Positions 1-64,000 of a DNA stretch of 64,000 nt are shown here, piece after piece. The stretch comes from Phaeobacter gallaeciensis (lineage in GTDB: Bacteria; Pseudomonadota; Alphaproteobacteria; Rhodobacterales; Rhodobacteraceae), in assembly GCF_001678945.1 (NCBI RefSeq), contig NZ_CP015124.1, forward strand, positions 3,944,001 through 4,008,000, in the 5' to 3' direction. Below the pieces are notes generated by a model that searched no databases, was not told the origin of the DNA, and worked only from the letters and a program-made list of their open reading frames with translations. A program made the position numbers and the translations under genes. Position 1 is the first letter of the stretch. Every line of letters begins with the position of its first letter.

Positions 1-1104
1 GGGCTTGCGGCGCAGGCGCGTGGCGCCGGGGATATGGCTGAAACCGGCGCTCTTTTAATGCGGGGACTGATCCTGGCCGCATTGGCCGGTGGCGTCTTTA
101 TCGTGTTTCAGACGCTTCTGTTCTGGGGCGCCTTTGCGCTGGCCCCGGCCAGCGCCGAGGTGGAGACGCTGGCGCGCGAGTATCTGACCATTCGGATCTG
201 GGGCGCCCCTGCCACAATTGCGCTTTATGCCGTGACCGGCTGGCTGATCGCGATGGAGCGGACACGCGGCGTCTTCATCCTGCAGATCTGGATGAACGGG
301 CTCAATATCCTGCTGGATCTGTGGTTCGTTCTGGGTCTCGACTGGGGCGTCGAAGGCGTCGCGGCGGCGACCCTGATCGCCGAATGGAGCGGCCTGGCGC
401 TGGGGCTGTGGCTGTGCCGCGATGCCTTTGGCGGCAATCAGTGGCGCGACTGGGGACGGGTGTTCGACCCCGCACGGCTGCGCCGCATGCTGCAGGTCAA
501 TGGCGACATCATGGTGCGCTCGGTTCTGCTGACCGGCTCCTTCACCACCTTCCTGTTCATTGGTGCGGATCTTGGCGATGTGCAGTTGGCGGCCAATCAG
601 GTCCTGTTGCAGTTTCTGGAGATCACCGCCTTTGCGCTTGATGGCTTTGCCTTCTCTGCCGAGGCGCTGGTCGGCGGTGCCGTCGGGGCAAAAAGCCGCG
701 ACCGGATGCGCCGGGCGGCCTTGCTGGCCTCTTTCTGGGCGCTTGGCGGTTCGGTGGTCCTGTCGCTGGCCTTTGCCTTTGGTGGCGGTACGATCATCGA
801 TGTGATGACAACCTCGCCCGAGGTGCGTAGCACGGCGCGGCTGTTCCTCTTCTGGGCGGCCCTGGCGCCTGTGCTGAGCGTTGCCAGTTACATGCTCGAT
901 GGTGTCTTTATCGGCGCCACATGGACGCGGGACATGCGCGTTGCGATGATCCAATCGGTAACGCTTTATGTGGTGTCGCTGCTGGTGCTGGTGCCGCTGT
1001 TTGGCAATCATGGCCTTTGGGGCGCACTGATGGTGCTGAACGTGGCGCGGGCCGCCACGCTTGCCCTTCGATATCCACGGCTGGAGGCCAGTGTCGCCGC
1101 CTAA
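1..1104 (+). CDS. MATE family multidrug/toxin efflux transporter (5' end missing)
   Basis: Inner-membrane exporter of the MATE (multi-antimicrobial extrusion) family, which moves cationic drugs or metabolites out of the cell using a sodium or proton gradient. The reading frame is already open at base 1, so the N-terminal part lies outside the window; an internal Met at base 34 is not the real start. The visible ~367 residues are strongly hydrophobic with about eight to nine membrane segments, and the pattern of paired helices with short polar loops (for example NGLNILLDLWFVLGL and AANQVLLQFLEITAF) is typical of MATE proteins of about 450 residues. The end overlaps the end of the convergent arsC-like gene by 4 bp. 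The transported substrate cannot be told from the sequence. Confidence 0.88.
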   Translation, partial: GLAAQARGAGDMAETGALLMRGLILAALAGGVFIVFQTLLFWGAFALAPASAEVETLAREYLTIRIWGAPATIALYAVTGWLIAMERTRGVFILQIWMNGLNILLDLWFVLGLDWGVEGVAAATLIAEWSGLALGLWLCRDAFGGNQWRDWGRVFDPARLRRMLQVNGDIMVRSVLLTGSFTTFLFIGADLGDVQLAANQVLLQFLEITAFALDGFAFSAEALVGGAVGAKSRDRMRRAALLASFWALGGSVVLSLAFAFGGGTIIDVMTTSPEVRSTARLFLFWAALAPVLSVASYMLDGVFIGATWTRDMRVAMIQSVTLYVVSLLVLVPLFGNHGLWGALMVLNVARAATLALRYPRLEASVAA

Positions 1105-1442
1105 AGCAGCGCTTCGATGGCCTCGGTCGGGCGGCCAATCACGGCCCGGTCACCCTTGATGGCGATGGGGCGTTCGATCAGGATCGGGTGTTCCGCCATT
1201 GCGGCCAGCAAATCTGCCTCGGCGCTGTCCTTGGAAAGGTCCAGCTCCTTGAAGGTCTTTTCGCCCGTGCGCATCATGCCGATTGCAGGCAGGTCCAGCG
1301 CGGCTTGCACCGTCTTGAGCTCTTCCAGGCTGGGCGCGTCTTTCAGATATTGCCGCACGTCGACTTCGGCGCCGCGCTCCTCCAGCAGGGCCAGACCAGC
1401 GCGGGATTTTGAGCAGCGAGGATTGTGCCAATAGGTGATCAC
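1101..1442 (-). CDS. arsC: ArsC-family arsenate reductase (glutaredoxin type)
   Basis: Small 113-residue cytoplasmic protein of the ArsC/Spx thioredoxin-like fold. Glutaredoxin-linked ArsC enzymes reduce arsenate to arsenite through an N-terminal cysteine. The N-terminus [14 protein letters not shown] places the catalytic Cys at residue 10 in the expected NPxCxxSR setting, and [15 protein letters not shown] near residues 91-105 matches the conserved C-terminal segment. The length fits the family (about 115). The ATG overlaps the stop of pyrD by 4 bp, making it the last gene of a minus-strand operon; no ars regulator or arsenite pump is nearby, so a housekeeping YffB-like role is an alternative to true arsenic resistance. 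Confidence 0.85.
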
Positions 1443-2497
1443 AGCCAGTCCTTTCTTTTGGTTCCAACAGCTTGCGCGACGTTGTCAAAGCCGTCACGTG
1501 CCAGCAGCGCATCCAGCCCGCGTGCGATATCGCTCGCCAGCGACAGACCGCCAAAGACCATCGCGGTGTAGAACTGCACCGCCGAGGCGCCTGCGCAGAT
1601 CTTGGCATAGGCTTGTTCTGCGTTGCTGATACCGCCAACCCCGATCAGCGGGACCTGGTCCTGCAACAGCTCTGAAAGCTGCGCCAGAACCCGGGTAGAG
1701 CGGTCAAACAGCGGCGCTCCGGACAGTCCGCCTGCTTCGTCCCGATGCGCGCTTTTGAGGCCCTCGCGCGACAGGGTGGTGTTGGTGGCGATCACCGCGT
1801 CGATGCCGCTTTCCAGTGCCACTGCGGCGATATCCTCAATCCCGGCGCGGTCCAGATCGGGGGCGATCTTCAGGAATACGGGAACCCGGCGCGGCAGACC
1901 ATCACGGGTTTCGATCACCCCGGCCAGGAGCGCCGACAGCGCTGCCTTGCCCTGCAGGTCGCGCAGTTTTTCGGTGTTGGGGGAGGACACGTTGACGGTG
2001 GCAAAATCCAGATGCGCGCCGCAATGGGCCAGGACCCGTGCGAAATCGGCAGCGCGGTCCTCGCTGTCCTTGTTGGCGCCAAGGTTCAGACCGATGACGG
2101 CATCGCGGGGACGCTGCGAAAGGCGCTTGCCGATCACCTCCATGCCTTCGTTGTTGAAGCCAAAGCGGTTGATGGCAGCGCCATCCTCGGTCAGGCGGAA
2201 CAGGCGCGGTTTGGGGTTGCCGGGCTGCGGGCGGGGCGTTGCGGCGCCCACCTCGATAAACCCGAAACCGGCGCGCGACAGCGGCAACAGCGCCTCGGCG
2301 TTCTTGTCAAAACCTGCCGCCAGACCCACCGGGTTCGGCAATTCGATCCCGGCCAGCGTTGTCTTCAGACGCGGCGACGTCACCGGGCCGGGCGTCGGTG
2401 TGAACCCCGATGTCAGCGCCTTGATCGACAGCCCGTGTGCGGTTTCGGGATCAACGCGGTGCAGGGCGGCAAGGGCCAGCTTCTCTGTCAGCTTCAT
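1439..2497 (-). CDS. pyrD: dihydroorotate dehydrogenase (quinone), class 2
   Basis: Fourth step of pyrimidine synthesis: oxidises dihydroorotate to orotate and passes electrons from FMN to the quinone pool at the inner membrane. The 352-residue protein has the class 2 hallmarks: a short amphipathic N-terminal extension ([19 protein letters not shown]) for membrane association, the FMN motif [13 protein letters not shown], the catalytic-serine motif [15 protein letters not shown] and the C-terminal phosphate-binding stretch [15 protein letters not shown]. Length is normal for class 2. It overlaps the DUF1330 gene upstream and arsC downstream by 4 bp each, so translational coupling is likely. 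Confidence 0.96.
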
Positions 2498-2925
2498 CCG
2501 AAACTCGCTCCGCCTTTCGCAGGGCTGGTGCGGATCAGGCGCGAGGTCTCAACCGCGGCCTGACGGTGCACCACCGCCTTGCGGTAATCGGGGTCGGTCA
2601 CCATCTCCAGAAACGCATGGGCAGTGGGGTAGCGGGCGATGAACATCTCGTCCCAGACCTCATCCCCCGGGCCGATCAGGGTTGCCTGCCAATTGCCGCG
2701 CCAGACGATACCGGCGCCGAGGCGGGCGATGATCGGCGCGGTTTCGCGGCCGTAATTTTTGTAAGCCTCGGCCCCCGTCAGCCCGGTGCCAGCCAGCGCG
2801 TGATCCTCGGGGTAGGCGGCGGTGTCGCGTAACTTCACAAGGTTCAGCATCTCGATGGGCTGGTCGCGGTCGAGCCCCTTGAAGGCTTCGAACTGGGCGC
2901 GGTCCGGGTCGATATAATGGCTCAT
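2494..2925 (-). CDS. DUF1330-like protein
   Basis: 143-residue soluble protein resembling the DUF1330 family, a ferredoxin-like alpha/beta-barrel fold of unknown function. I place the start at the ATG giving [18 protein letters not shown] longer open frame extends upstream to 3051, but that part runs through the DUF952 gene in another frame. Features seen are an early [11 protein letters not shown] strand, [16 protein letters not shown], and a late [19 protein letters not shown] segment that is characteristic of the family. The ATG overlaps the stop of the DUF952 gene by 4 bp and its own stop overlaps the start of pyrD, so it is the second gene of a four-gene operon. Function unknown. Confidence 0.82.
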
Positions 2926-3260
2926 GTCATCTCCTGCGGGAATTGGTGACGCCCATCCTTCAGCGGCAGCGGTTTGGCCCAAAGCACCTCGTCCAGCGTC
3001 ATTTCGCGATAAAGATGGGGGAACTCCGCGCCGCCGCGCGAGACTTCCCATTTCAGCGCATCGCCCAGGGTGTCAGCCTCCAGCGCGAGGAGAAACAGCC
3101 CCTCCGCACCCGCGAAATGCTTGGCCGCGGTCTCGGCGGCCTGTTCGGCGGTGGAAAAGTGGATGTAGCCATCGGAAAGGTCGATCGGCGCGCCGCGGGT
3201 GGTGCCCGCAGCCTCAAATGCGGCCCATTCGTCCGCCCGGAAGATTTTGTAGATCAGCAT
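2922..3260 (-). CDS. DUF952 domain protein
   Basis: 112-residue protein of the DUF952 family, related in fold to small ADP-ribosyltransferase-like proteins; no reaction is established. The start MLIYKIFRADEWAAFE is the conserved family N-terminus, followed by GYIHFSTAEQAAETAAKHF, the family's central motif with its His, and a C-terminal FPHLYREMTLDEVLW. The open frame continues further upstream, but residues before this Met do not resemble the family. It is the first gene of the overlapping DUF952-DUF1330-pyrD-arsC unit, so the operon promoter should lie in the 170 bp up to the divergent 5'-nucleotidase gene. Confidence 0.85.
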   Translation of the reverse strand: MLIYKIFRADEWAAFEAAGTTRGAPIDLSDGYIHFSTAEQAAETAAKHFAGAEGLFLLALEADTLGDALKWEVSRGGAEFPHLYREMTLDEVLWAKPLPLKDGRHQFPQEMT

Positions 3261-3431
3261 GAAATCGTGATGCCCCGCGCCGCGCATGGAATCAAGCCTG
3301 TAATCCGGCGGTGCTGATGCCCACTGCCTGCGCAGGCTGACCCTAGGAAACCCGGTCTGGTTGTTTTTCCCCTTTGACTGGCGCGTTGTTTGGTCGCACC
3401 ATTCCTCCAATCATAAAACAAGGGAGTCCTG

Positions 3432-5012
3432 ATGATGATGACACGTTTCCTGATGTCGGTTGCGGCACTGGGGCTGACGGCGGGCGTTGCTGCTGCCGAT
3501 TACAAGCTGACCATTCTGCACACCAATGATTTCCACTCCCGGTTTGAACCGATCAGCAAATACGACAGCGGTTGCCGCGAGGGTGACAACGCCGAGGGCA
3601 AATGCTTTGGCGGTTCCGCCCGTCTGGTGAGCGCGATTGCCGATGCCCGCACCCGTAGCAACAATTCGATCCTGGTGGATGGTGGTGACCAATTCCAGGG
3701 CTCGCTGTTCTACACCTATTACAAGGGTAAAGCCGCGGCCGAGATGATGAACAAGATGGGCTATGACGGGATGACCGTCGGCAACCACGAGTTCGACGAT
3801 GGCCCCGAGGTGCTACGCGGGTTCATGGATTCCGTCGGGTTTCCGGTGCTGATGTCCAACGCCGATGTTAGCGCGGAACCTGCGCTGGCCGATGTGCTGA
3901 AGAAATCCACGGTGATCGAGCGCGGCGGCGAAAAGATCGGTCTGATCGGTCTTACGCCCGAAGACACACATGAGCTGGCCAGCCCCGGCAAGAATATCAC
4001 CTTCTCCGATCCGGTGGTTGCCGTGCAGGCCGAGGTCGACCGTCTGACAGCGGAAGGCGTCAACAAGATCATCGTGCTGAGCCATTCGGGCTATGGTGTA
4101 GATCAGCGCGTTGCGGCCGAAACCAAGGGGGTCGATGTGATCGTAGGAGGGCACAGTAACACTTATCTCTCCAATGTTTCGGATCGGGCGGTTGGGCCTT
4201 ATCCGACGATGGTGAACGGTGTGCCCATCGTGCAAGCCTATGCCTATGGCAAATTCCTGGGCGAGCTGAACGTGACCTTTGATGAGGCTGGGAACCTGGT
4301 CGAGGCGGTAGGTGAGCCGCTGATCATGGATGGCACCGTGGCTGAGGATGAAGCCACCGTCGCCCGTATCGCCGAGCTGGCGCAGCCGCTTGATGAGATC
4401 CGCAACAAGGTGGTGGCCGAGGCTGCGGCTGCGGTGGACGGAGACCGCCAGACCTGTCGCATTCAGGAATGCCAGATGGGTAATCTTGTTGCGGATGCGA
4501 TGCTGGACCGGGTCAAGGATCAGGGCGTGCAGATCGCCATTGCAAACTCGGGCGGTATCCGTGCCAGCCTGGAGCCGGGCGAGGTGACGATGGGCGAGGT
4601 TCTGACCATCCTGCCGTTCCAGAATACGCTTTCGACCTTTGAAATCTCGGGTCAGGAACTGATTGCTGCGCTTGAAAACGGTGTCAGCCAGGTGGAAGAG
4701 GTCAAAGGCCGCTTTCCGCAGGTGGCCGGGCTGACCTTCACCTGGGATCCTGCGGTTGCCCCGAACGAAGGGCGCGTGCAGGAGGTGATGGTCGATATGG
4801 GCGACGGATTTACCCCGCTGGATCCAGCCAAGACCTATCTGGTTGTAACCAACAACTACGTGCGCAATGGGGGCGATGGCTACAAGGTCTTCTCAGGGGA
4901 TGACAAGAACGCCTATGACTTTGGTCCCGATCTTGCGGATGTGCTGGCGGAATATCTGGCAGAGCAAGGGGCATATTCGCCCTATACCGATGGGCGCATC
5001 GCTCAGAAGTAA
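3432..5012 (+). CDS. periplasmic 5'-nucleotidase / bifunctional metallophosphatase
   Basis: Secreted 526-residue enzyme of the 5'-nucleotidase (UshA/NadN-like) family, which removes phosphate from nucleotides in the periplasm for nucleoside and phosphate salvage. A Sec signal peptide is visible (residues 1 to about 22, ending in GVAAA before DYKLTIL). The N-terminal metallophosphatase domain carries the metal-binding motifs LHTNDFHS, VDGGDQFQG, GNHEFDDG, LSHSGYG and GGHSNTY; the C-terminal substrate domain carries NSGGIRASL and GDGYKVF. Three ATG codons in a row (3432, 3435, 3438) follow an AAGGGAG ribosome site; the first is used here. A GC-rich hairpin follows the stop. Divergent from the DUF952 operon. 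Confidence 0.94.
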   Translation: MMMTRFLMSVAALGLTAGVAAADYKLTILHTNDFHSRFEPISKYDSGCREGDNAEGKCFGGSARLVSAIADARTRSNNSILVDGGDQFQGSLFYTYYKGKAAAEMMNKMGYDGMTVGNHEFDDGPEVLRGFMDSVGFPVLMSNADVSAEPALADVLKKSTVIERGGEKIGLIGLTPEDTHELASPGKNITFSDPVVAVQAEVDRLTAEGVNKIIVLSHSGYGVDQRVAAETKGVDVIVGGHSNTYLSNVSDRAVGPYPTMVNGVPIVQAYAYGKFLGELNVTFDEAGNLVEAVGEPLIMDGTVAEDEATVARIAELAQPLDEIRNKVVAEAAAAVDGDRQTCRIQECQMGNLVADAMLDRVKDQGVQIAIANSGGIRASLEPGEVTMGEVLTILPFQNTLSTFEISGQELIAALENGVSQVEEVKGRFPQVAGLTFTWDPAVAPNEGRVQEVMVDMGDGFTPLDPAKTYLVVTNNYVRNGGDGYKVFSGDDKNAYDFGPDLADVLAEYLAEQGAYSPYTDGRIAQK

Positions 5013-5035
5013 TCGGGCTTGCGGGTAGTGGATTC

Positions 5036-5058
5036 GCGCGCAGTCAAAGGCTGCGCGC
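5036..5058 (+). terminator. stem-loop after the 5'-nucleotidase gene
   Basis: Perfect 8-bp inverted repeat GCGCGCAG / CTGCGCGC with a 7-base loop, starting 24 bp after the stop codon. No strong U-tract follows (AAATCATAC), so it may be a weak terminator or a 3'-end stabilising hairpin. It sits between two convergent genes. Confidence 0.5.
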
Positions 5059-5118
5059 AAATCATACATTTGACGTGCCCCGCCTCTATGGGGGCGGTTC
5101 TGGAACGTTGAACTGCCC

Positions 5119-7344
5119 CTATGCGGCCTTCCGGGGGACCTGTTGCAAGAGCGACAGCAACTGAGGCTTTGACACCGGCTTCGCCAGAACCTCGTCCATG
5201 CCTGCCGCCAAATATTGTTCCAGTTGCTCAGGCATGGCGTTGGCGGTGACGGCGACGATAAAGCAGGGCAGCCGACGGGTGGCCTGTTCCATGGCGCGAA
5301 TCTTCTGCGTCGCCTCTACGCCGTCCATACCGGGCATCTGAATATCCATCAGAACCACATCAAAGGCAGAAGCGCGCACCATGTCGAGTGCTTCTGTGCC
5401 GCTACAGGCACTGTGAACCTCGCAGGAGGTATGGCACAGGAACTTTTCGAGGATCAGCCGGTTGGTCTTGTTGTCATCGACTACCAGAACCTCCATCGCC
5501 GGAGCGTCTGACAAGGTGGCGACATCCGTGGTGGACTGAAGCGGTCCCGTGTCTACGTCAGGGCCTGGGACCAGGGGTAGTCTGATTTCAAAGGTTTCGC
5601 CTTTCCCGGCTTTATCGGCCAGTTCCAGGCTGCCGCCCATCAGGTGGCACAATTGACGGGAGATCGACAGCCCCAGACCGGTTCCGCCGAACTTGCGTGT
5701 GTCGCCCGCATCCGCCTGCTGAAAAGGAAGAAAGATCGCCTGCCGGGCCCCGATGGGAACGCCGGCACCGGTATCACTGACCCGGACCAACAGCTCGCTA
5801 CCCTCAGCCGTGGGTTCCGCTGTGATGGTGACGCTGCCTGACTGGGTGAACTTGATGGCATTGGAGACCAGATTGTGGAGGACCTGGCGGAACCGGTGTC
5901 CGTCGCCGACGATCATCTGAGGCAGATCCTCATGAATGCTGGCGCTGAGCTGCAGGTGTTTTTCTTCGGCTCTAGCTGAAAACAGTGATCGCGCACCTTC
6001 GATTGCATCGCGGAGTGCGAAAGGCCGGGTTTCCAGAGCCATCCGTCCCGCTTCGATCTTTGACAGATCGAGAACATCGCCGATCGTCGTGAGCAGCACC
6101 TGACCGGAATCCTCGATAATGCGAAGATAGTCATGCTGTTCCCTGTCCAGCGCGGTTTCGCTCAGCACCGAGGCCATCCCCAGAATGCCATTCAACGGCG
6201 TACGGATTTCGTGGCTGACATTTGCCAGAAAATGCGATTTCGCGCGGTTGGCGGCTTCTGCTGTCGCCAGCGCCTCGCGCAGGGCCTCGGCAGACCGTTC
6301 TCTTTCGGTGATGTCGACAAGGGAAACGGACCAACCCAGGAGCGGGCTCTTGCTTTGCATAGGGCTTTCGATCGGCAGCGCGCGCAGATCAAAGATACGC
6401 TGGTTGAGCCGGATCGGTTCCGCGTTGGCCAGAATGCCACTGTTCAGGAAGGACTGCAGTGTCGTACCGATCTTGTCCAGATGATCCAGCGTGTCGCCAT
6501 GGCGTGGAAGGGTTTCACCAAACAGCATTTTGGCGGCGGGATTGGCCCCTGCAAAGCGACCGTCTGCGTCCAGAATGATCACCGGATCATGGGTGGCATA
6601 GAACAACAGGCTCCGGCCCTGTGCGACGGTATCCATCATCGTGTTGTTCAGCAGCAGCCAGCTCAGCGCGATGAGGGTCACGGCAAACATGAAGGGGGTG
6701 GGATCATATCCGAAAACAGTGAAACCATTGAAGATATAGGCCAGATTGGCCGTGAGCGGCGCTGCGGTGATGAAAATCAGCACCGCGAGGAATGGCCGAA
6801 TGATTTTCCTGGCCCGGATCAGCGCATAGGTCAGCAGCCCAAGGGCGGTGCTCACAAAAATATAAAGCCCAGCCGCAACCGCATAAAACAGGGGGCCATG
6901 GTCAAAAATGACGAATGTATTTTTGCCCTCGGTCACAAGCCGGGTGTCAGGACCATACAACAGCTGCGTCTGACTGTTGGTGGCAGCGATGAGGGCGACA
7001 AGGATTGGCAGAGCGACATAGAGCAACAACCGGATCGGTTGCCGCTGGCGGCTGGAATTCATCGTGTAGTCGAAGACAAAGAAGGACCAGGCGATCGGCA
7101 GCAAGGTGATGCCGGGCCAGGCAGCAAGGGACCAGGCAACCTTGCAGGCTTCTCCGGGCGAAGCGAGATCGGCGGCAACGGTAAAAAGCCACCACAGCAT
7201 CGCACTCAATGTCAGCAGAAAGGCGGGCTTACCCGCAAAGCGGGTGTTGCGTGCGACCCAGAACAAGATCATGGCGCAGATCGCCCAGAGCATGGCAGCG
7301 GTCGCAGCGGCCAGCGTAACATGCAGGTGTGTCAGGCAGGTCAT
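5119..7344 (-). CDS. hybrid sensor histidine kinase with 7TM input domain, PAS and receiver
   Basis: 741-residue inner-membrane signalling kinase. Domains in order: an N-terminal seven-helix membrane region (residues ~10-235) resembling the 7TM input domain of bacterial histidine kinases; a PAS domain (~245-345, FYATHDPVIILDADG); a HisKA domain with phospho-accepting His378 in FLANVSHEIRTPLNG; an HATPase domain with the N box (NLVSNAIKFT), G1 (DTGAGVP) and G2 (GGTGLGLS); and a C-terminal receiver with Asp667 in LMDIQMPGMDG. It should phosphorylate its own receiver and then a phosphotransfer partner, but no response regulator or Hpt gene is adjacent, so it is an orphan. The signal is unknown. 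The ATG at 7344 has only a weak ribosome site. Confidence 0.92.
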   Translation of the reverse strand: MTCLTHLHVTLAAATAAMLWAICAMILFWVARNTRFAGKPAFLLTLSAMLWWLFTVAADLASPGEACKVAWSLAAWPGITLLPIAWSFFVFDYTMNSSRQRQPIRLLLYVALPILVALIAATNSQTQLLYGPDTRLVTEGKNTFVIFDHGPLFYAVAAGLYIFVSTALGLLTYALIRARKIIRPFLAVLIFITAAPLTANLAYIFNGFTVFGYDPTPFMFAVTLIALSWLLLNNTMMDTVAQGRSLLFYATHDPVIILDADGRFAGANPAAKMLFGETLPRHGDTLDHLDKIGTTLQSFLNSGILANAEPIRLNQRIFDLRALPIESPMQSKSPLLGWSVSLVDITERERSAEALREALATAEAANRAKSHFLANVSHEIRTPLNGILGMASVLSETALDREQHDYLRIIEDSGQVLLTTIGDVLDLSKIEAGRMALETRPFALRDAIEGARSLFSARAEEKHLQLSASIHEDLPQMIVGDGHRFRQVLHNLVSNAIKFTQSGSVTITAEPTAEGSELLVRVSDTGAGVPIGARQAIFLPFQQADAGDTRKFGGTGLGLSISRQLCHLMGGSLELADKAGKGETFEIRLPLVPGPDVDTGPLQSTTDVATLSDAPAMEVLVVDDNKTNRLILEKFLCHTSCEVHSACSGTEALDMVRASAFDVVLMDIQMPGMDGVEATQKIRAMEQATRRLPCFIVAVTANAMPEQLEQYLAAGMDEVLAKPVSKPQLLSLLQQVPRKAA

Positions 7345-8051
7345 GGCCTAACCGGAACACCCTGGGGGCAAGTTGTGCAGCGTAGAGGCGAGAGCATGAA
7401 AAGATATCTTCGATATTGATACGTATGGCGTCCGGTTTCGCACAAAGGGTGTCGATCATTGTTTCGTGAGGACAGAGTGACGGTATATCGCGAAGATATT
7501 GAAAACAAGGCGGAAAGCCTGTGTGGTAAATGGTGTGTTGCCGGGCTTGGGCCGGGCTGTCGATTGCCCATATCTTTGAGCTTTCTCAGCAGAGCAGGAT
7601 TCGCTGTCGCCCCTCAGCAAGTGGGCGATGGCCGGTTTTGGGCCAATACAGGTTAATTCCAAGGGCAATCTTGGCCGTGGCAACAGGGGCAAAGCGAGGC
7701 TTTGTGATCGTTTCTGCGGTCACAACTCCGGCTTGCAGGTGCCGTCAGGTAACCGGAGGTTTGTGATTGAGGTACCGCTAAGCTCCAGTCATACGTAGAT
7801 TGTTTTCATTTTGAGACCTGAGCGGCTGCTACTTTTGATCGCGGCGTCTGTGGCATGGGGGTCCGGAAACAGGTCGCATCGCTCTCTTTGCATGTGTTAG
7901 GGATAATTGTCACAAAGCGCCTGCTGCGGAAGCGCCGATCTGTCTGTAATTACACATGACAAACAACAGTAGCCGATCCACCTCTGTGGGGCGGGACCTT
8001 TGATCCGGCGATGCTGGATCAATACAATTGGAAGTAAAAACAGGAGCCAAC
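7345..8051. other. 707-bp stretch without a supported gene
   Basis: Several short open frames cross this region on both strands (65 to 78 codons), but none has a convincing ribosome site, family-like sequence or coding-type codon use, and they overlap each other. Base composition is patchier and more AT-rich than in the flanking genes, for example around 7780-7830 and 7940-7970. It lies between the divergent starts of the histidine kinase and the dehydrogenase, so it must hold both promoters. The only clear structure I see is the inverted repeat at 8000-8022. An unannotated small RNA or a decayed gene cannot be excluded. Confidence 0.6.
8000..8022. promoter_or_regulatory. inverted repeat upstream of the Gfo/Idh gene
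   Basis: Arms TTGATCC and GGATCAA are perfectly complementary (7 bp) around a 9-base centre, ending 29 bp before the ATG of the dehydrogenase. The position suits an operator or a leader hairpin. No regulator gene is adjacent. Confidence 0.4.
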
Positions 8052-9014
8052 ATGGCCGTAAAGACAGCGGTAATCGGACTGGGGATCATGGGGCAGCGGA
8101 TGCTTGAGCAACTGATCCTGCACAAAGACTACACTCCGGTAGCCCTTTGGGATCCGTCTGCGGACGCTTGCGCAGCCGCGCAGGCACTGGCGCCTGAGGC
8201 TGAGGTGACAGGTTCGCCCGAGGCGGCGATCGCGGCGGCTGATCTGGTCTATCTTGCTTGCCCTCCGGTACCGCGCAAAGCCTATGCCCTGGCGGCGGCT
8301 GCGGCTGGCAAAGCGGTGTTTCTGGAAAAACCGCTGGGCGTTGATCTGGCGGAAAGCGAGGCGCTGGTGGCAGGGCTCAAGGCCAGCGGCGTACCAGCAG
8401 CGGTGAATTTCACTCAGGCCGCCGGTGCGGCTCTAACGGATATCTCCAGTGCTGCCCTTGCAGGGGAAATGGGCGATCTCGTCGGGGTGGATATGGTGGT
8501 GACCTATGCCGCCTGGCCGCGCGCCTGGCAGCAGGCGGCGGATTGGCTGCGGTTCCGCGCCGAAGGCGGCATGACGCGCGAGGTCCTGTCGCATTTCCTG
8601 TTCTTCACCCAGCGGATCTTTGGCCCGCTCACCGTCTCATGGGCGCAGCCCTCTTACCCTGGGGACCCGGCGCTGTGCGAAACGGCGTTGTTGGCCCGGC
8701 TGGAAAACGAGGAAGGATTGCCGGTGTCGATTCTGGCTTCGGTCGGCGGTGCGCAGCCGGATCGTCAGGAGTTCACCATCAAGGGCAGAAAGGCCAGCCA
8801 CCGGGTTTCGAATTTCTCGGACCATGCCATCTCGGAAGGGGGCGACTTCGTTCCGGTGCCCCAACCTCCGGCTGACCGTCGCACCGTCGCGCTGCAAGCG
8901 CAGCTGGACGATTTCCTTCTGTGCAGGGCGGGCAAACCTCACCGGCTTGCCACCCCGCAAGAGGCGCTGGAGGTGCAGCGCCTGGTTGAGGAGATGTTGG
9001 GCGGAAAAGGCTGA
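8052..9014 (+). CDS. Gfo/Idh/MocA-type NAD(P)-dependent oxidoreductase or related dehydrogenase
   Basis: 320-residue cytoplasmic dehydrogenase. The N-terminus MAVKTAVIGLGIMGQRMLE is a Rossmann dinucleotide-binding motif (GxGxxG), and VFLEKPLGVDLAESEALV contains the conserved EKP of the Gfo/Idh/MocA family; the C-terminal half is an alpha/beta domain carrying the predicted substrate site. Family members oxidise sugars, inositols or related hydroxy compounds. The ATG at 8052 is chosen because CAGGAG lies 6 bases upstream; the open frame extends 24 bp further to a less likely start. It stands alone, with a hairpin after its stop. The substrate cannot be read from the sequence. Confidence 0.88.
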   Translation: MAVKTAVIGLGIMGQRMLEQLILHKDYTPVALWDPSADACAAAQALAPEAEVTGSPEAAIAAADLVYLACPPVPRKAYALAAAAAGKAVFLEKPLGVDLAESEALVAGLKASGVPAAVNFTQAAGAALTDISSAALAGEMGDLVGVDMVVTYAAWPRAWQQAADWLRFRAEGGMTREVLSHFLFFTQRIFGPLTVSWAQPSYPGDPALCETALLARLENEEGLPVSILASVGGAQPDRQEFTIKGRKASHRVSNFSDHAISEGGDFVPVPQPPADRRTVALQAQLDDFLLCRAGKPHRLATPQEALEVQRLVEEMLGGKG

Positions 9015-9023
9015 CAGGCGTTT

Positions 9024-9046
9024 GGACCTGCCGTTGGGGCAGGTCC
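9024..9046 (+). terminator. stem-loop after the Gfo/Idh gene
   Basis: Perfect 9-bp stem GGACCTGCC / GGCAGGTCC with a 5-base loop, 10 bp after the stop codon. No U-run follows, so it is a terminator-like hairpin of moderate strength between convergent genes. Confidence 0.5.
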
Positions 9047-9145
9047 ATCCTCGATACCTTGCTAGGTGGCGGAGAGGTGAGCCGCCCTCACGTGGTACAT
9101 GCGCCTCGGCCCACGAAACTCCAAGCACCAGTTCCGCCGCGCTTC

Positions 9146-10459
9146 CTACATTTGACTTGGCAAGAACAGCACAAGCGTAGGGAAGGCGAGTAGCAGGATC
9201 AGGCGCAGGATATCCATCAGCCAGAAAGGCGTCACGCCGCGAAAGATGGTAGCGGTCGAAACGTCACCAACCACCCCTTTGAGGATGAAGACATTCAGGC
9301 CGACGGGAGGCGTGATCAGGCTGATTTCAATCACGACGACGACAACGATCCCGAACCAGACCGGATCGAACCCCAGCGATGTGATCAGGGGAAAGAAAAT
9401 CGGTACGGTCAGAAGCAGCATCGACATGCTTTCAAAGATGCAGCCGAGGCCGAGGTAGATCAATATGATCAGGATCATCACGACCCAGGGCCCCAGATCA
9501 AGCGATGTGACCAGCGCTAGTAGCCCTTCGGGCAGACCGGCCAGATTGACGAAGTTGGAAAACACCCAGGCCCCTATAAGAACCGCAAAGAGCGAGGCCG
9601 TGGTCAGAGCCGTCTCGCCCAGGACTTCGCGAATGCTTCGCCAATTCAGGTTGCCCCGGGCCAGAGCGATCAGGAAGGCGCCCATTGCCCCCATGCCTGC
9701 GGCCTCGGTCGGGGAAAAGGCGAGATTCAGCGGCCAGAAATTGAGCGCTCCGTAAAGGCCGCCGATGACCAGAAAAAACAGCAGCAGAACGGCCCAGACA
9801 TGGCTGAGCGCCTGCAGGCGTTCGCCCCATGTGGCACGCGTCCCGGCAGGGCCTGCCTCTGGGTTGCGCATCACGGTCAGGCGCACGGCCGCAAGGTAGA
9901 ACAGGACGCCAAGGAAGCCGGGAACGATGCCCGCGATGAACAGCTTGCCGATCGATGTTTCCGTGAGCAGCCCGTAGATGACCAGGATCACCGAGGGCGG
10001 AATGAGAATGCCCAGGGTGCCGCCCGCCGCGATGGAGGCACTGGAAAGACCGTCTGCATATCCGTATTTGCGCATTTCCGGCATGGCCACCTTGGCCATG
10101 GTTGCCGCCGTTGCCAGAGAGGATCCGCAGATGGCCGCAAACCCACCGCAGGCCACGATTGTGGCCATGGCCAGACCGCCACGGAAATGTCCCAGAAAGG
10201 CGTTCGAGACGCGGTAGAGTTCGCGACTGATCCCACCCTTGTTGACGAAAAGCCCCATCAGGATGAACAAGGGAATGACGCTGAGCCCATAGTCCTGTGC
10301 GGTGTCGATGATTAAGCGCCCGACCATCGAAATCGCAGCGCGATAGCTGGTTTCGTAAATCAGCCCGATCATGCCGACAAAACCCATGGCAAAGGCAATC
10401 GGGATGCGCAGCAGGACCAGAACGAAGACGGCGATAAAGCCAAGGAAGGATTCAAGCAT
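9146..10459 (-). CDS. dctM: TRAP transporter large permease (DctM)
   Basis: 437-residue large membrane subunit of a tripartite ATP-independent periplasmic transporter, which couples sodium entry to solute uptake delivered by DctP. About a dozen hydrophobic helices are visible, with family motifs such as RIPIAFAMGFVGMIGL near the start, GGISRELYRVSNAFLGHFRGGLA, and a late IGLGCIFESMSMLLLTVPIFFP-type segment. I start it at MLESFLGF (10459), because this overlaps the end of dctQ by 8 bp, as is usual for these pairs; the open frame continues upstream into dctQ. Last gene of marR-dctP-dctQ-dctM. The neighbouring aromatic operon suggests an aromatic or carboxylate substrate. Confidence 0.94.
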   Translation of the reverse strand: MLESFLGFIAVFVLVLLRIPIAFAMGFVGMIGLIYETSYRAAISMVGRLIIDTAQDYGLSVIPLFILMGLFVNKGGISRELYRVSNAFLGHFRGGLAMATIVACGGFAAICGSSLATAATMAKVAMPEMRKYGYADGLSSASIAAGGTLGILIPPSVILVIYGLLTETSIGKLFIAGIVPGFLGVLFYLAAVRLTVMRNPEAGPAGTRATWGERLQALSHVWAVLLLFFLVIGGLYGALNFWPLNLAFSPTEAAGMGAMGAFLIALARGNLNWRSIREVLGETALTTASLFAVLIGAWVFSNFVNLAGLPEGLLALVTSLDLGPWVVMILIILIYLGLGCIFESMSMLLLTVPIFFPLITSLGFDPVWFGIVVVVVIEISLITPPVGLNVFILKGVVGDVSTATIFRGVTPFWLMDILRLILLLAFPTLVLFLPSQM

Positions 10460-10958
10460 TCTTGGCCTCCAGCATATGCGGCGCAATGAGGTGCAGCAGG
10501 CCGCGCCCGATCAATGCGACAGCGGTGACGTAGATCATCGCTGCGATGAAATAGGCGATATAAAAGGTGGGGATCGACAGATATTCTGTCACGTCGCCGT
10601 AGCTGCGCGAGCGTTCCGCCAGATCGACAACACGGCCCGCCGGATACCACAGCATCACAGCACAGATCAGGGCAACAGCCGCATCACGCCAGCGTTCAAG
10701 TCTCATCCTGCGGAACGGCCCGTCCAACAGATCAACGGCGATATGGCCGTTCTGGGCGCTCAGAACCGGCAAGGCGGCGAACACGATAAGCGCAATGCCG
10801 ATACGGATCAGTTCGGTTGCCGCTTCGATCGGGGCATTGAAAACCGAGCGCATCAGCACATCTGCAAAGGTCAGGCACATCAGCGCAAAAAGGGACAGGT
10901 TGGCCAGGAACATCGGCAGTTTTGAAAGGGCGGTCAGGAACCGGAGGGCGTATTGCAT
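10452..10958 (-). CDS. dctQ: TRAP transporter small permease (DctQ)
   Basis: 168-residue small membrane subunit of the TRAP transporter, with four hydrophobic segments (about residues 15-35, 48-68, 88-108 and 132-155). The first is LANLSLFALMCLTFADVLMRS, where the DVxxRxVFNxPI pattern is typical of DctQ. It holds the complex together with DctM, whose start it overlaps. A 10-bp stem-loop separates it from dctP, which would let the binding protein be made in excess of the membrane parts. Confidence 0.92.
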   Translation of the reverse strand: MQYALRFLTALSKLPMFLANLSLFALMCLTFADVLMRSVFNAPIEAATELIRIGIALIVFAALPVLSAQNGHIAVDLLDGPFRRMRLERWRDAAVALICAVMLWYPAGRVVDLAERSRSYGDVTEYLSIPTFYIAYFIAAMIYVTAVALIGRGLLHLIAPHMLEAKNA

Positions 10959-10990
10959 CGGGCCTCGCTTGAGCGCAGGTGGATATGAAA

Positions 10991-11018
10991 GGACCGGCGC
11001 CCATCTGTGCGCCGGTCC
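10991..11018 (-). terminator. intercistronic stem-loop between dctP and dctQ
   Basis: Perfect 10-bp stem GGACCGGCGC / GCGCCGGTCC around an 8-base loop in the 75-bp gap between dctP and dctQ. On the minus strand it is followed by UUUCAU. It could partly terminate transcription or protect the dctP mRNA 3' end, giving more binding protein than permease. Confidence 0.6.
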
Positions 11019-11033
11019 CGTTTTCCGGATCGT

Positions 11034-12056
11034 TTACTTGCCGGACGCGGCGGCCATTTCCTTGACCATCATGTCATAGGCGGCTTGCCCGTCGATGCCT
11101 GCGGCTGTCACCTCTGCGATGATCTTGTCGCGGACCTCTGCGGCCATGACGGCAAAGGCTGCCTGATCTTCCGCGCTGGCCTCAACGATCTTATTGTCCG
11201 CGGTGTCCAGGGTCAGCTTGCGTGCGGTCGCGTCGCTTTTGTCCCAGACCGCGCCCATCATCCGCGAAGCAGGTTCGCCGAAGACCTTGCTGTCGAGGGC
11301 CTCCTGCACATCGGCGGGCAGGCTGTCGAATTTCTCCTGGCTCATGATGACCGAGAAGGAGCCACGATAGAAACCACCGGGCATTTCGTAAACGTTCTTG
11401 GCAACTTCGTTCAGTTTGAAGCTGATCCGTTCGCCAAGGTTCATGGCAACGGCATCTGCAGCGCCAGAATCAAGCGTCTCGTAGACCTTGGGGGCAGGCA
11501 CCTGGATGCCGACAAGGCCCAGTTTCGCGCCTACGTCTGCGGAGACACCACCGCCCAAACGTGTCTTGAGGCCAGACAGATCGGCCAGGGTGTTGACCTC
11601 TTTGTTCGAGTGGATCTGCCCCGGGCCGTGGGTCGTCAGCGCGATGACCTTGACGCCGCGATGCTCGTTCAGGTCCTTGAGAATGGCTTCGTGCACCCGC
11701 CAATGAGCGACCGAGGAGGCTTCGGCGTTGCCCTCGTAGCCGGGGATCTCGACCAGCTTGGTGCCGACGAACCGTCCGGGCGTGTAACCGTGAAACAGGA
11801 TTGCCACATCCGCGATGCCATCAAGGACCAGATCCATCTGCGCAGGCGGCGAGGCAAGGCCGCTCTTCAGCTCGGTTGCAACGGCACCGTCTGTCGCCTC
11901 TGACATCATCTCGCCCAGTTGAGCGAACATTTCAGTGTTCACCGGGTGGGTGGGCGGCAGCCATGTGGAAATGGTGATCGTTTCGGCAGAAAATGCACTG
12001 GTTCCCATGCTGATCGCAACGGCGGCGCTGGCCAGAATCTTGGTTAGCTTGGTCAT
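11034..12056 (-). CDS. dctP: TRAP transporter periplasmic solute-binding protein (DctP)
   Basis: 340-residue secreted binding protein. A Sec signal peptide spans residues 1-24 (KILASAAVAISMGTSAFSA, cleaved before ETITIST). The mature part begins with the family pattern ITISTWLPPTHPVN and contains a GLKTRLGGGVSADVGAKLG segment corresponding to the ligand-anchoring region of DctP proteins. It captures the solute in the periplasm and hands it to DctQM. The leader contains a second, imperfect copy of the palindrome found at the divergent marR/oxygenase promoter, which suggests MarR control. The solute is unknown, but the genomic position argues for the substrate of the neighbouring ring-oxygenase pathway. 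Confidence 0.94.
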   Translation of the reverse strand: MTKLTKILASAAVAISMGTSAFSAETITISTWLPPTHPVNTEMFAQLGEMMSEATDGAVATELKSGLASPPAQMDLVLDGIADVAILFHGYTPGRFVGTKLVEIPGYEGNAEASSVAHWRVHEAILKDLNEHRGVKVIALTTHGPGQIHSNKEVNTLADLSGLKTRLGGGVSADVGAKLGLVGIQVPAPKVYETLDSGAADAVAMNLGERISFKLNEVAKNVYEMPGGFYRGSFSVIMSQEKFDSLPADVQEALDSKVFGEPASRMMGAVWDKSDATARKLTLDTADNKIVEASAEDQAAFAVMAAEVRDKIIAEVTAAGIDGQAAYDMMVKEMAAASGK

Positions 12057-12121
12057 TGGAGTGTCTCCCAGAATGTTGGATTCATACCATTTTCAGGGTC
12101 TAGCGCCCCAATTTGGAAGGT

Positions 12122-12137
12122 ATATGCGTTTTCATGT
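12122..12137. promoter_or_regulatory. putative second MarR operator upstream of dctP
   Basis: ATATGCGTTTTCATGT matches 12 of 16 positions of the perfect palindrome ATATGAAATTTCATAT at 12701-12716. It lies 66 bp upstream of the dctP start, in the marR-dctP gap. Inference: a secondary binding site for the same MarR protein. Confidence 0.5.
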
Positions 12138-12173
12138 AACTCCATTTTTGCCGTCTTGAAAACTATTTTCTGC

Positions 12174-12662
12174 TTAAAGCTTCTCTGGCGCGTCCTCTTC
12201 CAGGGTGTTCAGCAATGCATGCAGTATGGGCTTCAGTTGGTGTCCGCCGTGCTCTGTCAGGCGTTCTAGCAAGGCTTTTTCATGGGCTTGTGCCTGTGGA
12301 ACCAGCCTGTTGGTCAACGCGCGCCCCTCCGGCGTCAAAAAGACGCGGACCCGTCTGCCATCTTCGGGATCACTTTGGCGGATCAGTAGTCCGCGCTTCT
12401 CCATCTGGGCGATGATGCGGGTCAGGCGGGATTGCTCCACCAGCGCGATCCGGGCCAGCTGCGTAATCATCGCGCCTTCGCAGTCGTGCAGGCAGGCCAG
12501 CACCCGCCATTCCGGCACGCGCAGGCCCGAGCTGCGGACTTGGGCGTGAAACTGGGCACTGGCCCCTTCGCTGGCGGCAGCAAGCAGATAAAGCAGGTAG
12601 TTGCTCACAAACCCCGGTGTGCCATCCGGGCTCACTGGCATTGTCATAGGTCCACCCAGCAT
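12174..12662 (-). CDS. MarR family transcriptional regulator
   Basis: 162-residue winged-helix regulator. The central part shows the MarR DNA-binding arrangement: VPEWRVLACLHDCEGAMITQLAR, then VEQSRLTRIIAQMEKRGLL as recognition helix, and the wing SDPEDGRRVRVFLTPEGRAL with the conserved DxRxxxVxLTxxG pattern. The N- and C-terminal helices form the dimer interface. MarR proteins usually repress divergent catabolic genes and are released by aromatic acids or their CoA thioesters. It is divergent from the ring-oxygenase operon and followed by dctPQM. The start could instead be the Met at 12647, which has GGTGGA just upstream. Confidence 0.92.
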   Translation of the reverse strand: MLGGPMTMPVSPDGTPGFVSNYLLYLLAAASEGASAQFHAQVRSSGLRVPEWRVLACLHDCEGAMITQLARIALVEQSRLTRIIAQMEKRGLLIRQSDPEDGRRVRVFLTPEGRALTNRLVPQAQAHEKALLERLTEHGGHQLKPILHALLNTLEEDAPEKL

Positions 12663-12688
12663 GCGCCAAGGCGACGCCCAGAAATGTC

Positions 12689-12717
12689 TTGACCTGAGTT
12701 ATATGAAATTTCATATT
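12689..12717 (+). promoter_or_regulatory. promoter with a perfect MarR-type palindrome
   Basis: A -35-like TTGACC (12689-12694) and a -10-like CATATT (12712-12717) are 17 bp apart. The perfect 16-bp palindrome ATATGAAATTTCATAT (12701-12716) covers the spacer and most of the -10 box. It lies 21 bp before the reductase start and 39 bp before the marR start, so a bound MarR dimer would block the rightward promoter and probably the leftward one too. An AAAGGAGG ribosome site follows at 12723-12730. Confidence 0.7.
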
Positions 12718-12737
12718 CTTTCAAAAGGAGGACTCCC

Positions 12738-13682
12738 GTGAGCAAAATTGATGGTGTCGTACTGGAGGTTGCACCGCTGACCGACCGTATCAGCAGCCTG
12801 ACAGTGGCTGCAACAGATGGTCGCGTGTTGCCCGAATGGGAGGCTGGCGCGCATGTCGAGTTCGACGTGCCGGGGGGAACCCGCGCCTATTCTCTGGTGG
12901 CCTTTGACCCGGGCCTCATGTCCGCGCCGAAGGAATACCGCATCACCGTTCAGCGCGAAGATGAGGGGCAGGGTGGCTCCAAGGCGATGCATGCGCTGAC
13001 GGTGGGAGATCCTGTCACTCTCGCAGCGCCCAAGAATGATTTCCCGGTGAAGCTGGACGCCCCGGCTGTTCTATTGGCGGGCGGTATCGGGGTCACGCCA
13101 ATGATTTCGATGGCGGCGGCCTTGCAGGCGGCAGGCCAAAGATTCGCGTTCCACTATGCGGGCCGTACGGGTGCCGCCATGGCCTATCACGAGAGGCTGG
13201 CGGACACCTTTGGCGAGGCGTTTCACCTGCATTGCGATGATGACACGAGCGCGCTGGATCTGGATGCTCTCATAAGTGGGCTGGGGGATGCGCATCTATA
13301 CGTCTGTGGTCCGCGCGGGTTGCTGGATGCGGTGCGCGCCAAGGCCGAAGATGCCGGTATTCCAGCGGATCATGTGCATTTTGAACTCTTCACCGCAGCC
13401 GAGGCGCAGGACGGTGACAGCGCCTTTGAGGTGCAGATCAACGATGGCAGGGTCTTCACCATCCCTGCGGACAAAACCATCGTGGAGGTGCTGGAGGAGC
13501 ATGACGTCGATGTCCTTTACGATTGCCAGCGCGGCGATTGCGGCATCTGCCAATGCGATGTGATCGAGGGCCTGCCGGATCACCGCGATGTTGTGCTCAG
13601 CGAAGCGGAACGCGCCGCTGGTGATGTGATGCAGATATGCGTGAGCCGTGCGAAATCCGCGCGGCTGGTGCTGGATATATAG
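12738..13682 (+). CDS. oxygenase reductase (phthalate dioxygenase reductase / VanB type)
   Basis: 314-residue electron-transfer protein that passes electrons from NAD(P)H through a flavin and a plant-type 2Fe-2S cluster to the Rieske oxygenase encoded next to it. Order: FAD/FMN-binding barrel (residues 1-100, with RAYSLVAFD as the flavin motif), NAD-binding domain (100-225, GGIGVTPMISMAAAL and YVCGPRGLLDAV), and a C-terminal ferredoxin domain with Cys263, Cys268, Cys271 and Cys301 as cluster ligands. GTG start with AAAGGAGG upstream. First gene of the rightward operon, under the MarR palindrome. Confidence 0.94.
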   Translation: MSKIDGVVLEVAPLTDRISSLTVAATDGRVLPEWEAGAHVEFDVPGGTRAYSLVAFDPGLMSAPKEYRITVQREDEGQGGSKAMHALTVGDPVTLAAPKNDFPVKLDAPAVLLAGGIGVTPMISMAAALQAAGQRFAFHYAGRTGAAMAYHERLADTFGEAFHLHCDDDTSALDLDALISGLGDAHLYVCGPRGLLDAVRAKAEDAGIPADHVHFELFTAAEAQDGDSAFEVQINDGRVFTIPADKTIVEVLEEHDVDVLYDCQRGDCGICQCDVIEGLPDHRDVVLSEAERAAGDVMQICVSRAKSARLVLDI

Positions 13683-13692
13683 GGGAACGGAC

Positions 13693-15033
13693 ATGGTCAG
13701 CTATTCAGGAAACCCAACTGCCGCGGCGTCCCTTGTGCAGCCCCATCAGGTGCACCGGGATGTCTATATCAACGAGGACATCTTCAAGCTTGAGATGAAG
13801 CACGTCTTTGCCAATTCATGGGTGTTTGTCGGCCACGAAAGCCAGACCCCGGCCAAGGGCGATTACTTTGCGACCCAGATCGGGGATCAGCCGGTCATCC
13901 AGGTGCGCCACAAGGCGGATGACATTCACGTTCTTTATAATCGCTGCCCGCACAAGGGCACCAAGATCGTCATCGACCGGCAGGGCAACACCGGTAAATT
14001 CTTCCGCTGCCCCTATCACGCGTGGTCCTTCAAGACCGATGGCTGCCTGCTCGCGATCCCACTCAAAAAGGGATACGAGGGCACCGGCCTTGAAGACACC
14101 GAAAGCGGCAAAGGCATGAAGGCGGTCGGCGCCGTCAAGAACTATCGCGGCTTCATCTTTGCGCGGCTCGCCGAGGAGGGCATCAGTTTCGAGGAGTTCT
14201 TTGGCGACAGCCTCAGCTCGCTCGACAATATGGTGGACCGCTCGCCCGAAGGTCGGCTTGAGGTGGTTGGCCCGCCGCTGCGCTATCTGCACCACTGCAA
14301 CTGGAAAATGCTGGTCGAGAACCAGACCGATACCTGCCACCCGATGGTCGCGCATGAAAGCAGCGCCGGAACCGCAGTGAAGCTATACGAAGAGCTGGAC
14401 CTGCCGGAAGGCACGCCCAAGCCCCCCGCGATGGAGATCATCGCGCCCTTCATGTCTCCCTATGAGTTCTTCGAGGGCATGGGGATCCGTACATGGCCCA
14501 ACGGGCACGGGCACACGGGTGTCAGCCATTCGATCCATTCGGATTACTCCGCCATTCCCGGATACTTCGAGGCCCTGACCGAAAGCTACGGCGAAGAGCG
14601 GGCCAAGGCCATTCTGGACGACAACCGCCACAACACCGTCTATTTCCCCAATATCATGATCAAGGGGCCGATCCAGCAGTTGCGGGTCTTCATCCCGCTC
14701 GCGGCCGACAAGACCATCGTCGAAAGCTATATCTATCGTCTGGTTGGGGCGCCGGATGCGCTGACCGCCCGTACGGCGATGTACAACCGCATGATCAATG
14801 CGCCCACCTCGATTGTGGGGCATGACGACCTTGAGATGTACGAGCGCGCGCAGGAAGGATTGCACGCCGACGGTATGGAATGGGTCAATGTCCAGCGTCT
14901 TCTCGAAGACGACGAGGATTTCAGCGAGGAAGCCGTCCACAATGGCACCACCGAACGCCAGATGCGCAACCAGTTCAACGCCTGGGCCAAGTTCATGACC
15001 TATGATGCCCCGGAACAGGAGGTGGCGGAATGA
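13693..15033 (+). CDS. aromatic ring-hydroxylating oxygenase, alpha (Rieske) subunit
   Basis: 446-residue catalytic subunit. The Rieske centre is visible as Cys85-x-His87 and Cys106-x2-His109. The mononuclear iron site follows in NWKMLVENQTDTCHPMVAH, which supplies the bridging Asp and two His ligands, and the C-terminal half is the substrate-binding helix-grip domain. Such enzymes add two oxygen atoms (or hydroxylate/demethylate) on an aromatic ring. ATG at 13693 follows GGGGAACGG; the open frame continues upstream inside the reductase gene. The neighbouring CoA ligase suggests an aromatic acid, or a ring already carrying a carboxyl side chain, as substrate, but the substrate is not determinable here. 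Confidence 0.95.
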   Translation: MVSYSGNPTAAASLVQPHQVHRDVYINEDIFKLEMKHVFANSWVFVGHESQTPAKGDYFATQIGDQPVIQVRHKADDIHVLYNRCPHKGTKIVIDRQGNTGKFFRCPYHAWSFKTDGCLLAIPLKKGYEGTGLEDTESGKGMKAVGAVKNYRGFIFARLAEEGISFEEFFGDSLSSLDNMVDRSPEGRLEVVGPPLRYLHHCNWKMLVENQTDTCHPMVAHESSAGTAVKLYEELDLPEGTPKPPAMEIIAPFMSPYEFFEGMGIRTWPNGHGHTGVSHSIHSDYSAIPGYFEALTESYGEERAKAILDDNRHNTVYFPNIMIKGPIQQLRVFIPLAADKTIVESYIYRLVGAPDALTARTAMYNRMINAPTSIVGHDDLEMYERAQEGLHADGMEWVNVQRLLEDDEDFSEEAVHNGTTERQMRNQFNAWAKFMTYDAPEQEVAE

Positions 15034-15503
15034 GTGTCACACGGGATCAGCTGATCGATTTCATCTATGACGAGGTGCGGATGCTGGACGAGGGGCGCTA
15101 TGACGAGTGGCTGTCACTCTGGCTGCCCGACGGGATCTACTGGATGCCGCTTGATTACAAGCAGACCGATCCGATCAATCAGACCTCGCTTCTATACGAG
15201 GACATGTTCATGCTGAAACTGCGGGTCGAGCGTCTGAACGGCGCGCGCACCTTCAGCCAAAAGCCTAAAAGCCGCTGTCATCATGTCATTCAGCGCCCAT
15301 TCGTGGACGAGATGGGCGAAGACCGTTTCGTGACCAATACCTCGATGCACTACGTGGAGACGCGCCTGGACGAGCAGCAGTTGCTGGCCTTGACCGTGCG
15401 GCATGATCTCGCCCTGGTGGACGGGGCGCTTCGGATCGCGGGCAAGCGGGTTGATCTCCTCAATTGCGACGCGGCCTTCCGCAATATCCAGTTGCTGCCA
15501 TGA
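15030..15503 (+). CDS. aromatic ring-hydroxylating oxygenase, beta subunit
   Basis: 157-residue structural subunit that pairs with the alpha subunit. It has the beta-subunit pattern: an N-terminal helix IDFIYDEVRMLDEGRYDEWLSLW, then DGIYWMPL and a C-terminal LRIAGKRVDLLNCD strand of the NTF2-like fold. Length is close to the usual 160-180. Starts by an ATGA overlap with the alpha gene and ends by another with the CoA ligase. Confidence 0.94.
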   Translation: MSVTRDQLIDFIYDEVRMLDEGRYDEWLSLWLPDGIYWMPLDYKQTDPINQTSLLYEDMFMLKLRVERLNGARTFSQKPKSRCHHVIQRPFVDEMGEDRFVTNTSMHYVETRLDEQQLLALTVRHDLALVDGALRIAGKRVDLLNCDAAFRNIQLLP

Positions 15504-17104
15504 TCACCGCACAGACCGTTTTTGGCGCATTTGCAGAAAGCGCCGCCCGCTGGCCCGACCGCCCGTTCCTGAATGTGCTGCCTGAGACGGCAGAGATCTA
15601 CGGGATCGACACAGGTGAGATCACCTACGCCGAGGCCCTGAAGACGGTGCAGGACCATGTCGCAGAGATTGAGGCCGCCGGATACGTCAAGGGCCAGCGC
15701 GTCATGGTCCTGCTGGAAAACCGGCCCAGCTATTTCCTGTGGTGGCTGGCCTTCAATGCGCTGGGGATCTCCGTCGTTCCCGTGAACCCCGATCTGCGCG
15801 CTGCAGAGATGGAATATATGATCGGGCACGGCGAACCTGTTCTGGCCTTGTCGCTGGCCAGCCGCGCGGACGAGCTGCGCAGCGCCGCTGAGGCGGCCAA
15901 GGTCCAGATGCCTGTGGTGACACTCGGTGACCCTCTGCCACGGGCCGTCACGACCGAGGCGATTGCCGCAAGGACCGGCGATGCAGAGGCGGCGCTGCTC
16001 TATACCTCCGGCACCACCGGGCAGCCCAAGGGCTGTATCCTGACCGATGAATATTTCACCGAGGCGGGCCGCTGGTACAGCACCGCAACCGGCGTTTGCG
16101 CACTGAACACCGACGGCGAGCGGATGATCACGCCGCTGCCGATCTTTCACATGAACGCCATGGCCTTTTCCTTCATGGCGATGGTTGCCGTGGGCGGCTG
16201 CCTGACGGCGCTGGATCGTTTCCATCCACGCAGCTGGTGGGACTCGGTGCGCCGCAGCCGGGCAACCTGCCTGCATTATCTGGGCGTGATGCCCTCGATG
16301 CTGATGGGGGCGGAGCCTTGCGCGGAGGATCGCAATCATTCGGTGCGCTTCGGGTTTGGCGCAGGGATTGATCCAAAACTCCATGCCCCCTTCGAGGAAC
16401 GCTTCGGCTTTGCCCTGACCGAGGCTTGGGCGATGACCGAAACCGGGGCAGGGGCCACGATCTGTGCCAACCGCGAACCACGCAATGTGGGCACCTCCTG
16501 CATCGGCTGGCCGCAGGACACGGTCGAGGCGCGGCTGGTGGATGACAGTGGCGCCGATGCCGATCAGGGTGAACTGCTGGTGCGTCACGCAGGGTCGGAT
16601 CCGCGCAAGGGGTTCTTTGCGGGATATTTCAAGAACCCGGACGCCACGGATGAGGCCTGGGAAGGCGGTTGGTTCCATACCGGCGATATCGTGCGGCGCG
16701 CGGCGGACGGGACGATGTATTTCGTCGACCGCAAGAAGAACGTGATCCGCAGATCCGGGGAAAACATCGCGGCGGTCGAGGTGGAATCCGTGCTGGCCCG
16801 CCATCCCGCAATTGCCGGTGTCGCGGTCGCGGCTGTCCCTGATGAGATCAGGGGAGACGAGGTCTTTGCCTGCATCATTGCAAAAGATGCGGCCAACCCG
16901 CAGCTCGCCGAAGAGATCACCACTTGGTGCCTGACGCAGCTGGCCTATTACAAGGCGCCCGGCTACATCGCCTTTGTCGACGAGCTGCCCGTCACCGCGA
17001 CCCAGAAACTGCAACGGGCGGTGTTGAAGGCGCGCGCCGCTGAACTGCTGACCGATCCGCAGACCGTTGATACCCGGCATCTGAAAAAGCGGAGCGCGGC
17101 ATGA
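15500..17104 (+). CDS. AMP-forming acyl/aryl-CoA ligase
   Basis: 534-residue adenylate-forming enzyme that activates a carboxylic acid to its CoA thioester with ATP. Visible motifs: LLYTSGTTGQPKGC (P-loop, residues ~167-180), the ATP-binding region LTEAWAMTETGAG, HTGDIVRRAADGTMYFVDRKKN (hinge), and the catalytic Lys in TATQKLQRAVLK near residue 510. The start at 15500 forms an ATGA overlap with the beta subunit stop; an upstream in-frame ATG at 15464 lies inside the beta gene. In context it probably activates the oxygenase substrate or a ring-cleavage product for the thiolase-like protein downstream. The actual acid is unknown. Confidence 0.93.
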   Translation: MITAQTVFGAFAESAARWPDRPFLNVLPETAEIYGIDTGEITYAEALKTVQDHVAEIEAAGYVKGQRVMVLLENRPSYFLWWLAFNALGISVVPVNPDLRAAEMEYMIGHGEPVLALSLASRADELRSAAEAAKVQMPVVTLGDPLPRAVTTEAIAARTGDAEAALLYTSGTTGQPKGCILTDEYFTEAGRWYSTATGVCALNTDGERMITPLPIFHMNAMAFSFMAMVAVGGCLTALDRFHPRSWWDSVRRSRATCLHYLGVMPSMLMGAEPCAEDRNHSVRFGFGAGIDPKLHAPFEERFGFALTEAWAMTETGAGATICANREPRNVGTSCIGWPQDTVEARLVDDSGADADQGELLVRHAGSDPRKGFFAGYFKNPDATDEAWEGGWFHTGDIVRRAADGTMYFVDRKKNVIRRSGENIAAVEVESVLARHPAIAGVAVAAVPDEIRGDEVFACIIAKDAANPQLAEEITTWCLTQLAYYKAPGYIAFVDELPVTATQKLQRAVLKARAAELLTDPQTVDTRHLKKRSAA

Positions 17105-18270
17105 GGCGCTTGCCCTATGATGGCGTCGTTTTAACGGCCCCCGTGTCGGTGCCCTACGTCCGCTACACCAACGAGACGGCCCATTGGTGGATCGCCCGCG
17201 CCCTGCGCGAGGCGCTCAACGTGATCGGGATGACCCCGCAGCAGCTGGACGGGCTTTCTGTCTCCAGTTTCACGCTGGCGCCCGATACGCCGGTCGGCCT
17301 GACGCAGCATCTGGGCCTTTCGCCTCGGTGGCTCGATACCGTTCCGATGGGCGGGGCCTGCGGCGTTGCCGCCCTGCGCCGGGCGGCGCGTGCGGTGCAA
17401 TGCGGCGATGCCAATGTCATCGCCTGCGTGTCGGGGGATACCAACCGGATCGATAGTTTCCGCACCCTTCTGTCCGCCTTTTCGCGGTTCTCGATGGATG
17501 CGACCTTTCCCTATGGGTTCGGCGGCCCCAACGCGAGCTTCGCCCTGTTGCAGGACGCATATATGCAACAATTTGGCGCCACGCGTGAGGATTTTGGCCG
17601 TATCGCGGTGGCGCAGCGGGCCAATGCCCTGAAGAACCCGCAGGCGATCATGAAAAAGCCGCTGAGCCTCGATCAATACCTTGAGGGCCGCATGATCTCG
17701 GACCCGATCGGCCTGTTTGATTGCGTGATGCCCTGCGCGGGCGCTGAGGCCTTTGTGGTGATGCGCGAAGAGATGGCCGTGGCCAAGGGCCTGCCCTTTG
17801 CCCGCATCAGCGCCACCATCGAGCGCACCAATGCCTTTCCTGAGGATCCCATGCAGCTGCGTGGCGGCTGGGCCGTGGACGTGGACGAGCTGTGGCAGAT
17901 GGCGGGCCATGGCCCTGACGAGATCGACGTCCTGCAAACCTATGATGATTACCCGGTGATCTGCATGATGCAGTTCGAAGACCTGGGGTTCTGCGCCAAG
18001 GGCGAGGGCGCTGAGTTTGTGCGCCGCCATGATCTGACCATCGGCGGCGATTTCCCGCATAACACCTCGGGCGGGCAGCTGTCCGTCGGACAGGCCGGAG
18101 CCGCAGGCGGCTATCTTGGACTGGTCGAAGCACTGCGACAGGTGACGGGCACAGCGGGACCAACCCAGGTCGAGGGCGCCCGCCGGGCGGCCGTGTCGGG
18201 CTTTGGCGTGATCAACTATGACCGGGGTCTTTGTTCCTCTGCCGCCGTGATCGAAGGAGGGACGACATGA
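17101..18270 (+). CDS. thiolase-like protein (SCP2-type / BbsB-like) with altered His motif
   Basis: 389-residue thiolase-fold protein. The nucleophile Cys is likely Cys87 in PMGGACGVAAL, and LGFCAKGEGAEFV and the C-terminal GFGVINYDRGLCSS are typical of the SCP2-thiolase branch. The usual GHPxGxTG loop that holds the catalytic His is replaced by NTSGGQLSVGQAGAAGG (residues 321-337), so this is not a standard acetyl-CoA acetyltransferase. Proteins of this branch work together with a DUF35 zinc-ribbon/OB partner, as in BbsAB of toluene degradation or the Ltp2-ChsH2 retro-aldolase of steroid side-chain degradation. Here the partner is encoded immediately downstream with an ATGA overlap. Likely role: C-C cleavage of an acyl-CoA intermediate. 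Confidence 0.88.
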   Translation: MRRLPYDGVVLTAPVSVPYVRYTNETAHWWIARALREALNVIGMTPQQLDGLSVSSFTLAPDTPVGLTQHLGLSPRWLDTVPMGGACGVAALRRAARAVQCGDANVIACVSGDTNRIDSFRTLLSAFSRFSMDATFPYGFGGPNASFALLQDAYMQQFGATREDFGRIAVAQRANALKNPQAIMKKPLSLDQYLEGRMISDPIGLFDCVMPCAGAEAFVVMREEMAVAKGLPFARISATIERTNAFPEDPMQLRGGWAVDVDELWQMAGHGPDEIDVLQTYDDYPVICMMQFEDLGFCAKGEGAEFVRRHDLTIGGDFPHNTSGGQLSVGQAGAAGGYLGLVEALRQVTGTAGPTQVEGARRAAVSGFGVINYDRGLCSSAAVIEGGTT

Positions 18271-19517
18271 TCAGGCCACTTTCCCCGCCGAAAAAGAAAG
18301 ACCCGCAAAAACGCACCACCGTGCCGGTGCTGCCCCCCGCCACGCGCAGCCGGGCCGCGTTGGGGCTGGGTGTGATGGCCGCGCAGGGTTGTTTTGGCCT
18401 GCAGGTCTGCGCAGACTGCCAGGCGGTGCAATATCCACCGCGTGATGCCTGCCACAAATGCCTGTCCACTGATCTGCCTTGGCAGGATGTGGATCCATCC
18501 GGCACGGTCATGGCTGAAACCACGATCCGTGTGTCGCCTGAACCCTATTTCCGTGAACGGATGCCCTGGCGCATGGGGGCGGTGAAACTCGATGCCGGGC
18601 CCATGCTCAACTGCCATCTGCATGGCGAGGTTGGCCGCGGTGATGCGGTGCGCATGGCGTTGAAACTGGACAGGGCCGGGCAAGGCGTATTGGTTGCGCT
18701 GCCACAGAAAGGAAGCGATGCGATGCAAGATGATTCCGTGCTGCGGGCGATGTCGTCCGATCCAAAATACCGCCGCGTCCTGATCAGTGATGCGCGCGCG
18801 CCGGTGGCTCTGGCCCTGACGCAGGCTCTGCTCAAGGCTGGTGCCTCTCACGTGTTTCTGGGAGAGCCTGAGGCCTGGCGCAGCTGGCCGGAACGGGCGG
18901 CGTTCGAGCAGCTGGAGAATGTCTCGCTTCTGCCGCTGGATGTGACGGATGTGGCCTCGATCGAAAAGCTCGCTGCCGAGATCGGCGGCAAGGTCGATAT
19001 CCTGATCAACACGGCCAGCTTTGTGCGCCCCGGCGGGATCATGGGCAATGACACGGTCTTTGCCCGCGACGGTTTCGAGGTGAACAGCATGGGCCTGATG
19101 CGGCTGGCGCAGGGGTTTGGCCCCGGCATGGCGGCGCGGGTGCAGGATGGAACCAATTCGGCGGCGGCCTTCGTGAATATCCTCTCGGTTCAGGCGCTGG
19201 TGCCGGATCCGGGTTTTGGCACATTCGGGGCGTCCCAGGCGGCGGCGCGGTCGATCTCGCAAAGCCTGCGCGCCGAATTCCGCCAGAGCGGCTTGCGCGT
19301 GATGAATGTCTATATCGGCCCCATCGAGGGTGATGCCTGGTTTCAGCCGCTGCCGCCGCCCAAGGTCACGCCGAACGCCGTCGCGCGCTCGGTCGTCGGC
19401 GGGCTGGTTGATGGGCTGGAAGAGGTCACCTGCGGCGATATCGCCCGTGATCACTATGCGCGCTGGCAGGCTGATGCGCTGTTGCTGGAACGGGAAATGA
19501 CCGGAGGCGGATCATGA
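18267..19517 (+). CDS. DUF35 zinc-ribbon/OB-fold protein fused to a degenerate SDR domain
   Basis: 416-residue two-domain protein. Residues 1-150 form a DUF35 (ChsH2/BbsA-like) unit with a zinc ribbon made by Cys48, Cys51, Cys62 and Cys65 followed by an OB-fold; these bind acyl-CoA and assist thiolase-fold partners. Residues ~165-416 have the length and secondary-structure pattern of a short-chain dehydrogenase but have lost the key residues: the TGxxxGIG cofactor loop is SDARAPVA (174-181), NNAG is NTAS (248-251), and the catalytic YxxxK is FGASQ (Phe320, Gln324), although Ser307 remains. The SDR half is therefore probably inactive and structural. Overlaps both neighbours by ATGA. Compare BbsA plus the silent SDR subunit BbsC. 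Confidence 0.87.
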   Translation: MIRPLSPPKKKDPQKRTTVPVLPPATRSRAALGLGVMAAQGCFGLQVCADCQAVQYPPRDACHKCLSTDLPWQDVDPSGTVMAETTIRVSPEPYFRERMPWRMGAVKLDAGPMLNCHLHGEVGRGDAVRMALKLDRAGQGVLVALPQKGSDAMQDDSVLRAMSSDPKYRRVLISDARAPVALALTQALLKAGASHVFLGEPEAWRSWPERAAFEQLENVSLLPLDVTDVASIEKLAAEIGGKVDILINTASFVRPGGIMGNDTVFARDGFEVNSMGLMRLAQGFGPGMAARVQDGTNSAAAFVNILSVQALVPDPGFGTFGASQAAARSISQSLRAEFRQSGLRVMNVYIGPIEGDAWFQPLPPPKVTPNAVARSVVGGLVDGLEEVTCGDIARDHYARWQADALLLEREMTGGGS

Positions 19518-20287
19518 GCGATCTTATTGCAGATGTGGCCGTGGCGCTGGGCAGCGGTGCGGCGCGTATCGTGGACCTGACCCATACGCTGGACCCGGAT
19601 TTTCCGGTCATCATCCTGCCGCCGGAATTTGGCCAATGCGCCCGCTTCCGCATGGAAGAGGTCAGCGCCTATGATCATCGCGGCCCCGCGTGGAAGTGGC
19701 ACAACCTGACCCTCAATGAACACACGGGCACTCATTTTGACGCTCCTATCCACTGGGTGTCGGGCAAGGATGTGCCCAATGGCGCAGTGGATGAGATCGA
19801 CCCGGGCGTCTTTGTCGGACCGGTCGTGGTGATCGACTGTTCCGAAGGCGCGGCCAAGGACGACGATTTCGAGCTGACACCAGAGATCATCGAAGCTTGG
19901 GAAGCCGAACACGGAGAAATCCCTGCCGATAGCTGGGTCTTGATGCGCACCGACTGGTCCAAGCGCAGCGGGGCAGCCTATCTCAACATGGCAGAGGACG
20001 GGCCGCATTCACCGGGGCCGACCCCGGCAGCGATCGAGCTGCTGCTGAAGCGGGACATTCGCGGGTTCGGGACGGAAACCGTTGGCACCGATGCCGGTCA
20101 GGGATCTCATTACGTGCCACCCTATCCGGCGCATTACTTGCTTCATGGGGCAGGCAAATTCGGGCTGCAATGCCTGCGCAACCTAGATCAGCTGCCCCCC
20201 ACGGGCGCGCTGCTGATTGCCCCCCCTCTCAAGATTAAAGGCGGTACGGGCAGCCCCCTGCGCGTGCTGGCAATGGTGACGACATGA
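19514..20287 (+). CDS. cyclase / kynurenine-formamidase-like metal-dependent hydrolase
   Basis: 257-residue protein of the cyclase (kynurenine formamidase-like) superfamily, metal-dependent hydrolases acting on amides, lactones or cyclic intermediates. The metal-binding signature HTGTHFDAPIHW (around residues 76-87) is complete, preceded by RIVDLTHTLDPDFPV and followed by WVLMRTDWS, GFGTETVGTDAG and HYLLHGAGKFGLQCL, all conserved segments of the family. The operon position suggests hydrolysis of a pathway intermediate, for example a ring-opened acyl compound. Joined to both neighbours by ATGA overlaps. Confidence 0.9.
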   Translation: MSDLIADVAVALGSGAARIVDLTHTLDPDFPVIILPPEFGQCARFRMEEVSAYDHRGPAWKWHNLTLNEHTGTHFDAPIHWVSGKDVPNGAVDEIDPGVFVGPVVVIDCSEGAAKDDDFELTPEIIEAWEAEHGEIPADSWVLMRTDWSKRSGAAYLNMAEDGPHSPGPTPAAIELLLKRDIRGFGTETVGTDAGQGSHYVPPYPAHYLLHGAGKFGLQCLRNLDQLPPTGALLIAPPLKIKGGTGSPLRVLAMVTT

Positions 20288-21009
20288 GCAAGTATACAGC
20301 CGTGATCACGGGCGGCAGCAAGGGCATTGGCGCCGATCTGGGGCAGCGCCTGATTGCTAGGGGATACACGGTTGTCTCCCTGTCACGCGGCGCGCCTGAG
20401 TGGTCGGATCCGGGCCTGCACCACGTGGAGGTCGACCTGCTGGACGCAAGCGCCACGGCGCAGGCCGCAGCAGAAATCGCAGCCAATCATGATGTGACAC
20501 ATCTGGTGAACAATGCCGGGATGATCTGGCCCAATCTGCTGGAAGAGGCGACGCCCGAAGATCTGGCCGGGCTGACGCAGCTGCACCTTGCGGCCCCGCT
20601 GACGCTGTTGCAGGCCTTCTTGCCTGCGATGAAGGCGAAGGGCTTTGGAAGGGTTCTTTTCAACGGTTCGCGCGCTGCGCTTGGCGTGCCGACACGTACG
20701 GCCTATTCCGCCACCAAGGCGGGGATCATCGGCATGGCCCGCACCTGGGCGCTGGAACTGGCCGGGCATGGCATCACGGTGAATGTGGTCTCTCCCGGCC
20801 CCGTGCAGACCGATAACTTCTGGGGGATCATTCCCAAGAGCAGCGACCGTGAGGCAGAGCTGGCGAAGCGCATTCCGGTGGGGCGTCTCGGCACGGTGCG
20901 CGATATCTCGAACGCCTTTCTGTTCTTTTGCGATCCGGAGAACGGGTTTGTCACTGGTCAGACCCTGTATGTTTGCGGTGGCGGCAGCGTCGGGGCGATG
21001 TCGCTTTGA
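20284..21009 (+). CDS. short-chain dehydrogenase/reductase (active type)
   Basis: 241-residue NAD(P)-dependent dehydrogenase with all SDR residues present: TGGSKGIG (9-16), NNAG (76-79), Ser129, Tyr141 and Lys145 in YSATK. It is the natural active partner for the degenerate SDR domain encoded two genes upstream. In the benzylsuccinate pathway BbsD plays this part beside the silent BbsC. Alternatives are a cis-dihydrodiol dehydrogenase for the oxygenase product or a plain beta-hydroxyacyl-CoA dehydrogenase. Last gene of the operon; a 7-bp stem-loop lies downstream. Confidence 0.92.
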   Translation: MSKYTAVITGGSKGIGADLGQRLIARGYTVVSLSRGAPEWSDPGLHHVEVDLLDASATAQAAAEIAANHDVTHLVNNAGMIWPNLLEEATPEDLAGLTQLHLAAPLTLLQAFLPAMKAKGFGRVLFNGSRAALGVPTRTAYSATKAGIIGMARTWALELAGHGITVNVVSPGPVQTDNFWGIIPKSSDREAELAKRIPVGRLGTVRDISNAFLFFCDPENGFVTGQTLYVCGGGSVGAMSL

Positions 21010-21066
21010 CCGGGGCTGCTCCGTAGCGCTTGAAAAATGCACTGCAATTCTAAAGCAAAAGTACGG

Positions 21067-21091
21067 CCGCTGTCGGCTTGTGCAACAGCGG
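21067..21091 (+). terminator. possible stem-loop at the end of the aromatic operon
   Basis: CCGCTGT / ACAGCGG, a perfect 7-bp stem, 58 bp after the SDR stop, with no clear U-tract. The 150 bp between the operon and the tRNA hold nothing else that I can recognise. Confidence 0.35.
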
Positions 21092-21160
21092 TGCTGCGCC
21101 GCAAGAAAAACCGATGGGTGCGCAGGTGTACTGCGGCATTGAGGCAAGTCATTGGTGGTG

Positions 21161-21236
21161 TGGTAGGCCCGGCAGGATTCGAACCTGCAACCAAAGCGTT
21201 ATGAGCGCTCTGCTCTAACCGTTGAGCTACAGGCCC
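21161..21236 (-). tRNA. tRNA with CAT anticodon, probably tRNA-Ile2 (lysidine type)
   Basis: 76-nt cloverleaf on the minus strand with encoded CCA. Acceptor stem GGGCCTG pairs with CGGGCCT (two wobbles), D arm GCTC...GAGC with loop AACGGTTA, anticodon stem GAGCG/CGCTT with loop CTCATAA, and T arm GCAGG-TTCGAAT-CCTGC. The anticodon CAT fits Met or Ile2. The 8-base D loop and lack of initiator-type features rule against initiator tRNA and resemble bacterial tRNA-Ile2, in which C34 is modified to lysidine to read AUA. Elongator tRNA-Met is the alternative. Confidence 0.93.
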
Positions 21237-21273
21237 GCCGTAAGCAAGTGGTTAGGAAATGGCGCGGGCAAGG

Positions 21274-22203
21274 TCAAGCGGTGATTGTCGCGGGTCTCGG
21301 CTGCGCCGCTCGGCGGTGTATTTGGGTCAGGCGCTCTGTCACTCCATCGATCACCAGTTCCCGCCGCCGGTCGATACTGTGGCGCGAGGGGAAGACCGCA
21401 AAGACGTCCTTGTCCGGGGCGTTGTACTCCGGCAGCACCTGTTCGAAGGTGCTATCGCGCAGCTGGTCATCGACAAAAGGACGCGGGGCGCGGGTGTAGC
21501 CAGAGCCGTTGGTCACCGCCTGAATGATGAGTTCGGGATCGTCTGCCGTGAAACCAACCCGTATCGGCGCCAGGACTTCCTCGCCATCACGGTGCAGCGG
21601 AAAGAAACCTTCGGTCTGGTCTTCGTGCAACTGGATGAACTTAAGCCTTAACAAGTCTTCGGGCTGCTGCGGTCGCCCCACGGCATCAAGATAGGCCGGG
21701 GAGGCAAAGAGCACGGTTTCCAACTCCGCGATCTTGCGGCCCACGCCATCGGTGCTGCCCAGCTTGCCGCTGCGGATGGCAAGATCGTAATTCTCGCGCA
21801 CCACGTCGACCAGCCGGTCCTCCAGCCGCATGACGATGTCTAGATCGGGGTATTGCCGGTCCAGCTCCAGCAGAAGCGGTCCGACCACGCTGCGGCCAAG
21901 GAAGGTACTGGTGCTGATGCGAAAGGTACCGGAGACGCTGGCGTTCAGGCTGTCCAGCTCGGCCGTTAGTCGGTCATAGCCACCCAGCAGCCCCTGCGCG
22001 TGGGTAAAGACCAGATCCCCGGCGCGGGTGGCCTGCACCCCGCGAGCACTGCGGTGCAGCAGTTGCTGGCCCAGCAGGCTCTCCAGTTGCTTGATCTGCT
22101 GGCTGACGGCGGATTGGGTCATACCCCGGCGCTGCGCTGCGCGGTTCAGGCTGCCTTCATCCAGTGCCACGACAAATGTTTCCAGAAGTGAAAGCCGGTC
22201 CAT
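21274..22203 (-). CDS. LysR family transcriptional regulator
   Basis: 309-residue regulator with the LysR layout: N-terminal helix-turn-helix (residues 1-62, LNRAAQRRGMTQSAVSQQIKQLE), linker helix, then a periplasmic-binding-protein-like effector domain (about 88-300, beginning GTFRISTSTFLGRSVVGPLLLEL). LysR proteins typically control the divergent gene; here that is the MBL-fold hydrolase at 22323, and a GGTATC/GATACC inverted repeat lies between them, close to the LysR start. The effector is unknown. Confidence 0.94.
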   Translation of the reverse strand: MDRLSLLETFVVALDEGSLNRAAQRRGMTQSAVSQQIKQLESLLGQQLLHRSARGVQATRAGDLVFTHAQGLLGGYDRLTAELDSLNASVSGTFRISTSTFLGRSVVGPLLLELDRQYPDLDIVMRLEDRLVDVVRENYDLAIRSGKLGSTDGVGRKIAELETVLFASPAYLDAVGRPQQPEDLLRLKFIQLHEDQTEGFFPLHRDGEEVLAPIRVGFTADDPELIIQAVTNGSGYTRAPRPFVDDQLRDSTFEQVLPEYNAPDKDVFAVFPSRHSIDRRRELVIDGVTERLTQIHRRAAQPRPATITA

Positions 22204-22231
22204 GATGTACCTATTAGCAAAGCTTATAATC

Positions 22232-22257
22232 GGTATCTGACTTTTGTGACTGATACC
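22232..22257. promoter_or_regulatory. likely LysR operator
   Basis: Inverted repeat with perfect 6-bp arms GGTATC and GATACC separated by 14 bp, between the divergent LysR (start 22203) and MBL-fold (start 22323) genes. Further partial symmetry exists inside the spacer. Size and position suit a LysR recognition site. Confidence 0.55.
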
Positions 22258-22322
22258 TAAGATATGTGCGTCTTATCTGCAGGGTGCGGGGAAAATCCGC
22301 TGATCAGATATTGGAGCACCTT

Positions 22323-23291
22323 ATGACTATCACCCGAAGAACCCTTTTGAAAGCCGCTGCGATCGCCCCAGCGGCGGCTGCAGCACCTGCATTGATCACT
22401 CCTGCTGCTGCGGCGCCGCAGGGGCCGACGCCAGTGCTACATCAGTTCACACTGGGCGATGCGCGGATCACCGCGCTGCTGGATGGGCATCTGGCGATCA
22501 AGCCGGAGTTTTTCACCGGCTATGACGCCGCCAAGGCAGAGGCGGCGCTGGCAGGCTCGCTTTATCGCGAAAATGCGAAAGGTCTGGAAATCCCGGTCAA
22601 TGGCTATCTGGTGGAGCAGGGCGGTGAATATACCCTGATCGATACCGGGACGGCGCAATTGATGGGACCTGATCTGGGCGCGCTGCCTGCGGCCCTGGCA
22701 GCGGCGGGTGTGACGCCTGAGCAGATTACGACCGTGCTGCTGACCCATATCCACCCTGACCATAGCGGTGGATTGCTGACGCCGGATGGCCGTGCCGCCT
22801 TTGCCAATGCGGAACTGGCGGTGGCTGCGGCGGAGTGGGATTACTGGCACGATGAGGCGGTTCTGGCTGCGGTGCCCGAGGAAAGCCGCGGCTTCTTCCA
22901 GACGGCGCGCAGCAGCGTCGCACCCTACGCAAACCGTCTGAAACTACTGACGGGCGAGGCTGAGGCCGCAAGTGGGCTCAGCGCGGTGCCGCTGCCCGGC
23001 CACACGCCGGGCCATACCGGATTCATGCTTGATGCGGGCAGCGAGGCGCTGTTGTTCTGGGGCGATGTTGTTCACAGCGCCGCCCTGCAATTCGCCGAGC
23101 CGGACTGGACCATTCCCTTTGACGTCGATCAGGCGCTGGCCGCGCAGACACGGCGGCAGATGTTCGACCGGGCTGCGGCGGATGATCTGCTGGTTGTCGG
23201 GATGCATTTGGACTTCCCGGGGCTGGGCAAGGTGCTGCGCGCAGGGAAAGGCTTCCGGTTTCATCAGGCACCTTGGCAATTCGGCCTGTAA
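22323..23291 (+). CDS. exported MBL-fold metallo-hydrolase
   Basis: 322-residue metallo-beta-lactamase-fold protein with a twin-arginine-like leader (TRRTLLKAAAIAPAAAAAPA, residues 4-23). The zinc-binding motif HIHPDHSGG is clear, followed by a metal His in PLPGHTPGHTGF and a late GDVVHSAALQF with the bridging Asp. Such proteins hydrolyse lactones, esters or thioesters; the substrate is not evident (a quinolonase/lactonase-type activity would be possible). Start chosen at the ATG after TTGGAGCACCTT. Divergently transcribed from the LysR gene, which probably controls it. Confidence 0.88.
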   Translation: MTITRRTLLKAAAIAPAAAAAPALITPAAAAPQGPTPVLHQFTLGDARITALLDGHLAIKPEFFTGYDAAKAEAALAGSLYRENAKGLEIPVNGYLVEQGGEYTLIDTGTAQLMGPDLGALPAALAAAGVTPEQITTVLLTHIHPDHSGGLLTPDGRAAFANAELAVAAAEWDYWHDEAVLAAVPEESRGFFQTARSSVAPYANRLKLLTGEAEAASGLSAVPLPGHTPGHTGFMLDAGSEALLFWGDVVHSAALQFAEPDWTIPFDVDQALAAQTRRQMFDRAAADDLLVVGMHLDFPGLGKVLRAGKGFRFHQAPWQFGL

Positions 23292-23417
23292 TCCGGGCGT
23301 GAGAGACGCAGTTTGACAGGTTTGCCGTGCTGCCTCTTGCGGCGCGGCAGATTCCCTTGTTCCCTTCCGAAGCGCCTTGCGTTAAAGGCTGCGCAACGTT
23401 TCTAAAGGAGCCAAGTG

Positions 23418-24464
23418 ATGACCAGCGGCAAGAACGGTTTGACCTATGCGGATGCAGGTGTGGACATTGATGCAGGAAATGCATTGGTGGACCGGATCAA
23501 GCCGGCCGCGAAACGCACCAATCGCTCTGGCGTGATGAGCGGTCTGGGCGGTTTTGGAGCGCTGTTTGATCTGAAAGCCGCCGGCTACAATGATCCGATC
23601 CTGGTTGGCGCCACCGATGGCGTCGGCACCAAGCTGCGCATCGCCATCGACACCGGCGTGGTGGACGGCGTCGGCATCGATCTGGTTGCCATGTGCGTCA
23701 ACGATCTGGTCTGTCAGGGCGCCGAACCTTTGTTCTTCCTTGACTATTTCGCCACCGGCAAGCTGGACACAGAAACCGCCGCCCGCATCATCGAAGGCAT
23801 CGCCGAGGGCTGCGTGCGCTCTGGCTGCGCGCTGATCGGCGGCGAGACGGCAGAAATGCCGGGCATGTATCCCGAAGGCGATTTCGACCTTGCGGGTTTT
23901 GCCGTCGGCGCGATGGAGCGCGGCACCGCGCTGCCCGAAGGCGTGGAAGAGGGTGATGTCCTGTTGGGGCTGGCCTCGGACGGGGTGCATTCCAACGGCT
24001 ATTCGCTGGTGCGCAAGCTGGTCGAGGTTTCCGGCCTCGGCTGGGATGCTGATTGTCCCTTTGCCGAAGGTACTCTGGGGGAGGCGCTGCTGACTCCGAC
24101 CCGGCTATATGTGAAACAATCGCTGGCGGCGGTGCGGGCAGGGGGCGTGCATGCGCTGGCCCATATCACCGGCGGCGGGCTGACCGAGAACCTGCCGCGG
24201 GTGCTGCCCGAAGGGCTGGGCGCCGATATCGACCTCAGCGCCTGGGACCTGCCGCCTGTGTTTAAATGGATGGCGGAAACCGGCGGCATCGCCGAGGCAG
24301 AAATGCTGAAGACCTTCAATTGCGGCATTGGTATGATCCTGTCGGTCTCTGCCGACCGCGCAGATGCGCTGACCGAGGTTCTGGAAGGCGAAGGCGAGAC
24401 CGTCAGCCGCCTTGGTACGGTGACTGCGGGCGAGGGTATGCGTTATTCGGGCAAGCTGCTGTGA
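23418..24464 (+). CDS. purM: phosphoribosylformylglycinamidine cyclo-ligase (AIR synthetase)
   Basis: 348-residue enzyme of de novo purine synthesis that closes the imidazole ring, turning FGAM and ATP into AIR. Family motifs include [14 protein letters not shown], the metal/ATP region [11 protein letters not shown] and the glycine-rich [16 protein letters not shown] and [16 protein letters not shown]. The ATG at 23418 lies 7 bases after AAAGGAG; a GTG one codon earlier is possible. Its TGA overlaps the GTG of purN, as usual for this pair. Other purine genes (purC, purS, purQ) are in the window 11 kb away. Confidence 0.97.
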
Positions 24465-25057
24465 GCCACAAGAAGGTTGCCATTCTGATTTCGGGCGGCG
24501 GCTCCAATATGGTGTCGCTGCTGGAAAGCATGACCGGAGACCATCCGGCGCGCCCTTGTCTGGTGCTGTCCAACAATGCCGATGCGGGCGGGCTGAAGAA
24601 GGCCGCCGCTGCCGGTGTTGCCACCGCAGTGGTGGATCACCGCCCGTTCAAGGGCGACCGCGAGGCGTTTGAGGCGGAACTGGTCAAACCCATTCTGGAG
24701 GCGGGCGCCGATATCGTCTGCCTTGCCGGGTTCATGCGGGTTCTGACCGCTGGTTTCGTGTCGCAGTTTCAGGGCCGGATGTTGAATATCCACCCGTCGC
24801 TGCTGCCCAAATACAAGGGGCTGCACACCCACGCACGCGCGCTGGAGGCTGGCGACAAGGAACACGGCTGCACCGTGCACGAGGTCACGCCCGCGTTGGA
24901 TGATGGCCCGGTTCTGGGGCAGGCGCGGGTTCCGATCCTACCGGGGGACACGCCCGAGGATCTGGCCCAGCGGGTTCTGGTCAAGGAACATCTGCTCTAT
25001 CCGGCAGTGCTGCGTCGTTACGCAGCCGGGGACCGGACACCGGTTCTGATCGACTGA
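24461..25057 (+). CDS. purN: phosphoribosylglycinamide formyltransferase
   Basis: 198-residue enzyme that formylates GAR with 10-formyl-tetrahydrofolate in purine synthesis. The GTG start (24461) overlaps the purM stop as GTGA. The N-terminus [16 protein letters not shown] is the phosphate-binding loop; the catalytic Asn-His-Asp set appears in [17 protein letters not shown] and [14 protein letters not shown] longer frame open in the same phase upstream runs through purM and is not the gene. Confidence 0.96.
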
Positions 25058-25140
25058 TCTTTCCCGCGCCGTTTGCATTGCAGGAACCAAGGGCGTATCA
25101 CCGGGTGATACGCATGAAATATAAAGAAAAGCCGCGACCG

Positions 25141-26298
25141 ATGAAAACACTCACCACCACCGTAGAGTTGACTGCCTTCTGTCAGGAGGCTGCCAAGCAT
25201 GACTATGTGACGGTGGATACCGAGTTCCTGCGCGAGCGTACCTATTATTCCAAGCTGTGCCTGATCCAGCTGGCGTTTTCCGGCGATGGTGAAACGGACG
25301 CGGTGCTGGTCGATCCGCTGGCCGACGGTCTGTCTCTGGAGCCGCTTTACACGCTGTTCCGCGATGAAAGCGTGGTGAAGGTGTTCCATGCCGCGCGGCA
25401 GGATCTGGAGATTTTCTGGGTCGATGCGGGCGTTTTCCCGAAACCGCTGTTCGACACGCAGGTGGCCGCCATGGTCTGCGGATTTGGCGAACAGGTGGGC
25501 TATGAAACTCTGGTGCGCAAGATCGTGAAACAGGGGCTCGACAAGACCTCGCGGTTTACCGACTGGTCGCGCCGCCCCTTAAGTGATGCGCAGAAAACCT
25601 ATGCGTTGGCGGATGTGACCCACCTGCGCCGGATCTATGAATACCTCGCGGCTGAGCTGGACCGCAGCGGTCGCAGTCATTGGGTGGCCGAGGAACTGCA
25701 GGTTCTGACCGACCCAGCTACTTATGACATTCGCCCGCAAGAGGCCTGGCGCCGGATCAAGACCCGCACCACCTCGGGTAAATTCCTGGCCGTGGTGCGC
25801 GAGCTGGCGGCCTTCCGCGAAGATTACGCACAGCGCAACAACGTGCCGCGCAACCGTGTGTTCAAGGACGACGCACTGGTCGAGCTGGCCTCGACCAAAC
25901 CGCGCACCGGATCGGATCTGGGTGGTTCGCGCCTGCTGCTGCGCGAGGCCCGCAAGGGCGCCATCGCCGAAGGTATTTTGGAGGCAGTTGGCCGCGGTGT
26001 GAACTGCCCGCCGGAAAAACAGCCCAAGCCCGACCGCAGCCGTGAAAAACTGCAGGTCAATCCCGCGCTTGCGGACCTGTTGCGGGTACTGCTGAAGGCA
26101 AAGACCGAAAGTTCAGGCGTCGCGGCCAAGCTGATCGCGCCTAGCGCTGATCTGGATGCTATCGCCGCCGGGCAGCGCGATGTGGCGGCCCTGACGGGCT
26201 GGCGCCGCGAAGTCTTTGGTGCCGATGCGCTACGTCTGTGTGACGGGGAAATCGCGCTGGCGGCGCAGGGGCAATCCGTGAAGGTTGTTTCCCTCTAA
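25141..26298 (+). CDS. rnd: ribonuclease D
   Basis: 385-residue 3'-5' exoribonuclease that trims tRNA and other stable RNA 3' ends. The DEDDy exonuclease motifs are present: VDTEFLRE (Asp26, Glu28), VFHAARQDLEIF, and the third motif with YALADVTHLRRIYEYL. An HRDC helical domain follows (around residues 205-285, AWRRIKTRTTSGKFLAVVRELAAFRE). Start chosen at MKTLTTTVEL because it gives the standard N-terminus; an in-frame ATG at 25114 is possible. Follows purMN closely. Confidence 0.95.
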   Translation: MKTLTTTVELTAFCQEAAKHDYVTVDTEFLRERTYYSKLCLIQLAFSGDGETDAVLVDPLADGLSLEPLYTLFRDESVVKVFHAARQDLEIFWVDAGVFPKPLFDTQVAAMVCGFGEQVGYETLVRKIVKQGLDKTSRFTDWSRRPLSDAQKTYALADVTHLRRIYEYLAAELDRSGRSHWVAEELQVLTDPATYDIRPQEAWRRIKTRTTSGKFLAVVRELAAFREDYAQRNNVPRNRVFKDDALVELASTKPRTGSDLGGSRLLLREARKGAIAEGILEAVGRGVNCPPEKQPKPDRSREKLQVNPALADLLRVLLKAKTESSGVAAKLIAPSADLDAIAAGQRDVAALTGWRREVFGADALRLCDGEIALAAQGQSVKVVSL

Positions 26299-26333
26299 GC
26301 GGCACCCGTTCCTGCGAAAAATCTCTCACACTG

Positions 26334-26362
26334 CCCTGACGAACCTTTGGTGGTCGTCAGGG
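26334..26362. terminator. stem-loop between rnd and the lipoprotein gene
   Basis: Perfect 9-bp stem CCCTGACGA / TCGTCAGGG with an 11-base loop in the 113-bp gap between two convergent genes. No long U-tract on either strand; likely a shared, weak bidirectional terminator. Confidence 0.5.
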
Positions 26363-26411
26363 TCTAAGCGCGGGTGCAAAGGGCAGCAGCCTGTTCGCGT
26401 ACGGCGCCTGA

Positions 26412-26921
26412 TCAGCGACGGCGGCTTTCGCGGGCGTTGCCGGATCCGTTGACGCGGATCGTGCGAATACCCGCCAGATCCTGCCTTCCGAGGCTGACCG
26501 CAGCGCGCAGGGTGCGGCTGAAGGCACTGCCCACGGCGGTGGCGTCTTCGGGATAGACCACCCGGAAATCATATTCGAGAACGGCAGGATCGTCATTCGG
26601 CACCGGGCGCATCTCGACATCAAAGGCGCCCAGCCGCGAGGCAACACCAGTGGCATAGACGATGGCGCCGGTGGGGGTCTTTTCAATGCGCAATTCACTG
26701 ACCTCAGCGATCAGAACGCTGCGGTCCTCGGCCTCGGGTTTGTCGAGCAGGCCATTGCCGACCTTTTCGGGGATCAGCGGGTTCACATCGCCGTCTACCG
26801 GGGCCTCAGCCACACGGGAGCTGCCGAACCAGTTGCTCGGGTTGATGCGGGAGTCACGCCAGCCGCCGCAGCCCGCCAGAACAATTGCACTGGCCAAGAG
26901 TAGTGAAAGGGGTTTGCGCAT
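26412..26921 (-). CDS. putative lipoprotein of unknown function
   Basis: 169-residue envelope lipoprotein. The N-terminus MRKPLSLLLASAIVLAGCGG is a type II signal peptide with lipobox LAGC (Cys18). After a proline- and acid-containing linker (RINPSNWFGSSRVAEAPVDGDVNPLIPEK) there is one compact alpha/beta region (about residues 70-160) with GAIVYATGVASRLGAFDVEM and YDFRVVYPEDATAVG. A much longer frame upstream is antisense to sufE. Conserved-looking but I do not recognise a named family. Divergent from sufE. Confidence 0.85.
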   Translation of the reverse strand: MRKPLSLLLASAIVLAGCGGWRDSRINPSNWFGSSRVAEAPVDGDVNPLIPEKVGNGLLDKPEAEDRSVLIAEVSELRIEKTPTGAIVYATGVASRLGAFDVEMRPVPNDDPAVLEYDFRVVYPEDATAVGSAFSRTLRAAVSLGRQDLAGIRTIRVNGSGNARESRRR

Positions 26922-27056
26922 GATGTCCTGCCCGTTTGAGTTCTCCCTGATTGTGGTTACCCGATTGCTGCTGCGTTGAAAAGCGGTTGAAAAGACCGGG
27001 CCAGCCGCATAACTGCTGATCTGCTCGCACCGTAACCAACAGGGGATTGTCCTTTC

Positions 27057-27467
27057 ATGGCCAGCGCCGCATTTGAAGAGATCGTCGAGGACTTCGAATT
27101 CCTGGAAGACTGGGAAGACCGCTATCGCCATGTCATCGATCAGGGCAAGGAAATGACCCCGCTGGACGATGCGCTGAAGGTCCCCGCAACCAAGGTCGAA
27201 GGCTGCGCCAGTCAGGTCTGGCTGCATCCGGTGATCGAAGGCGGCCGGTTCCATTTTGACGGCGACAGCGACGCGATGATCGTGCGTGGTCTGATTTCGG
27301 TTCTGCGGTCGCTTTATAACGGGTTGACGCTGGCCGAGGTTCTGGCCGTGGATGCCAAGGCTGAACTGGGCCGCTTGGGGCTGAACGATCACCTTTCGGC
27401 GCAGCGCTCCAACGGTCTGCGCGCCATGATCGAGCGGATCCGCGAGACCGCCGCCGCCGCGACCTGA
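27057..27467 (+). CDS. sufE: SufE-type sulfur acceptor / Fe-S assembly protein
   Basis: 136-residue protein of the SufE family, which accepts persulfide sulfur from the cysteine desulfurase SufS and passes it to the SufBCD scaffold. The active Cys lies in KVEGCASQVWLHP (residue ~51); the N-terminal EEIVEDFEFLEDWEDRY and the C-terminal LGLNDHLSAQRSNGLRAM are standard. Alone here, without other suf genes. Confidence 0.95.
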   Translation: MASAAFEEIVEDFEFLEDWEDRYRHVIDQGKEMTPLDDALKVPATKVEGCASQVWLHPVIEGGRFHFDGDSDAMIVRGLISVLRSLYNGLTLAEVLAVDAKAELGRLGLNDHLSAQRSNGLRAMIERIRETAAAAT

Positions 27468-27485
27468 TCCTCCCCTGATCTGCGC

Positions 27486-28199
27486 CTATGAAGGGAACCC
27501 TGTCTGGGATGGTTCACAGCGCGCCTTTAGCTGTTCGATAAACTCTCTGAGCAGGGCAACCCTGCGCGGGCGAAAGCTTTCGCCGGTTTGCTCGTAGCCT
27601 TCGATGCGGGTGACGTGAAAGAAACGGAAATCCCGCCGTTTGCAACACCAGGCGAGCAGCATTACAGTGCGATCATTGTACGACAGGGCCAGCGGATAGA
27701 TCCGCCGCTGCGTGCGCGCGTCCTGCAGATCGCGATAGCCAATATCCAGCGCCTCCTCGGCCCACATCGCCTCGCGCAGAAGGGTCATGTCGATCGTCGC
27801 CTGCGGCGGCGCATTGAACCGGTGTACCAGATTGACCGCATGCATTGCTTGGCGCTGCTGGCGTTCGGGCAGGGTAGCCAGAATCTTGATCAATGCATCA
27901 TTTGCCGCCTGCGCCAGATCCGCATCACCCCGCTGGTTCACATCGGCCAGCCCCAGCATCAGGGCCTCCAGTTCGATCTGGCTAAAGGTCTGCGGTGGCA
28001 GGGCAGGGTCCTCGGTCATGGTGTAGCCGAGACCTGCCTCGCCTTCGATCCGGGCCCCGGCGGCGCGCAGGCTGTCGATGTCGCGATAGATCGTGCGCTC
28101 GGATACCTCCATTGCAGCAGCAAGCCGCGCAGCCGTTACCGGCGGGCGCAGACCCCGGATCAGGTGCAGCAGTCGGAACAGTCGGTCGCTTTTGGCCAT
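27486..28199 (-). CDS. YafY-type regulator (HTH plus WYL domain)
   Basis: 237-residue transcriptional regulator. The N-terminal HTH (SDRLFRLLHLIRGLRPPVTAARLAAAMEVSERTIYRDI, residues 3-40; only its start and ERTIYRDI need be cited) is followed by a WYL ligand-binding domain (about 140-215, RIYPLALSYNDRTVMLLAWC). These repressors sense small ligands or oligonucleotides. The start is the ATG at 28199 giving MAKSDRLFRLL; the open frame upstream is not family-like. Divergent from the GST gene 90 bp away, which it may control. Confidence 0.9.
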   Translation of the reverse strand: MAKSDRLFRLLHLIRGLRPPVTAARLAAAMEVSERTIYRDIDSLRAAGARIEGEAGLGYTMTEDPALPPQTFSQIELEALMLGLADVNQRGDADLAQAANDALIKILATLPERQQRQAMHAVNLVHRFNAPPQATIDMTLLREAMWAEEALDIGYRDLQDARTQRRIYPLALSYNDRTVMLLAWCCKRRDFRFFHVTRIEGYEQTGESFRPRRVALLREFIEQLKARCEPSQTGFPS

Positions 28200-28289
28200 G
28201 GGGGAGATATACCCGGAAACATCCTGACAGAAATTGGCAAGAGGGTAACGGCATAGCTGCGTCATCAGCAACCCATCAACACGAAGGTC

Positions 28290-28925
28290 ATGGATATGCC
28301 CACTCTCTATCATTCCCCCCACAGCCGCTCCTCTCGCGTGATTGCCCAGCTCATGCTGATCGGCAAGCTGGACGCGGTCGATGTCGTCATCGTAGATGTC
28401 GCACGCGGTGATGGCACCGGGCGTCACGACCCGCGCAATGTCCATCCCGAAGGCAAGGTGCCCTATCTGATCACCGATGACGGGCAAGAGGTCCGCGAAA
28501 GCGCCGCGATCATGATGTATTTCGATGAGCTCTTCGGTCAGCCGCTAAGCCCTAAGATCGGCACCCCTATGCGTGGGAGCTTCCTAAGCTGGATGAGCTA
28601 TTATGGCGGCGTCATGGAACCCGTCATCGTGTCCGCCTTCTCCGGCATTGACCATCCGGCGATCACCGGGAATTTTCGTGGGATGGCAGAGGTTTGCACC
28701 GCACTGGAGGCGGGCTTGAAGGATCGGCCGTTCCTGTTGGGAGAGGACATTGGTATTGCAGACATCCTTCTGGCTTCACCCTTTCAATGGGCGCCCCATC
28801 TGATGCCGGACAGTCCTGCGATCAAGGCCTGGGTCAAACGGGTTGGCGATGCCTTGGATGGTTCGGCGCTGGCGACTTTCGAGGACAAGGCGGTGGCGGA
28901 GCTCGGTGCGTTGCAAAGCGCCTGA
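28290..28925 (+). CDS. glutathione S-transferase family protein
   Basis: 211-residue protein with an N-terminal thioredoxin-like domain (TLYHSPHSRSSRVIAQLMLIG, then GKVPYLITDDGQEVRESAAIM with the cis-Pro and the ES glutathione-binding pair) and a helical C-terminal domain (about residues 90-205). Likely detoxification or isomerisation with glutathione; the substrate is unknown. ATG codons at 28290 and 28296 are both usable. Divergent from the WYL regulator. Confidence 0.9.
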   Translation: MDMPTLYHSPHSRSSRVIAQLMLIGKLDAVDVVIVDVARGDGTGRHDPRNVHPEGKVPYLITDDGQEVRESAAIMMYFDELFGQPLSPKIGTPMRGSFLSWMSYYGGVMEPVIVSAFSGIDHPAITGNFRGMAEVCTALEAGLKDRPFLLGEDIGIADILLASPFQWAPHLMPDSPAIKAWVKRVGDALDGSALATFEDKAVAELGALQSA

Positions 28926-28955
28926 GCGAGACGGACCAAATTGGGGGCGCGTAGG

Positions 28956-29681
28956 TCAGTCCAGCGTGTCCCTAGCGCCCCAGCGCCGGATCGCGGTTTC
29001 CAGATCGCCATAGCCCGTGTGGCGGTGCTCGAATTCCAGCCCCATGCGATCTGCGCAGGCGCGGGCCTTTTCCACCAGCGCGGGATCGCTGATCTGGGAC
29101 TGATAGACCAGCTTGGTATAATTGCCGAACACCATGTCGCGCAGCTCGGGGTGCTTATCCAGCCCCATGGGACGCCAGACAAAGGCGTCGAACTGTTTGA
29201 CCAGAAAATCGGTGAGGTAAAAGGCGGTGATTTCGCCCTCGTCAGCCTTTTGAGCAAAGGCTTCGTTTCCCTCGAAAAAGGCATAGCAATGCGGGCCGGG
29301 CACCAGTTCCACGCCCAGTTCTGCGCAGCGCTTTTCGAGCGTACCGCCAGTGCCGCAATCGGCATAGACCACATAGATCTGGTCGTAGACCTGCTGGTGT
29401 TTCAGCACGGCCTCTTCGACGGCTTCGGTGATCTTGTCGGGATAGATATGCAGTTTCGCGGGCAGGCAGGTCAGATCCATGTGATCCAGACCGTTCTTTT
29501 CCTTGATATCAAGGATTTCCCGGGCCAGGGCGCCACATCCGATCAGCAGGATGCGCCCGGTCTTTTTCTCGGGGGCGGCCAGCCCCTGTTCCGCAAGGGA
29601 GGCGGTATCGAGACTGCGCCCGGTTGGGGGGCGGAAGGCAGCCCGCTCATTCAGGCGGGCTGCGCGTCCTTTGCGTGCCAA
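28956..29681 (-). CDS. DUF1638 protein, partner of the corrinoid protein
   Basis: 241-residue protein of the DUF1638 family, often found beside corrinoid methyl-transfer proteins. Seen: GRILLIGCGALAREILDI near residue 43, a DLTCLPAKLHIYPDKI segment, VYADCGTGGTLEKRCAELG with two Cys, and GPHCYAFFEGNEAF. The conserved Cys/His residues suggest a metal or cofactor site. The start is a TTG 1 bp after the corrinoid gene stop; no better start exists until Met68, so the N-terminus is uncertain. Tight coupling to the corrinoid gene argues for a role in methyl transfer, possibly methionine synthesis; the reaction is unproven. Confidence 0.82.
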   Translation of the reverse strand: MARKGRAARLNERAAFRPPTGRSLDTASLAEQGLAAPEKKTGRILLIGCGALAREILDIKEKNGLDHMDLTCLPAKLHIYPDKITEAVEEAVLKHQQVYDQIYVVYADCGTGGTLEKRCAELGVELVPGPHCYAFFEGNEAFAQKADEGEITAFYLTDFLVKQFDAFVWRPMGLDKHPELRDMVFGNYTKLVYQSQISDPALVEKARACADRMGLEFEHRHTGYGDLETAIRRWGARDTLD

Positions 29682-29682
29682 A

Positions 29683-30384
29683 TCAGGCGCTCATCTGGTT
29701 GTGCTTGCGCGCGACGAAGTCCTTGGCGGTTTCCACCGCAACAGCCGCATCGCGGCAATAGGCGTCTGCGCCGATGGCCTTGCCGAACTCTTCGTTCAGC
29801 GGGGCGCCGCCAACCAGAACGATGTAATCGTCCCGCTTGCCCTGTTCGACCATCGTGTCGATGACCACTTTCATATAGGGCATGGTGGTGGTCAGCAGAG
29901 CCGACATGCCGAGGATGTCGGGCTGGTGCTCTTCCAGAGCTTCCAGGTAGTTTTCAACCGGGTTGTTGATGCCCAGATCCACCACTTCGAAACCTGCGCC
30001 TTCCATCATCATCGACACAAGGTTCTTGCCGATGTCGTGGATGTCGCCCTTGACCGTTCCGATCACCATCGACCCCATGCGCGGCGCGCCGGTTTCTGCC
30101 AGCAGCGGCTTCAGGATGGACATGCCGCCCTTCATCGCGTTTGCGGCCAGCAGCACTTCGGGCACAAAGAGGATCCCGTCGCGGAAGTCGGCACCGACAA
30201 TGGTCATGCCGCCGACCAGCGCTTCGGTCAGGATCTTGTAGGGCGCCCAGCCGCGTTCCAGAAGGATATTCACACCTTCTTCGATCTCTTCTTTCATTCC
30301 ATCGTAGAGGTCGTCGAACATCTGCTGAACGAGTTCCTCGTCATCCAGTTCCGCCAGGATGATTTCGTCTTCTTCTTCCGACAT
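29683..30384 (-). CDS. corrinoid (B12-binding) methyl-transfer protein
   Basis: 233-residue protein with the cap helix domain (residues 15-95) and cobalamin-binding Rossmann domain (about 104-225) of MtbC/MttC and the B12 module of MetH. The cobalt-ligand His is His116 in DIHDIGKN (114-121); MSALLTTTMPYMKVVID and VGGAPLNEEFGKAIGADAY complete the B12 site. It carries a methyl group on cobalt between a donor enzyme and an acceptor enzyme. An acidic start (MSEEEDEIILAELDDEEL) precedes the cap. Transcribed just before DUF1638 and 1.7 kb from a homocysteine methyltransferase, it could be the B12 piece of a split methionine synthase. Confidence 0.93.
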   Translation of the reverse strand: MSEEEDEIILAELDDEELVQQMFDDLYDGMKEEIEEGVNILLERGWAPYKILTEALVGGMTIVGADFRDGILFVPEVLLAANAMKGGMSILKPLLAETGAPRMGSMVIGTVKGDIHDIGKNLVSMMMEGAGFEVVDLGINNPVENYLEALEEHQPDILGMSALLTTTMPYMKVVIDTMVEQGKRDDYIVLVGGAPLNEEFGKAIGADAYCRDAAVAVETAKDFVARKHNQMSA

Positions 30385-30606
30385 GGGCTTGTTCCTTGAC
30401 TGGCGGGGTATCCCCGGCTTGGCCTTATTCACCGAACTAATGGGCCAGAATGACGCAGCGAAACTGCATTATTTGCGACACTGCCTTTATCCGAACCGAC
30501 CTATAGGCGGAAAAGATGCCGAATGATAATGAAGATTTCGCAAGGAAATCTTCGCGTTTGCTTGTTTGTTCTTTATTTGTTCCTGTCGCTCTGTCATCCT
30601 TGGCGT

Positions 30607-31686
30607 ATGAGTATCGAAAGCGACCAACCCCACATGCGCCGCAAAGGGCGCGCCAGTGCCAGCAATGCGACAGGCCGGTTCGATCTGCCGAGAATCGCGG
30701 TCGATGACGGCTGGGAGCAAGAGGCGCCGCCGGAGGTGATTCCCACCGAAATCCGGCAGGAAACGGCGAAATCCATCATCAGCTACAACCGCTCGCCGGA
30801 TCTTCCCTTCGATCGCTCCATCAATCCGTATCGGGGCTGCGAACATGGCTGTATCTATTGTTTTGCGCGGCCCACGCATGCCTATCTGGGCCTGTCGCCG
30901 GGGCTGGATTTCGAAACCCAGCTGATCGCGCGGCCCAATGCCGCCGAGCTGCTGCGCAAGGAGCTCTGCGCGAAGCGATACAAGGTGGCGCCGATCGCCA
31001 TCGGCACCAACACCGATCCCTACCAACCCTGTGAGCGGGATCTGGAGATCACCCGCAGCTGCCTGAAGGTGCTGCGGGATTTCCGGCACCCCGTGGCCAT
31101 CGTCACCAAGGGAGCGCTGGTCGAGCGGGATATCGACATTCTGTCAGAGATGGCCGCGCTTGGGCTGGTACGGGTTGGCATTTCGGTCACGACGCTGGAT
31201 CCGTACCTATCCCGCCGGATGGAGCCACGGGCGCCATCACCCGCCCGGCGGCTGGCCACGATCCGCCGCCTGTCGGAGGCGGGGATCCCGGTGCGGGTCA
31301 TGACGTCGCCCATCGTGCCGGGATTGACCGATCACGAGATTGAGGCTCTGCTTGCTGCCGGGGCCGAGGCGGGCGCCGATGCTGCCAGCTGGATCATGCT
31401 GCGCCTGCCGCGCGAAGTGTCCGAACTCTGGCAGGAGTGGCTGTCCTTGCACGCGCCGGGCCGGGCGGCCAAGGTAATGGCCCGCCTGCGGGAGATGCAT
31501 GGCGGGCGGGAATATGATCCGCGCTGGGGTGAGCGGATGCGGGGCACTGGTGAATATGCCGGAATGATCGGGCGCCGGTTTCGCGCCGCCTGCAAGCGTC
31601 TGGGCCTGACCGAGAGGTCTGAACCGCAGCGCTGCGATCTCTTTGCGCGCCCGGCGCAGGCCGGGGATCAGCTGGCGCTGTTTTGA
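30607..31686 (+). CDS. PA0069-family radical SAM protein
   Basis: About 359-residue radical SAM enzyme related to SplB-like / PA0069 proteins. The 4Fe-4S cluster motif CEHGCIYC follows NPYRGC near residue 78; IGTNTDPYQPCERDLEITR and VMTSPIVPGLTDHEIEAL are characteristic. The C-terminus is basic with GRRFRAACKRLGL. The reaction is not known. The start at 30607 is preferred to the ATG at 30634; neither has a strong ribosome site. Divergent from the corrinoid-DUF1638 pair and followed by a small DUF6500-like gene, so its place in this methyl-transfer neighbourhood may be functional or chance. Confidence 0.88.
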   Translation: MSIESDQPHMRRKGRASASNATGRFDLPRIAVDDGWEQEAPPEVIPTEIRQETAKSIISYNRSPDLPFDRSINPYRGCEHGCIYCFARPTHAYLGLSPGLDFETQLIARPNAAELLRKELCAKRYKVAPIAIGTNTDPYQPCERDLEITRSCLKVLRDFRHPVAIVTKGALVERDIDILSEMAALGLVRVGISVTTLDPYLSRRMEPRAPSPARRLATIRRLSEAGIPVRVMTSPIVPGLTDHEIEALLAAGAEAGADAASWIMLRLPREVSELWQEWLSLHAPGRAAKVMARLREMHGGREYDPRWGERMRGTGEYAGMIGRRFRAACKRLGLTERSEPQRCDLFARPAQAGDQLALF

Positions 31687-31729
31687 CCGGGCCGGTCTGG
31701 GCACTGGAATGTGGGAATGGGAGTGAGCT

Positions 31730-31948
31730 ATGCGCGCCGAGCTGCGTCAGAAGATCCTTACGGTCTGCGACCGTAAAATTGCTCAGAAGGGGGCCGGTGT
31801 CGGCCTGTCCTTTTATGCCTTTTTCGCCAATCGCAATGATGATCCCGCCCTGTTGATGGAGGCGGCTACCTGGTGGATCGAGACGCATCAGCTGGATCAT
31901 TTCGAAAAGGCAGTGAAGGTTCGAGCCATGGTGGCGGATGGGCTTTAG
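31730..31948 (+). CDS. small conserved-looking protein (DUF6500-like)
   Basis: 72-residue protein, MRAELRQKILTVCDRKIAQ followed by GAGVGLSFYAFFANRNDDPALL and a helical end. It resembles what I recall of DUF6500, but that family name is from memory. No signal peptide or membrane segment. ATG has GGGAGTGAGCT upstream, so translation is plausible. Lies 43 bp after the radical SAM gene and ends before a bidirectional terminator shared with bmt. Function unknown. Confidence 0.7.
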   Translation: MRAELRQKILTVCDRKIAQKGAGVGLSFYAFFANRNDDPALLMEAATWWIETHQLDHFEKAVKVRAMVADGL

Positions 31949-31993
31949 GCGCTTGCGGGTCACGGAACCCGCTGAACAGGGCTGCGATTGGTG

Positions 31994-32030
31994 AAACGAA
32001 AAACGGCGGCCCGGGATTGGACCGCCGTTT
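31994..32030 (-). terminator. terminator of the homocysteine methyltransferase gene
   Basis: 9-bp perfect stem AAACGGCGG / CCGCCGTTT (arms 32001-32009 and 32022-32030) with a 12-base loop. On the minus strand it is followed by UUCGUUU, 22 bp after the bmt stop. It may also act for the convergent small gene. Confidence 0.75.
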
Positions 32031-32052
32031 CATAGAATAAAGAGGGGGAAGC

Positions 32053-33075
32053 TTAGCCGCGGCGGCGACCCCGGCGGGTGCGGCGCTCACCGGCAGCAGC
32101 GGCATCTTCACCGGTGCCATCGCTGGCCGAGGAGAAGGGGCCAAGCACTTCGACGATCTGCTCCAGTGTGGGGCGGTCACCGCGCGGGCGGCTGTCCAGC
32201 GCGGCGCGCATGTGGCGCAGATGCTCGGGCATGGTGCCACAGCAGCCGCCGATGATCTTGGCGCCGCAATCGCGCGCCATCACCGCGTATTCGCCCATCA
32301 GTTCGGGCGTGCCGTCATAATGGATGTGGCCGTCGACGTATTTCGGAATGCCGGCGTTGCCCTTGGAGATGATCGGCCGCTCGGTGCCCTGCGCCGAAAA
32401 GCCGAGCACGGTGCGCAGGATGTCTGAGGCGCCGGTGCCGCAATTGGCGCCAAAGGCGAGCGGCGGATTGTCGAACTCCTCGACCAGCTGCGCCAGCGCT
32501 TCGGAGGTGACGCCCATCATGGTACGCCCGGCGGTGTCAAAGCTCATGGTGCCGCACCAGGGCATATCCGCGAGTTTGAACGCCTCGGCCGCGGCGCGGA
32601 ATTCTTCAGGGGCGGAAATGGTTTCCAGCCAGAGCACGTCGACGCCGCCTTCTTTCAGGGCTTCGGCCTGTTCGTGGAACATTTCCACCGCCAGCGCGTG
32701 CGACAGTTCTCCGACCGGCTGCATGATTTCACCGGTGGGGCCGACCGAGCCCGCGACGGCGATCTTGCGCCCGGCCTTGTCGGCGACCTCGCGACCCAGT
32801 TCCGCAGCGGCGCGGTTCAGCTCGCGCACGCGGCCCTGGGCGTCGTGCAGTTTCAGGCGGGCAGCGGTGCCGCCAAAGCTGTTGGTCAGGAACAGATCAC
32901 TGCCCGCATCGACCGAACCCTGATAAAGCGCCATGATCTTTTTCGGCTCGTCGGTGTTCCACAACTCGGGCGCATCGCCCGATTGCAGGCCCATGTTGAA
33001 CAGGTTGGTGCCGGTGGCGCCGTCGGCCAGCAGCACGTCTTTGTCTTGCAGGAGCTGAATAAAGGTGTTGGTCAT
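32053..33075 (-). CDS. bmt: homocysteine S-methyltransferase (betaine-homocysteine / MetH-module-1 type)
   Basis: 340-residue zinc enzyme that methylates homocysteine to methionine. The TIM-barrel start LLADGATGTNLFNMGL and the three zinc Cys (Cys212 in GANCGTG, Cys278-Cys279 in GGCCGTMPEHL) define the Pfam S-methyl_trans family. It matches the homocysteine-binding module of MetH and BHMT. Roseobacters commonly annotate it as betaine-homocysteine methyltransferase; with the corrinoid protein encoded nearby it could equally be the homocysteine half of a split B12-dependent methionine synthase. Basic C-terminal tail RRTRRGRRRG. Gene symbol used loosely. Confidence 0.9.
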   Translation of the reverse strand: MTNTFIQLLQDKDVLLADGATGTNLFNMGLQSGDAPELWNTDEPKKIMALYQGSVDAGSDLFLTNSFGGTAARLKLHDAQGRVRELNRAAAELGREVADKAGRKIAVAGSVGPTGEIMQPVGELSHALAVEMFHEQAEALKEGGVDVLWLETISAPEEFRAAAEAFKLADMPWCGTMSFDTAGRTMMGVTSEALAQLVEEFDNPPLAFGANCGTGASDILRTVLGFSAQGTERPIISKGNAGIPKYVDGHIHYDGTPELMGEYAVMARDCGAKIIGGCCGTMPEHLRHMRAALDSRPRGDRPTLEQIVEVLGPFSSASDGTGEDAAAAGERRTRRGRRRG

Positions 33076-33110
33076 CGCTGATCGGTCCCGTCAAAGGGTT
33101 GGCACTGGGG

Positions 33111-33130
33111 CGCACTGGCGGGCCAGTGCG
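33111..33130 (-). other. tight hairpin in front of bmt
   Basis: CGCACTGG / CCAGTGCG, perfect 8-bp stem with 4-base loop, in the 70-bp gap between the MprF-like stop and the bmt start; CACTGG is repeated once more at 33103-33108. It could end the upstream transcript or act in the bmt leader. It does not match a riboswitch I know. Confidence 0.5.
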
Positions 33131-33145
33131 GAGTGGCCCCTCCTG

Positions 33146-35125
33146 TCACGGCGCGGCGCGCAGGGCAATTTCATTTTGCTCAAGTTCATTATGAGCCGGA
33201 TAGCGGTCGAGGAGATCATTCTCTGCGTCCGAAGTCTGGCCTGCGTCATCGCTACTGGTCTGCAGGACTGGCTGCACGGGACCCGGGCGGTGCACAAGAC
33301 GCAGAAGCTCAATCAGGGAGACAGCCATCTGCGGCCAGCTGGGCGACGCCAGATAGCGTGGCTCCCAGCGCGGCGCGAAACAGGATTTGAACCGGCGCAG
33401 TCCCGGATCGGTATGCTTGGCCCAGCGGTGGTCGGGCACTGCCGCCAGCGACAGGCGTGGCACGTTTTCCAGCGCGGCGGCAGCAATCGCGGTGCGCACC
33501 AGCGCGTGGCCTGTGCCATCCGGCGCGTCAGGCACAATGCGGATCAGGTCCAGGCACCACTCTCCGGGCGTGGCGTGCAGGCTGACAAATCCCTCAAGCC
33601 GTCCGTCCTTCCAGCCAAGGAACACGCGCTGCTCGGCCAGATATCCCGGTTCGAACCGGCCCATGGTGGTGCCGTGGGCGTGACCGTGCGTGGACTGCCA
33701 GGCGGCGTCGATGGCGCCCATCTGGTCGATCGGCAGAGAGGCGGGGGCCTGCATGACCTTGAGGCCCGCCTTTTCCGCATGGCGGAGCTTGCGGCGCAGC
33801 TGCCGGTGGGAGGAGCCGCTATCACTGAAGGTGGTGGGCCGGACCACGGCCTCTTGCGCGATGCGTAGGATCTTCCATCCGGCCTTGCGGGCCTGCGTCC
33901 CAGTGCGGGCGCCGCATTTGTAGAAACAGGCAGAGCCATTCCGCTGCCGGGCATAGGCGGCAAGCGGGGCAAAGACTTCGGGCGTGTGGCCCGACAGGGG
34001 ATCAAAGAAAGCTACCGTGCATTGCGGGCTGTCAAGGATGGCAAGCTGATTGAGGCCCAGGGCCTGCACGTGGCCTCCGTTCTGCCGGATGATTGCCGCT
34101 TCGGCGCAGGCGCGGGTTGCGGGCAGATCTGCGGCGGGGGTGCGACGGGCGCCCAACAGGTCAGCATCGGTCGGGGCGCTGGATTTCGCGCGGCCCATAC
34201 CCGGCAGGAACAGCATGCCGCAAGCCAGCGCGGCAGGCAGCACATAGTATACAAGGCGAAAGGCGACGAGGGCGCCGAGGAGGGCGCCCGTATCCGCGCT
34301 TGGCAGCAGGGCGCAGACCGTCAGCTCCAGAGGACCGGCGCCACCGGGGGCCGAGGACAGGATCGCAGCGCCAAGGGCGATCAGATAGACAGGCACCAGC
34401 GTTGACCAGGCAATCTGGACCGTATCCGGCAGCAGCATCCAAAGAGCAGTTCCCGCCGCCACCACATCGATCAGGGTCCAGCCCATCAGCGCCGTCAGGG
34501 CAATCAGTGAAGGCCAGCGCAGTCTGAGCTTTCCGATCCTCAGGGACGGAAACCAGAAGCTGGCCGCAACCGCACAGATGAAACCGGCCAGCAACAGCCC
34601 GCCAATCCAGCCAAACCCCTGTATTGGCGGGAAGAGCACGAGGGCAACCCCGGCGATAGCGGCCAGCGTGGCCATGAAGGTGAACCCGACAAGGGCAGTG
34701 ATCTTGGCGGCGTGCAGCGCGGTAAGACCCGGCAGCAGGCGCCAGCGGGCATAGGTGCCGGTGATGAGCCCAAAGCCAGCTGTCTGTGAGAACGCGATGG
34801 CGGCCATTCCGGCGCGGCGGGCCGCGGCGCCATCAAGGCCGGTTTGCAGATGGCGGTGTGCCACGGAGTCGTAGCGCCCCAAAGCCCAGAAACTGATTGC
34901 AGTGGCGATAGAGGCCCCCAGCCAGCCCCATGCGGGCAAGGCGGCTAGTGTGTGACCAAGTTCGGCAAGGGAGGGAAGGCCAAGTTTTGCCTCGAAGGCC
35001 CAGAGACACAGGACCGTCATGGCCACAGGCGCGGCCCACCGGAAACCGGCGCCAAAACCGTCCTTCAGGCTCGTCCAGAGGTGGCCGCGGCCTGCACCGG
35101 AAAGAGGGAGAGTGTGGATTGTCAT
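33146..35125 (-). CDS. MprF-like membrane protein (flippase-type domain plus DUF2156 synthase domain)
   Basis: 659-residue inner-membrane protein. Residues ~25-325 contain eight or so hydrophobic helices of the UPF0104/LPG-flippase type (SQTAGFGLITGTYARWRLLPG, APGGAGPLELTVCALLPS), and residues ~345-630 form a soluble DUF2156 GNAT-like domain with SSHRQLRRKLRHAEKAGL, GFVSLHATPGEWCLDLIR and RFKSCFAPRWEPRYL. This is the build of MprF, which adds an amino acid from aminoacyl-tRNA to phosphatidylglycerol and flips it to the outer leaflet. At 659 residues it is shorter than classic MprF (~840). The start at 35125 has CAGGG 6 bases upstream. Amino acid and lipid substrates are not shown. Confidence 0.85.
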   Translation of the reverse strand: MTIHTLPLSGAGRGHLWTSLKDGFGAGFRWAAPVAMTVLCLWAFEAKLGLPSLAELGHTLAALPAWGWLGASIATAISFWALGRYDSVAHRHLQTGLDGAAARRAGMAAIAFSQTAGFGLITGTYARWRLLPGLTALHAAKITALVGFTFMATLAAIAGVALVLFPPIQGFGWIGGLLLAGFICAVAASFWFPSLRIGKLRLRWPSLIALTALMGWTLIDVVAAGTALWMLLPDTVQIAWSTLVPVYLIALGAAILSSAPGGAGPLELTVCALLPSADTGALLGALVAFRLVYYVLPAALACGMLFLPGMGRAKSSAPTDADLLGARRTPAADLPATRACAEAAIIRQNGGHVQALGLNQLAILDSPQCTVAFFDPLSGHTPEVFAPLAAYARQRNGSACFYKCGARTGTQARKAGWKILRIAQEAVVRPTTFSDSGSSHRQLRRKLRHAEKAGLKVMQAPASLPIDQMGAIDAAWQSTHGHAHGTTMGRFEPGYLAEQRVFLGWKDGRLEGFVSLHATPGEWCLDLIRIVPDAPDGTGHALVRTAIAAAALENVPRLSLAAVPDHRWAKHTDPGLRRFKSCFAPRWEPRYLASPSWPQMAVSLIELLRLVHRPGPVQPVLQTSSDDAGQTSDAENDLLDRYPAHNELEQNEIALRAAP

Positions 35126-35255
35126 CAGCATCCCTGCGTAATCGCCGCACCAGCGGTTCGCGCAGGAGAATACCAAAGAAGGCGTTCTTCTTCAGTTAAT
35201 ATCGATGATTTCAGTTAATGCCCCTCCCGACCAAGTTGGGCGGGAGATGCATGCC

Positions 35256-35573
35256 TCAGCTGATTTCGGACAGAATCTGTTCCTTGGCAAGGGCCAGCGT
35301 GTCGGTCATCTTCTCGCGGATGTCATCGGCGCTCACCCGGCCAGTCAGATCCTCCGCCAGCTTGCGGACAACGTCCTCGTGCCCGGGTTCCTGAAAATCG
35401 GCGGTAACCACCGTTTTGGCATAGGCCTCTGCTGCATCGCCGGACTTTCCCAGCATTTCGGCCGCCCAGAGACCGAGCATCTTGTTGCAGCGGGCCTGCG
35501 CTTTGAACTGCATTTCCTCATCATGGGCAAATTTGGCCTCGAAAGCCTGCTCGCGACTGTCAAAAGTACTCAT
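35256..35573 (-). CDS. DUF1476 protein, F1-ATPase zeta-type inhibitor
   Basis: 105-residue helical protein. The start STFDSREQAFEAKFAHDEEM and NKMLGLWAAEMLG match the zeta subunit of alphaproteobacterial F1FO-ATP synthases, described in Paracoccus as a natural inhibitor of ATP hydrolysis. Start chosen at the second ATG of a pair because AGGAGG lies 6 bases upstream. Divergent from purC, a conserved neighbour in alphaproteobacteria. Whether this copy inhibits the enzyme is an inference from family membership. Confidence 0.9.
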   Translation of the reverse strand: MSTFDSREQAFEAKFAHDEEMQFKAQARCNKMLGLWAAEMLGKSGDAAEAYAKTVVTADFQEPGHEDVVRKLAEDLTGRVSADDIREKMTDTLALAKEQILSEIS

Positions 35574-35782
35574 CATTTCCTCCTGTTCCGCACTATGGCA
35601 TGAAATGACTATGCGCCTGCCCCGGGCGCACTGCAATAGCGCCAAGAGCGGCCTGCGGAACCAAATATCCCTTCACAGCAAGCCTGTGACCGCGCGCCGC
35701 GCTTGCGGCGCAATGTCGCTTGCACTAAGAGAGCGGCAAGAAACCGGGACGGATTCCCGCCCCTGACCCCGAAAGGTTCCTC

Positions 35783-36544
35783 ATGGCACGTCGCAAGAAG
35801 ATCTACGAAGGCAAAGCCAAGACATTGTATGAAGGTCCCGAGCCCGGAACCATCGTGCAGTACTTCAAGGACGACGCAACCGCGTTCAACGCCGAAAAGC
35901 GGGACGTGATCGAGGGCAAGGGGGTTCTGAACAACCTCTTGAGCGAATTCTTCATGCAGGGGCTAGGCCAGATCGGCGTGCCGACGCATTTTCTGAAGCG
36001 GCTCAACATGCGCGAACAGCTGGTGCGCAGCTGCGAGATTATCCCGCTTGAGGTGATCGTGCGCAATTACGCGGCCGGCAGCATGTCCAAACGTCTGGGT
36101 ATCGACGAGGGCACGCAATTGCCACGCCCCATCGTCGAGTATTGCTACAAGGACGACGCGCTGGGTGACCCGCTGGTTACAGAGGAACATATCGCTGCCT
36201 TCGGCTGGGCCAGCCAGCAGGACATGGACGATATCCTGAGCCTGGCGTTGCGGGTCAACGATTTCCTGTCCGGCGTGATGCTAGCTGTGGGCATTCGCCT
36301 GGTCGACTTCAAGATTGAGATCGGCCGGGTCTACGACGGTGATTTCCAGCGTCTGGTTGTCGCTGATGAGATCAGCCCGGACAGCTGCCGCCTGTGGGAC
36401 ATCGAAACCGGCCAGAAGCTGGACAAGGACGTGTTCCGCCGCGATCTGGGTAGCCTGACCGACGCCTATACCGAAGTGGCACGCCGTCTGGGCGTGATGC
36501 CGAACAACCCGCCTGCAGCGGGAAAGCCGACTCTGGTCAACTGA
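35783..36544 (+). CDS. purC: SAICAR synthetase
   Basis: 253-residue phosphoribosylaminoimidazole-succinocarboxamide synthase, which joins aspartate to CAIR in purine synthesis. Visible motifs: [14 protein letters not shown] (ATP loop), [25 protein letters not shown] and [14 protein letters not shown]. Start [14 protein letters not shown] after AAAGGTTCCTC. Followed after 115 bp by purS and purQ. Confidence 0.97.
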
Positions 36545-36659
36545 CCGACCCGTCCCGCCTATCCGGGGCTGTGGTCCCGTGAAGATGGCAGGCAGGGCAT
36601 AGATCTGACAACAACAAGCCCGTGGCGGGCTTTGTGACCGAAAGCTGAGGAAAGACGCG

Positions 36660-36890
36660 ATGAAGGCACGGGTGCATGTGATGCTGAAGAACGGAGTTCT
36701 GGATCCCCAGGGCGAGGCGGTCCGCCACGCGCTTGGCGCCATGGGCTTTGACAAGGTCGAAGGCGTCCGTCAGGGCAAGGTCATCGATCTGGAGCTGAGC
36801 GACGACGCCACCGAGGCGGATGTGCGGGACATGTGCGAGAAACTGCTCGCCAATACCGTGATCGAATCCTACGAGATCGAGCTGGCCTGA
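36660..36890 (+). CDS. purS: FGAM synthase subunit PurS
   Basis: 76-residue small subunit of phosphoribosylformylglycinamidine synthase, which links PurL and the glutaminase PurQ. The sequence MKARVHVMLKNGVLDPQGEAV is the conserved family start, and VIDLELSDDATEADV and a C-terminal VIESYEIEL complete it. GAGGAAAGACGCG precedes the ATG. A short dehydrogenase-like open frame begins 4 bp after its stop. Confidence 0.96.
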   Translation: MKARVHVMLKNGVLDPQGEAVRHALGAMGFDKVEGVRQGKVIDLELSDDATEADVRDMCEKLLANTVIESYEIELA

Positions 36891-36893
36891 CCG

Positions 36894-37079
36894 ATGCGGG
36901 CGGCGCGGCTTATCGGCTTTCGCCAGCCGCTGGAGTTGGTAACCCTGCCGGATCCGTCGCCCGCGCCGGGCAAAGTGCTGACCCGCGCCATCTCTCTTTT
37001 AAAGGCCAGTGCGATCTGGCCGCGTTTGACCGCCCGGCGCCTTCGGGTTGGGGCGGTCATTACCGATTTCGCAAGCTAG
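36894..37079 (+). pseudogene. 61-codon remnant resembling the N-terminus of a zinc-type alcohol dehydrogenase
   Basis: The open frame between purS and purQ begins MRAARLIGFRQPLELVTLPD, followed by PSPAPGKVL. This is the standard N-terminal strand pattern of MDR/zinc alcohol dehydrogenases (xxLEEVPDPxPxPGEVLV), but the next ~30 residues do not continue into the Cys/His-containing catalytic domain, and the frame stops after 61 codons, 13 bp before purQ. A full gene is therefore not present. It may be a decayed gene inserted in the purS-purQ operon, or by chance a small new gene. The start codon 4 bp after the purS stop would allow translational coupling. Confidence 0.5.
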
Positions 37080-37092
37080 GAAGGAACCCCTG

Positions 37093-37761
37093 ATGCGTGC
37101 TGCCGTTGTCGTTTTCCCCGGATCCAACTGCGACAGGGATCTTGCCGTGGCCTTTGAACAGGCCGGATTTGATGTCTCCATGGTCTGGCACAAGGACAGC
37201 AAGCTGCCCGAAGGCATCGACATTGTCGGCGTGCCCGGCGGGTTCTCCTACGGCGACTACCTGCGCTGCGGCGCCATCGCGGCGCAATCGCCGATCTGTC
37301 AGGCGGTTGTGGAGCACGCTAACCGGGGCGGTTACGCGCTTGGTGTCTGCAACGGGTTCCAGATCCTGACCGAGACCGGCATCCTGCCCGGCGCCCTGTT
37401 GCGCAACGCGGGGTTGAAATACATCTGCCGCACGGTGGACCTGAAGGTCGAGACCACGAGCAGCGTCTTTACTGAAGGCTATTCGGCAGGGGACGTCATC
37501 GGCATCCCGATCGCCCACCACGATGGCAACTACTATGCAGACGCCGACACTGTCGCGGCGCTGAAGGATCAGGACCGGGTGGCCTTCTCCTATGTCGACA
37601 ATCCCAACGGATCGGTTGCTGATATTGCCGGGATCCTGTCCGAGAACCGCCGGGTTCTGGGCATGATGCCGCACCCCGAACGCGCGGCGGACGAAGGTCA
37701 TGGCGGCACCGACGGGACGGCAGTCTTCCGCGCATTGACCGGGATCGTCGCTACAGCGTGA
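37093..37761 (+). CDS. purQ: FGAM synthase glutaminase subunit PurQ
   Basis: 222-residue class I glutamine amidotransferase that supplies ammonia for FGAM synthesis. The start [16 protein letters not shown] is conserved, the nucleophile Cys lies in [13 protein letters not shown], and the His-Glu pair in [11 protein letters not shown] near the C-terminus. ATG at 37093 follows AAGGAACCCCTG; a longer frame upstream runs through the remnant. Forms the purC-purS-purQ group. Confidence 0.96.
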
Positions 37762-37797
37762 CTTGAGGCAGGCGGGCAGCCGCAATAGGTTAAGCCT

Positions 37798-39582
37798 ATG
37801 AGCACCCCGCCTGATCGCACAGAACTCCCCGTTGCCAAGTCCGGGTCCGCCGCAAGATCGCGCACGATCTCCTGGCGGGCGCGGTTGGCCTTGGTCCTGT
37901 TCATGGCGGTGGCGGCAACGACGGTCTGGGTGACCAACCGAATGCTGACGCACCGGTTCACCGAAAGTACCCGCAACCGGGCCGAACTGCGCCTTGCGCT
38001 TTACTCCGGAAACCTGGTCAGTGAGCTGCGCCGCCATGCCATCGTGCCGCAGCTGCTGGCGCGTGACCAGGCGCTGATATCAGCACTGCAAAGTCAGGAT
38101 TTTTCGCTATCCACCCACCGGCTGATTTCTTTTGTTGAGGAAATCGGCGCTGCCTCAATCATGTTGCTAGCCAGCGACGGGCGTACCGTGGCGGCGACCA
38201 ATCGCAACCGTCTGGGCGAAACCCACCGCAACGCGCCCTATTTCGTCGATGCGGTGCGGGCCAAATCTACCGTTTTTTCCGTCATTGAACGCGAGGTGGG
38301 CGGCTATCGTTTTACCTATTCGCGGCGCATTGTTGACACCACCGGGACGCTCGGCGTGATCGTGATCGAGGTCGATCTGCAGAAATTCGAACGGGCCTGG
38401 GCGGGGATTTCAGACGCGGTGATGGTGAGTGACAGCACCGGCCGTATCGTTCTGGCGACCGAAGCGCGCTGGCGCGGTAAGGAAGAGCGCGACGCATTGC
38501 GCCTGCAAACACCGGAGGGCGCCATTCAGCGCGCAATCCGGGCAACCGCGGATTGGACCGTCCTGCCGGCCGATGCCTATCTGCAAGGCGAGGCGGTGAT
38601 GCGACTGGAAACGCGGGTGCCGTTCCAGGGCTGGCGGCTGACCTCCTTCACCACCTATGCCTCGATCCGCGAGCGGGTGAACGCGGTTCTGGCGCTTGAA
38701 ATCATGGGATTCGCGATTCTGCTGGCGCTGGCCTTCTATGCGCTCAGCCGCAAGACGGCGCTGCGCATGGCGCTGTTCCAGCGCGAGTCGGCGGAGCTTC
38801 GCGTATTGAACGCAAGGCTGCAGCGGGAAATCGCCGAACGGGAACGGGTGCAGGAAACCCTTGCCGTGGCCGAACAAAGCCTGGCGCAAAGCTCGAAACT
38901 CGCGGCGCTGGGGGAGATGTCAGCGGCGGTTAGTCACGAGCTCAATCAGCCGCTGGCGGCGATGAAAACCTATCTGGCCGGGGCGCGGCTGCTGCTCAAC
39001 CGCAACCGCCCCGAAGAGGCACTTGCCTCCTTTGGGCGTATTGATGATCTGATCGAGCGCATGGGGGCCATTACCCGGCAGCTGAAATCTTACGCCCGCA
39101 AGGCAGGCGATGCCTTTGCCCCTGTAAACATGGGCGATGCGCTGGCGTCGTCCCTGTCGATGATGGAGCCGCAGCTGCGTCAGCGTCAGGTCAAGATCAC
39201 CCGAATGCTGCCCGATCAGCCGGTTTACGTTATGGGCGACCGGTTGCGGCTGGAGCAGGTGATGGTCAACCTCTTGCGCAATGCACTGGATGCCACCAAA
39301 TCTGTAGAGGACCCCGAGGTGGAGATCCTGCTGGCGGCAGGCGAGACAGCAACCCTGTCGGTGCGCGACAATGGCAACGGGATCAAGGATTTCGACAATC
39401 TGTTCGAACCCTTCTACACCACCAAACAGCCCGGCGATGGGGTCGGACTAGGGCTTGCCATCTCCTCGGGGATCGTGAACGACCTCGGGGGGCGGCTGAT
39501 TGCCCGCAACGGGCAAAACGGCGGCGCCGTGTTTGAAATACAGTTGCCGATCCTTGTGGACGGTATCGAAGCCGCTGAATAA
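37798..39582 (+). CDS. DctB-like sensor histidine kinase
   Basis: 594-residue membrane kinase. Two transmembrane helices (about residues 29-50 and 297-316) enclose a periplasmic sensor of the double-PAS/Cache type (YFVDAVRAKSTVFSVIEREVGG). After a coiled-coil (320-360) comes a HisKA domain with His380 in SHELNQPLAAM, and an HATPase with NLLRNALDAT, DNGNGI and GVGLGLAIS. The arrangement and NQPLAAMK motif match DctB, which senses C4-dicarboxylates in other bacteria. Paired with the regulator 27 bp downstream. The ligand is inferred only; the TRAP genes of this window are 26 kb away. Confidence 0.92.
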   Translation: MSTPPDRTELPVAKSGSAARSRTISWRARLALVLFMAVAATTVWVTNRMLTHRFTESTRNRAELRLALYSGNLVSELRRHAIVPQLLARDQALISALQSQDFSLSTHRLISFVEEIGAASIMLLASDGRTVAATNRNRLGETHRNAPYFVDAVRAKSTVFSVIEREVGGYRFTYSRRIVDTTGTLGVIVIEVDLQKFERAWAGISDAVMVSDSTGRIVLATEARWRGKEERDALRLQTPEGAIQRAIRATADWTVLPADAYLQGEAVMRLETRVPFQGWRLTSFTTYASIRERVNAVLALEIMGFAILLALAFYALSRKTALRMALFQRESAELRVLNARLQREIAERERVQETLAVAEQSLAQSSKLAALGEMSAAVSHELNQPLAAMKTYLAGARLLLNRNRPEEALASFGRIDDLIERMGAITRQLKSYARKAGDAFAPVNMGDALASSLSMMEPQLRQRQVKITRMLPDQPVYVMGDRLRLEQVMVNLLRNALDATKSVEDPEVEILLAAGETATLSVRDNGNGIKDFDNLFEPFYTTKQPGDGVGLGLAISSGIVNDLGGRLIARNGQNGGAVFEIQLPILVDGIEAAE

Positions 39583-39609
39583 GCGGCGTTAAAGATGGAG
39601 AGGCCGCGC

Positions 39610-40947
39610 ATGGCACAGGCTATGAAGATCGCGATCGTTGATGATGAACAGGATATGCGCCAGTCGATCAGCCAGTGGCTGGCCCTGTCGGGCTATGACA
39701 CTGAAACATTTGCCAGTGCCGAGGATGCGCTGAAGGTTCTGGGCTCGGATTACCCGGGGATCGTGATCTCCGACATCAAGATGCCTGGCATGGACGGGAT
39801 GCAGTTCCTGAAGAAACTGATGGGCAGCGATAGCGCCCTTCCGGTGATCATGATCACGGGTCATGGTGATGTGCCCATGGCAGTCGAGGCGATGCGCGTC
39901 GGGGCCTTCGATTTCCTCGAAAAACCCTTCAATCCGGACCGGATGTCGGAACTGGCGAAGCGGGCCACCAACTCCCGCCGCCTGACGCTCGACAACCGGG
40001 CGCTGCGCCGCGAATTGTCCGATGGCGGCCAGATCATGAAGAAACTGATCGGGATGAGCCCGGTGATGGAACGCCTGCGCGAGGATATTCTGGACCTGGG
40101 CCAAGCCGACGGGCACGTGCTGATCGATGGCGAAACCGGCACCGGCAAGACGCTGGTGGCCCACGCCCTGCATGCCGTCGGCAGCCGGGCGGGCAAGAAA
40201 TTCGTTCTGGTTTCCTGCGCGGCGCTGGAGGAAGAGGCCCTATCGAAGCGTCTGTTTGGTCCGATGCAACCCGAGGACAGCCTGCTGCCCGCCATTGAAG
40301 AGGCCCGCGGCGGCACATTGGTGTTAGAGGACGTGGAGGCGCTGAGCGAGGCGCTGCAGGCCAAACTCCTGAGCGTGATCAACGAACAGGGTATGCCGGG
40401 CGAAACCCGTATCATCGCCATCTCGAACCTACAGGAGGCGGGCAAGACCTGCGAGGACGCGCTGCGCCCGGATCTGTTCTACCGCCTTGCGGCGTTGCGG
40501 ATCACCGTGCCGCCCCTGCGCCAGCGCGGCGAGGATATCCTGACTCTGTTCACCCGCTTCAGCGAGCAATTCTCTGAAGAATACGGCTGCGAGGCACCGC
40601 AGGTCACCGCACAGGAGGCCGCACAGCTGTTGCAGGCCCCCTGGCCGGGCAACGTGCGTCAGCTGATCAATGTGGCCGAACGAGCGGTTCTGCAATCCCG
40701 GCGCGGATCTGGCACGATTGCATCCCTGCTGATGTCCGATCACGAGGAAATGCAGCCGGTGATGACTACCGAAGGTAAGCCCCTGAAGGAATACGTCGAA
40801 GCCTTTGAACGCATGTTGATCGACAACACCATGCGCCGCCACAAGGGCTCCATCGCTTCGGTGATGGAGGAGCTGTGCCTGCCGCGCCGGACTCTGAATG
40901 AGAAGATGGCCAAATACGGATTGCAGCGCTCAGAATACCTGAGCTGA
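39610..40947 (+). CDS. DctD/NtrC-like response regulator lacking the GAFTGA loop
   Basis: 445-residue regulator. Receiver domain with Asp55 in VISDIKMPGMDG; an AAA+ domain with intact Walker A (GETGTGKT, 174-181); and a C-terminal Fis-type HTH (RHKGSIASVMEELCLPRRTL). Between LFG (215-217) and GGTL, where NtrC-family proteins have the sigma54-contacting GAFTGA loop, there are only 16 residues (PMQPEDSLLPAIEEAR) and no GAFTGA; Walker B reads LVLEDVE instead of LFLDEIG. It therefore probably does not drive sigma54 open-complex formation but regulates a sigma70-type promoter, as known for R. capsulatus NtrC. Start at 39610; a second ATG lies at 39622. Confidence 0.9.
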   Translation: MAQAMKIAIVDDEQDMRQSISQWLALSGYDTETFASAEDALKVLGSDYPGIVISDIKMPGMDGMQFLKKLMGSDSALPVIMITGHGDVPMAVEAMRVGAFDFLEKPFNPDRMSELAKRATNSRRLTLDNRALRRELSDGGQIMKKLIGMSPVMERLREDILDLGQADGHVLIDGETGTGKTLVAHALHAVGSRAGKKFVLVSCAALEEEALSKRLFGPMQPEDSLLPAIEEARGGTLVLEDVEALSEALQAKLLSVINEQGMPGETRIIAISNLQEAGKTCEDALRPDLFYRLAALRITVPPLRQRGEDILTLFTRFSEQFSEEYGCEAPQVTAQEAAQLLQAPWPGNVRQLINVAERAVLQSRRGSGTIASLLMSDHEEMQPVMTTEGKPLKEYVEAFERMLIDNTMRRHKGSIASVMEELCLPRRTLNEKMAKYGLQRSEYLS

Positions 40948-41009
40948 CAGCTGCAGGCTTGGACTGCAACCTGGCTGAGGCAGGTTTTGGCTTTGATCGA
41001 CATTGATGC

Positions 41010-41036
41010 GGCGCCGGGATGCACCGGCGCCGTTTT
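41010..41036 (+). terminator. intrinsic terminator of the two-component operon
   Basis: Perfect 8-bp stem GGCGCCGG / CCGGCGCC with a 6-base loop (GATGCA), followed by G and TTTT, 63 bp after the regulator stop. Confidence 0.85.
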
Positions 41037-41555
41037 CCATTCAGGTCGCTTTTTTGCGGAAAAACACCGCAGTTTTTCGGGGATTTGTTAACCAATACCG
41101 TCTAAGGAAGAATAGTTTACACTTTCAGCAATACCCGTGCCGAATGGCCATTGTCATTTCCCTGTTTCAGGCCTTATGCTGAAAATACAGGAAAAGGATG
41201 CCTCTTTCGCATCCAGCCTTATGAGATTCGCTGTCTCATGCTTTTGTCCGGAAAGAACCGAGAAAGCTGAGGCAGACCGATTTGCCCCTTGTGAAGGGGC
41301 AGCCTAGCACCTCTTCCGGCACGACCGGGAAGGAATAACATGGCAGGGTTCGGGATATCCCACCTGTCGGAGAAGAACCGCGATGACGCGCGCGAGAGCG
41401 AAGAGCATACAGGACAAAGGGCCGGACGCATGTTTCGGGACCCTGACCTGCGGCGCGCAGTCTGAAATCGCCCTGACAAGACACCACCCAAAACACGCGC
41501 AGCCCCCCGGAAGAGGAGGGGCTTTGTTTGCACTGGGCAGGTGCACCAAGGAAAC
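41037..41555 (+). other. long structured leader of rne
   Basis: Roughly 520 bp before the RNase E start without a supported gene. It contains an AT-rich promoter-like stretch near 41090-41160 and then several hairpins: ATGAGA/TCTCAT (41221-41239), TGCCCCTT/AAGGGGCA with a 3-base loop (41283-41301), and a terminator-like AGCCCC/GGGGCT stem with TTTGTTTG directly after it (41501-41530), ending 25 bp before the ATG. RNase E mRNA is autoregulated through its 5' leader in other bacteria, and the last hairpin could act as an attenuator. Function is inferred. Confidence 0.6.
41501..41530 (+). promoter_or_regulatory. terminator/attenuator-like hairpin before rne
   Basis: Arms AGCCCC (41501-41506) and GGGGCT (41518-41523), loop of 11, then TTGTTTG. 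It lies in front of the rne ribosome site (AAGGAA). If it forms, it would cut transcription before the gene unless remodelled. Confidence 0.5.
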
Positions 41556-44500
41556 ATGGCCAAGAAGATGCTTATCGATGCCACCCACGCGGAAGAGACC
41601 CGCGTCGTGGTGGTTGATGGAAACAAGGTCGAGGAGTTCGACTTTGAATCCGAAAACAAACGCCAGCTTGCCGGCAATATCTATCTCGCAAAAGTAACTC
41701 GGGTCGAACCTTCGCTTCAGGCGGCCTTTGTCGATTACGGTGGAAACCGCCACGGGTTCCTCGCGTTTTCGGAAATCCATCCGGACTATTACCAGATCCC
41801 CGTCGCCGATCGTGAGGCGCTGATGGAAGAAGAGCGCGCCTACGCCGAGGCGATGCGCGCCCGCGACGAGGAAGAAGAGAGCAAACCGTCCCGTGGCTCG
41901 CGCTCGCGCAGCCGCAAGTCTTCGCGCACCAAAGCTGCCAAGGCGAACGCCGGTGATGCGGTGGAGACCAAAGAGGTCACGCCGCAGTTCAATGGTGATG
42001 ATGCGTCCACCCAGGCCCCGGAAAAAGACAGCCCGAAAAAGGCTGAAATCGCGGGTATGGAAACCATTGATCTGGACGCCGAAGATGGCGCTGCGGATGA
42101 CAAGCTTGCCGAGGTCCCCGAGGGCACCTCGCCGATGGAGACCGTTGCGGAAACCCCGGTTGAAGAGCCGGATGGGGACGATCAGAACGGTGCAGAGGTT
42201 ACCAGCACCGAAGAAGCCGCTGGCGATGACGCGGCCGCCGATGCTGAGACAGCCGAGGATGCCGGTGCGGACAACGGTGTTGCCGCCGACAAGGCTGAGT
42301 CTGCCGAACAAGATGAATCTGACGATCAGGACGAGGACGACAAAGAAGACACCGCGAAGTCCGACGCGACCTCGAAAGATGAGACCATCGAATCCGTCGC
42401 CGACGAGGATGACAGCGAGGACATCCGTCCGCCGCGTAAGCCGCGTCCGCGTCGCTACAAGATTCAGGAAGTCATCAAGGTCCGTCAGGTTCTTCTGGTG
42501 CAGGTCGTCAAGGAAGAGCGCGGTAACAAGGGCGCGGCGCTGACCACCTACCTGTCGCTGGCAGGCCGTTACTGCGTACTGATGCCCAACACCGCCCGTG
42601 GCGGTGGCATCAGCCGCAAGATCACCAATGCCGCCGACCGCAAGAAACTGAAGGATATCGCAACCGAACTGGACGTGCCGCAGGGCGCGGGCCTCATCGT
42701 GCGTACCGCTGGTGCCAAGAGGACCAAGGCCGAGATCAAGCGCGACTATGAATACCTGCAGCGCCTCTGGGAACAGATCCGCGAGCTGACGCTGAAATCC
42801 ATCGCGCCGGCCAAGATCTATGAAGAGGGCGACCTGATCAAACGCTCGATCCGCGATCTATACAACCGCGAGATCGACGAGGTTCTGGTAGAGGGGGAGC
42901 GCGGCTACCGCATCGCCAAGGACTTCATGAAGATGATCATGCCGTCCCACGCCAAGAACGTGAAGAACTACAACGAGACGCTGCCGTTGTTCGCGCGTTA
43001 CCAGGTGGAAAGCTACCTGGCGGGCATGTTCAACCCGACGGTGCAGCTGAAATCAGGCGGCTATATCGTGATCGGTGTGACCGAGGCGCTGGTGGCCATC
43101 GACGTGAACTCCGGCCGGGCGACCAAGGAAGCCTCGATCGAGGAAACCGCGCTCAAGACCAACCTGGAGGCCGCCGAGGAAGTGGCGCGCCAGTTGCGTC
43201 TGCGTGACCTTGCGGGCCTTATCGTCATCGACTTCATCGACATGGACGAGCGCAAGAACAACGCCGCCGTCGAAAAGCGTATGAAGGACAAGCTGAAGAC
43301 GGATCGTGCCCGCATTCAGGTGGGCCGTATTTCCGGCTTTGGTCTGATGGAAATGTCGCGTCAGCGTCTGCGCCCCGGCATGATCGAGGCGACCACGGCG
43401 CCGTGCCCGCATTGCCATGGCACCGGCCTTATCCGCTCGGATGACTCGCTGGCTCTGTCGATCCTGCGTCAGATCGAGGAAGAAGGCACCCGACGCCGCT
43501 CGCGTGAGGTTCTGGTGAAATGCCCGGTGGCCATCGCCAATTATCTGATGAACCAGAAACGCGAACATATTGCGCAGATCGAAGCGCGCTACGGTCTCTC
43601 CGTGCGCATCGAGGGCCACCCGCATCTGGTTAGCCCGGATTTCGAGCTTGAGAAGTTCAAAACCGCATCGCGCACTGTTCCGGTGGCCGCATCGCCCGTG
43701 GTCTCTGTTGATACTTCGATCATGGATCAGATCGATGCCGACGAAAGTGAGGCCGCTGAAGCAGAGGAGACAACCTCTGTCGACGAGGGCAACAAGACCC
43801 AGCCTGAGGCCGAAGGCGATGGTGAGAACAAACCCAAGCGCAAGCGTCGTCGTCGGCGGCGGCGCAAGTCCGGATCCTCGGATCAGGACAATGGCGAGAA
43901 CAACGGCGATCAGTCCGAAGGTGATATAGACCAGTCTGCTGGAGTTGCGGAGGGTGACAAGTCTACGGAAGACGGTTCGGCGCAGGACGCCAAGTCTGAT
44001 CAGCCCGCTGACGCAGCCGAGGCCAAGGCGGAAGGCGCGGAAGAGGGCGCTGAGCAGGAAGAGAAGAAGCCTGCCAAACGCACCCGTCGCACCCGCACCA
44101 GCCAGAGTCGCAGCCGCAAAAAATCTTCCGATAAACCGGCAGAGGCTGCAGAGGCCGAGACTGCAGATGCGGTGACCGAAGAGAAACCCGCAGAGCCCGA
44201 GCAGGCCGAAAGCCCCGCGTCGCAGCCAGAAGAAGCCGTTGCTGCCGAAGCACCTGCGGAAGCAGCTGCCGAAGCGGAAGCTGCACCCGATGCCGCTGAG
44301 GCTGCGCCCGCGGCAGAGCCCGAGGCGGTAGAACCCGCCGAGGCAACTGCTGCTGCTGAGCCGGAGGCCGCGCCTGAGGTGGAACCGGTGGCAGAAGAGG
44401 CGGCCGCCGAAAATGCACCTGCCGAGGCGGAGACCGCTGCGCCTGAAGAGGCCGAGAAACCCGCTGAGCCGGAAGCTACGGCCCCTGAGGCAGCAGAACC

Positions 44501-44612
44501 GGAAACCAAGGAGCCCGAGGTGGCTGTGGCAGCGGCAGAACCTGCGCCCGCGCCTGAACCGGAAGCCCCGCCCAAGCCCAAGCGCCGCGGCTGGTGGTCA
44601 CTGGGAAGCTGA
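41556..44612 (+). CDS. rne: ribonuclease E
   Basis: 1018-residue essential endoribonuclease of mRNA decay and rRNA/tRNA processing. The S1 RNA-binding domain starts at ~38 (LAGNIYLAKVTRVEPSLQAAF) but is interrupted at about residues 95-295 by an acidic, low-complexity insertion before resuming at RYKIQEVIKVRQVLLVQV; alphaproteobacterial RNase E is known to carry such an insertion. The DNase I-like catalytic Asp pair is seen in LVAIDVNSGRAT and LIVIDFIDMDERKN, and the zinc link as Cys617 and Cys620 in CPHCHGTG. After ~730 the protein is a disordered, Ala/Glu/Pro-rich scaffold with basic patches (KPKRKRRRRRRRKSG), ending KPKRRGWWSLGS. ATG at 41556 follows AAGGAAAC. Confidence 0.96.
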   Translation: MAKKMLIDATHAEETRVVVVDGNKVEEFDFESENKRQLAGNIYLAKVTRVEPSLQAAFVDYGGNRHGFLAFSEIHPDYYQIPVADREALMEEERAYAEAMRARDEEEESKPSRGSRSRSRKSSRTKAAKANAGDAVETKEVTPQFNGDDASTQAPEKDSPKKAEIAGMETIDLDAEDGAADDKLAEVPEGTSPMETVAETPVEEPDGDDQNGAEVTSTEEAAGDDAAADAETAEDAGADNGVAADKAESAEQDESDDQDEDDKEDTAKSDATSKDETIESVADEDDSEDIRPPRKPRPRRYKIQEVIKVRQVLLVQVVKEERGNKGAALTTYLSLAGRYCVLMPNTARGGGISRKITNAADRKKLKDIATELDVPQGAGLIVRTAGAKRTKAEIKRDYEYLQRLWEQIRELTLKSIAPAKIYEEGDLIKRSIRDLYNREIDEVLVEGERGYRIAKDFMKMIMPSHAKNVKNYNETLPLFARYQVESYLAGMFNPTVQLKSGGYIVIGVTEALVAIDVNSGRATKEASIEETALKTNLEAAEEVARQLRLRDLAGLIVIDFIDMDERKNNAAVEKRMKDKLKTDRARIQVGRISGFGLMEMSRQRLRPGMIEATTAPCPHCHGTGLIRSDDSLALSILRQIEEEGTRRRSREVLVKCPVAIANYLMNQKREHIAQIEARYGLSVRIEGHPHLVSPDFELEKFKTASRTVPVAASPVVSVDTSIMDQIDADESEAAEAEETTSVDEGNKTQPEAEGDGENKPKRKRRRRRRRKSGSSDQDNGENNGDQSEGDIDQSAGVAEGDKSTEDGSAQDAKSDQPADAAEAKAEGAEEGAEQEEKKPAKRTRRTRTSQSRSRKKSSDKPAEAAEAETADAVTEEKPAEPEQAESPASQPEEAVAAEAPAEAAAEAEAAPDAAEAAPAAEPEAVEPAEATAAAEPEAAPEVEPVAEEAAAENAPAEAETAAPEEAEKPAEPEATAPEAAEPETKEPEVAVAAAEPAPAPEPEAPPKPKRRGWWSLGS

Positions 44613-44622
44613 GACTGATATC

Positions 44623-44651
44623 GGGGCGGGCCACAGGGTCCGCCCCTTTTT
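44623..44651 (+). terminator. intrinsic terminator of rne
   Basis: GGGGCGG / CCGCCCC stem (7 bp) with a 10-base loop followed by five T, 11 bp after the rne stop. Confidence 0.88.
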
Positions 44652-44670
44652 CATTACTTAGGGGATCGCC

Positions 44671-45078
44671 ATGGCAAAGACGCGGCCGCACAGCGACACG
44701 GAGCTACTGAACGCACTGCTGGAGTGTGAGGCGCGGGTTTGGCAGGCGCTGCAGACCGGCGATAGTGCAGCAGACGCCGCCTTGCTCAGTGCGGATTTTC
44801 TGGGGGTTTATCCGGACGGATTTGCGGGCCGGGAGGATCACGTGGCGCAGATCAGCGCTGGTGCGTCGATTGACCGCTACGAGATCACGGATGCAAAAGT
44901 CAGGGCAATGGGTCAGGATCACGGACTGCTGTCTTACCGCGCACTCTACAGCCGCTGCGGTAAGGAGGTGGAAGAGGTGATGTACGTCAGCTCCATCTGG
45001 CAGCGCAGTGATGCAGGCTGGGTCAATACCTTCAGCCAGGACACTCCGGCGCTTGGTCCCGAGAGAGAGACAAACTGA
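44671..45078 (+). CDS. DUF4440-like / NTF2-fold protein
   Basis: 135-residue soluble protein with the NTF2/SnoaL-like fold of the DUF4440 type: an N-terminal helix (LLNALLECEARVWQALQTGD), ADFLGVYPDGFAGREDHV, and C-terminal strands ending IWQRSDAGWVNTFSQDTPA. The reaction, if any, is unknown; relatives are hydrolases, isomerases or ligand-binding proteins. Starts 19 bp after the rne terminator with GGGGATCGCC upstream. Confidence 0.85.
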   Translation: MAKTRPHSDTELLNALLECEARVWQALQTGDSAADAALLSADFLGVYPDGFAGREDHVAQISAGASIDRYEITDAKVRAMGQDHGLLSYRALYSRCGKEVEEVMYVSSIWQRSDAGWVNTFSQDTPALGPERETN

Positions 45079-45126
45079 CCTGTTCAGGTGCGTGCACCTG
45101 GCTTTCGCCCCATGTAAATAGGGATC

Positions 45127-45360
45127 TCAGCCGCCTTTTCGGATGCGGTAGATCTGGTGACCGGTCCCGTCGCTTTGGCCAAGGAACTCATGCCCGGCCT
45201 CGGCGCAGAAATGCGGCACGTCGATAATGGCCGCAGGATCATCCGCCAGAATGGTCAGCGTATCGCCCGGGGCCAGAGCCTTCAGCCGTTTGCGCGCCTT
45301 CAGAACGGGCAGGGGGCAAAGCAGCCCGATGGCATCAAGAGTGGTGTTTTCATCTGTCAT
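45127..45360 (-). CDS. tusA: TusA-family sulfur carrier
   Basis: 77-residue protein with the TusA/SirA signature LCPLPVLKARKRL, whose Cys16 carries persulfide sulfur for tRNA thiolation, cofactor synthesis or redox sulfur transfer. GDTLTILADDPAAIIDVP and HEFLGQSDGTGHQIYRIRK follow as usual. The role among TusA paralogues cannot be fixed here. Convergent with the DUF4440 gene and divergent from ccdA. Confidence 0.92.
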   Translation of the reverse strand: MTDENTTLDAIGLLCPLPVLKARKRLKALAPGDTLTILADDPAAIIDVPHFCAEAGHEFLGQSDGTGHQIYRIRKGG

Positions 45361-45453
45361 ATCCAGCAGATAAGACGCCTCTCACATCCTGTCCACAAGG
45401 ATGTGACCGCAGGTACCAGTGACCTTTGGTCTGCGCTGGATTAAGTGAAGGCT

Positions 45454-46206
45454 ATGTTTGGAATCGAAATCATCGACGCAGGACTGATTCCTGCCATGTT
45501 CGTGGCGCTGACGGCTGGTCTTATCAGCTTTCTGTCGCCCTGTGTGTTGCCGATCGTGCCGCCCTATCTGGCCTATATGAGCGGCGTCACCATCGGAGAG
45601 ATGCAGGGCACGGCGACCGCCCGGCGCAAGGTGATCGTCTCGGCACTGTTCTTTGTGCTGGGGCTGTCGACGGTGTTCCTGCTGCTGGGGTTCACCGCCT
45701 CGGCCTTTGGCGCCTTCGTCCTGCAAAATCAGGAGCTGTTCGCCAAGGTCTCCGGCGTTGTCGTGATCGTCTTTGGCCTGCACTTCCTGTCGGTCTTCCG
45801 CATTCCGATCCTCGACCGCGAAGCACGGATGGAAGCGGGGCAATCCGGAGGGTCCGCCATCGGGGCCTATGTGCTGGGTCTGGCCTTTGCCTTTGGCTGG
45901 ACGCCCTGCATCGGCCCGCAGCTGGGCGCGATCTTGTCGCTTGCGGCCTCTGAGGCTTCTGTCAGCCGCGGCACGCTGTTGCTGGGTGTCTATGCGCTGG
46001 GACTGGGCGTTCCCTTCCTGCTGGCAGCGATCTTCCTTAACCGCTCGATGGCGCTGATGAACCGGATGAAGCGCCACATGGGGCTCATCGAAAAGGTGAT
46101 GGGCGGCCTTCTGCTGGTGGTTGGGATCATGCTGGTGACCGGTCTGTTCTCCACCTTCTCCTGGTGGTTGCTGGAAACATTCCCCGCGCTTGCAACACTT
46201 GGCTAA
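45454..46206 (+). CDS. ccdA: CcdA-type cytochrome c biogenesis / thiol-reduction membrane protein
   Basis: About 250-residue inner-membrane protein with six hydrophobic segments. The two redox Cys appear in LSPCVLPIVPPYLAYMSG (segment 1) and GWTPCIGPQLGAILSLA (segment 4), the hallmark of CcdA/DsbD-beta proteins, which move electrons from cytoplasmic thioredoxin to the periplasm for haem-attachment Cys in cytochrome c. The start is the ATG at 45454 (GAAGG just before) or the GTG at 45445. Confidence 0.93.
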   Translation: MFGIEIIDAGLIPAMFVALTAGLISFLSPCVLPIVPPYLAYMSGVTIGEMQGTATARRKVIVSALFFVLGLSTVFLLLGFTASAFGAFVLQNQELFAKVSGVVVIVFGLHFLSVFRIPILDREARMEAGQSGGSAIGAYVLGLAFAFGWTPCIGPQLGAILSLAASEASVSRGTLLLGVYALGLGVPFLLAAIFLNRSMALMNRMKRHMGLIEKVMGGLLLVVGIMLVTGLFSTFSWWLLETFPALATLG

Positions 46207-46276
46207 GAGCCGCCGCCGGGGTCTTACTCTTGCCCAGATCCGCCGCTAATCTCGAGTGAAATCGAATGAGGCCGGA

Positions 46277-47569
46277 ATGGGCAGAACGGCAAGGCAGGAC
46301 TGCGATCAATCCATCGGCGGTGCAACAGTGCGCCGCCGACAGGTTTTTTACATCCCCGGTTACGATCCCATCCACCCCCGCCGCTATCGTGAGCTTTACC
46401 GCAGCGAAAGCGCCGCCCAGGCGGCGATCTCTGGCTACCAGATCTCGCAGCGCCCTAAACAGGCTGACGGCCCCTATGGCTGGCACGTAGAGGCCGAGAT
46501 CGACGGGACCGAGGTGACGGCCGATGTTGAGGTTCTGGTCTGGTCTGACATCGTGCGGGGCAGCATGGCGGTCTCCATCCCGGCGACCTATCTGCAACTG
46601 GCGCGCACCGCCTGGACCTATATCTCGACCGGCGCGCTTTTCCGCCTGATGCGTCTGCGTAAGGGGCCGGTGATTGCAGCGCTTTATCCGGTGGGCATGC
46701 TGCTGCTGCAATTGCTGCTGGCGCTGGCGTTGGGGGCCGTTGTCGGCGGTGCAATCGACTGGCTCGCACAATGGGCGCTCACCCCCGTGGCTGGGCCTCA
46801 GGCGGCGGCTGTCATCGGCGCGGTGGCATTCATTGCGGCGCTGATTTTAACTGCGATTGCACTGCTGCGCTGGTTCAAGGCGCGCGATGGTAAGCTTTTC
46901 GCCTATTACCTGATGCATGATTACGCCTATTCCGCAGCCTCGCGCGGGGCCAACCCGCCCGAGCTGGAGGCGCGCATAGCAGAGTTCCGGCAGCTGATCC
47001 GCCGCGCCATCGAAGAAAACACAGTGGATGAGGTTCTGGTCGTTGGCCACTCATCCGGCGCCCATGTCGGTGTTTCGGTGCTTGCGGATCTGTTGCGCGA
47101 AGGGTTGCCCGCGGCGCGCCCGGCGTTGGGGTTTCTTAGCCTTGGTCAGGTCGTGCCGATGGTGTCCTTCCTGCCAATGGCCGACCGGCTGCGCGGCGAT
47201 CTGCGGTATTTGTCGGCCAGTCCAGAGCTTTCCTGGGTAGATGTCAGCGCGCCGGGGGATGGCTGCGCCTTTGCTCTGTGTGATCCGGTCTCAGTCACCG
47301 GTGTTGCGCCCAAGGATAAGCGCGGACCGCTGGTGATCTCTGCTGCCTTCACGCAGACGCTGAGTCCTGAGCGCTGGAAGGAGCTGCGCTGGCGTTTCTT
47401 CCGGCTGCATTTTCAGTATCTCTGCGCCTTTGACCGGCCCGGTGACTATGACTACTTCCGGATCACCGCAGGCCCCATCTCGCTGGCGGAGCGTTACGAG
47501 GGGCGGCAGGCGTCGAAATCCCGGATAGAGGCGCCAACCTCGGGCTATACTACGGTGACAGCACCATGA
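46277..47569 (+). CDS. membrane-anchored alpha/beta-hydrolase-like protein, function unknown
   Basis: 430-residue protein. The N-terminal part (about 1-115) includes RRRQVFYIPGYDPIHPRRY, two hydrophobic helices follow at roughly residues 130-160 and 175-195, and the C-terminal domain contains VVGHSSGAHVG (nucleophile Ser near residue 258) resembling the GxSxG elbow of alpha/beta hydrolases, with ISLAERYEGR near the end. A lipase or esterase role is plausible, but no family name is clear. GTG and ATG starts are possible; ATG at 46277 has GAGG 5 bases upstream. Its stop overlaps the P450 start as ATGA, so the two may act on one substrate. Confidence 0.85.
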   Translation: MGRTARQDCDQSIGGATVRRRQVFYIPGYDPIHPRRYRELYRSESAAQAAISGYQISQRPKQADGPYGWHVEAEIDGTEVTADVEVLVWSDIVRGSMAVSIPATYLQLARTAWTYISTGALFRLMRLRKGPVIAALYPVGMLLLQLLLALALGAVVGGAIDWLAQWALTPVAGPQAAAVIGAVAFIAALILTAIALLRWFKARDGKLFAYYLMHDYAYSAASRGANPPELEARIAEFRQLIRRAIEENTVDEVLVVGHSSGAHVGVSVLADLLREGLPAARPALGFLSLGQVVPMVSFLPMADRLRGDLRYLSASPELSWVDVSAPGDGCAFALCDPVSVTGVAPKDKRGPLVISAAFTQTLSPERWKELRWRFFRLHFQYLCAFDRPGDYDYFRITAGPISLAERYEGRQASKSRIEAPTSGYTTVTAP

Positions 47570-48933
47570 CGCCTCTACCGCCCAAACCCCCTACGCGGCC
47601 GGACAAGGTATCGCTCTGGCGCTATGTGAGGCTGTTTCGCAAGGACATCCTGTCGGCGCAGCCCGCGCGGCTTTACCGGGCATGGATGGCTGAATTCCGC
47701 ACGCCCTTCTTCCGGTCCTTCCTGCTGAACCAGCCGGATCTGGTGAAAACCGTGCTGAAGGACCGCCCGGACGATTTCCCGAAATCGGACCGGATCAGCG
47801 AGGGGTTGAAGCCGCTGCTGGGTAATTCTGTGTTCCTGACCAACGGCGAAGTCTGGAAGCGCCAGCGCCGGATCATCGACCCGGCATTCGAAGGCGGGCG
47901 TCTGAAAGAGACCTTCCCGGCGATGCGTGCCGCTGCCGAAGCCGCTGCCGCGCGCCTGAAGGGGCAGGAGGGAGAGGTGGAGGTTGAGGCGGTGACTTCG
48001 CATGTGGCGGCGGATGTGATTTTTCGCACGCTGTTTTCCATCCCCATCGAGCACGAGGTTGCCGCCGAGGTGTTTTCCCGCTTCCGGGACTACCAGCGCA
48101 GCCAGCCAATCCTGAATCTCGCCGCCTTTGTGCCGGTGCCGCGCTGGATGCCGCGTTTCTTTCGCAAGGGAACGCGGGAAAATGCTACGCGAATTCGCGC
48201 CCTGATTACCCAGTTGACGGGTGAGCGCGCAGCCGAAATCGCTGCCGGAACCGCGCCGCAGGACCTTGCGACCAAGATCATGACCACTGCCGACCCGGAA
48301 ACCGGGGCGCGCTTTTCGACCGATGAGATGGTCGATCAGGTGGCGATCTTCTTTCTGGCCGGTCATGAAACCAGTGCTTCGGCGCTGGCCTGGACGCTTT
48401 ATCTGATGGCGATCTACCCGGAGTGGCAGGAGAAGGTGGCCGAGGAAGCCGCGGCCCTTGAGGACGACAGTTTCGCCGCCGTATCGCGCCTGCGCATTAG
48501 CCGTGATGTGTTCCGCGAGGCGCTGCGGCTCTATCCGCCGGTACCGATGATGGTGCGCGAGGCTGCGTGCCCCGAACGTTTCCGCGACCGCGAAGTGCCG
48601 CAAGGATCGCAACTGGTGCTCAGCCCCTGGCACCTGCATCGCCATGAACGGCTATGGGACAACCCTGATGGCTTTGATCCGGAGCGCTGGCAGACCGAGA
48701 ATGGCAAAAAGTGTCAACGCGAAGCCTATATGCCGTTCTCGGCTGGTCCCCGGGTCTGTACCGGTGCTGGCTTTGCTATGGTCGAAGGGCCGTTGATCCT
48801 GTCGATGCTGCTGCGCCATTTCCGGGTGGCGCCGGTGGCAGGCAAGGAGCCCGTTCCGGTTGCCCATCTAACGGTGCGGGCAAAGAATGGGATCTGGCTG
48901 CGGCTGGAGCGGCGGGATCAGTCCCCGGTCTGA
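47566..48933 (+). CDS. cytochrome P450
   Basis: 455-residue haem monooxygenase. All P450 landmarks are present: the I-helix oxygen motif AGHETSASAL (residues ~265-274), ExxR in REALRLYPP, the FDPERW region, and the haem-ligand loop FSAGPRVCTGAGFA. There is no membrane anchor or signal peptide, so it is a soluble bacterial P450 needing separate reductase partners, which are not adjacent. The substrate is unknown. ATGA overlap with the membrane hydrolase upstream; the 3' end overlaps the 3' end of the convergent RHH gene by 16 bp. Confidence 0.95.
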   Translation: MTPLPPKPPTRPDKVSLWRYVRLFRKDILSAQPARLYRAWMAEFRTPFFRSFLLNQPDLVKTVLKDRPDDFPKSDRISEGLKPLLGNSVFLTNGEVWKRQRRIIDPAFEGGRLKETFPAMRAAAEAAAARLKGQEGEVEVEAVTSHVAADVIFRTLFSIPIEHEVAAEVFSRFRDYQRSQPILNLAAFVPVPRWMPRFFRKGTRENATRIRALITQLTGERAAEIAAGTAPQDLATKIMTTADPETGARFSTDEMVDQVAIFFLAGHETSASALAWTLYLMAIYPEWQEKVAEEAAALEDDSFAAVSRLRISRDVFREALRLYPPVPMMVREAACPERFRDREVPQGSQLVLSPWHLHRHERLWDNPDGFDPERWQTENGKKCQREAYMPFSAGPRVCTGAGFAMVEGPLILSMLLRHFRVAPVAGKEPVPVAHLTVRAKNGIWLRLERRDQSPV

Positions 48934-49148
48934 TGCGCCTGCAGGTGGCGCAGAACGTACAGGCGGATGGCCGAGGCCAGCCCGCATTCTGTTCCGCGTT
49001 CTTCATCAATGTCGGCAGCCAAGTCGTTGATTGCACGGCCTTCCTTGGCGGCTATGGCGCGGAAGGCAGTCCAGAATTCATCCTCCAGAGAGACCGAGGT
49101 GCGGTGCCCGCGCAGGGTCAGGGAGTGTTTCTTGGGACGGTTGCTCAT
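48918..49148 (-). CDS. ribbon-helix-helix domain protein
   Basis: 76-residue small protein. LTLRGHRTSVSLEDEFWTAFRAIA reads like a ribbon-helix-helix DNA-binding fold of the RHH_4 type, followed by a helical tail (LASAIRLYVLRHLQAHQ). Target DNA unknown. Its ATG overlaps the DUF4169 stop by 4 bp, and its own 3' end overlaps the end of the P450 gene by 16 bp. Third gene of a fumC-DUF4169-RHH unit. Confidence 0.86.
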   Translation of the reverse strand: MSNRPKKHSLTLRGHRTSVSLEDEFWTAFRAIAAKEGRAINDLAADIDEERGTECGLASAIRLYVLRHLQAHQTGD

Positions 49149-49321
49149 TCTTCGGACTTGTGACCGTCAAGTTGGCGGTCGCTTTTGTCACGCCGACTGC
49201 GGTCCAGCTGTTTCTCGGCCTTGCTGCGGCCGAATTTCACAGCGTTGGCATCAGCGCGGGCCTTTTTCTCGGCCCGCGCCTTTTGTTTCCTGAACCGGTT
49301 CAGATTGACCGGTTCCGCCAT
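49145..49321 (-). CDS. DUF4169 small basic protein
   Basis: 58-residue protein read directly from the sequence: [20 protein letters not shown], then ARADANAVKFGRSKAEKQ and a charged end DGHKSEE. It fits the DUF4169 family of small basic proteins of unknown function. ATG overlaps the fumC stop (TGATG) by one base and the stop overlaps the RHH start by 4 bp, giving strong evidence of expression by coupling. Too short to stand out in a length-based search. Confidence 0.82.
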   Translation of the reverse strand: MAEPVNLNRFRKQKARAEKKARADANAVKFGRSKAEKQLDRSRRDKSDRQLDGHKSEE

Positions 49322-50715
49322 CAGGCCTTGGGCCCGATCATGTCTTCGGGGCGCACCACGGCGTCAAAGGTGGCTTCATCCACAAAACCAAGCGCGATGG
49401 CTTCTTCCTTGAGGGTGGTGCCGTTCTTATGCGCGGTCTTGGCGACCTTGGTGGCGTTGTCATAGCCGATGGTCGGCGCCAGAGCGGTGACCAGCATCAG
49501 CGACTCTTTCATCAGCTTTTCGATGCGGGGCTCGTTCGCCTGAATGCCCATCAACATCCGCTCGGTAAAGCTGTCCGCCGCATCACCCAGCAGCTGGATG
49601 GACTGCAGCAGGTTGTAGGACATCATCGGGTTGTAGACGTTCAGTTCGAAATGGCCCTGGCTGCCCGCGAATTTGATCGCGGCGTCGTTGCCCATGACAT
49701 GGGCGGCGACCTGTGTCAGTGCTTCTGCCTGGGTCGGGTTCACCTTGCCCGGCATGATCGAGGAACCGGGTTCGTTTTCCGGCAGGATCAGCTCACCCAG
49801 ACCCGAACGCGGACCAGAGCCGAGGAAGCGGATGTCGTTTGCGATCTTGTAGCAGCTGCCTGCGATGGTCGCGAGGGCGCCGGACAGGAACACCATGGCG
49901 TCATGCGCGGCCAGTGCCTCGAACTTGTTCGGTGCTGTGACAAAAGGCAGGCCGGTGATCTCGGCCATGTTGGCCGCTACGGTCTCGCCCCAGCCGTTTT
50001 GGGTATTGAGCCCGGTGCCGACGGCGGTGCCGCCCTGTGCCAGCTCATAGATACCGGGCATCGCGGCCTCGACCCGTGCCAGACCCTGACGGATCTGATG
50101 CGCGTAGCCAGAGAATTCCTGGCCCAATGTCAGCGGGGTTGCGTCCTGGGTGTGGGTGCGACCGATCTTGATGATGTCCTTGAACTCTTCGGACTTCTTC
50201 TCCAACCCTTCGGCCAGTTTGGTCAGGCCCGGCACCAGCACGTCACGCACGGACATGGCAGTGGCGATATGCATTGCGGTGGGGAAGGTATCGTTCGAAG
50301 ACTGCCCCATGTTGCAGTGATCGTTGGGGTGCACGGGATCCTTGGAGCCGATGACGCCGCCGAGGATCTCGATCGCCCGGTTGGCGATCACCTCGTTCGA
50401 GTTCATGTTCGACTGGGTGCCGGAGCCGGTCTGCCAGACAACCAGCGGGAAGTTGTCGTCGAACTTGCCTTCGATCACCTCACCTGCGGCTTCGATCACC
50501 GCATCGGCGATATTGGCGTCCATTTTGCCAGAGGCCTTGTTGGCCATGGCGCAGGCTTTCTTGATCACGCCCAGCGCGCGCACGATGGCGACGGGCTGTT
50601 TTTCCCAGCCAATGGGGAAGTTCATGATCGAACGCTGCGTCTGCGCGCCCCAGTATTTGTCGGAAGGAACTTCCAGCGGACCAAAGCTGTCTGTTTCGGT
50701 GCGGGTATCGGACAT
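49321..50715 (-). CDS. fumC: class II fumarate hydratase
   Basis: 464-residue iron-independent fumarase of the TCA cycle. Signature [17 protein letters not shown] is complete, with [21 protein letters not shown] at the start and [18 protein letters not shown] centrally. ATG at 50715 ([11 protein letters not shown]) follows GGAGAGAGACAAG; the open frame continues upstream without family resemblance. Starts the unit fumC-DUF4169-RHH. Confidence 0.97.
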
Positions 50716-50913
50716 CTTGTCTCTCTCCGTCTCGTATGCCGTTGCATGCCGTTTAGCCGACGCCCGGGTCAGGCGCAATCGGCCAGTTGCGCGCATCATA
50801 GGGAAACGCGCGCGCGGGTATAGGGACAAATGGGCGCGCCGGATTGCCTGCGCCCTGAAATAAGCTAAAGTCACCCGAAGATACTTTCGCTCATCTGTAG
50901 ACAAGGAACGCCA

Positions 50914-51537
50914 GTGCCCGATTATTCTGCCCTCTCCAGTCCATCAGCCGTTGCCCGCGCCGGGGCGTTTCCGGCCGTACGTGACGGTGTAGCATGGCTC
51001 CGCTGGGTCATGCTTCAGGCTGCGATGTTTTGTGCCGCAGTTCTGCTGCTTGCGCAGGCGGCTATTGCGGATATCGCGCCGTTTGTCGGGGCCTACACCG
51101 GGTCGGTGATCGTCACCCATCCCGACGGCGAGAGCGAGCTGCGGGACATGAGCGTGACGATTGCTGAGGCCAAGAAGGGATTTACCGTCAAATGGAGCAC
51201 CGTCACCATCAAAGGGGGCGGCAACCGCAAGGCAAAAACCTATGAGATCAGTTTCGTGGACAGCGATCGGTCGGGGATTTTTGCCGCTGCGATGGAGCAG
51301 AACGTCTTTGGCCATGCCGTCCAGATGGATCCGATGAAAGGCGATCCCTACGTCTGGAGCCGGATTGCCGGAGATACCTTCACGGTGTTTTCAATGTTCA
51401 TCGCGCCGAACGGCGATTACGAGATGCAGCAATACGACCGCACCCTGGTCAAAGGGGGGCTGGATCTGAAGTATGTGGTCCATCGCAATGGTGAGCCGAC
51501 CCGGATGGTTTCGACCTTTCTGAAGCGTCAGGACTAA
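50914..51537 (+). CDS. secreted protein of unknown function
   Basis: 207-residue protein with a hydrophobic stretch ([19 protein letters not shown], residues ~32-50) followed by a likely signal-peptidase site, so it is exported; the start is GTG with AAGGAACG upstream. The rest is beta-rich ([48 protein letters not shown]), possibly a lipocalin-like or periplasmic beta-sandwich protein. No known domain recognised. Divergent from fumC. Confidence 0.8.
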
Positions 51538-51733
51538 CGCCGCGCCGTATTGCCTTGCTGTCCCCCGTCAGGGCTGGTTTTCGATGTAGAGTAGCCGCGC
51601 CGATGGCTGACGGTTCAAGCGGGCAAAGGCCCTATTTGGGGTATCTGAAAAAAACGCCACCCGTGACGTGCAAGAGATTTAGCCGTACTTCGCGATCTGG
51701 GTTTTTGGTGATCCGGCAGGCCGCGACCAGCAG

Positions 51734-52207
51734 TTACTTGCGGAAGCTGTCCAGCGATACCACCTCGGCGTCGGTTTTCTCCGCTGTCTCATCCGTAGTC
51801 GTATCTTCCTCGGGCGCGGTGATGTCTTCGGGCTGTTCGTCCTCGACGTCGTCCTCGGCGGTTTCGAACCGCAGGCCGAATTCGACGGAGGGGTCCACGA
51901 AGGTTTTGATCGCGTCGTAAGGAATATAGAGCGGCTCTGGCGTTTCACCGAAATTGAGCGTGACGGCAAAGCCATCCTGATCGACGGCAAGATTGTCATA
52001 CCAGTGCTGCATCACCACGGTCATTTCTTCCGGGTAGCGTTCGCGCAGCCAGTCGGCAAGCTGGGCATCGGGATGACGGGTGTCAAAGGTGATGAAGAAG
52101 TGATGATTGCCGGGCAGACCGTTGTCCGCCACATCCTGCAGGACGGTGCGGATCAGGCCGCGCATGGCGGAATGCATCAGGTTACCGTAGTCGATTTCTC
52201 GGGACAC
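51734..52207 (-). CDS. sspB: SspB-family ClpXP adaptor (alphaproteobacterial type)
   Basis: 157-residue protein. MSREIDYGNLMHSAMRGLIRTVL, the FFITFDTRHPDAQLADWLRERYP core, EEMTVVMQHWYDNLAV and LNFGETPEPLYIPYDAIKTFVDPSVEFGLRF are the SspB substrate-binding fold, which delivers ssrA-tagged proteins to the ClpXP protease. The C-terminal acidic tail ends in VVSLDSFRK, which matches the ClpX-binding (XB) motif region. The tmRNA that makes such tags is encoded 2.7 kb away. Confidence 0.93.
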   Translation of the reverse strand: MSREIDYGNLMHSAMRGLIRTVLQDVADNGLPGNHHFFITFDTRHPDAQLADWLRERYPEEMTVVMQHWYDNLAVDQDGFAVTLNFGETPEPLYIPYDAIKTFVDPSVEFGLRFETAEDDVEDEQPEDITAPEEDTTTDETAEKTDAEVVSLDSFRK

Positions 52208-52331
52208 GCTGAGACCCCTTTTTCTTTTCCCCCAGCATAGGGGATTCTCCGGGAAACGAAATAGTTACCGGGACCGATTTGTCAAAAAAAACAGCGGAAC
52301 GAAGGGGGCGTTTTCCGTTCTGGCACAGGGA

Positions 52332-53621
52332 TTACGGGAGCAGCAGATCGGGTGCAGCCGCAACTGCGAGCCCCGCCACAACCATAAGCGCCAGAAGCCA
52401 GAGCAGCCGCCCGCGCAGCGCGATGGTCGCGCCCGCTGCCACTGCTGTGAGAAACAGCGCCTCGGCGTCAAGGCTGCTCCAGTCCGGCACCACAAAGGAC
52501 AGCGGCCCGACCTGTGTCTGCGGCAGGTCGCGGAACAGGACGTGCAGCAGGAACCAGACCGACAGGTTGAGGATGACACCGGTCACCGCAGCGGTGATCG
52601 CCTTTAGCGCGCTGCCAAGGCGGGGATGCAGCGAGAGGCGCTCCACATAGGGGGCGGCGGTAAAGATCCACAGGAAGCAGGGCACGAAGGTCGCCCAGAG
52701 GGCCACCGCCCCGGCAGCCAGGAACACGGGCATCCCGCCGGTCGCCAGCCCGGCCAGCATCGCAATGAACTGGGTGACCAGGATCAGCGGTCCGGGGGTG
52801 GTTTCTGCAAGACCCAGCGCGTCGATCATCTGCCCGGCGGTGACCCAGCCATGCTGCTCGACCACGGTCTGGCTCATATAGGCGAGCACCGCATAGGCGC
52901 CGCCAAAGGTTACCACAGCGAGTTTGGCAAAGAACCAGCCAATGTCTGCCAGAAAGCCGAAGCCGGAAAAATGCAGCAGTGCCAGCGGCGTCAGCCAGAG
53001 AATGCTCCAGAAGGCAGCGACCCGCAGCGGCGATTGTGACCCGTGTCCCTTTGTGACTTCTGCCGGTGCCGCTGCCTGGCCTTTCACAAGACCAAACAGA
53101 CCTGCGCCCAGGACGACAACGGGAAAGGGCAGGCCAAGGAAAAACAACCCGACAAAGCCAAGTCCGGCGAGGGCCCAATCGGAGCCTTTGCTGAGGGCCT
53201 TCTTACTGAGCCGCCACAGGGCTTGCAGAACCACGATGATGACCGCTGCCTTGATCCCGGCAAAGGCGGCCTGAACCCCCGGCACGGTGCCAAAGGCAGC
53301 GTAAAGCCAGACCAATGCGGCAATAACTGCGGCGCCGGGCAGCACAAAGAGCAATCCGGCCAGAATCCCCCCAAAGGTGCCGCGCAGGCGCCAGCCGGTA
53401 TAGGTGCACAGCTGCATCGCCTCGGGGCCGGGCAGTAGCATGCAGAAGGAGAGACCACGCAGGAATTCATCTTCGCTGAGCCAGGGGCGCTGCTCCACCA
53501 GTTCGCGATGCATCAGGGCGATCTGGGCGGCGGGGCCGCCAAAGCTCAGCAGGCCGATACGAAGGAAAACGCGGAACAGATCGCGCAGATCCGGGCGGTC
53601 GGGCGTGAAACTGGCAGACAA
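52332..53621 (-). CDS. chrA: chromate efflux transporter ChrA
   Basis: 429-residue inner-membrane protein made of two CHR domains. The first has RIGLLSFGGPAAQIALMHRE and LLPGPEAMQLCTYTGWRL, the second LAVVTFGGAYAVLAYMSQ and LGLAETTPGPLILVTQFI; each is followed by about five helices. ChrA exports chromate or related oxyanions. No chrB or ferric-reductase gene is adjacent. Confidence 0.93.
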   Translation of the reverse strand: MSASFTPDRPDLRDLFRVFLRIGLLSFGGPAAQIALMHRELVEQRPWLSEDEFLRGLSFCMLLPGPEAMQLCTYTGWRLRGTFGGILAGLLFVLPGAAVIAALVWLYAAFGTVPGVQAAFAGIKAAVIIVVLQALWRLSKKALSKGSDWALAGLGFVGLFFLGLPFPVVVLGAGLFGLVKGQAAAPAEVTKGHGSQSPLRVAAFWSILWLTPLALLHFSGFGFLADIGWFFAKLAVVTFGGAYAVLAYMSQTVVEQHGWVTAGQMIDALGLAETTPGPLILVTQFIAMLAGLATGGMPVFLAAGAVALWATFVPCFLWIFTAAPYVERLSLHPRLGSALKAITAAVTGVILNLSVWFLLHVLFRDLPQTQVGPLSFVVPDWSSLDAEALFLTAVAAGATIALRGRLLWLLALMVVAGLAVAAAPDLLLP

Positions 53622-53716
53622 GTCGATCTCCGCGGCTGATCGGGGCAGGGTCTTGCATGCCTATATGGCAGCCGCGCCCGCGGAGACAGAAAAAACTAGC
53701 TTAGTCTGTGGAGGGA

Positions 53717-54163
53717 TTACTGAGCCCAGATCAATTGCTCGCCTGTGAGGCAGATCGGGAGGGAATCCTCGGGCAGCTGGCCAAGCTGCTCGAACATCTT
53801 CATGTAGTCTATGGTTGCAATAAGTTCTGTCACTATTGCTTCTTTGACCCGGGCGATGATCTGCCCGGTAAAGCGAACGTCATCCCCAGTTGCGGCGGAT
53901 TGCGCCTGCACGATCAACTTTACTGCAACCCATTCCCCCTGCTCGACAGGATAGGCGTATTCGAAGTGAATATTCTTTAGCAGGTCATTCAACGCGGTGA
54001 CCACTTCGCCATAGTTCTGTGGCGCAGCCAGCTCTGATATCGCTCCCTGCATCGTGGTGCCAGAATTGGAGAGGGCATTTATGGCGGCCGTGTCCGCTTC
54101 TTCCCAAAGCTCGTGAAACCATTGCTTTACAGTCTCAAGAACGCTGCCTGTCTGATGAGTCAT
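53717..54163 (-). CDS. NTF2/SnoaL-like protein, first of a tandem pair
   Basis: 148-residue protein of the SnoaL-like fold: VKQWFHELWEEADTAAINAL at the start, then strands VAVKLIVQAQSAATGDDVRFTGQI and a C-terminal LPICLTGEQLIW. A closely related protein lies 158 bp upstream (54322-54789), with which it shares the order of segments and the end pattern LPxDxxPICxTGxxLxW. Function unknown; relatives are polyketide cyclases or ester cyclases. Reads upstream on the minus strand, so the pair may form one transcript. Confidence 0.82.
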   Translation of the reverse strand: MTHQTGSVLETVKQWFHELWEEADTAAINALSNSGTTMQGAISELAAPQNYGEVVTALNDLLKNIHFEYAYPVEQGEWVAVKLIVQAQSAATGDDVRFTGQIIARVKEAIVTELIATIDYMKMFEQLGQLPEDSLPICLTGEQLIWAQ

Positions 54164-54321
54164 TCGTTGGGGTCTCGGTTGGTCAGAGTTGAAGTGTCAA
54201 TCCGGTACTTGTTACCAACAGTGAAGTCGAGAGGGCTTGTGGCTGCGAATCAACCACTTTTACGTGTGGGTGTTTTCTAGTGAAAATGATTGGGGTTGAA
54301 CTTATTTGCGAGGCTGGTGGT

Positions 54322-54789
54322 CTAAGGCGCCGCGGCGATGCTGTGGGATGTCTGTCTGACCCAATCGAGCCGCTGCCCGGTCATGCAGATCGGGATCGTG
54401 TCGGGCGGCAACAGGTCCATTTGCTCCAGCAGGCAGATATAATCGACGTGATTATAGGCTTCGGCGATCCTGCCGTTTTCGAACCGGGCCATGACCTGCC
54501 CTGAAACCTCAAGCGGGGCGCCCGTGTCGGTTCTTGAGGTGCGCACGACGAGAAAGGCTGAAACCCAGTCGCCTTCGGCGATCACCTTGGGCAGGTTCAC
54601 TTCAAACCGCCCGACCTGGGCCTGAAAGGTCATGATAAGGTCTCGGAAATCATCGATTCCCATCTGCATTTCAGGAACGATTCCCTTGGCGATGGTGTCC
54701 GGTGCAATGAAATCTGTGATCGCGTCCAGGTTTCCTTTTTCCCAGACCTCGGTATACCAGTTTCGCAAGCGTTGAGCGTTGGTCATCAC
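54322..54789 (-). CDS. NTF2/SnoaL-like protein, second of a tandem pair
   Basis: 155-residue paralogue of the gene at 53717-54163: LRNWYTEVWEKGNLDAITDFI, GDWVSAFLVVRTSRTDTGAPLEVSGQVMARF (parts cited) and an identical-looking end LPPDTIPICMTGQRLDW. The duplicates differ through most of the sequence, so the duplication is not recent. The tmRNA gene lies directly upstream on the same strand. No known function. Confidence 0.82.
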   Translation of the reverse strand: MMTNAQRLRNWYTEVWEKGNLDAITDFIAPDTIAKGIVPEMQMGIDDFRDLIMTFQAQVGRFEVNLPKVIAEGDWVSAFLVVRTSRTDTGAPLEVSGQVMARFENGRIAEAYNHVDYICLLEQMDLLPPDTIPICMTGQRLDWVRQTSHSIAAAP

Positions 54790-54870
54790 AGTTCTCCGTC
54801 TTGCGCATAGGATGCGCCCAGAGTCTGAATAAAACCTATACGGGTGCCTATGATCGTTGAGAAAGCTGGG

Positions 54871-55190
54871 GAAAAGTGCAGGTTTCTGTTGCCAGGTACC
54901 TGCGAACCCCGCCTAACGCGGCTAGGCGCTAGGACTTAAAGTCGGTTCGACTCGAACTGCTTACGCAGCCAGAGCAACCGGAGCACGATTGTCGTTTGCA
55001 ATTGTACTAGTTTCGCCGATAACGGTGGCAGACAGCCGAGACAAAGCTAACCCCTTTAGACGTTCGTCGATCCTGTTTCGGCCCCATGATCCCCAAACGA
55101 AGGATATATGGTGGAGCCGCCGGGTACCGCCCCCGGGTCCGATCCGCTTATTACGAGCGCGTTTATGTCCATAGTTCCACGAGGGAACAG
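54871..55190 (-). ncRNA. ssrA: transfer-messenger RNA, circularly permuted two-piece (alphaproteobacterial) type
   Basis: Read on the minus strand. The tag frame (54999 down to 54961) translates as ANDNRAPVALAA followed by TAA. The coding piece begins at 55085 with GGGGCCG and the adjoining AAACAGGATCGACGAACG, the usual tmRNA 5' region. The acceptor piece lies upstream of it and ends at 55109 with CGGCTCC-A-CCA; GGGGCCG pairs with CGGCTCC (one G-U) to form the acceptor stem, and the T stem is CCGGG/CCCGG. Because the acceptor piece precedes the coding piece, the gene is circularly permuted, with a ~23-nt linker to be removed. 5' and 3' ends are approximate; a hairpin with TTTT marks the 3' end. 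Rescues stalled ribosomes and tags proteins for proteolysis. Confidence 0.93.
54872..54903 (-). terminator. terminator of ssrA
   Basis: GCAGGT / ACCTGC stem (54878-54883 with 54898-54903) at the 3' end of the tmRNA precursor, followed on the minus strand by AC and four T (54875-54872). Confidence 0.75.
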
Positions 55191-55280
55191 TGAGAACATA
55201 GGTGCTGACCGGGCGGAGTTAAAGGGGCAAATCGGATAGACAGTGCGAATTTTGTGGGCCGAATTACCTGCGATCAGGCG

Positions 55281-56018
55281 TCAGGTTGAGACCGCCGCAG
55301 CACGTGCGGCGAAGACATCCGAGGCCAGCTTGCGCGTTTCCTTTTCCAGATCACTGAGGCCTTCGCTGGCAGCGGTGCCGTCACCGGATTCGATGGCATC
55401 CGCGATGCGTCCGTGCAAATCCACGATACGTGCACGGTCCCTTGCGGTGAAGGTGATCATGTTCATCAGCGGCTGCATTGCCTCGACTGCGCCAGCCAGC
55501 TGATAGGACAGGACTGGATTGCCCGCGCCATCGACGAGCGCCCGGTGAAAGGCAACATCCGAGGCGCAGAAGGCTTCATCGGTCAGGCCGGGCTGGGACT
55601 GGCGGAACATCTCGGTCCGCATCGTGGCCAGTTGATCGGCTGTGCGCCGCTGGGCCGACAAGGGCGCGCAGGCGCGCTCCAGCGCATAACGCGCTTCGCA
55701 GGCTGTGTCGAAACTGACCGCATTCATCGACAGCAGCAGGGTCGAGGTGGTCACCTGCTGGGGGTAGGCATCCTCAAAACTCAATCGGTTGACGAAGGCG
55801 CCGCCGGTGGCGCCGCGCTGCGTACGGATCAGCGATTGCGCCGCAAGCCGTTTCAACGCTTCGCGTACGGTCGGGCGGGACACCTGAAAATGATCGGCCA
55901 GTTCGGCCTCGGAAGGAAGTCGTTCATCGACGATCAGCTGACCGCCAATAATCGCGTCCTTGATTGCCTGTGCGATTTGCACAGAGAGGTCGTCGGAACT
56001 GGAAGGGTCGATTTTCAT
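55281..56018 (-). CDS. GntR (FadR-type) regulator of the dmdA locus
   Basis: 245-residue repressor-type protein. The winged-helix domain (residues ~10-75: LPSEAELADHFQVSRPTVREALKRL) is followed by an all-helical FCD ligand domain (about 95-235) with SDVAFHRALVDGAGNP supplying metal/ligand residues. In other roseobacters a GntR gene sits beside dmdA in the same way. The start at 56018 (MKIDPSS) is preferred; in-frame ATGs at 56048 and 56054 are alternatives. The twin TGTCAGACA-type repeats between it and dmdA are the likely operator. The effector could be DMSP, acrylate or a related metabolite; that is inference. Confidence 0.9.
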   Translation of the reverse strand: MKIDPSSSDDLSVQIAQAIKDAIIGGQLIVDERLPSEAELADHFQVSRPTVREALKRLAAQSLIRTQRGATGGAFVNRLSFEDAYPQQVTTSTLLLSMNAVSFDTACEARYALERACAPLSAQRRTADQLATMRTEMFRQSQPGLTDEAFCASDVAFHRALVDGAGNPVLSYQLAGAVEAMQPLMNMITFTARDRARIVDLHGRIADAIESGDGTAASEGLSDLEKETRKLASDVFAARAAAVST

Positions 56019-56079
56019 GGGTACTGTCCTGTCGATATCCGGCGTCATTACCATATCGTGAGGGGCTGTAAAAATCATT

Positions 56080-56103
56080 TGTCAGACATTTAAAAGTCTG
56101 ACA
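56080..56103. promoter_or_regulatory. twin operator of the GntR regulator
   Basis: TGTCAGAC (56080-56087) and GTCTGACA (56096-56103) form an inverted repeat with an 8-bp AT-rich spacer; TGTCAGACA is itself a near-palindromic FadR/GntR-style site (TGTC-N-GACA). It lies 62 bp before the regulator start and 123 bp before dmdA, so it can control both. Confidence 0.68.
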
Positions 56104-56193
56104 TTTGAGAAACAAGCGTTGAGTCGCGGTTTCCGACCCTTGGGTGAAGCGTAAAACCCCTGTTCCGGTGAGGATGAGTAGGACCGCAGGCTA

Positions 56194-56214
56194 CTGGGCA
56201 ACGCGCCTTGCCAG
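56194..56214 (+). promoter_or_regulatory. hairpin abutting the dmdA ribosome site
   Basis: CTGGGCAA / TTGCCAG pair with one bulged G around a 6-base loop. The GGAGGA Shine-Dalgarno follows directly and the ATG is 7 bases later. It may affect translation of dmdA; it matches no riboswitch known to me. Confidence 0.4.
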
Positions 56215-56226
56215 GGAGGATTTGCA

Positions 56227-57330
56227 ATGGCACTGATTTCACCGTCGCGTCGGCTGCGGCGCACCCCGTTTTCCCAAGGTGTGGAAGAGGCCGGAGTGCG
56301 CGCCTACACCGTTTACAACCACATGCTGCTGCCCACGGTTTTCGAAAGCGTCGAGGCGGATTACCATCATCTGAAGAACCATGTTCAGGTCTGGGATGTG
56401 GCCTGCGAGCGCCAGGTGGAATTGCGCGGACCTGATGCCGGGCGGCTGATGCAGATGCTGACCCCGCGCGATCTGCGCGGGATGACGGCAGGCCAGTGTT
56501 TCTACGTGCCCATCGTCGATGAAACCGGCGGCATGCTGAACGATCCCGTGGCGGTTAAGCTGGCCGAGGACCGCTGGTGGATCTCCATCGCGGACAGCGA
56601 CCTTCTTTACTGGGTCAAGGGTATCGCCAATGGCTGGCGTCTGGATGTGCTGGTGGACGAACCCGATGTCTCACCGCTGGCCGTGCAGGGACCAAAGGCC
56701 GAGGAGCTGATGGTGCGCGTCTTTGGTGAAAGCATCCGCAATATCCGCTTCTTCCGCTTCGGGGTCTATCAGTTCCAGGGTCATGATCTGGTCATTGCGC
56801 GCTCGGGGTATTCCAAACAGGGCGGGTTCGAGATCTACGTGGAGGGCAGCGAATTTGGCATGCCACTGTGGCGCAAGCTGTTCGAGGCGGGTGAGGATCT
56901 GCAGGTGCGTGCGGGTTGTCCGAACCTGATCGAACGGATCGAGGGCGGCTTGCTGAGCTATGGTAACGACATGACCGACGACAACACGCCACATGAATGT
57001 GGTCTGGGCCGGTTCTGCAATACCCATACGGCGATTGGCTGTATCGGCCGGGATGCGCTGTTGCGGGTGGCCAAGGAAGGGCCGGTGCAGCAGATCCGCC
57101 CGATTGCCATCGACGGCGATGCCGTGCCACCCTGTACTCAGTTCTGGCCGGTGTTTGCTGGCGGTCGTCCGGCGGGGCGAATTTCCTCGGCGGCCTGGTC
57201 GCCCGATTTCCGCACCAATGTGGCAATCGGCATGATCCGCATGACTCATTGGGATGCGGGCTCAAGACTTGAGGTAGAAACACCCGACGGTATGCGCACG
57301 GCCACCGTGCGCGAGAAATTCTGGATGTGA
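56227..57330 (+). CDS. dmdA: dimethylsulfoniopropionate demethylase
   Basis: 367-residue GcvT-fold enzyme that transfers a methyl group from DMSP to tetrahydrofolate, giving methylmercaptopropionate; the entry step of the demethylation pathway in marine bacteria. The sequence follows known DmdA proteins closely: SRRLRRTPFSQGVEEAGV, YNHMLLPTVFESVEADY, VWDVACERQVELRG, WWISIADSDLLYW, ARSGYSKQGGFEIYVEG, NLIERIEGGLLSYGNDM. Length matches (about 365). ATG follows GGAGGA. Under GntR control with acuI 16 bp downstream. Assignment over a plain aminomethyltransferase is supported by these conserved stretches and by the neighbours. Confidence 0.94.
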   Translation: MALISPSRRLRRTPFSQGVEEAGVRAYTVYNHMLLPTVFESVEADYHHLKNHVQVWDVACERQVELRGPDAGRLMQMLTPRDLRGMTAGQCFYVPIVDETGGMLNDPVAVKLAEDRWWISIADSDLLYWVKGIANGWRLDVLVDEPDVSPLAVQGPKAEELMVRVFGESIRNIRFFRFGVYQFQGHDLVIARSGYSKQGGFEIYVEGSEFGMPLWRKLFEAGEDLQVRAGCPNLIERIEGGLLSYGNDMTDDNTPHECGLGRFCNTHTAIGCIGRDALLRVAKEGPVQQIRPIAIDGDAVPPCTQFWPVFAGGRPAGRISSAAWSPDFRTNVAIGMIRMTHWDAGSRLEVETPDGMRTATVREKFWM

Positions 57331-57346
57331 AACGAGGGGAAGCATG

Positions 57347-58339
57347 ATGTTCAACGCATTGGTCGTGAATAAGGACGAGGACACCGGAAAGACATCTGCG
57401 GCGGTCGAGCAGATCAGCCTTGATGACCTGCCCGAGGCCGAGGTGACGGTGGCGGTGGACTATTCCACCGTGAACTACAAGGACGGGCTCTGCATCGGCC
57501 CTGGTGGCGGTCTGGTCCGCAAATACCCGCATATTCCCGGCATCGACTTTGCCGGTACGGTCGAGGCGTCTTCGGATGCGCGTTACAAGGCGGGGGACAA
57601 GGTGGTCCTGACCGGCTGGCGCGTGGGAGAGGCCCATTGGGGCGGTTATTCGCAAAAGGCCCGTGTGCGCGCCGATTGGCTGGTACCGCTGCCCGAAGGG
57701 CTGACAACCCGCCAGGCGATGGCAGTGGGAACCGCTGGGTTCACCGCCATGCTGGCGGTCATGGCGCTGGAGGATCACGGGCTGCAAAAGGACCACGGTC
57801 CGGTTCTGGTGACAGGCGCCGCCGGTGGGGTTGGCTCTGTTGCAACTGCGATTCTGGCTAATCTCGGCTATGAGGTCGCGGCCGTGACCGGCCGTCCGGA
57901 GACTGCGGATTACCTGCGCAGCCTTGGCGCGACACAGATCGTGGCCCGTGAAGAAATCAATGAGACGGTCAAACGCCCGCTGGAAAGCGAAACCTGGGCA
58001 GGCTGCGTTGATGCGGTTGGCGGGGCGATGCTGGCCCGTGTGCTGGGGCAGATGAAATACGGTGCCTCCGTTGCGGCGGTGGGTCTTGCTGGTGGGGCGA
58101 ACCTGCCCGCAACTGTGGTGCCCTTCCTTTTGCGCGGGGTGAACCTGCTGGGTATCGATTCCGTCATGCAGCCCTATGACAACCGCCTGCGCGCCTGGGA
58201 GCGGATCGCAACGGATCTGCCGATGGACAAGCTGGAAGCGATGATCCAGTCCGCAACTCTGCAGGATCTGCCGCAACTGGGCGCAGACATCCTCAAAGGG
58301 CAGGTCAAAGGCCGCGTCGTGGTGGATGTGAACGGGTAA
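57347..58339 (+). CDS. acuI: acryloyl-CoA reductase (NADPH)
   Basis: 330-residue zinc-independent medium-chain reductase that turns toxic acryloyl-CoA into propionyl-CoA during DMSP and acrylate use. The start MFNALVVNKDEDTGKTSAAV is typical of AcuI; YSTVNYKDGLCIGPGGGLVRKYPHIPGIDFAGTVE and VTGAAGGVGSVATAIL (NADPH loop) are clear, and the Cys/His zinc ligands of alcohol dehydrogenases are absent. ATG codons at 57344 and 57347 are both possible; GAGGGG lies upstream. Directly follows dmdA, ends in a strong terminator. Confidence 0.95.
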   Translation: MFNALVVNKDEDTGKTSAAVEQISLDDLPEAEVTVAVDYSTVNYKDGLCIGPGGGLVRKYPHIPGIDFAGTVEASSDARYKAGDKVVLTGWRVGEAHWGGYSQKARVRADWLVPLPEGLTTRQAMAVGTAGFTAMLAVMALEDHGLQKDHGPVLVTGAAGGVGSVATAILANLGYEVAAVTGRPETADYLRSLGATQIVAREEINETVKRPLESETWAGCVDAVGGAMLARVLGQMKYGASVAAVGLAGGANLPATVVPFLLRGVNLLGIDSVMQPYDNRLRAWERIATDLPMDKLEAMIQSATLQDLPQLGADILKGQVKGRVVVDVNG

Positions 58340-58367
58340 CGGAAACACCGTTTTTCTGAGACGAAGG

Positions 58368-58403
58368 GAGCGCGCAGGGCTGATACTGCGCGCTCTTTCT
58401 TTT
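58368..58403 (+). terminator. intrinsic terminator of dmdA-acuI
   Basis: Perfect 10-bp stem GAGCGCGCAG / CTGCGCGCTC with an 8-base loop, then TTTCTTTT, 28 bp after the acuI stop. It separates the DMSP genes from the aminotransferase. Confidence 0.9.
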
Positions 58404-58516
58404 GGCTACACATCTGGCGCCTCACGCTGCAGGACGGTTCCACCGCGTACCGGCGCTTGACCTTGCACGGCAAGATCTGCATCCCTTTTGCGAACACAAA
58501 AGCAGGGGAATGACAG

Positions 58517-59740
58517 ATGGCGCTGGATATTGATTTTGTACGCGGGCAGTTCCCGGCCTTTGCCGAACCCACGCTGCAAGGGCAGGCTTTTTTTGAAAAC
58601 GCAGGCGGCTCTTATACCTGCAAGCCGGTGATTGATCGTCTGATGCGTTATTACACCCAACGCAAGGTTCAGCCCTATGCGCCTTACGAGGCCTCGACCC
58701 TGGCCGGGGCAGAGATGGATGAGGCCCGGCAACGGCTTGCGGCAATCCTGGGGGTGGATACCGATGAGGTCAGCTTTGGCCCCTCGACCACGCAGAACAC
58801 CTATGTTCTGGCGCAGGCGTTCCGGCAGTTCCTCTCCCCGGGGGAGGCGATCATCGTCACCAATCAGGATCACGAGGCCAATACCGGCCCCTGGCGGCGG
58901 CTGGCCGAAGAGGGTATCGAGGTCCGTGAGTGGAAGATCGATCCTGCCACTGGTCATCTGGATCCGGCGGATCTGGAGACGCTGCTGGATGAAAACGTGC
59001 GCCTTGTCTGCTTTCCCCACTGCTCGAACGTGGTGGGAGAGATCAACCCGGTGACCGAGATCACCGCGCTTTGCCATGCAGCGGGGGCCTTTGTCTGCGT
59101 CGACGGGGTGTCCTACGCGCCGCATGGGCTGCCCAACGTCGGGGAGCTGGGACCGGACATTTACCTATTCTCGGCCTATAAGACCTATGGTCCGCATCAG
59201 GGGATCATGGTCATCCGCCGGGCGCTGGGCGAAATCCTTCCGAACCAGGCGCATTATTTCAACGGCGACGTTCTCTACAAGCGCTTCACCCCTGCGGGAC
59301 CCGATCACGCACAGGTCGCGGCCAGCGCCGGTATGGCGGATTATATCGACGCCCTGTGCGATCATCACGGCGGCCCTACCGAAGACGCAGCAGCGCGCGC
59401 CGGGTTCGTGCACGATCTGATGCGTGACCACGAGGTTAAACTGCTGCAACCGCTGTTGGATGAGCTGAAGGACCGCAACGATCTGCGCCTCATCGGGCCA
59501 AGCGACGCCGCCGTGCGCGCGCCGACCGTGGCTGTTGCCGTCAACCGGTCTGGCGCTGGGCTGGCAGAGGAACTGGCCGGGCATGGTATCATGGCGGGCG
59601 GCGGGGATTTCTACGCGGTGCGGGCGCTCTCGGCGATGGGGGTGGACCCGGAACAGGGTGTCCTTCGGATGAGTTTTACCCATTACACTAACGAAAATGA
59701 GGTGACGCAGCTGATCGAGGCCCTAGATCGCGTGCTGTAA
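58517..59740 (+). CDS. class V aminotransferase / cysteine desulfurase-like PLP enzyme
   Basis: 407-residue fold-type I PLP enzyme. The PLP-binding Lys is in FSAYKTYGPHQG (residue ~220), VDGVSYAPHGLPNV gives the Asp that pairs with the pyridine nitrogen, and FGPSTTQNTYVLAQAF and NQDHEANTGPWRRL are class V features. Likely a cysteine desulfurase-related or aminotransferase activity; the substrate is unknown. Separated from acuI by a terminator, yet next to it; it may be co-inherited with the DMSP genes. ATG after GGGGAATGACAG. Confidence 0.88.
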   Translation: MALDIDFVRGQFPAFAEPTLQGQAFFENAGGSYTCKPVIDRLMRYYTQRKVQPYAPYEASTLAGAEMDEARQRLAAILGVDTDEVSFGPSTTQNTYVLAQAFRQFLSPGEAIIVTNQDHEANTGPWRRLAEEGIEVREWKIDPATGHLDPADLETLLDENVRLVCFPHCSNVVGEINPVTEITALCHAAGAFVCVDGVSYAPHGLPNVGELGPDIYLFSAYKTYGPHQGIMVIRRALGEILPNQAHYFNGDVLYKRFTPAGPDHAQVAASAGMADYIDALCDHHGGPTEDAAARAGFVHDLMRDHEVKLLQPLLDELKDRNDLRLIGPSDAAVRAPTVAVAVNRSGAGLAEELAGHGIMAGGGDFYAVRALSAMGVDPEQGVLRMSFTHYTNENEVTQLIEALDRVL

Positions 59741-59770
59741 CGAGAATGGCAGCACAGGACTTTCAGACAT

Positions 59771-61207
59771 ATGACCAGCAATGCCCCGGTGATCTGGTGG
59801 ATCCGGCGCGATCTGCGCCTTGCGGATAACCCGGCCCTGACGGCGGCCGTGACCAGCGGCGCGCCTGTCATCCCGCTTTATATTCTGGATGCGCAGGACA
59901 ATGCGCTGGGCGCGGCGCCGAAATTCCGTCTTGGCCTTGGGCTGGAGAAACTCGCTGAAACGCTGTCCGCGCGGGGCAGTCGGCTGATCTTCCGTCGCGG
60001 CGATGCGCAAGAGGTTCTGCGGCAGGTGATTGATGAGACCGGGGCAGGGAGCGTCGTCTGGTCGCGGCTTTATGATCCCGAGGCCATCGCGCGGGATACA
60101 GCGATCAAGGAGGATCTGAAGGCCTCCGGGATCGCGGTGAAATCCCATGGCGGGCGGCTGCTGTTTGAACCCTGGACGGTCGAGACCAAGGCAGGGGGCA
60201 TGTTCAAGGTCTACACCCCGTTCTGGAAAGCCGTTCGCGATCGCCAGCCCGCCGATTTGCTGCCCGAGCCGGGCAAGCTGTCCGCGCCGGTGAGCTGGCC
60301 GGTCAGCGATAGGGTGACGGATTGGCAGATGGGTGCGGCGATGCGGCGCGGCGCCGATATCGTGCGGGCGCATTGCAATGTGGGAGAGCAAGCGGCACTG
60401 GACCGTCTGGACGGGTTCCTCGAAGAGGCCGTCGCCCGCTACAAGGATCGCCGTGATTACCCAGCCGAGGATGCAACCTCGAACCTGTCGGAAAACCTCG
60501 CATGGGGTGAGATCAGCCCGCACCGGATGTGGCATCTGGGCCAGCGCGCGATGGCAGGCAGCGGGAAAGGCGCGGAACATTTCCTGAAAGAGGTGGTCTG
60601 GCGCGAGTTTGCCTACCACCTGATGTATCACAGCCCGCAGATTCTGACGGAAAACTGGCGGCCAGAATGGGATGGTTTTGGCTGGTCCAGCGAGATCACC
60701 CCGGATGTGGAGGCCTGGCAGCGGGGGCAGACCGGTTATGACTTTGTCGATGCCGCCATGCGGGAAATGTATGTCACCGGCAGGATGCACAACAGATCGC
60801 GCATGATCGTGGCAAGTTTCCTGACCAAACATCTGATGGTGCATTGGAAGGTCGGGATGGACTGGTTTGCGGATTGTCTGGTGGACTGGGATCCGGCCGC
60901 CAATGCGATGGGCTGGCAATGGACCGCGGGCTCTGGCCCGGATGCGGCGCCGTTCTTCCGCATCTACAATCCGGAAGGCCAGATCGACAAGTTCGATGCA
61001 GATCGCCGTTATATCCGCCGATGGATCGCCGAAGGTCAGCGCACACCGCCGCAAAGCGCCAGCAGCTTTTTTGATGCGGCGCCGCTCAGCTGGGGCTTGT
61101 CCCCGGACCAGATGCGCGCCCGGCCCCTGATCGATCTGAAAGCGGGGCGGGAGCGGGCTTTGGAGGCCTATGGGCAGCACCGTAGCGCCGGACAGAAAGC
61201 AGGCTGA
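59771..61207 (+). CDS. phrB: deoxyribodipyrimidine photolyase (class I)
   Basis: 478-residue light-driven DNA repair enzyme with FAD and an antenna cofactor. The N-terminal antenna domain starts VIWWIRRDLRLADNPAL; the FAD-binding part has ENLAWGEISPHRMWHLG, WREFAYHLMYHSP, MHNRSRMIVASFLTKHLMVHW and WQWTAGSGPDAAPFFRIYNP. Repairs cyclobutane pyrimidine dimers. Sits 30 bp after the aminotransferase gene and upstream of trgAB. Confidence 0.95.
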   Translation: MTSNAPVIWWIRRDLRLADNPALTAAVTSGAPVIPLYILDAQDNALGAAPKFRLGLGLEKLAETLSARGSRLIFRRGDAQEVLRQVIDETGAGSVVWSRLYDPEAIARDTAIKEDLKASGIAVKSHGGRLLFEPWTVETKAGGMFKVYTPFWKAVRDRQPADLLPEPGKLSAPVSWPVSDRVTDWQMGAAMRRGADIVRAHCNVGEQAALDRLDGFLEEAVARYKDRRDYPAEDATSNLSENLAWGEISPHRMWHLGQRAMAGSGKGAEHFLKEVVWREFAYHLMYHSPQILTENWRPEWDGFGWSSEITPDVEAWQRGQTGYDFVDAAMREMYVTGRMHNRSRMIVASFLTKHLMVHWKVGMDWFADCLVDWDPAANAMGWQWTAGSGPDAAPFFRIYNPEGQIDKFDADRRYIRRWIAEGQRTPPQSASSFFDAAPLSWGLSPDQMRARPLIDLKAGRERALEAYGQHRSAGQKAG

Positions 61208-61369
61208 GTGACGCCGGGCAGGCTAGCTTTGTTGCCCAGTTGCGCATGGTGGCAGAACTTGTTCCCGGCACCCTTGTCTGCGAGGCCGGAACCGGCGAAA
61301 TTGCTGGTCAATGCAGGATGCGGTGGCCGTTTGGGGGCGACCGCCACAACAGGAACGGAACCCGCCGGG

Positions 61370-61810
61370 ATGCCAAACGGAGCACGACTGATCGCAGCCC
61401 TGTCGATGGCGCTGCTTGCCTTTGTTGTTTCGGGCATGATCATGCCCCTGATGCCCGAGGGTACCGATTTTGGCTATTTCACCTATGTGAACATGGCCAT
61501 CGGGGTTGTCTGTGGCTGGATCCTGATGGGGCGGCGGGCTGGTCATGGTCTGGTGCCCGCCATCAACAACGGCATCACCGGCATGGCGGTGATGGTGTTC
61601 TGGGGGCTGTTCGTGCAGGGCGTCTGGGAGATGTTCCGGCTGGCCATGCGGCACCGGTTTGACGGGCCGTTCGAGGCGCTGACTGCGATCTTCACCATTT
61701 CGCTGGATTATTTCTTTGTCATGGCGGTGCCGCATGTCCTGCTGGCGCTGGTGATCGGCGGGGTTCTGGCGGGCCTCGCCACCGAGAACGCTCACAACCG
61801 CTGGCGCTGA
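61370..61810 (+). CDS. trgA: TrgA-family membrane protein (tellurite resistance locus)
   Basis: 146-residue membrane protein with about four hydrophobic segments (LIAALSMALLAFVVSGMIM, NMAIGVVCGWILMG, MAVMVFWGLFVQGVW, FFVMAVPHVLLALVIGGVLAGL). The PLMPEGTDFGYFTYVN stretch is typical of TrgA from Rhodobacter, where trgAB with cysK affect tellurite resistance. Start MPNGARLIAAL; a longer frame upstream is not family-like. Biochemical role unknown. Confidence 0.85.
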   Translation: MPNGARLIAALSMALLAFVVSGMIMPLMPEGTDFGYFTYVNMAIGVVCGWILMGRRAGHGLVPAINNGITGMAVMVFWGLFVQGVWEMFRLAMRHRFDGPFEALTAIFTISLDYFFVMAVPHVLLALVIGGVLAGLATENAHNRWR

Positions 61811-61843
61811 CTGTCAATTTTCACTTCATAACGGGAGCGCCTT

Positions 61844-62968
61844 GTGGCTGATCTCTTTTTATACGGCACGCTGCGCTATGTGCCGCTGCTGGAATGCGTT
61901 CTGGGACGCAGCGCCGAAAGTCTTGATGCGCGGCAGGCGCAGCTTGCCGATCACGCAGTGCGGCAGGTCAGGGACCAGCCCTTTCCCGCCATCGAGGCCT
62001 GCGAAGGCGCCTCTGCGCCGGGGCTGCTGCTGCGCGGTGTGACGCAACAGGATCTCGACGCGCTCAATTTCTATGAAGGCGGTTTCGATTATGCGCTGAA
62101 ACAGGTGGAGGTGCGCCTGGAGGGGGGAGAGCCTGCGCATGCAGAGGTATATTTCCCCGCGCCCGGTATGTGGGATACCACTGAGCTTTGGGATCTGGAC
62201 GGCTGGATTGCAGACTGGGGCGCGCTGTCACTGCGCGCTGCCGAGGAGGTCATGGACCTGCGCGGTTGCAAATCGGCTGAGGAGATCGCCCGGATCTTCC
62301 CCTCGATCCGCCGCCGCGCCGCGTCCTGGTTGGCGGCGCAGGCCCGGCCAGAGGATCCGGCCCACGATCTGGCGCGGGATGTGCGGGTGCACGGCCACAA
62401 ACGTGCCTATGTGAATTTTTTCGCCATGGAAGAGATGGATCTGCAGTTCCGCCGCTACGATGGCAGCTTCAGCCCGGTGGTGAACCGGGGCGTGGCGCTG
62501 GTTGGACGGGCGGCGGTGGTTCTGCCCTATGATCCGGTCCGCGATCAGGTGCTGCTGATCGAGCAGTTCCGCGCCGCGACCTATATTGCCGGGGAAAAAC
62601 GCCCCTGGATGTGGGAGCCGGTGGCGGGTCTGATCGACCCCGGTGAAACGCCGGAAGAAACCGCCCGGCGCGAAGCACAGGAAGAGGCGGGCGTAGCCGT
62701 CACCCAGCTGGAGCGCGTGGCCGAGGTCTACCCCTCAAGCGGCGCTTCAGGTGAATTCATTCACATTTTTGTGGGGCTTGCCGATCTTGATGCGGTCGAA
62801 GGGGGCGGCGGGCTGGCCAGTGAACACGAGGACATCCGCAGTAAAGTCATTTCGTTCTCTGAATTTATCGATGCGGTGGACAGGAATACCTATCAGGACA
62901 TGCCTTTGGTAACGGCAGCGCTGTGGCTGGCCCGGCACCGGGACAGGCTTCGCGCGCACATCGGTTGA
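61844..62968 (+). CDS. trgB: TrgB: gamma-glutamylcyclotransferase-like domain plus NUDIX hydrolase
   Basis: 374-residue two-domain protein. Residues 1-150 are AIG2/gamma-glutamylcyclotransferase-like (LFLYGTLRYVPLLECVLG at the start, LNFYEGGFDYALKQVEVRL); residues ~190-370 form a NUDIX domain whose box fits GX5EX7REUXEEXGU (GLIDPGETPEETARREA onwards), for ADP-ribose-type substrates (WEPVAGLIDPGE). This fused build is the known TrgB arrangement. GTG start with GGGAG 6 bases upstream, 33 bp after trgA. Confidence 0.92.
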   Translation: MADLFLYGTLRYVPLLECVLGRSAESLDARQAQLADHAVRQVRDQPFPAIEACEGASAPGLLLRGVTQQDLDALNFYEGGFDYALKQVEVRLEGGEPAHAEVYFPAPGMWDTTELWDLDGWIADWGALSLRAAEEVMDLRGCKSAEEIARIFPSIRRRAASWLAAQARPEDPAHDLARDVRVHGHKRAYVNFFAMEEMDLQFRRYDGSFSPVVNRGVALVGRAAVVLPYDPVRDQVLLIEQFRAATYIAGEKRPWMWEPVAGLIDPGETPEETARREAQEEAGVAVTQLERVAEVYPSSGASGEFIHIFVGLADLDAVEGGGGLASEHEDIRSKVISFSEFIDAVDRNTYQDMPLVTAALWLARHRDRLRAHIG

Positions 62969-63049
62969 GTAGGGCACAGTTGTGGCTTCGCGCCTTGTGA
63001 TCGGAGGGGCGGTTGGCTAAGTCTGTAGGGAAAGATCGAAAGGGATACT

Positions 63050-64000
63050 ATGCGCATTGCACGTGATCTGGCCGATGCAATCGGCCATACGCCACTGATC
63101 CGGCTGAACCGCGTTAGCGACGAAACCGGCTGTGAAATTCTGGGCAAGGCGGAGTTCATGAACCCCGGCCAGTCGGTCAAGGACCGTGCGGCGCTCTATA
63201 TTATCCGCGACGCCATCGCACGCGGCGAGCTGAAGCCGGGCGGCACCATTGTTGAAGGCACCGCGGGCAACACCGGGATCGGTCTGGCGCTGGTGGGGGC
63301 CTCGATGGGGTTCAAGACCGTCATCGTGATTCCCGAAACCCAGTCCGAAGAGAAAAAGGACATGCTGCGCCTTGCCGGTGCGCAACTGGTGCAGGTTCCG
63401 GCGGCGCCCTATCGCAACCCGAACAACTTCGTGCGCTATTCCGAGCGTCTGGCCAAGGAACTGGCCAAGACCGAACCCAATGGTGCGATCTGGGCCAATC
63501 AGTTCGACAATGTTGCCAACCGTCAGGCCCATGTGGAAACCACCGGCCCCGAGATCTGGCAGCAGACCGACGGCAAGGTCGATGGTTTCATCTGCGCTGT
63601 CGGCTCGGGTGGTACGCTGGCCGGCGTCGCGGAGGCGCTGCAGCCCAAGGGTGTGAAGATCGGTCTGGCCGATCCGATGGGGGCCGGGCTTTACAGCTAT
63701 TACACCACCGGTGAAATCGCGATGGAGGGCTCCTCGATCGCAGAAGGCATCGGTCAGGTGCGGATCACCAAGAACCTTGAAGGCTTCACACCGGATTTCA
63801 ACTATCAGGTCCCGGACGAAGAAGCGCTGCCGTTTGTCTTTGATCTTCTGCATAACGAAGGTCTGGTGCTTGGCGGTTCGTCGGCGATCAACATCGCGGG
63901 CGCCGTACGCATGGCCAAGGAAATGGGACCGGGCAAAACCATCGTGACGGTGCTGTGTGATTATGGCACGCGCTATCAGTCGAAACTTTTCAACCCCGAT
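63050..64000 (+). CDS. cysK: cysteine synthase A (3' end missing)
   Basis: PLP enzyme that makes cysteine from O-acetylserine and sulfide. The open frame (317 codons visible, no stop) begins MRIARDLADAIGHTPLIRLN, with the PLP Lys in NPGQSVKDRAALYI (residue ~45), the substrate loop VEGTAGNTGIGLALVG, and GSGGTLAGVAEAL. It runs off the window just after GTRYQSKLFNPD, so about the last 20-30 residues are outside. AAAGGG lies before the ATG. Its position behind trgAB matches the Rhodobacter tellurite-resistance cluster. Confidence 0.96.
   Translation, partial: MRIARDLADAIGHTPLIRLNRVSDETGCEILGKAEFMNPGQSVKDRAALYIIRDAIARGELKPGGTIVEGTAGNTGIGLALVGASMGFKTVIVIPETQSEEKKDMLRLAGAQLVQVPAAPYRNPNNFVRYSERLAKELAKTEPNGAIWANQFDNVANRQAHVETTGPEIWQQTDGKVDGFICAVGSGGTLAGVAEALQPKGVKIGLADPMGAGLYSYYTTGEIAMEGSSIAEGIGQVRITKNLEGFTPDFNYQVPDEEALPFVFDLLHNEGLVLGGSSAINIAGAVRMAKEMGPGKTIVTVLCDYGTRYQSKLFNPD

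Follow-up and report, generated by a model that had tools for sequence, protein, structure and literature searches.

The protein encoded at positions 18267–19517 of the window (the whole stretch of 64,000 nucleotides of Phaeobacter gallaeciensis DNA analyzed here) raises the question of what an enzyme chain can do once its catalytic residues have disappeared. This 416-residue open reading frame of the forward strand joins a DUF35 half to an SDR-sized domain without the usual SDR motifs. The initial annotation proposed that two accessory partners of the Bbs type, a BbsA-like zinc-finger protein and a BbsC-like silent SDR, had merged into one chain, tethering the dehydrogenase encoded downstream and the thiolase encoded upstream into one channel. 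Our analysis keeps the architecture and points to another function.

Judged from sequence, the genes of the operon correspond one by one to those of the iad operon of auxin degradation (iadCDEFGHIJ), and the protein in question is IadH. The gene order on the forward strand, iadC-D-E-F-G-H-I-J, is that of Variovorax paradoxus (PMC10374108, PMC12633357), and the set is accompanied by a MarR regulator of the IAA-binding type. iadC (12738–13682) encodes an NAD-binding/2Fe-2S reductase (Pfam NAD_binding_1 and Fer2), and iadD (13693–15033) and iadE (15030–15503) encode the alpha and beta subunits of a Rieske oxygenase, the former with V. paradoxus IadD as best PDB match (9o71, E = 1e-167) and the latter with 7yls_A/9o71 as sole PDB match at 1e-15 (E = 1e-44). 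They are followed by iadF (15464–17104), encoding an AMP-forming acyl-CoA ligase (Pfam AMP-binding and AMP-binding_C), by iadG (17101–18270), iadH and iadI (19514–20287), and by iadJ (20284–21009), encoding an SDR dehydrogenase. On the reverse strand, iadR (12174–12662) encodes the MarR-family regulator, whose best PDB match is 3cdh (E = 3e-46), a protein that binds IAA with a KD of 0.24 µM (PMC9613470). A perfect 16-bp palindrome between iadR and iadC, ATATGAAATTTCATAT (12701–12716), is unique in the window and is a candidate IadR operator; its core ATGAAWWTTCAT is present in the iadR-iadC gaps of 21 of 41 relatives. Ruegeria pomeroyi, which degrades IAA (PMC9613470), carries the same iad operon as the window.

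The gene directly behind iadH encodes an isatin hydrolase of the cyclase family. IadI shares 83% identity over 246 aa with isatin hydrolase A (5nnb) from Labrenzia (Roseibium) aggregata. In R. aggregatum IAM 12614 (L092), the gene immediately 3′ of iadH encodes a protein with 100% identity to the crystallized enzyme over 249 aa. The metal motif of isatin hydrolases, HxG[T/A]HxDxPxH (PMC6117287), reads HTGTHFDAPIH in the aligned sequence. IadI thus combines this motif with close identity to a characterized enzyme, and a characterized relative uses isatin (PMC6117287).

Genes for a TRAP transporter (DctM, DctQ and DctP) lie at 9146–12056 on the reverse strand, divergent from the iad operon, and are a candidate auxin importer. 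A TRAP transporter is similarly placed in Sulfitobacter sp. D7 (L038) and stands on the opposite side in Labrenzia (L040). Also, Sulfitobacter sp. THAF37 carries a second thiolase-DUF35 pair, without the SDR half, adjoining its iad operon (L043, 9529–11129).

The two halves of IadH were well delimited. Pfam domains zf-ChsH2, OB_ChsH2_C and adh_short (residues 172–356) all exceeded their gathering scores. The zinc ribbon (residues 45–70, 18399–18476) contains Cys 48, 51, 62 and 65 with the spacing C-x2-C-x10-C-x2-C, and is followed by the OB-fold (residues 72–131, 18480–18659), so that the N-terminal half has both the Cys4 ribbon and the OB-fold of a DUF35 protein, as had been read from the sequence at first sight. 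The SDR domain occupies residues 166–416 (18762–19514). The start and stop codons of iadH overlap with those of iadG and iadI as ATGA on either side. An AlphaFold2 model built on a 70-sequence alignment reached a mean pLDDT of 89.4 and a pTM of 0.89. This check, suggested by the initial annotation, gave a modelled C-terminal half that takes the SDR fold and superposes on the NADP-bound classical SDR 5u4s with Z 32.2 (236 residues, rmsd 1.7 Å); 5U4S, the nearest solved fold, is a stand-alone protein with bound NADP, whereas the IadH domain lacks the motifs. For the DUF35 half alone, the nearest fold was that of 9myr_B, the partner of the steroid aldolase Sal (Z 13.7, 136 residues, rmsd 3.0). 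The partner of the steroid aldolase Ltp2, 6ok1_B, came next and shared its Z of 12.9 with Trf (6htj), and BbsA (7pxp_A, Z 9.1) came behind these Sal and Ltp2 partners.

In the SDR half, TGxxxGIG is replaced by SDARAPVA (residues 174–181), NNAG by NTAS (248–251) and YxxxK by FGASQ (320–324), in agreement with the initial annotation, whereas Ser307 and Asn273 are still present. The domain is therefore not an active classical SDR as defined by TGxxxGxG, NNAG and Ser-Tyr-Lys. The loss could have been apparent, with catalytic residues shifted elsewhere, or could have been a local decay of the window protein; both possibilities were rejected. In sequence alignments the catalytic positions align directly and no shifted replacements were found, and the loss is conserved across Alpha-, Beta- and Gammaproteobacteria. 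The alignment comprised 147 rows, made up of the window protein and 146 distinct full-length sequences (among which it recurs as L001), and the fused architecture is full length and stop-free in all 146. The four Cys are invariant (147/147), every row (147/147) carries Asp, Asn or Glu at position 175 in place of the first Gly of TGxxxGxG, intact NNAG occurs in none of the common IadH types listed, with NTAG in two rows, and Tyr320 and Lys324 occur together in one row only (L138), a sequence in which the first motif Gly is missing and NNAG reads NNAE. Ser307 and Asn273 are mostly kept. Burkholderiaceae-type sequences retain Ser and Lys, with Tyr replaced by Phe, and the alignment thus indicates that motif decay is uneven across the family. 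On a tree computed after removal of three trait columns, residue 324 underwent at least 26 changes. As a control, IadJ kept every catalytic residue in 125 of 125 aligned rows, which confirms the earlier statement that this SDR is intact.

Within the family to which the window's genome belongs, IadH matches at 1e-20 were found in 38 of 348 good genomes, a few being SDR-only. Homologues also occur in Rhizobiales and Gammaproteobacteria, and in 26 of 310 good genomes of another proteobacterial family, which has Variovorax-like members. A match on a Rhodococcus koreensis plasmid (L125, 6596–9125) was rejected as a fusion, as the thiolase-like protein, the DUF35 protein and an intact SDR are encoded there by three adjacent, unfused genes. 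The nearest stand-alone SDR relatives of the IadH SDR half have intact motifs; therefore, by sequence comparison, an active SDR is the most likely ancestor of this half. Its dN/dS is about 0.04–0.08 and comparable to the value for the DUF35 half, dS being close to saturation. Despite the motif loss, the domain is not decaying as a fold, and purifying selection is strong.

What the DUF35 half assists is suggested by the neighboring, overlapping gene. The best PDB match of IadG is Sal (9myr_A), and bit scores decreased from Sal (172) to Ltp2 (131), BbsB (103) and SCP2 thiolase (78). Residues 281–284 of IadG (17941–17952) form a YDDY motif, invariant in 145 of 145 rows, which aligns with the catalytic motifs YDCY of Sal and YDHF of Ltp2, where the Tyr is the catalytic base (PMC12329534); at this position BbsB has HDAF. 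IadG therefore possesses the catalytic Tyr of the Sal/Ltp2 retro-aldolases. It lacks the His of HDxF, and the nucleophilic Cys of BbsAB-type thiolases is not conserved, this position being Ser in 132 and Cys in 6 of the 145 rows, the IadG of the window among the six. Also, Gln326 and Gln331 match Gln347 and Gln352 of Sal by motif position. The second catalytic residue of Sal (Cys304) or of Ltp2 (Tyr344, with His296) is not found in IadG, and Asp283 is invariant where Sal has Cys and Ltp2 has His. Since Sal requires Cys304 (PMC12329534), this Asp speaks against a retro-aldolase. The sequence comparisons thus suggest that IadG works like the Sal and Ltp2 aldolases, and we assign it to neither clade. 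Sal and Ltp2 are each bound to the DUF35 domain of a neighboring hydratase (PMC12329534, PMC11321319), and by analogy IadG probably binds the DUF35 half of IadH.

Genetic data are available for V. paradoxus. Deletion of iadH reduces or abolishes anthranilate and leads to a build-up of C10H9NO4 (DOAA), deletions of iadF and iadG act alike, and IadJ is placed before CoA activation by IadF (PMC12633357); the labels used there, which stem from annotation, are ketothiolase for IadG and alcohol dehydrogenase for IadH. The terms DUF35 and OB-fold are absent from this paper, and the lost catalytic residues of IadH are not mentioned in its available part. A limited literature search for a DUF35-SDR fusion or for BbsCD returned nothing useful.

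We propose, with a probability of about 0.7, that IadH is the DUF35 partner of a retro-aldolase, IadG, joined to a non-redox pseudo-SDR, and that both convert DOAA-CoA to isatin and acetyl-CoA. IadCDE and IadJ would make dioxindole-3-acetate (DOAA) and IadF would convert it to its CoA thioester. The DUF35 half of IadH would bind IadG and help to shape its active site, and IadG, as a retro-aldolase and not a thiolase, would cut the C3-CH2 bond of DOAA-CoA without a redox cofactor. IadI would then hydrolyze isatin. The SDR half would take no part in redox chemistry and would be a pseudoenzyme, which purifying selection retains for a structural or docking role. The cleavage reaction, the contact between IadG and IadH and the role of the SDR half are what we infer, and for IadH the evidence consists of sequence and predicted structure. 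Chemical reasoning favors the retro-aldol route: DOAA-CoA is a tertiary beta-hydroxyacyl-CoA, in which the oxidation of C3 to a ketone for thiolysis is impossible and a retro-aldol cleavage is possible. The mass balance agrees without any redox step (C10H9NO4 = C8H5NO2, isatin, + C2H4O2), and isatin was found earlier in cultures of V. paradoxus CL14 (PMC9613470).

The uneven motif decay, with Ser and Lys kept in Burkholderiaceae-type IadH and Tyr and Lys in L138, counts against this model, as do two reports. In the ChsH2/Ltp2 system, the DUF35 domain reportedly seems unimportant to aldolase activity (PMC11321319). Jiang et al. proposed that the side chain is removed reductively, giving C8H7NO2, which has the formula of dioxindole and accumulates in the iadI mutant (PMC12633357). 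In the retro-aldol model, this C8H7NO2 would be isatin reduced by other enzymes, and C8H7NO3 would be isatinate, as its formula and the identification of IadI as an isatin hydrolase suggest. Dioxindole can form from isatin through host reductases.

The accumulation of C8H7NO2 and the alcohol dehydrogenase label would both be in line with an IadH that, for all its unusual residues, functions as an NAD(P)H reductase of a cleavage product, as would the frequent retention of Ser307 and Asn273 and the Lys of Burkholderiaceae-type sequences. We consider this very unlikely, given the host-reductase route to dioxindole and the complete loss of the first motif Gly (147/147), with the Tyr and Lys pair gone from 146 of 147 rows. 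Position 324 appears free to evolve, the characterized relative of IadI uses isatin, and one operon dispenses with the SDR domain altogether. In that operon, of genome G1289 (L165, 4077–11530), the order is F - G - DUF35-only H (157 aa) - J - MarR - D - E - I, with J intact. A pseudo-SDR split off and encoded elsewhere was looked for in this one genome, 92% complete, and was not found; the best match, an ordinary intact SDR, was rejected. DUF35 alone would therefore cover the catalytic need of IadH, as far as a single case in a 92%-complete genome can indicate. Loss of the SDR half in this locus and in L168, together with its erosion in L044 and L167, could also mean that it is a passive remnant of an old fusion, tolerated and without function. 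This is improbable for a domain that is full length in 146 distinct sequences, modelled with high confidence as an intact fold, and under a strong purifying selection similar to that on the DUF35 half.

The Bbs-type merger, in which a BbsA-like partner and a silent SDR of the BbsC type are joined, the latter docking IadJ and channeling substrate from dehydrogenase to thiolase, is in line with the presence of both halves in one chain. The DUF35 half does resemble BbsA, and an intact iadJ is encoded in most loci (59/65). Nevertheless, we regard it as unlikely. The motif of IadG is of the aldolase type, YDDY and not HDAF, and both IadG and the DUF35 half are closer to the Sal and Ltp2 systems. 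The IadH SDR half shares just 23% identity with IadJ, over only 88 aa, and these two therefore do not look, by sequence, like a duplicated pair. According to the pathway order in PMC12633357, IadJ precedes CoA activation and therefore does not feed IadG directly. Also, G-H-I occur without J nearby in five loci (L042, L089, L097, L177, L178), and in L165 the DUF35-only IadH adjoins an intact IadJ. Nothing in our analysis favors docking between IadH and IadJ. Of the fusion of accessory partners proposed initially, what stands is a dead SDR and a DUF35 half whose most likely partner is the thiolase-fold IadG encoded next to it; the Bbs-specific identity and the channel are not supported.

The variant loci hint at IadI rather than at IadJ as the docked protein, the cases being few and partly related. 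Even with the rest of the iad genes dispersed (L077, L091) or missing (L042, L089, L097), G-H-I still stand side by side, and among the loci examined the SDR half is kept wherever I follows H. H and I are non-adjacent in five of the loci examined; four of these lack the SDR half or have it in eroded form (L165, L168, L044, L167), and only L041 keeps it. Operons consisting of a CoA ligase, a YDDY thiolase-fold protein and a DUF35 protein, without Rieske and isatin hydrolase genes, were found in L044 (6901–11095), L167 (7146–11562) and L168 (7373–10760), and probably act on another substrate; among F-G-H operons lacking the isatin hydrolase, the SDR half is eroded in L044 and L167, missing in L168 and kept in L041. 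The pseudo-SDR of IadH would be a conserved scaffold, perhaps docking IadI. More specifically, and as a tentative suggestion, the dead SDR half may dock IadI against the IadG/DUF35 aldolase, so that the reactive isatin passes directly to hydrolysis.

IadH of V. paradoxus CL014 occupies the same site, between iadG and iadI, in the same operon (PMC9613470, PMC12633357), and the clade with IadD 94–95% identical to 9O71 (Variovorax-like) shows the same DUF35-SDR fusion, with Tyr replaced by Phe and Gly by Asp. Our reading as a DUF35-pseudo-SDR thus differs from the alcohol dehydrogenase of the literature. The ChsH2/Ltp2 system (6OK1) similarly combines a DUF35 domain fused to an inert domain with a thiolase-fold retro-aldolase partner (PMC11321319), but the inert domain of ChsH2 is MaoC and not SDR, the domain order is reversed, and ChsH2, unlike IadH, has an active partner subunit from its own family, ChsH1. 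Shy-Sal (9MYR), the top match of both IadG and the IadH DUF35 half, has DUF35 at the N-terminus of the fusion as in IadH; in Shy, however, the DUF35 site is Cys3His1 and the MaoC hydratase is active, where IadH has Cys4 and a dead SDR, and the motif of Sal is YDCY against YDDY in IadG. The benzoylsuccinyl-CoA thiolase BbsAB (7PXP) also pairs a DUF35 protein with a thiolase-fold partner, but has HDAF in BbsB and an unfused DUF35 protein, and is further from IadG and IadH in sequence and fold.

The breakdown of auxin by bacteria shapes plant roots as well as the exchange between algae and bacteria. If IadH is indeed an aldolase partner, a redox-neutral retro-aldol reaction would replace the reductive removal of the side chain in the iad pathway, and isatin would be the missing product, which would explain why an isatin hydrolase is the next enzyme. 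Our reading would also correct the annotation "SDR family oxidoreductase", which is carried by hundreds of genomes, and IadH would constitute a second case, beside ChsH2, of a DUF35 domain joined to an inert enzyme domain. Should the docking of IadI hold true, a pseudo-dehydrogenase would have been recruited to serve an aldolase and a hydrolase as their common scaffold.
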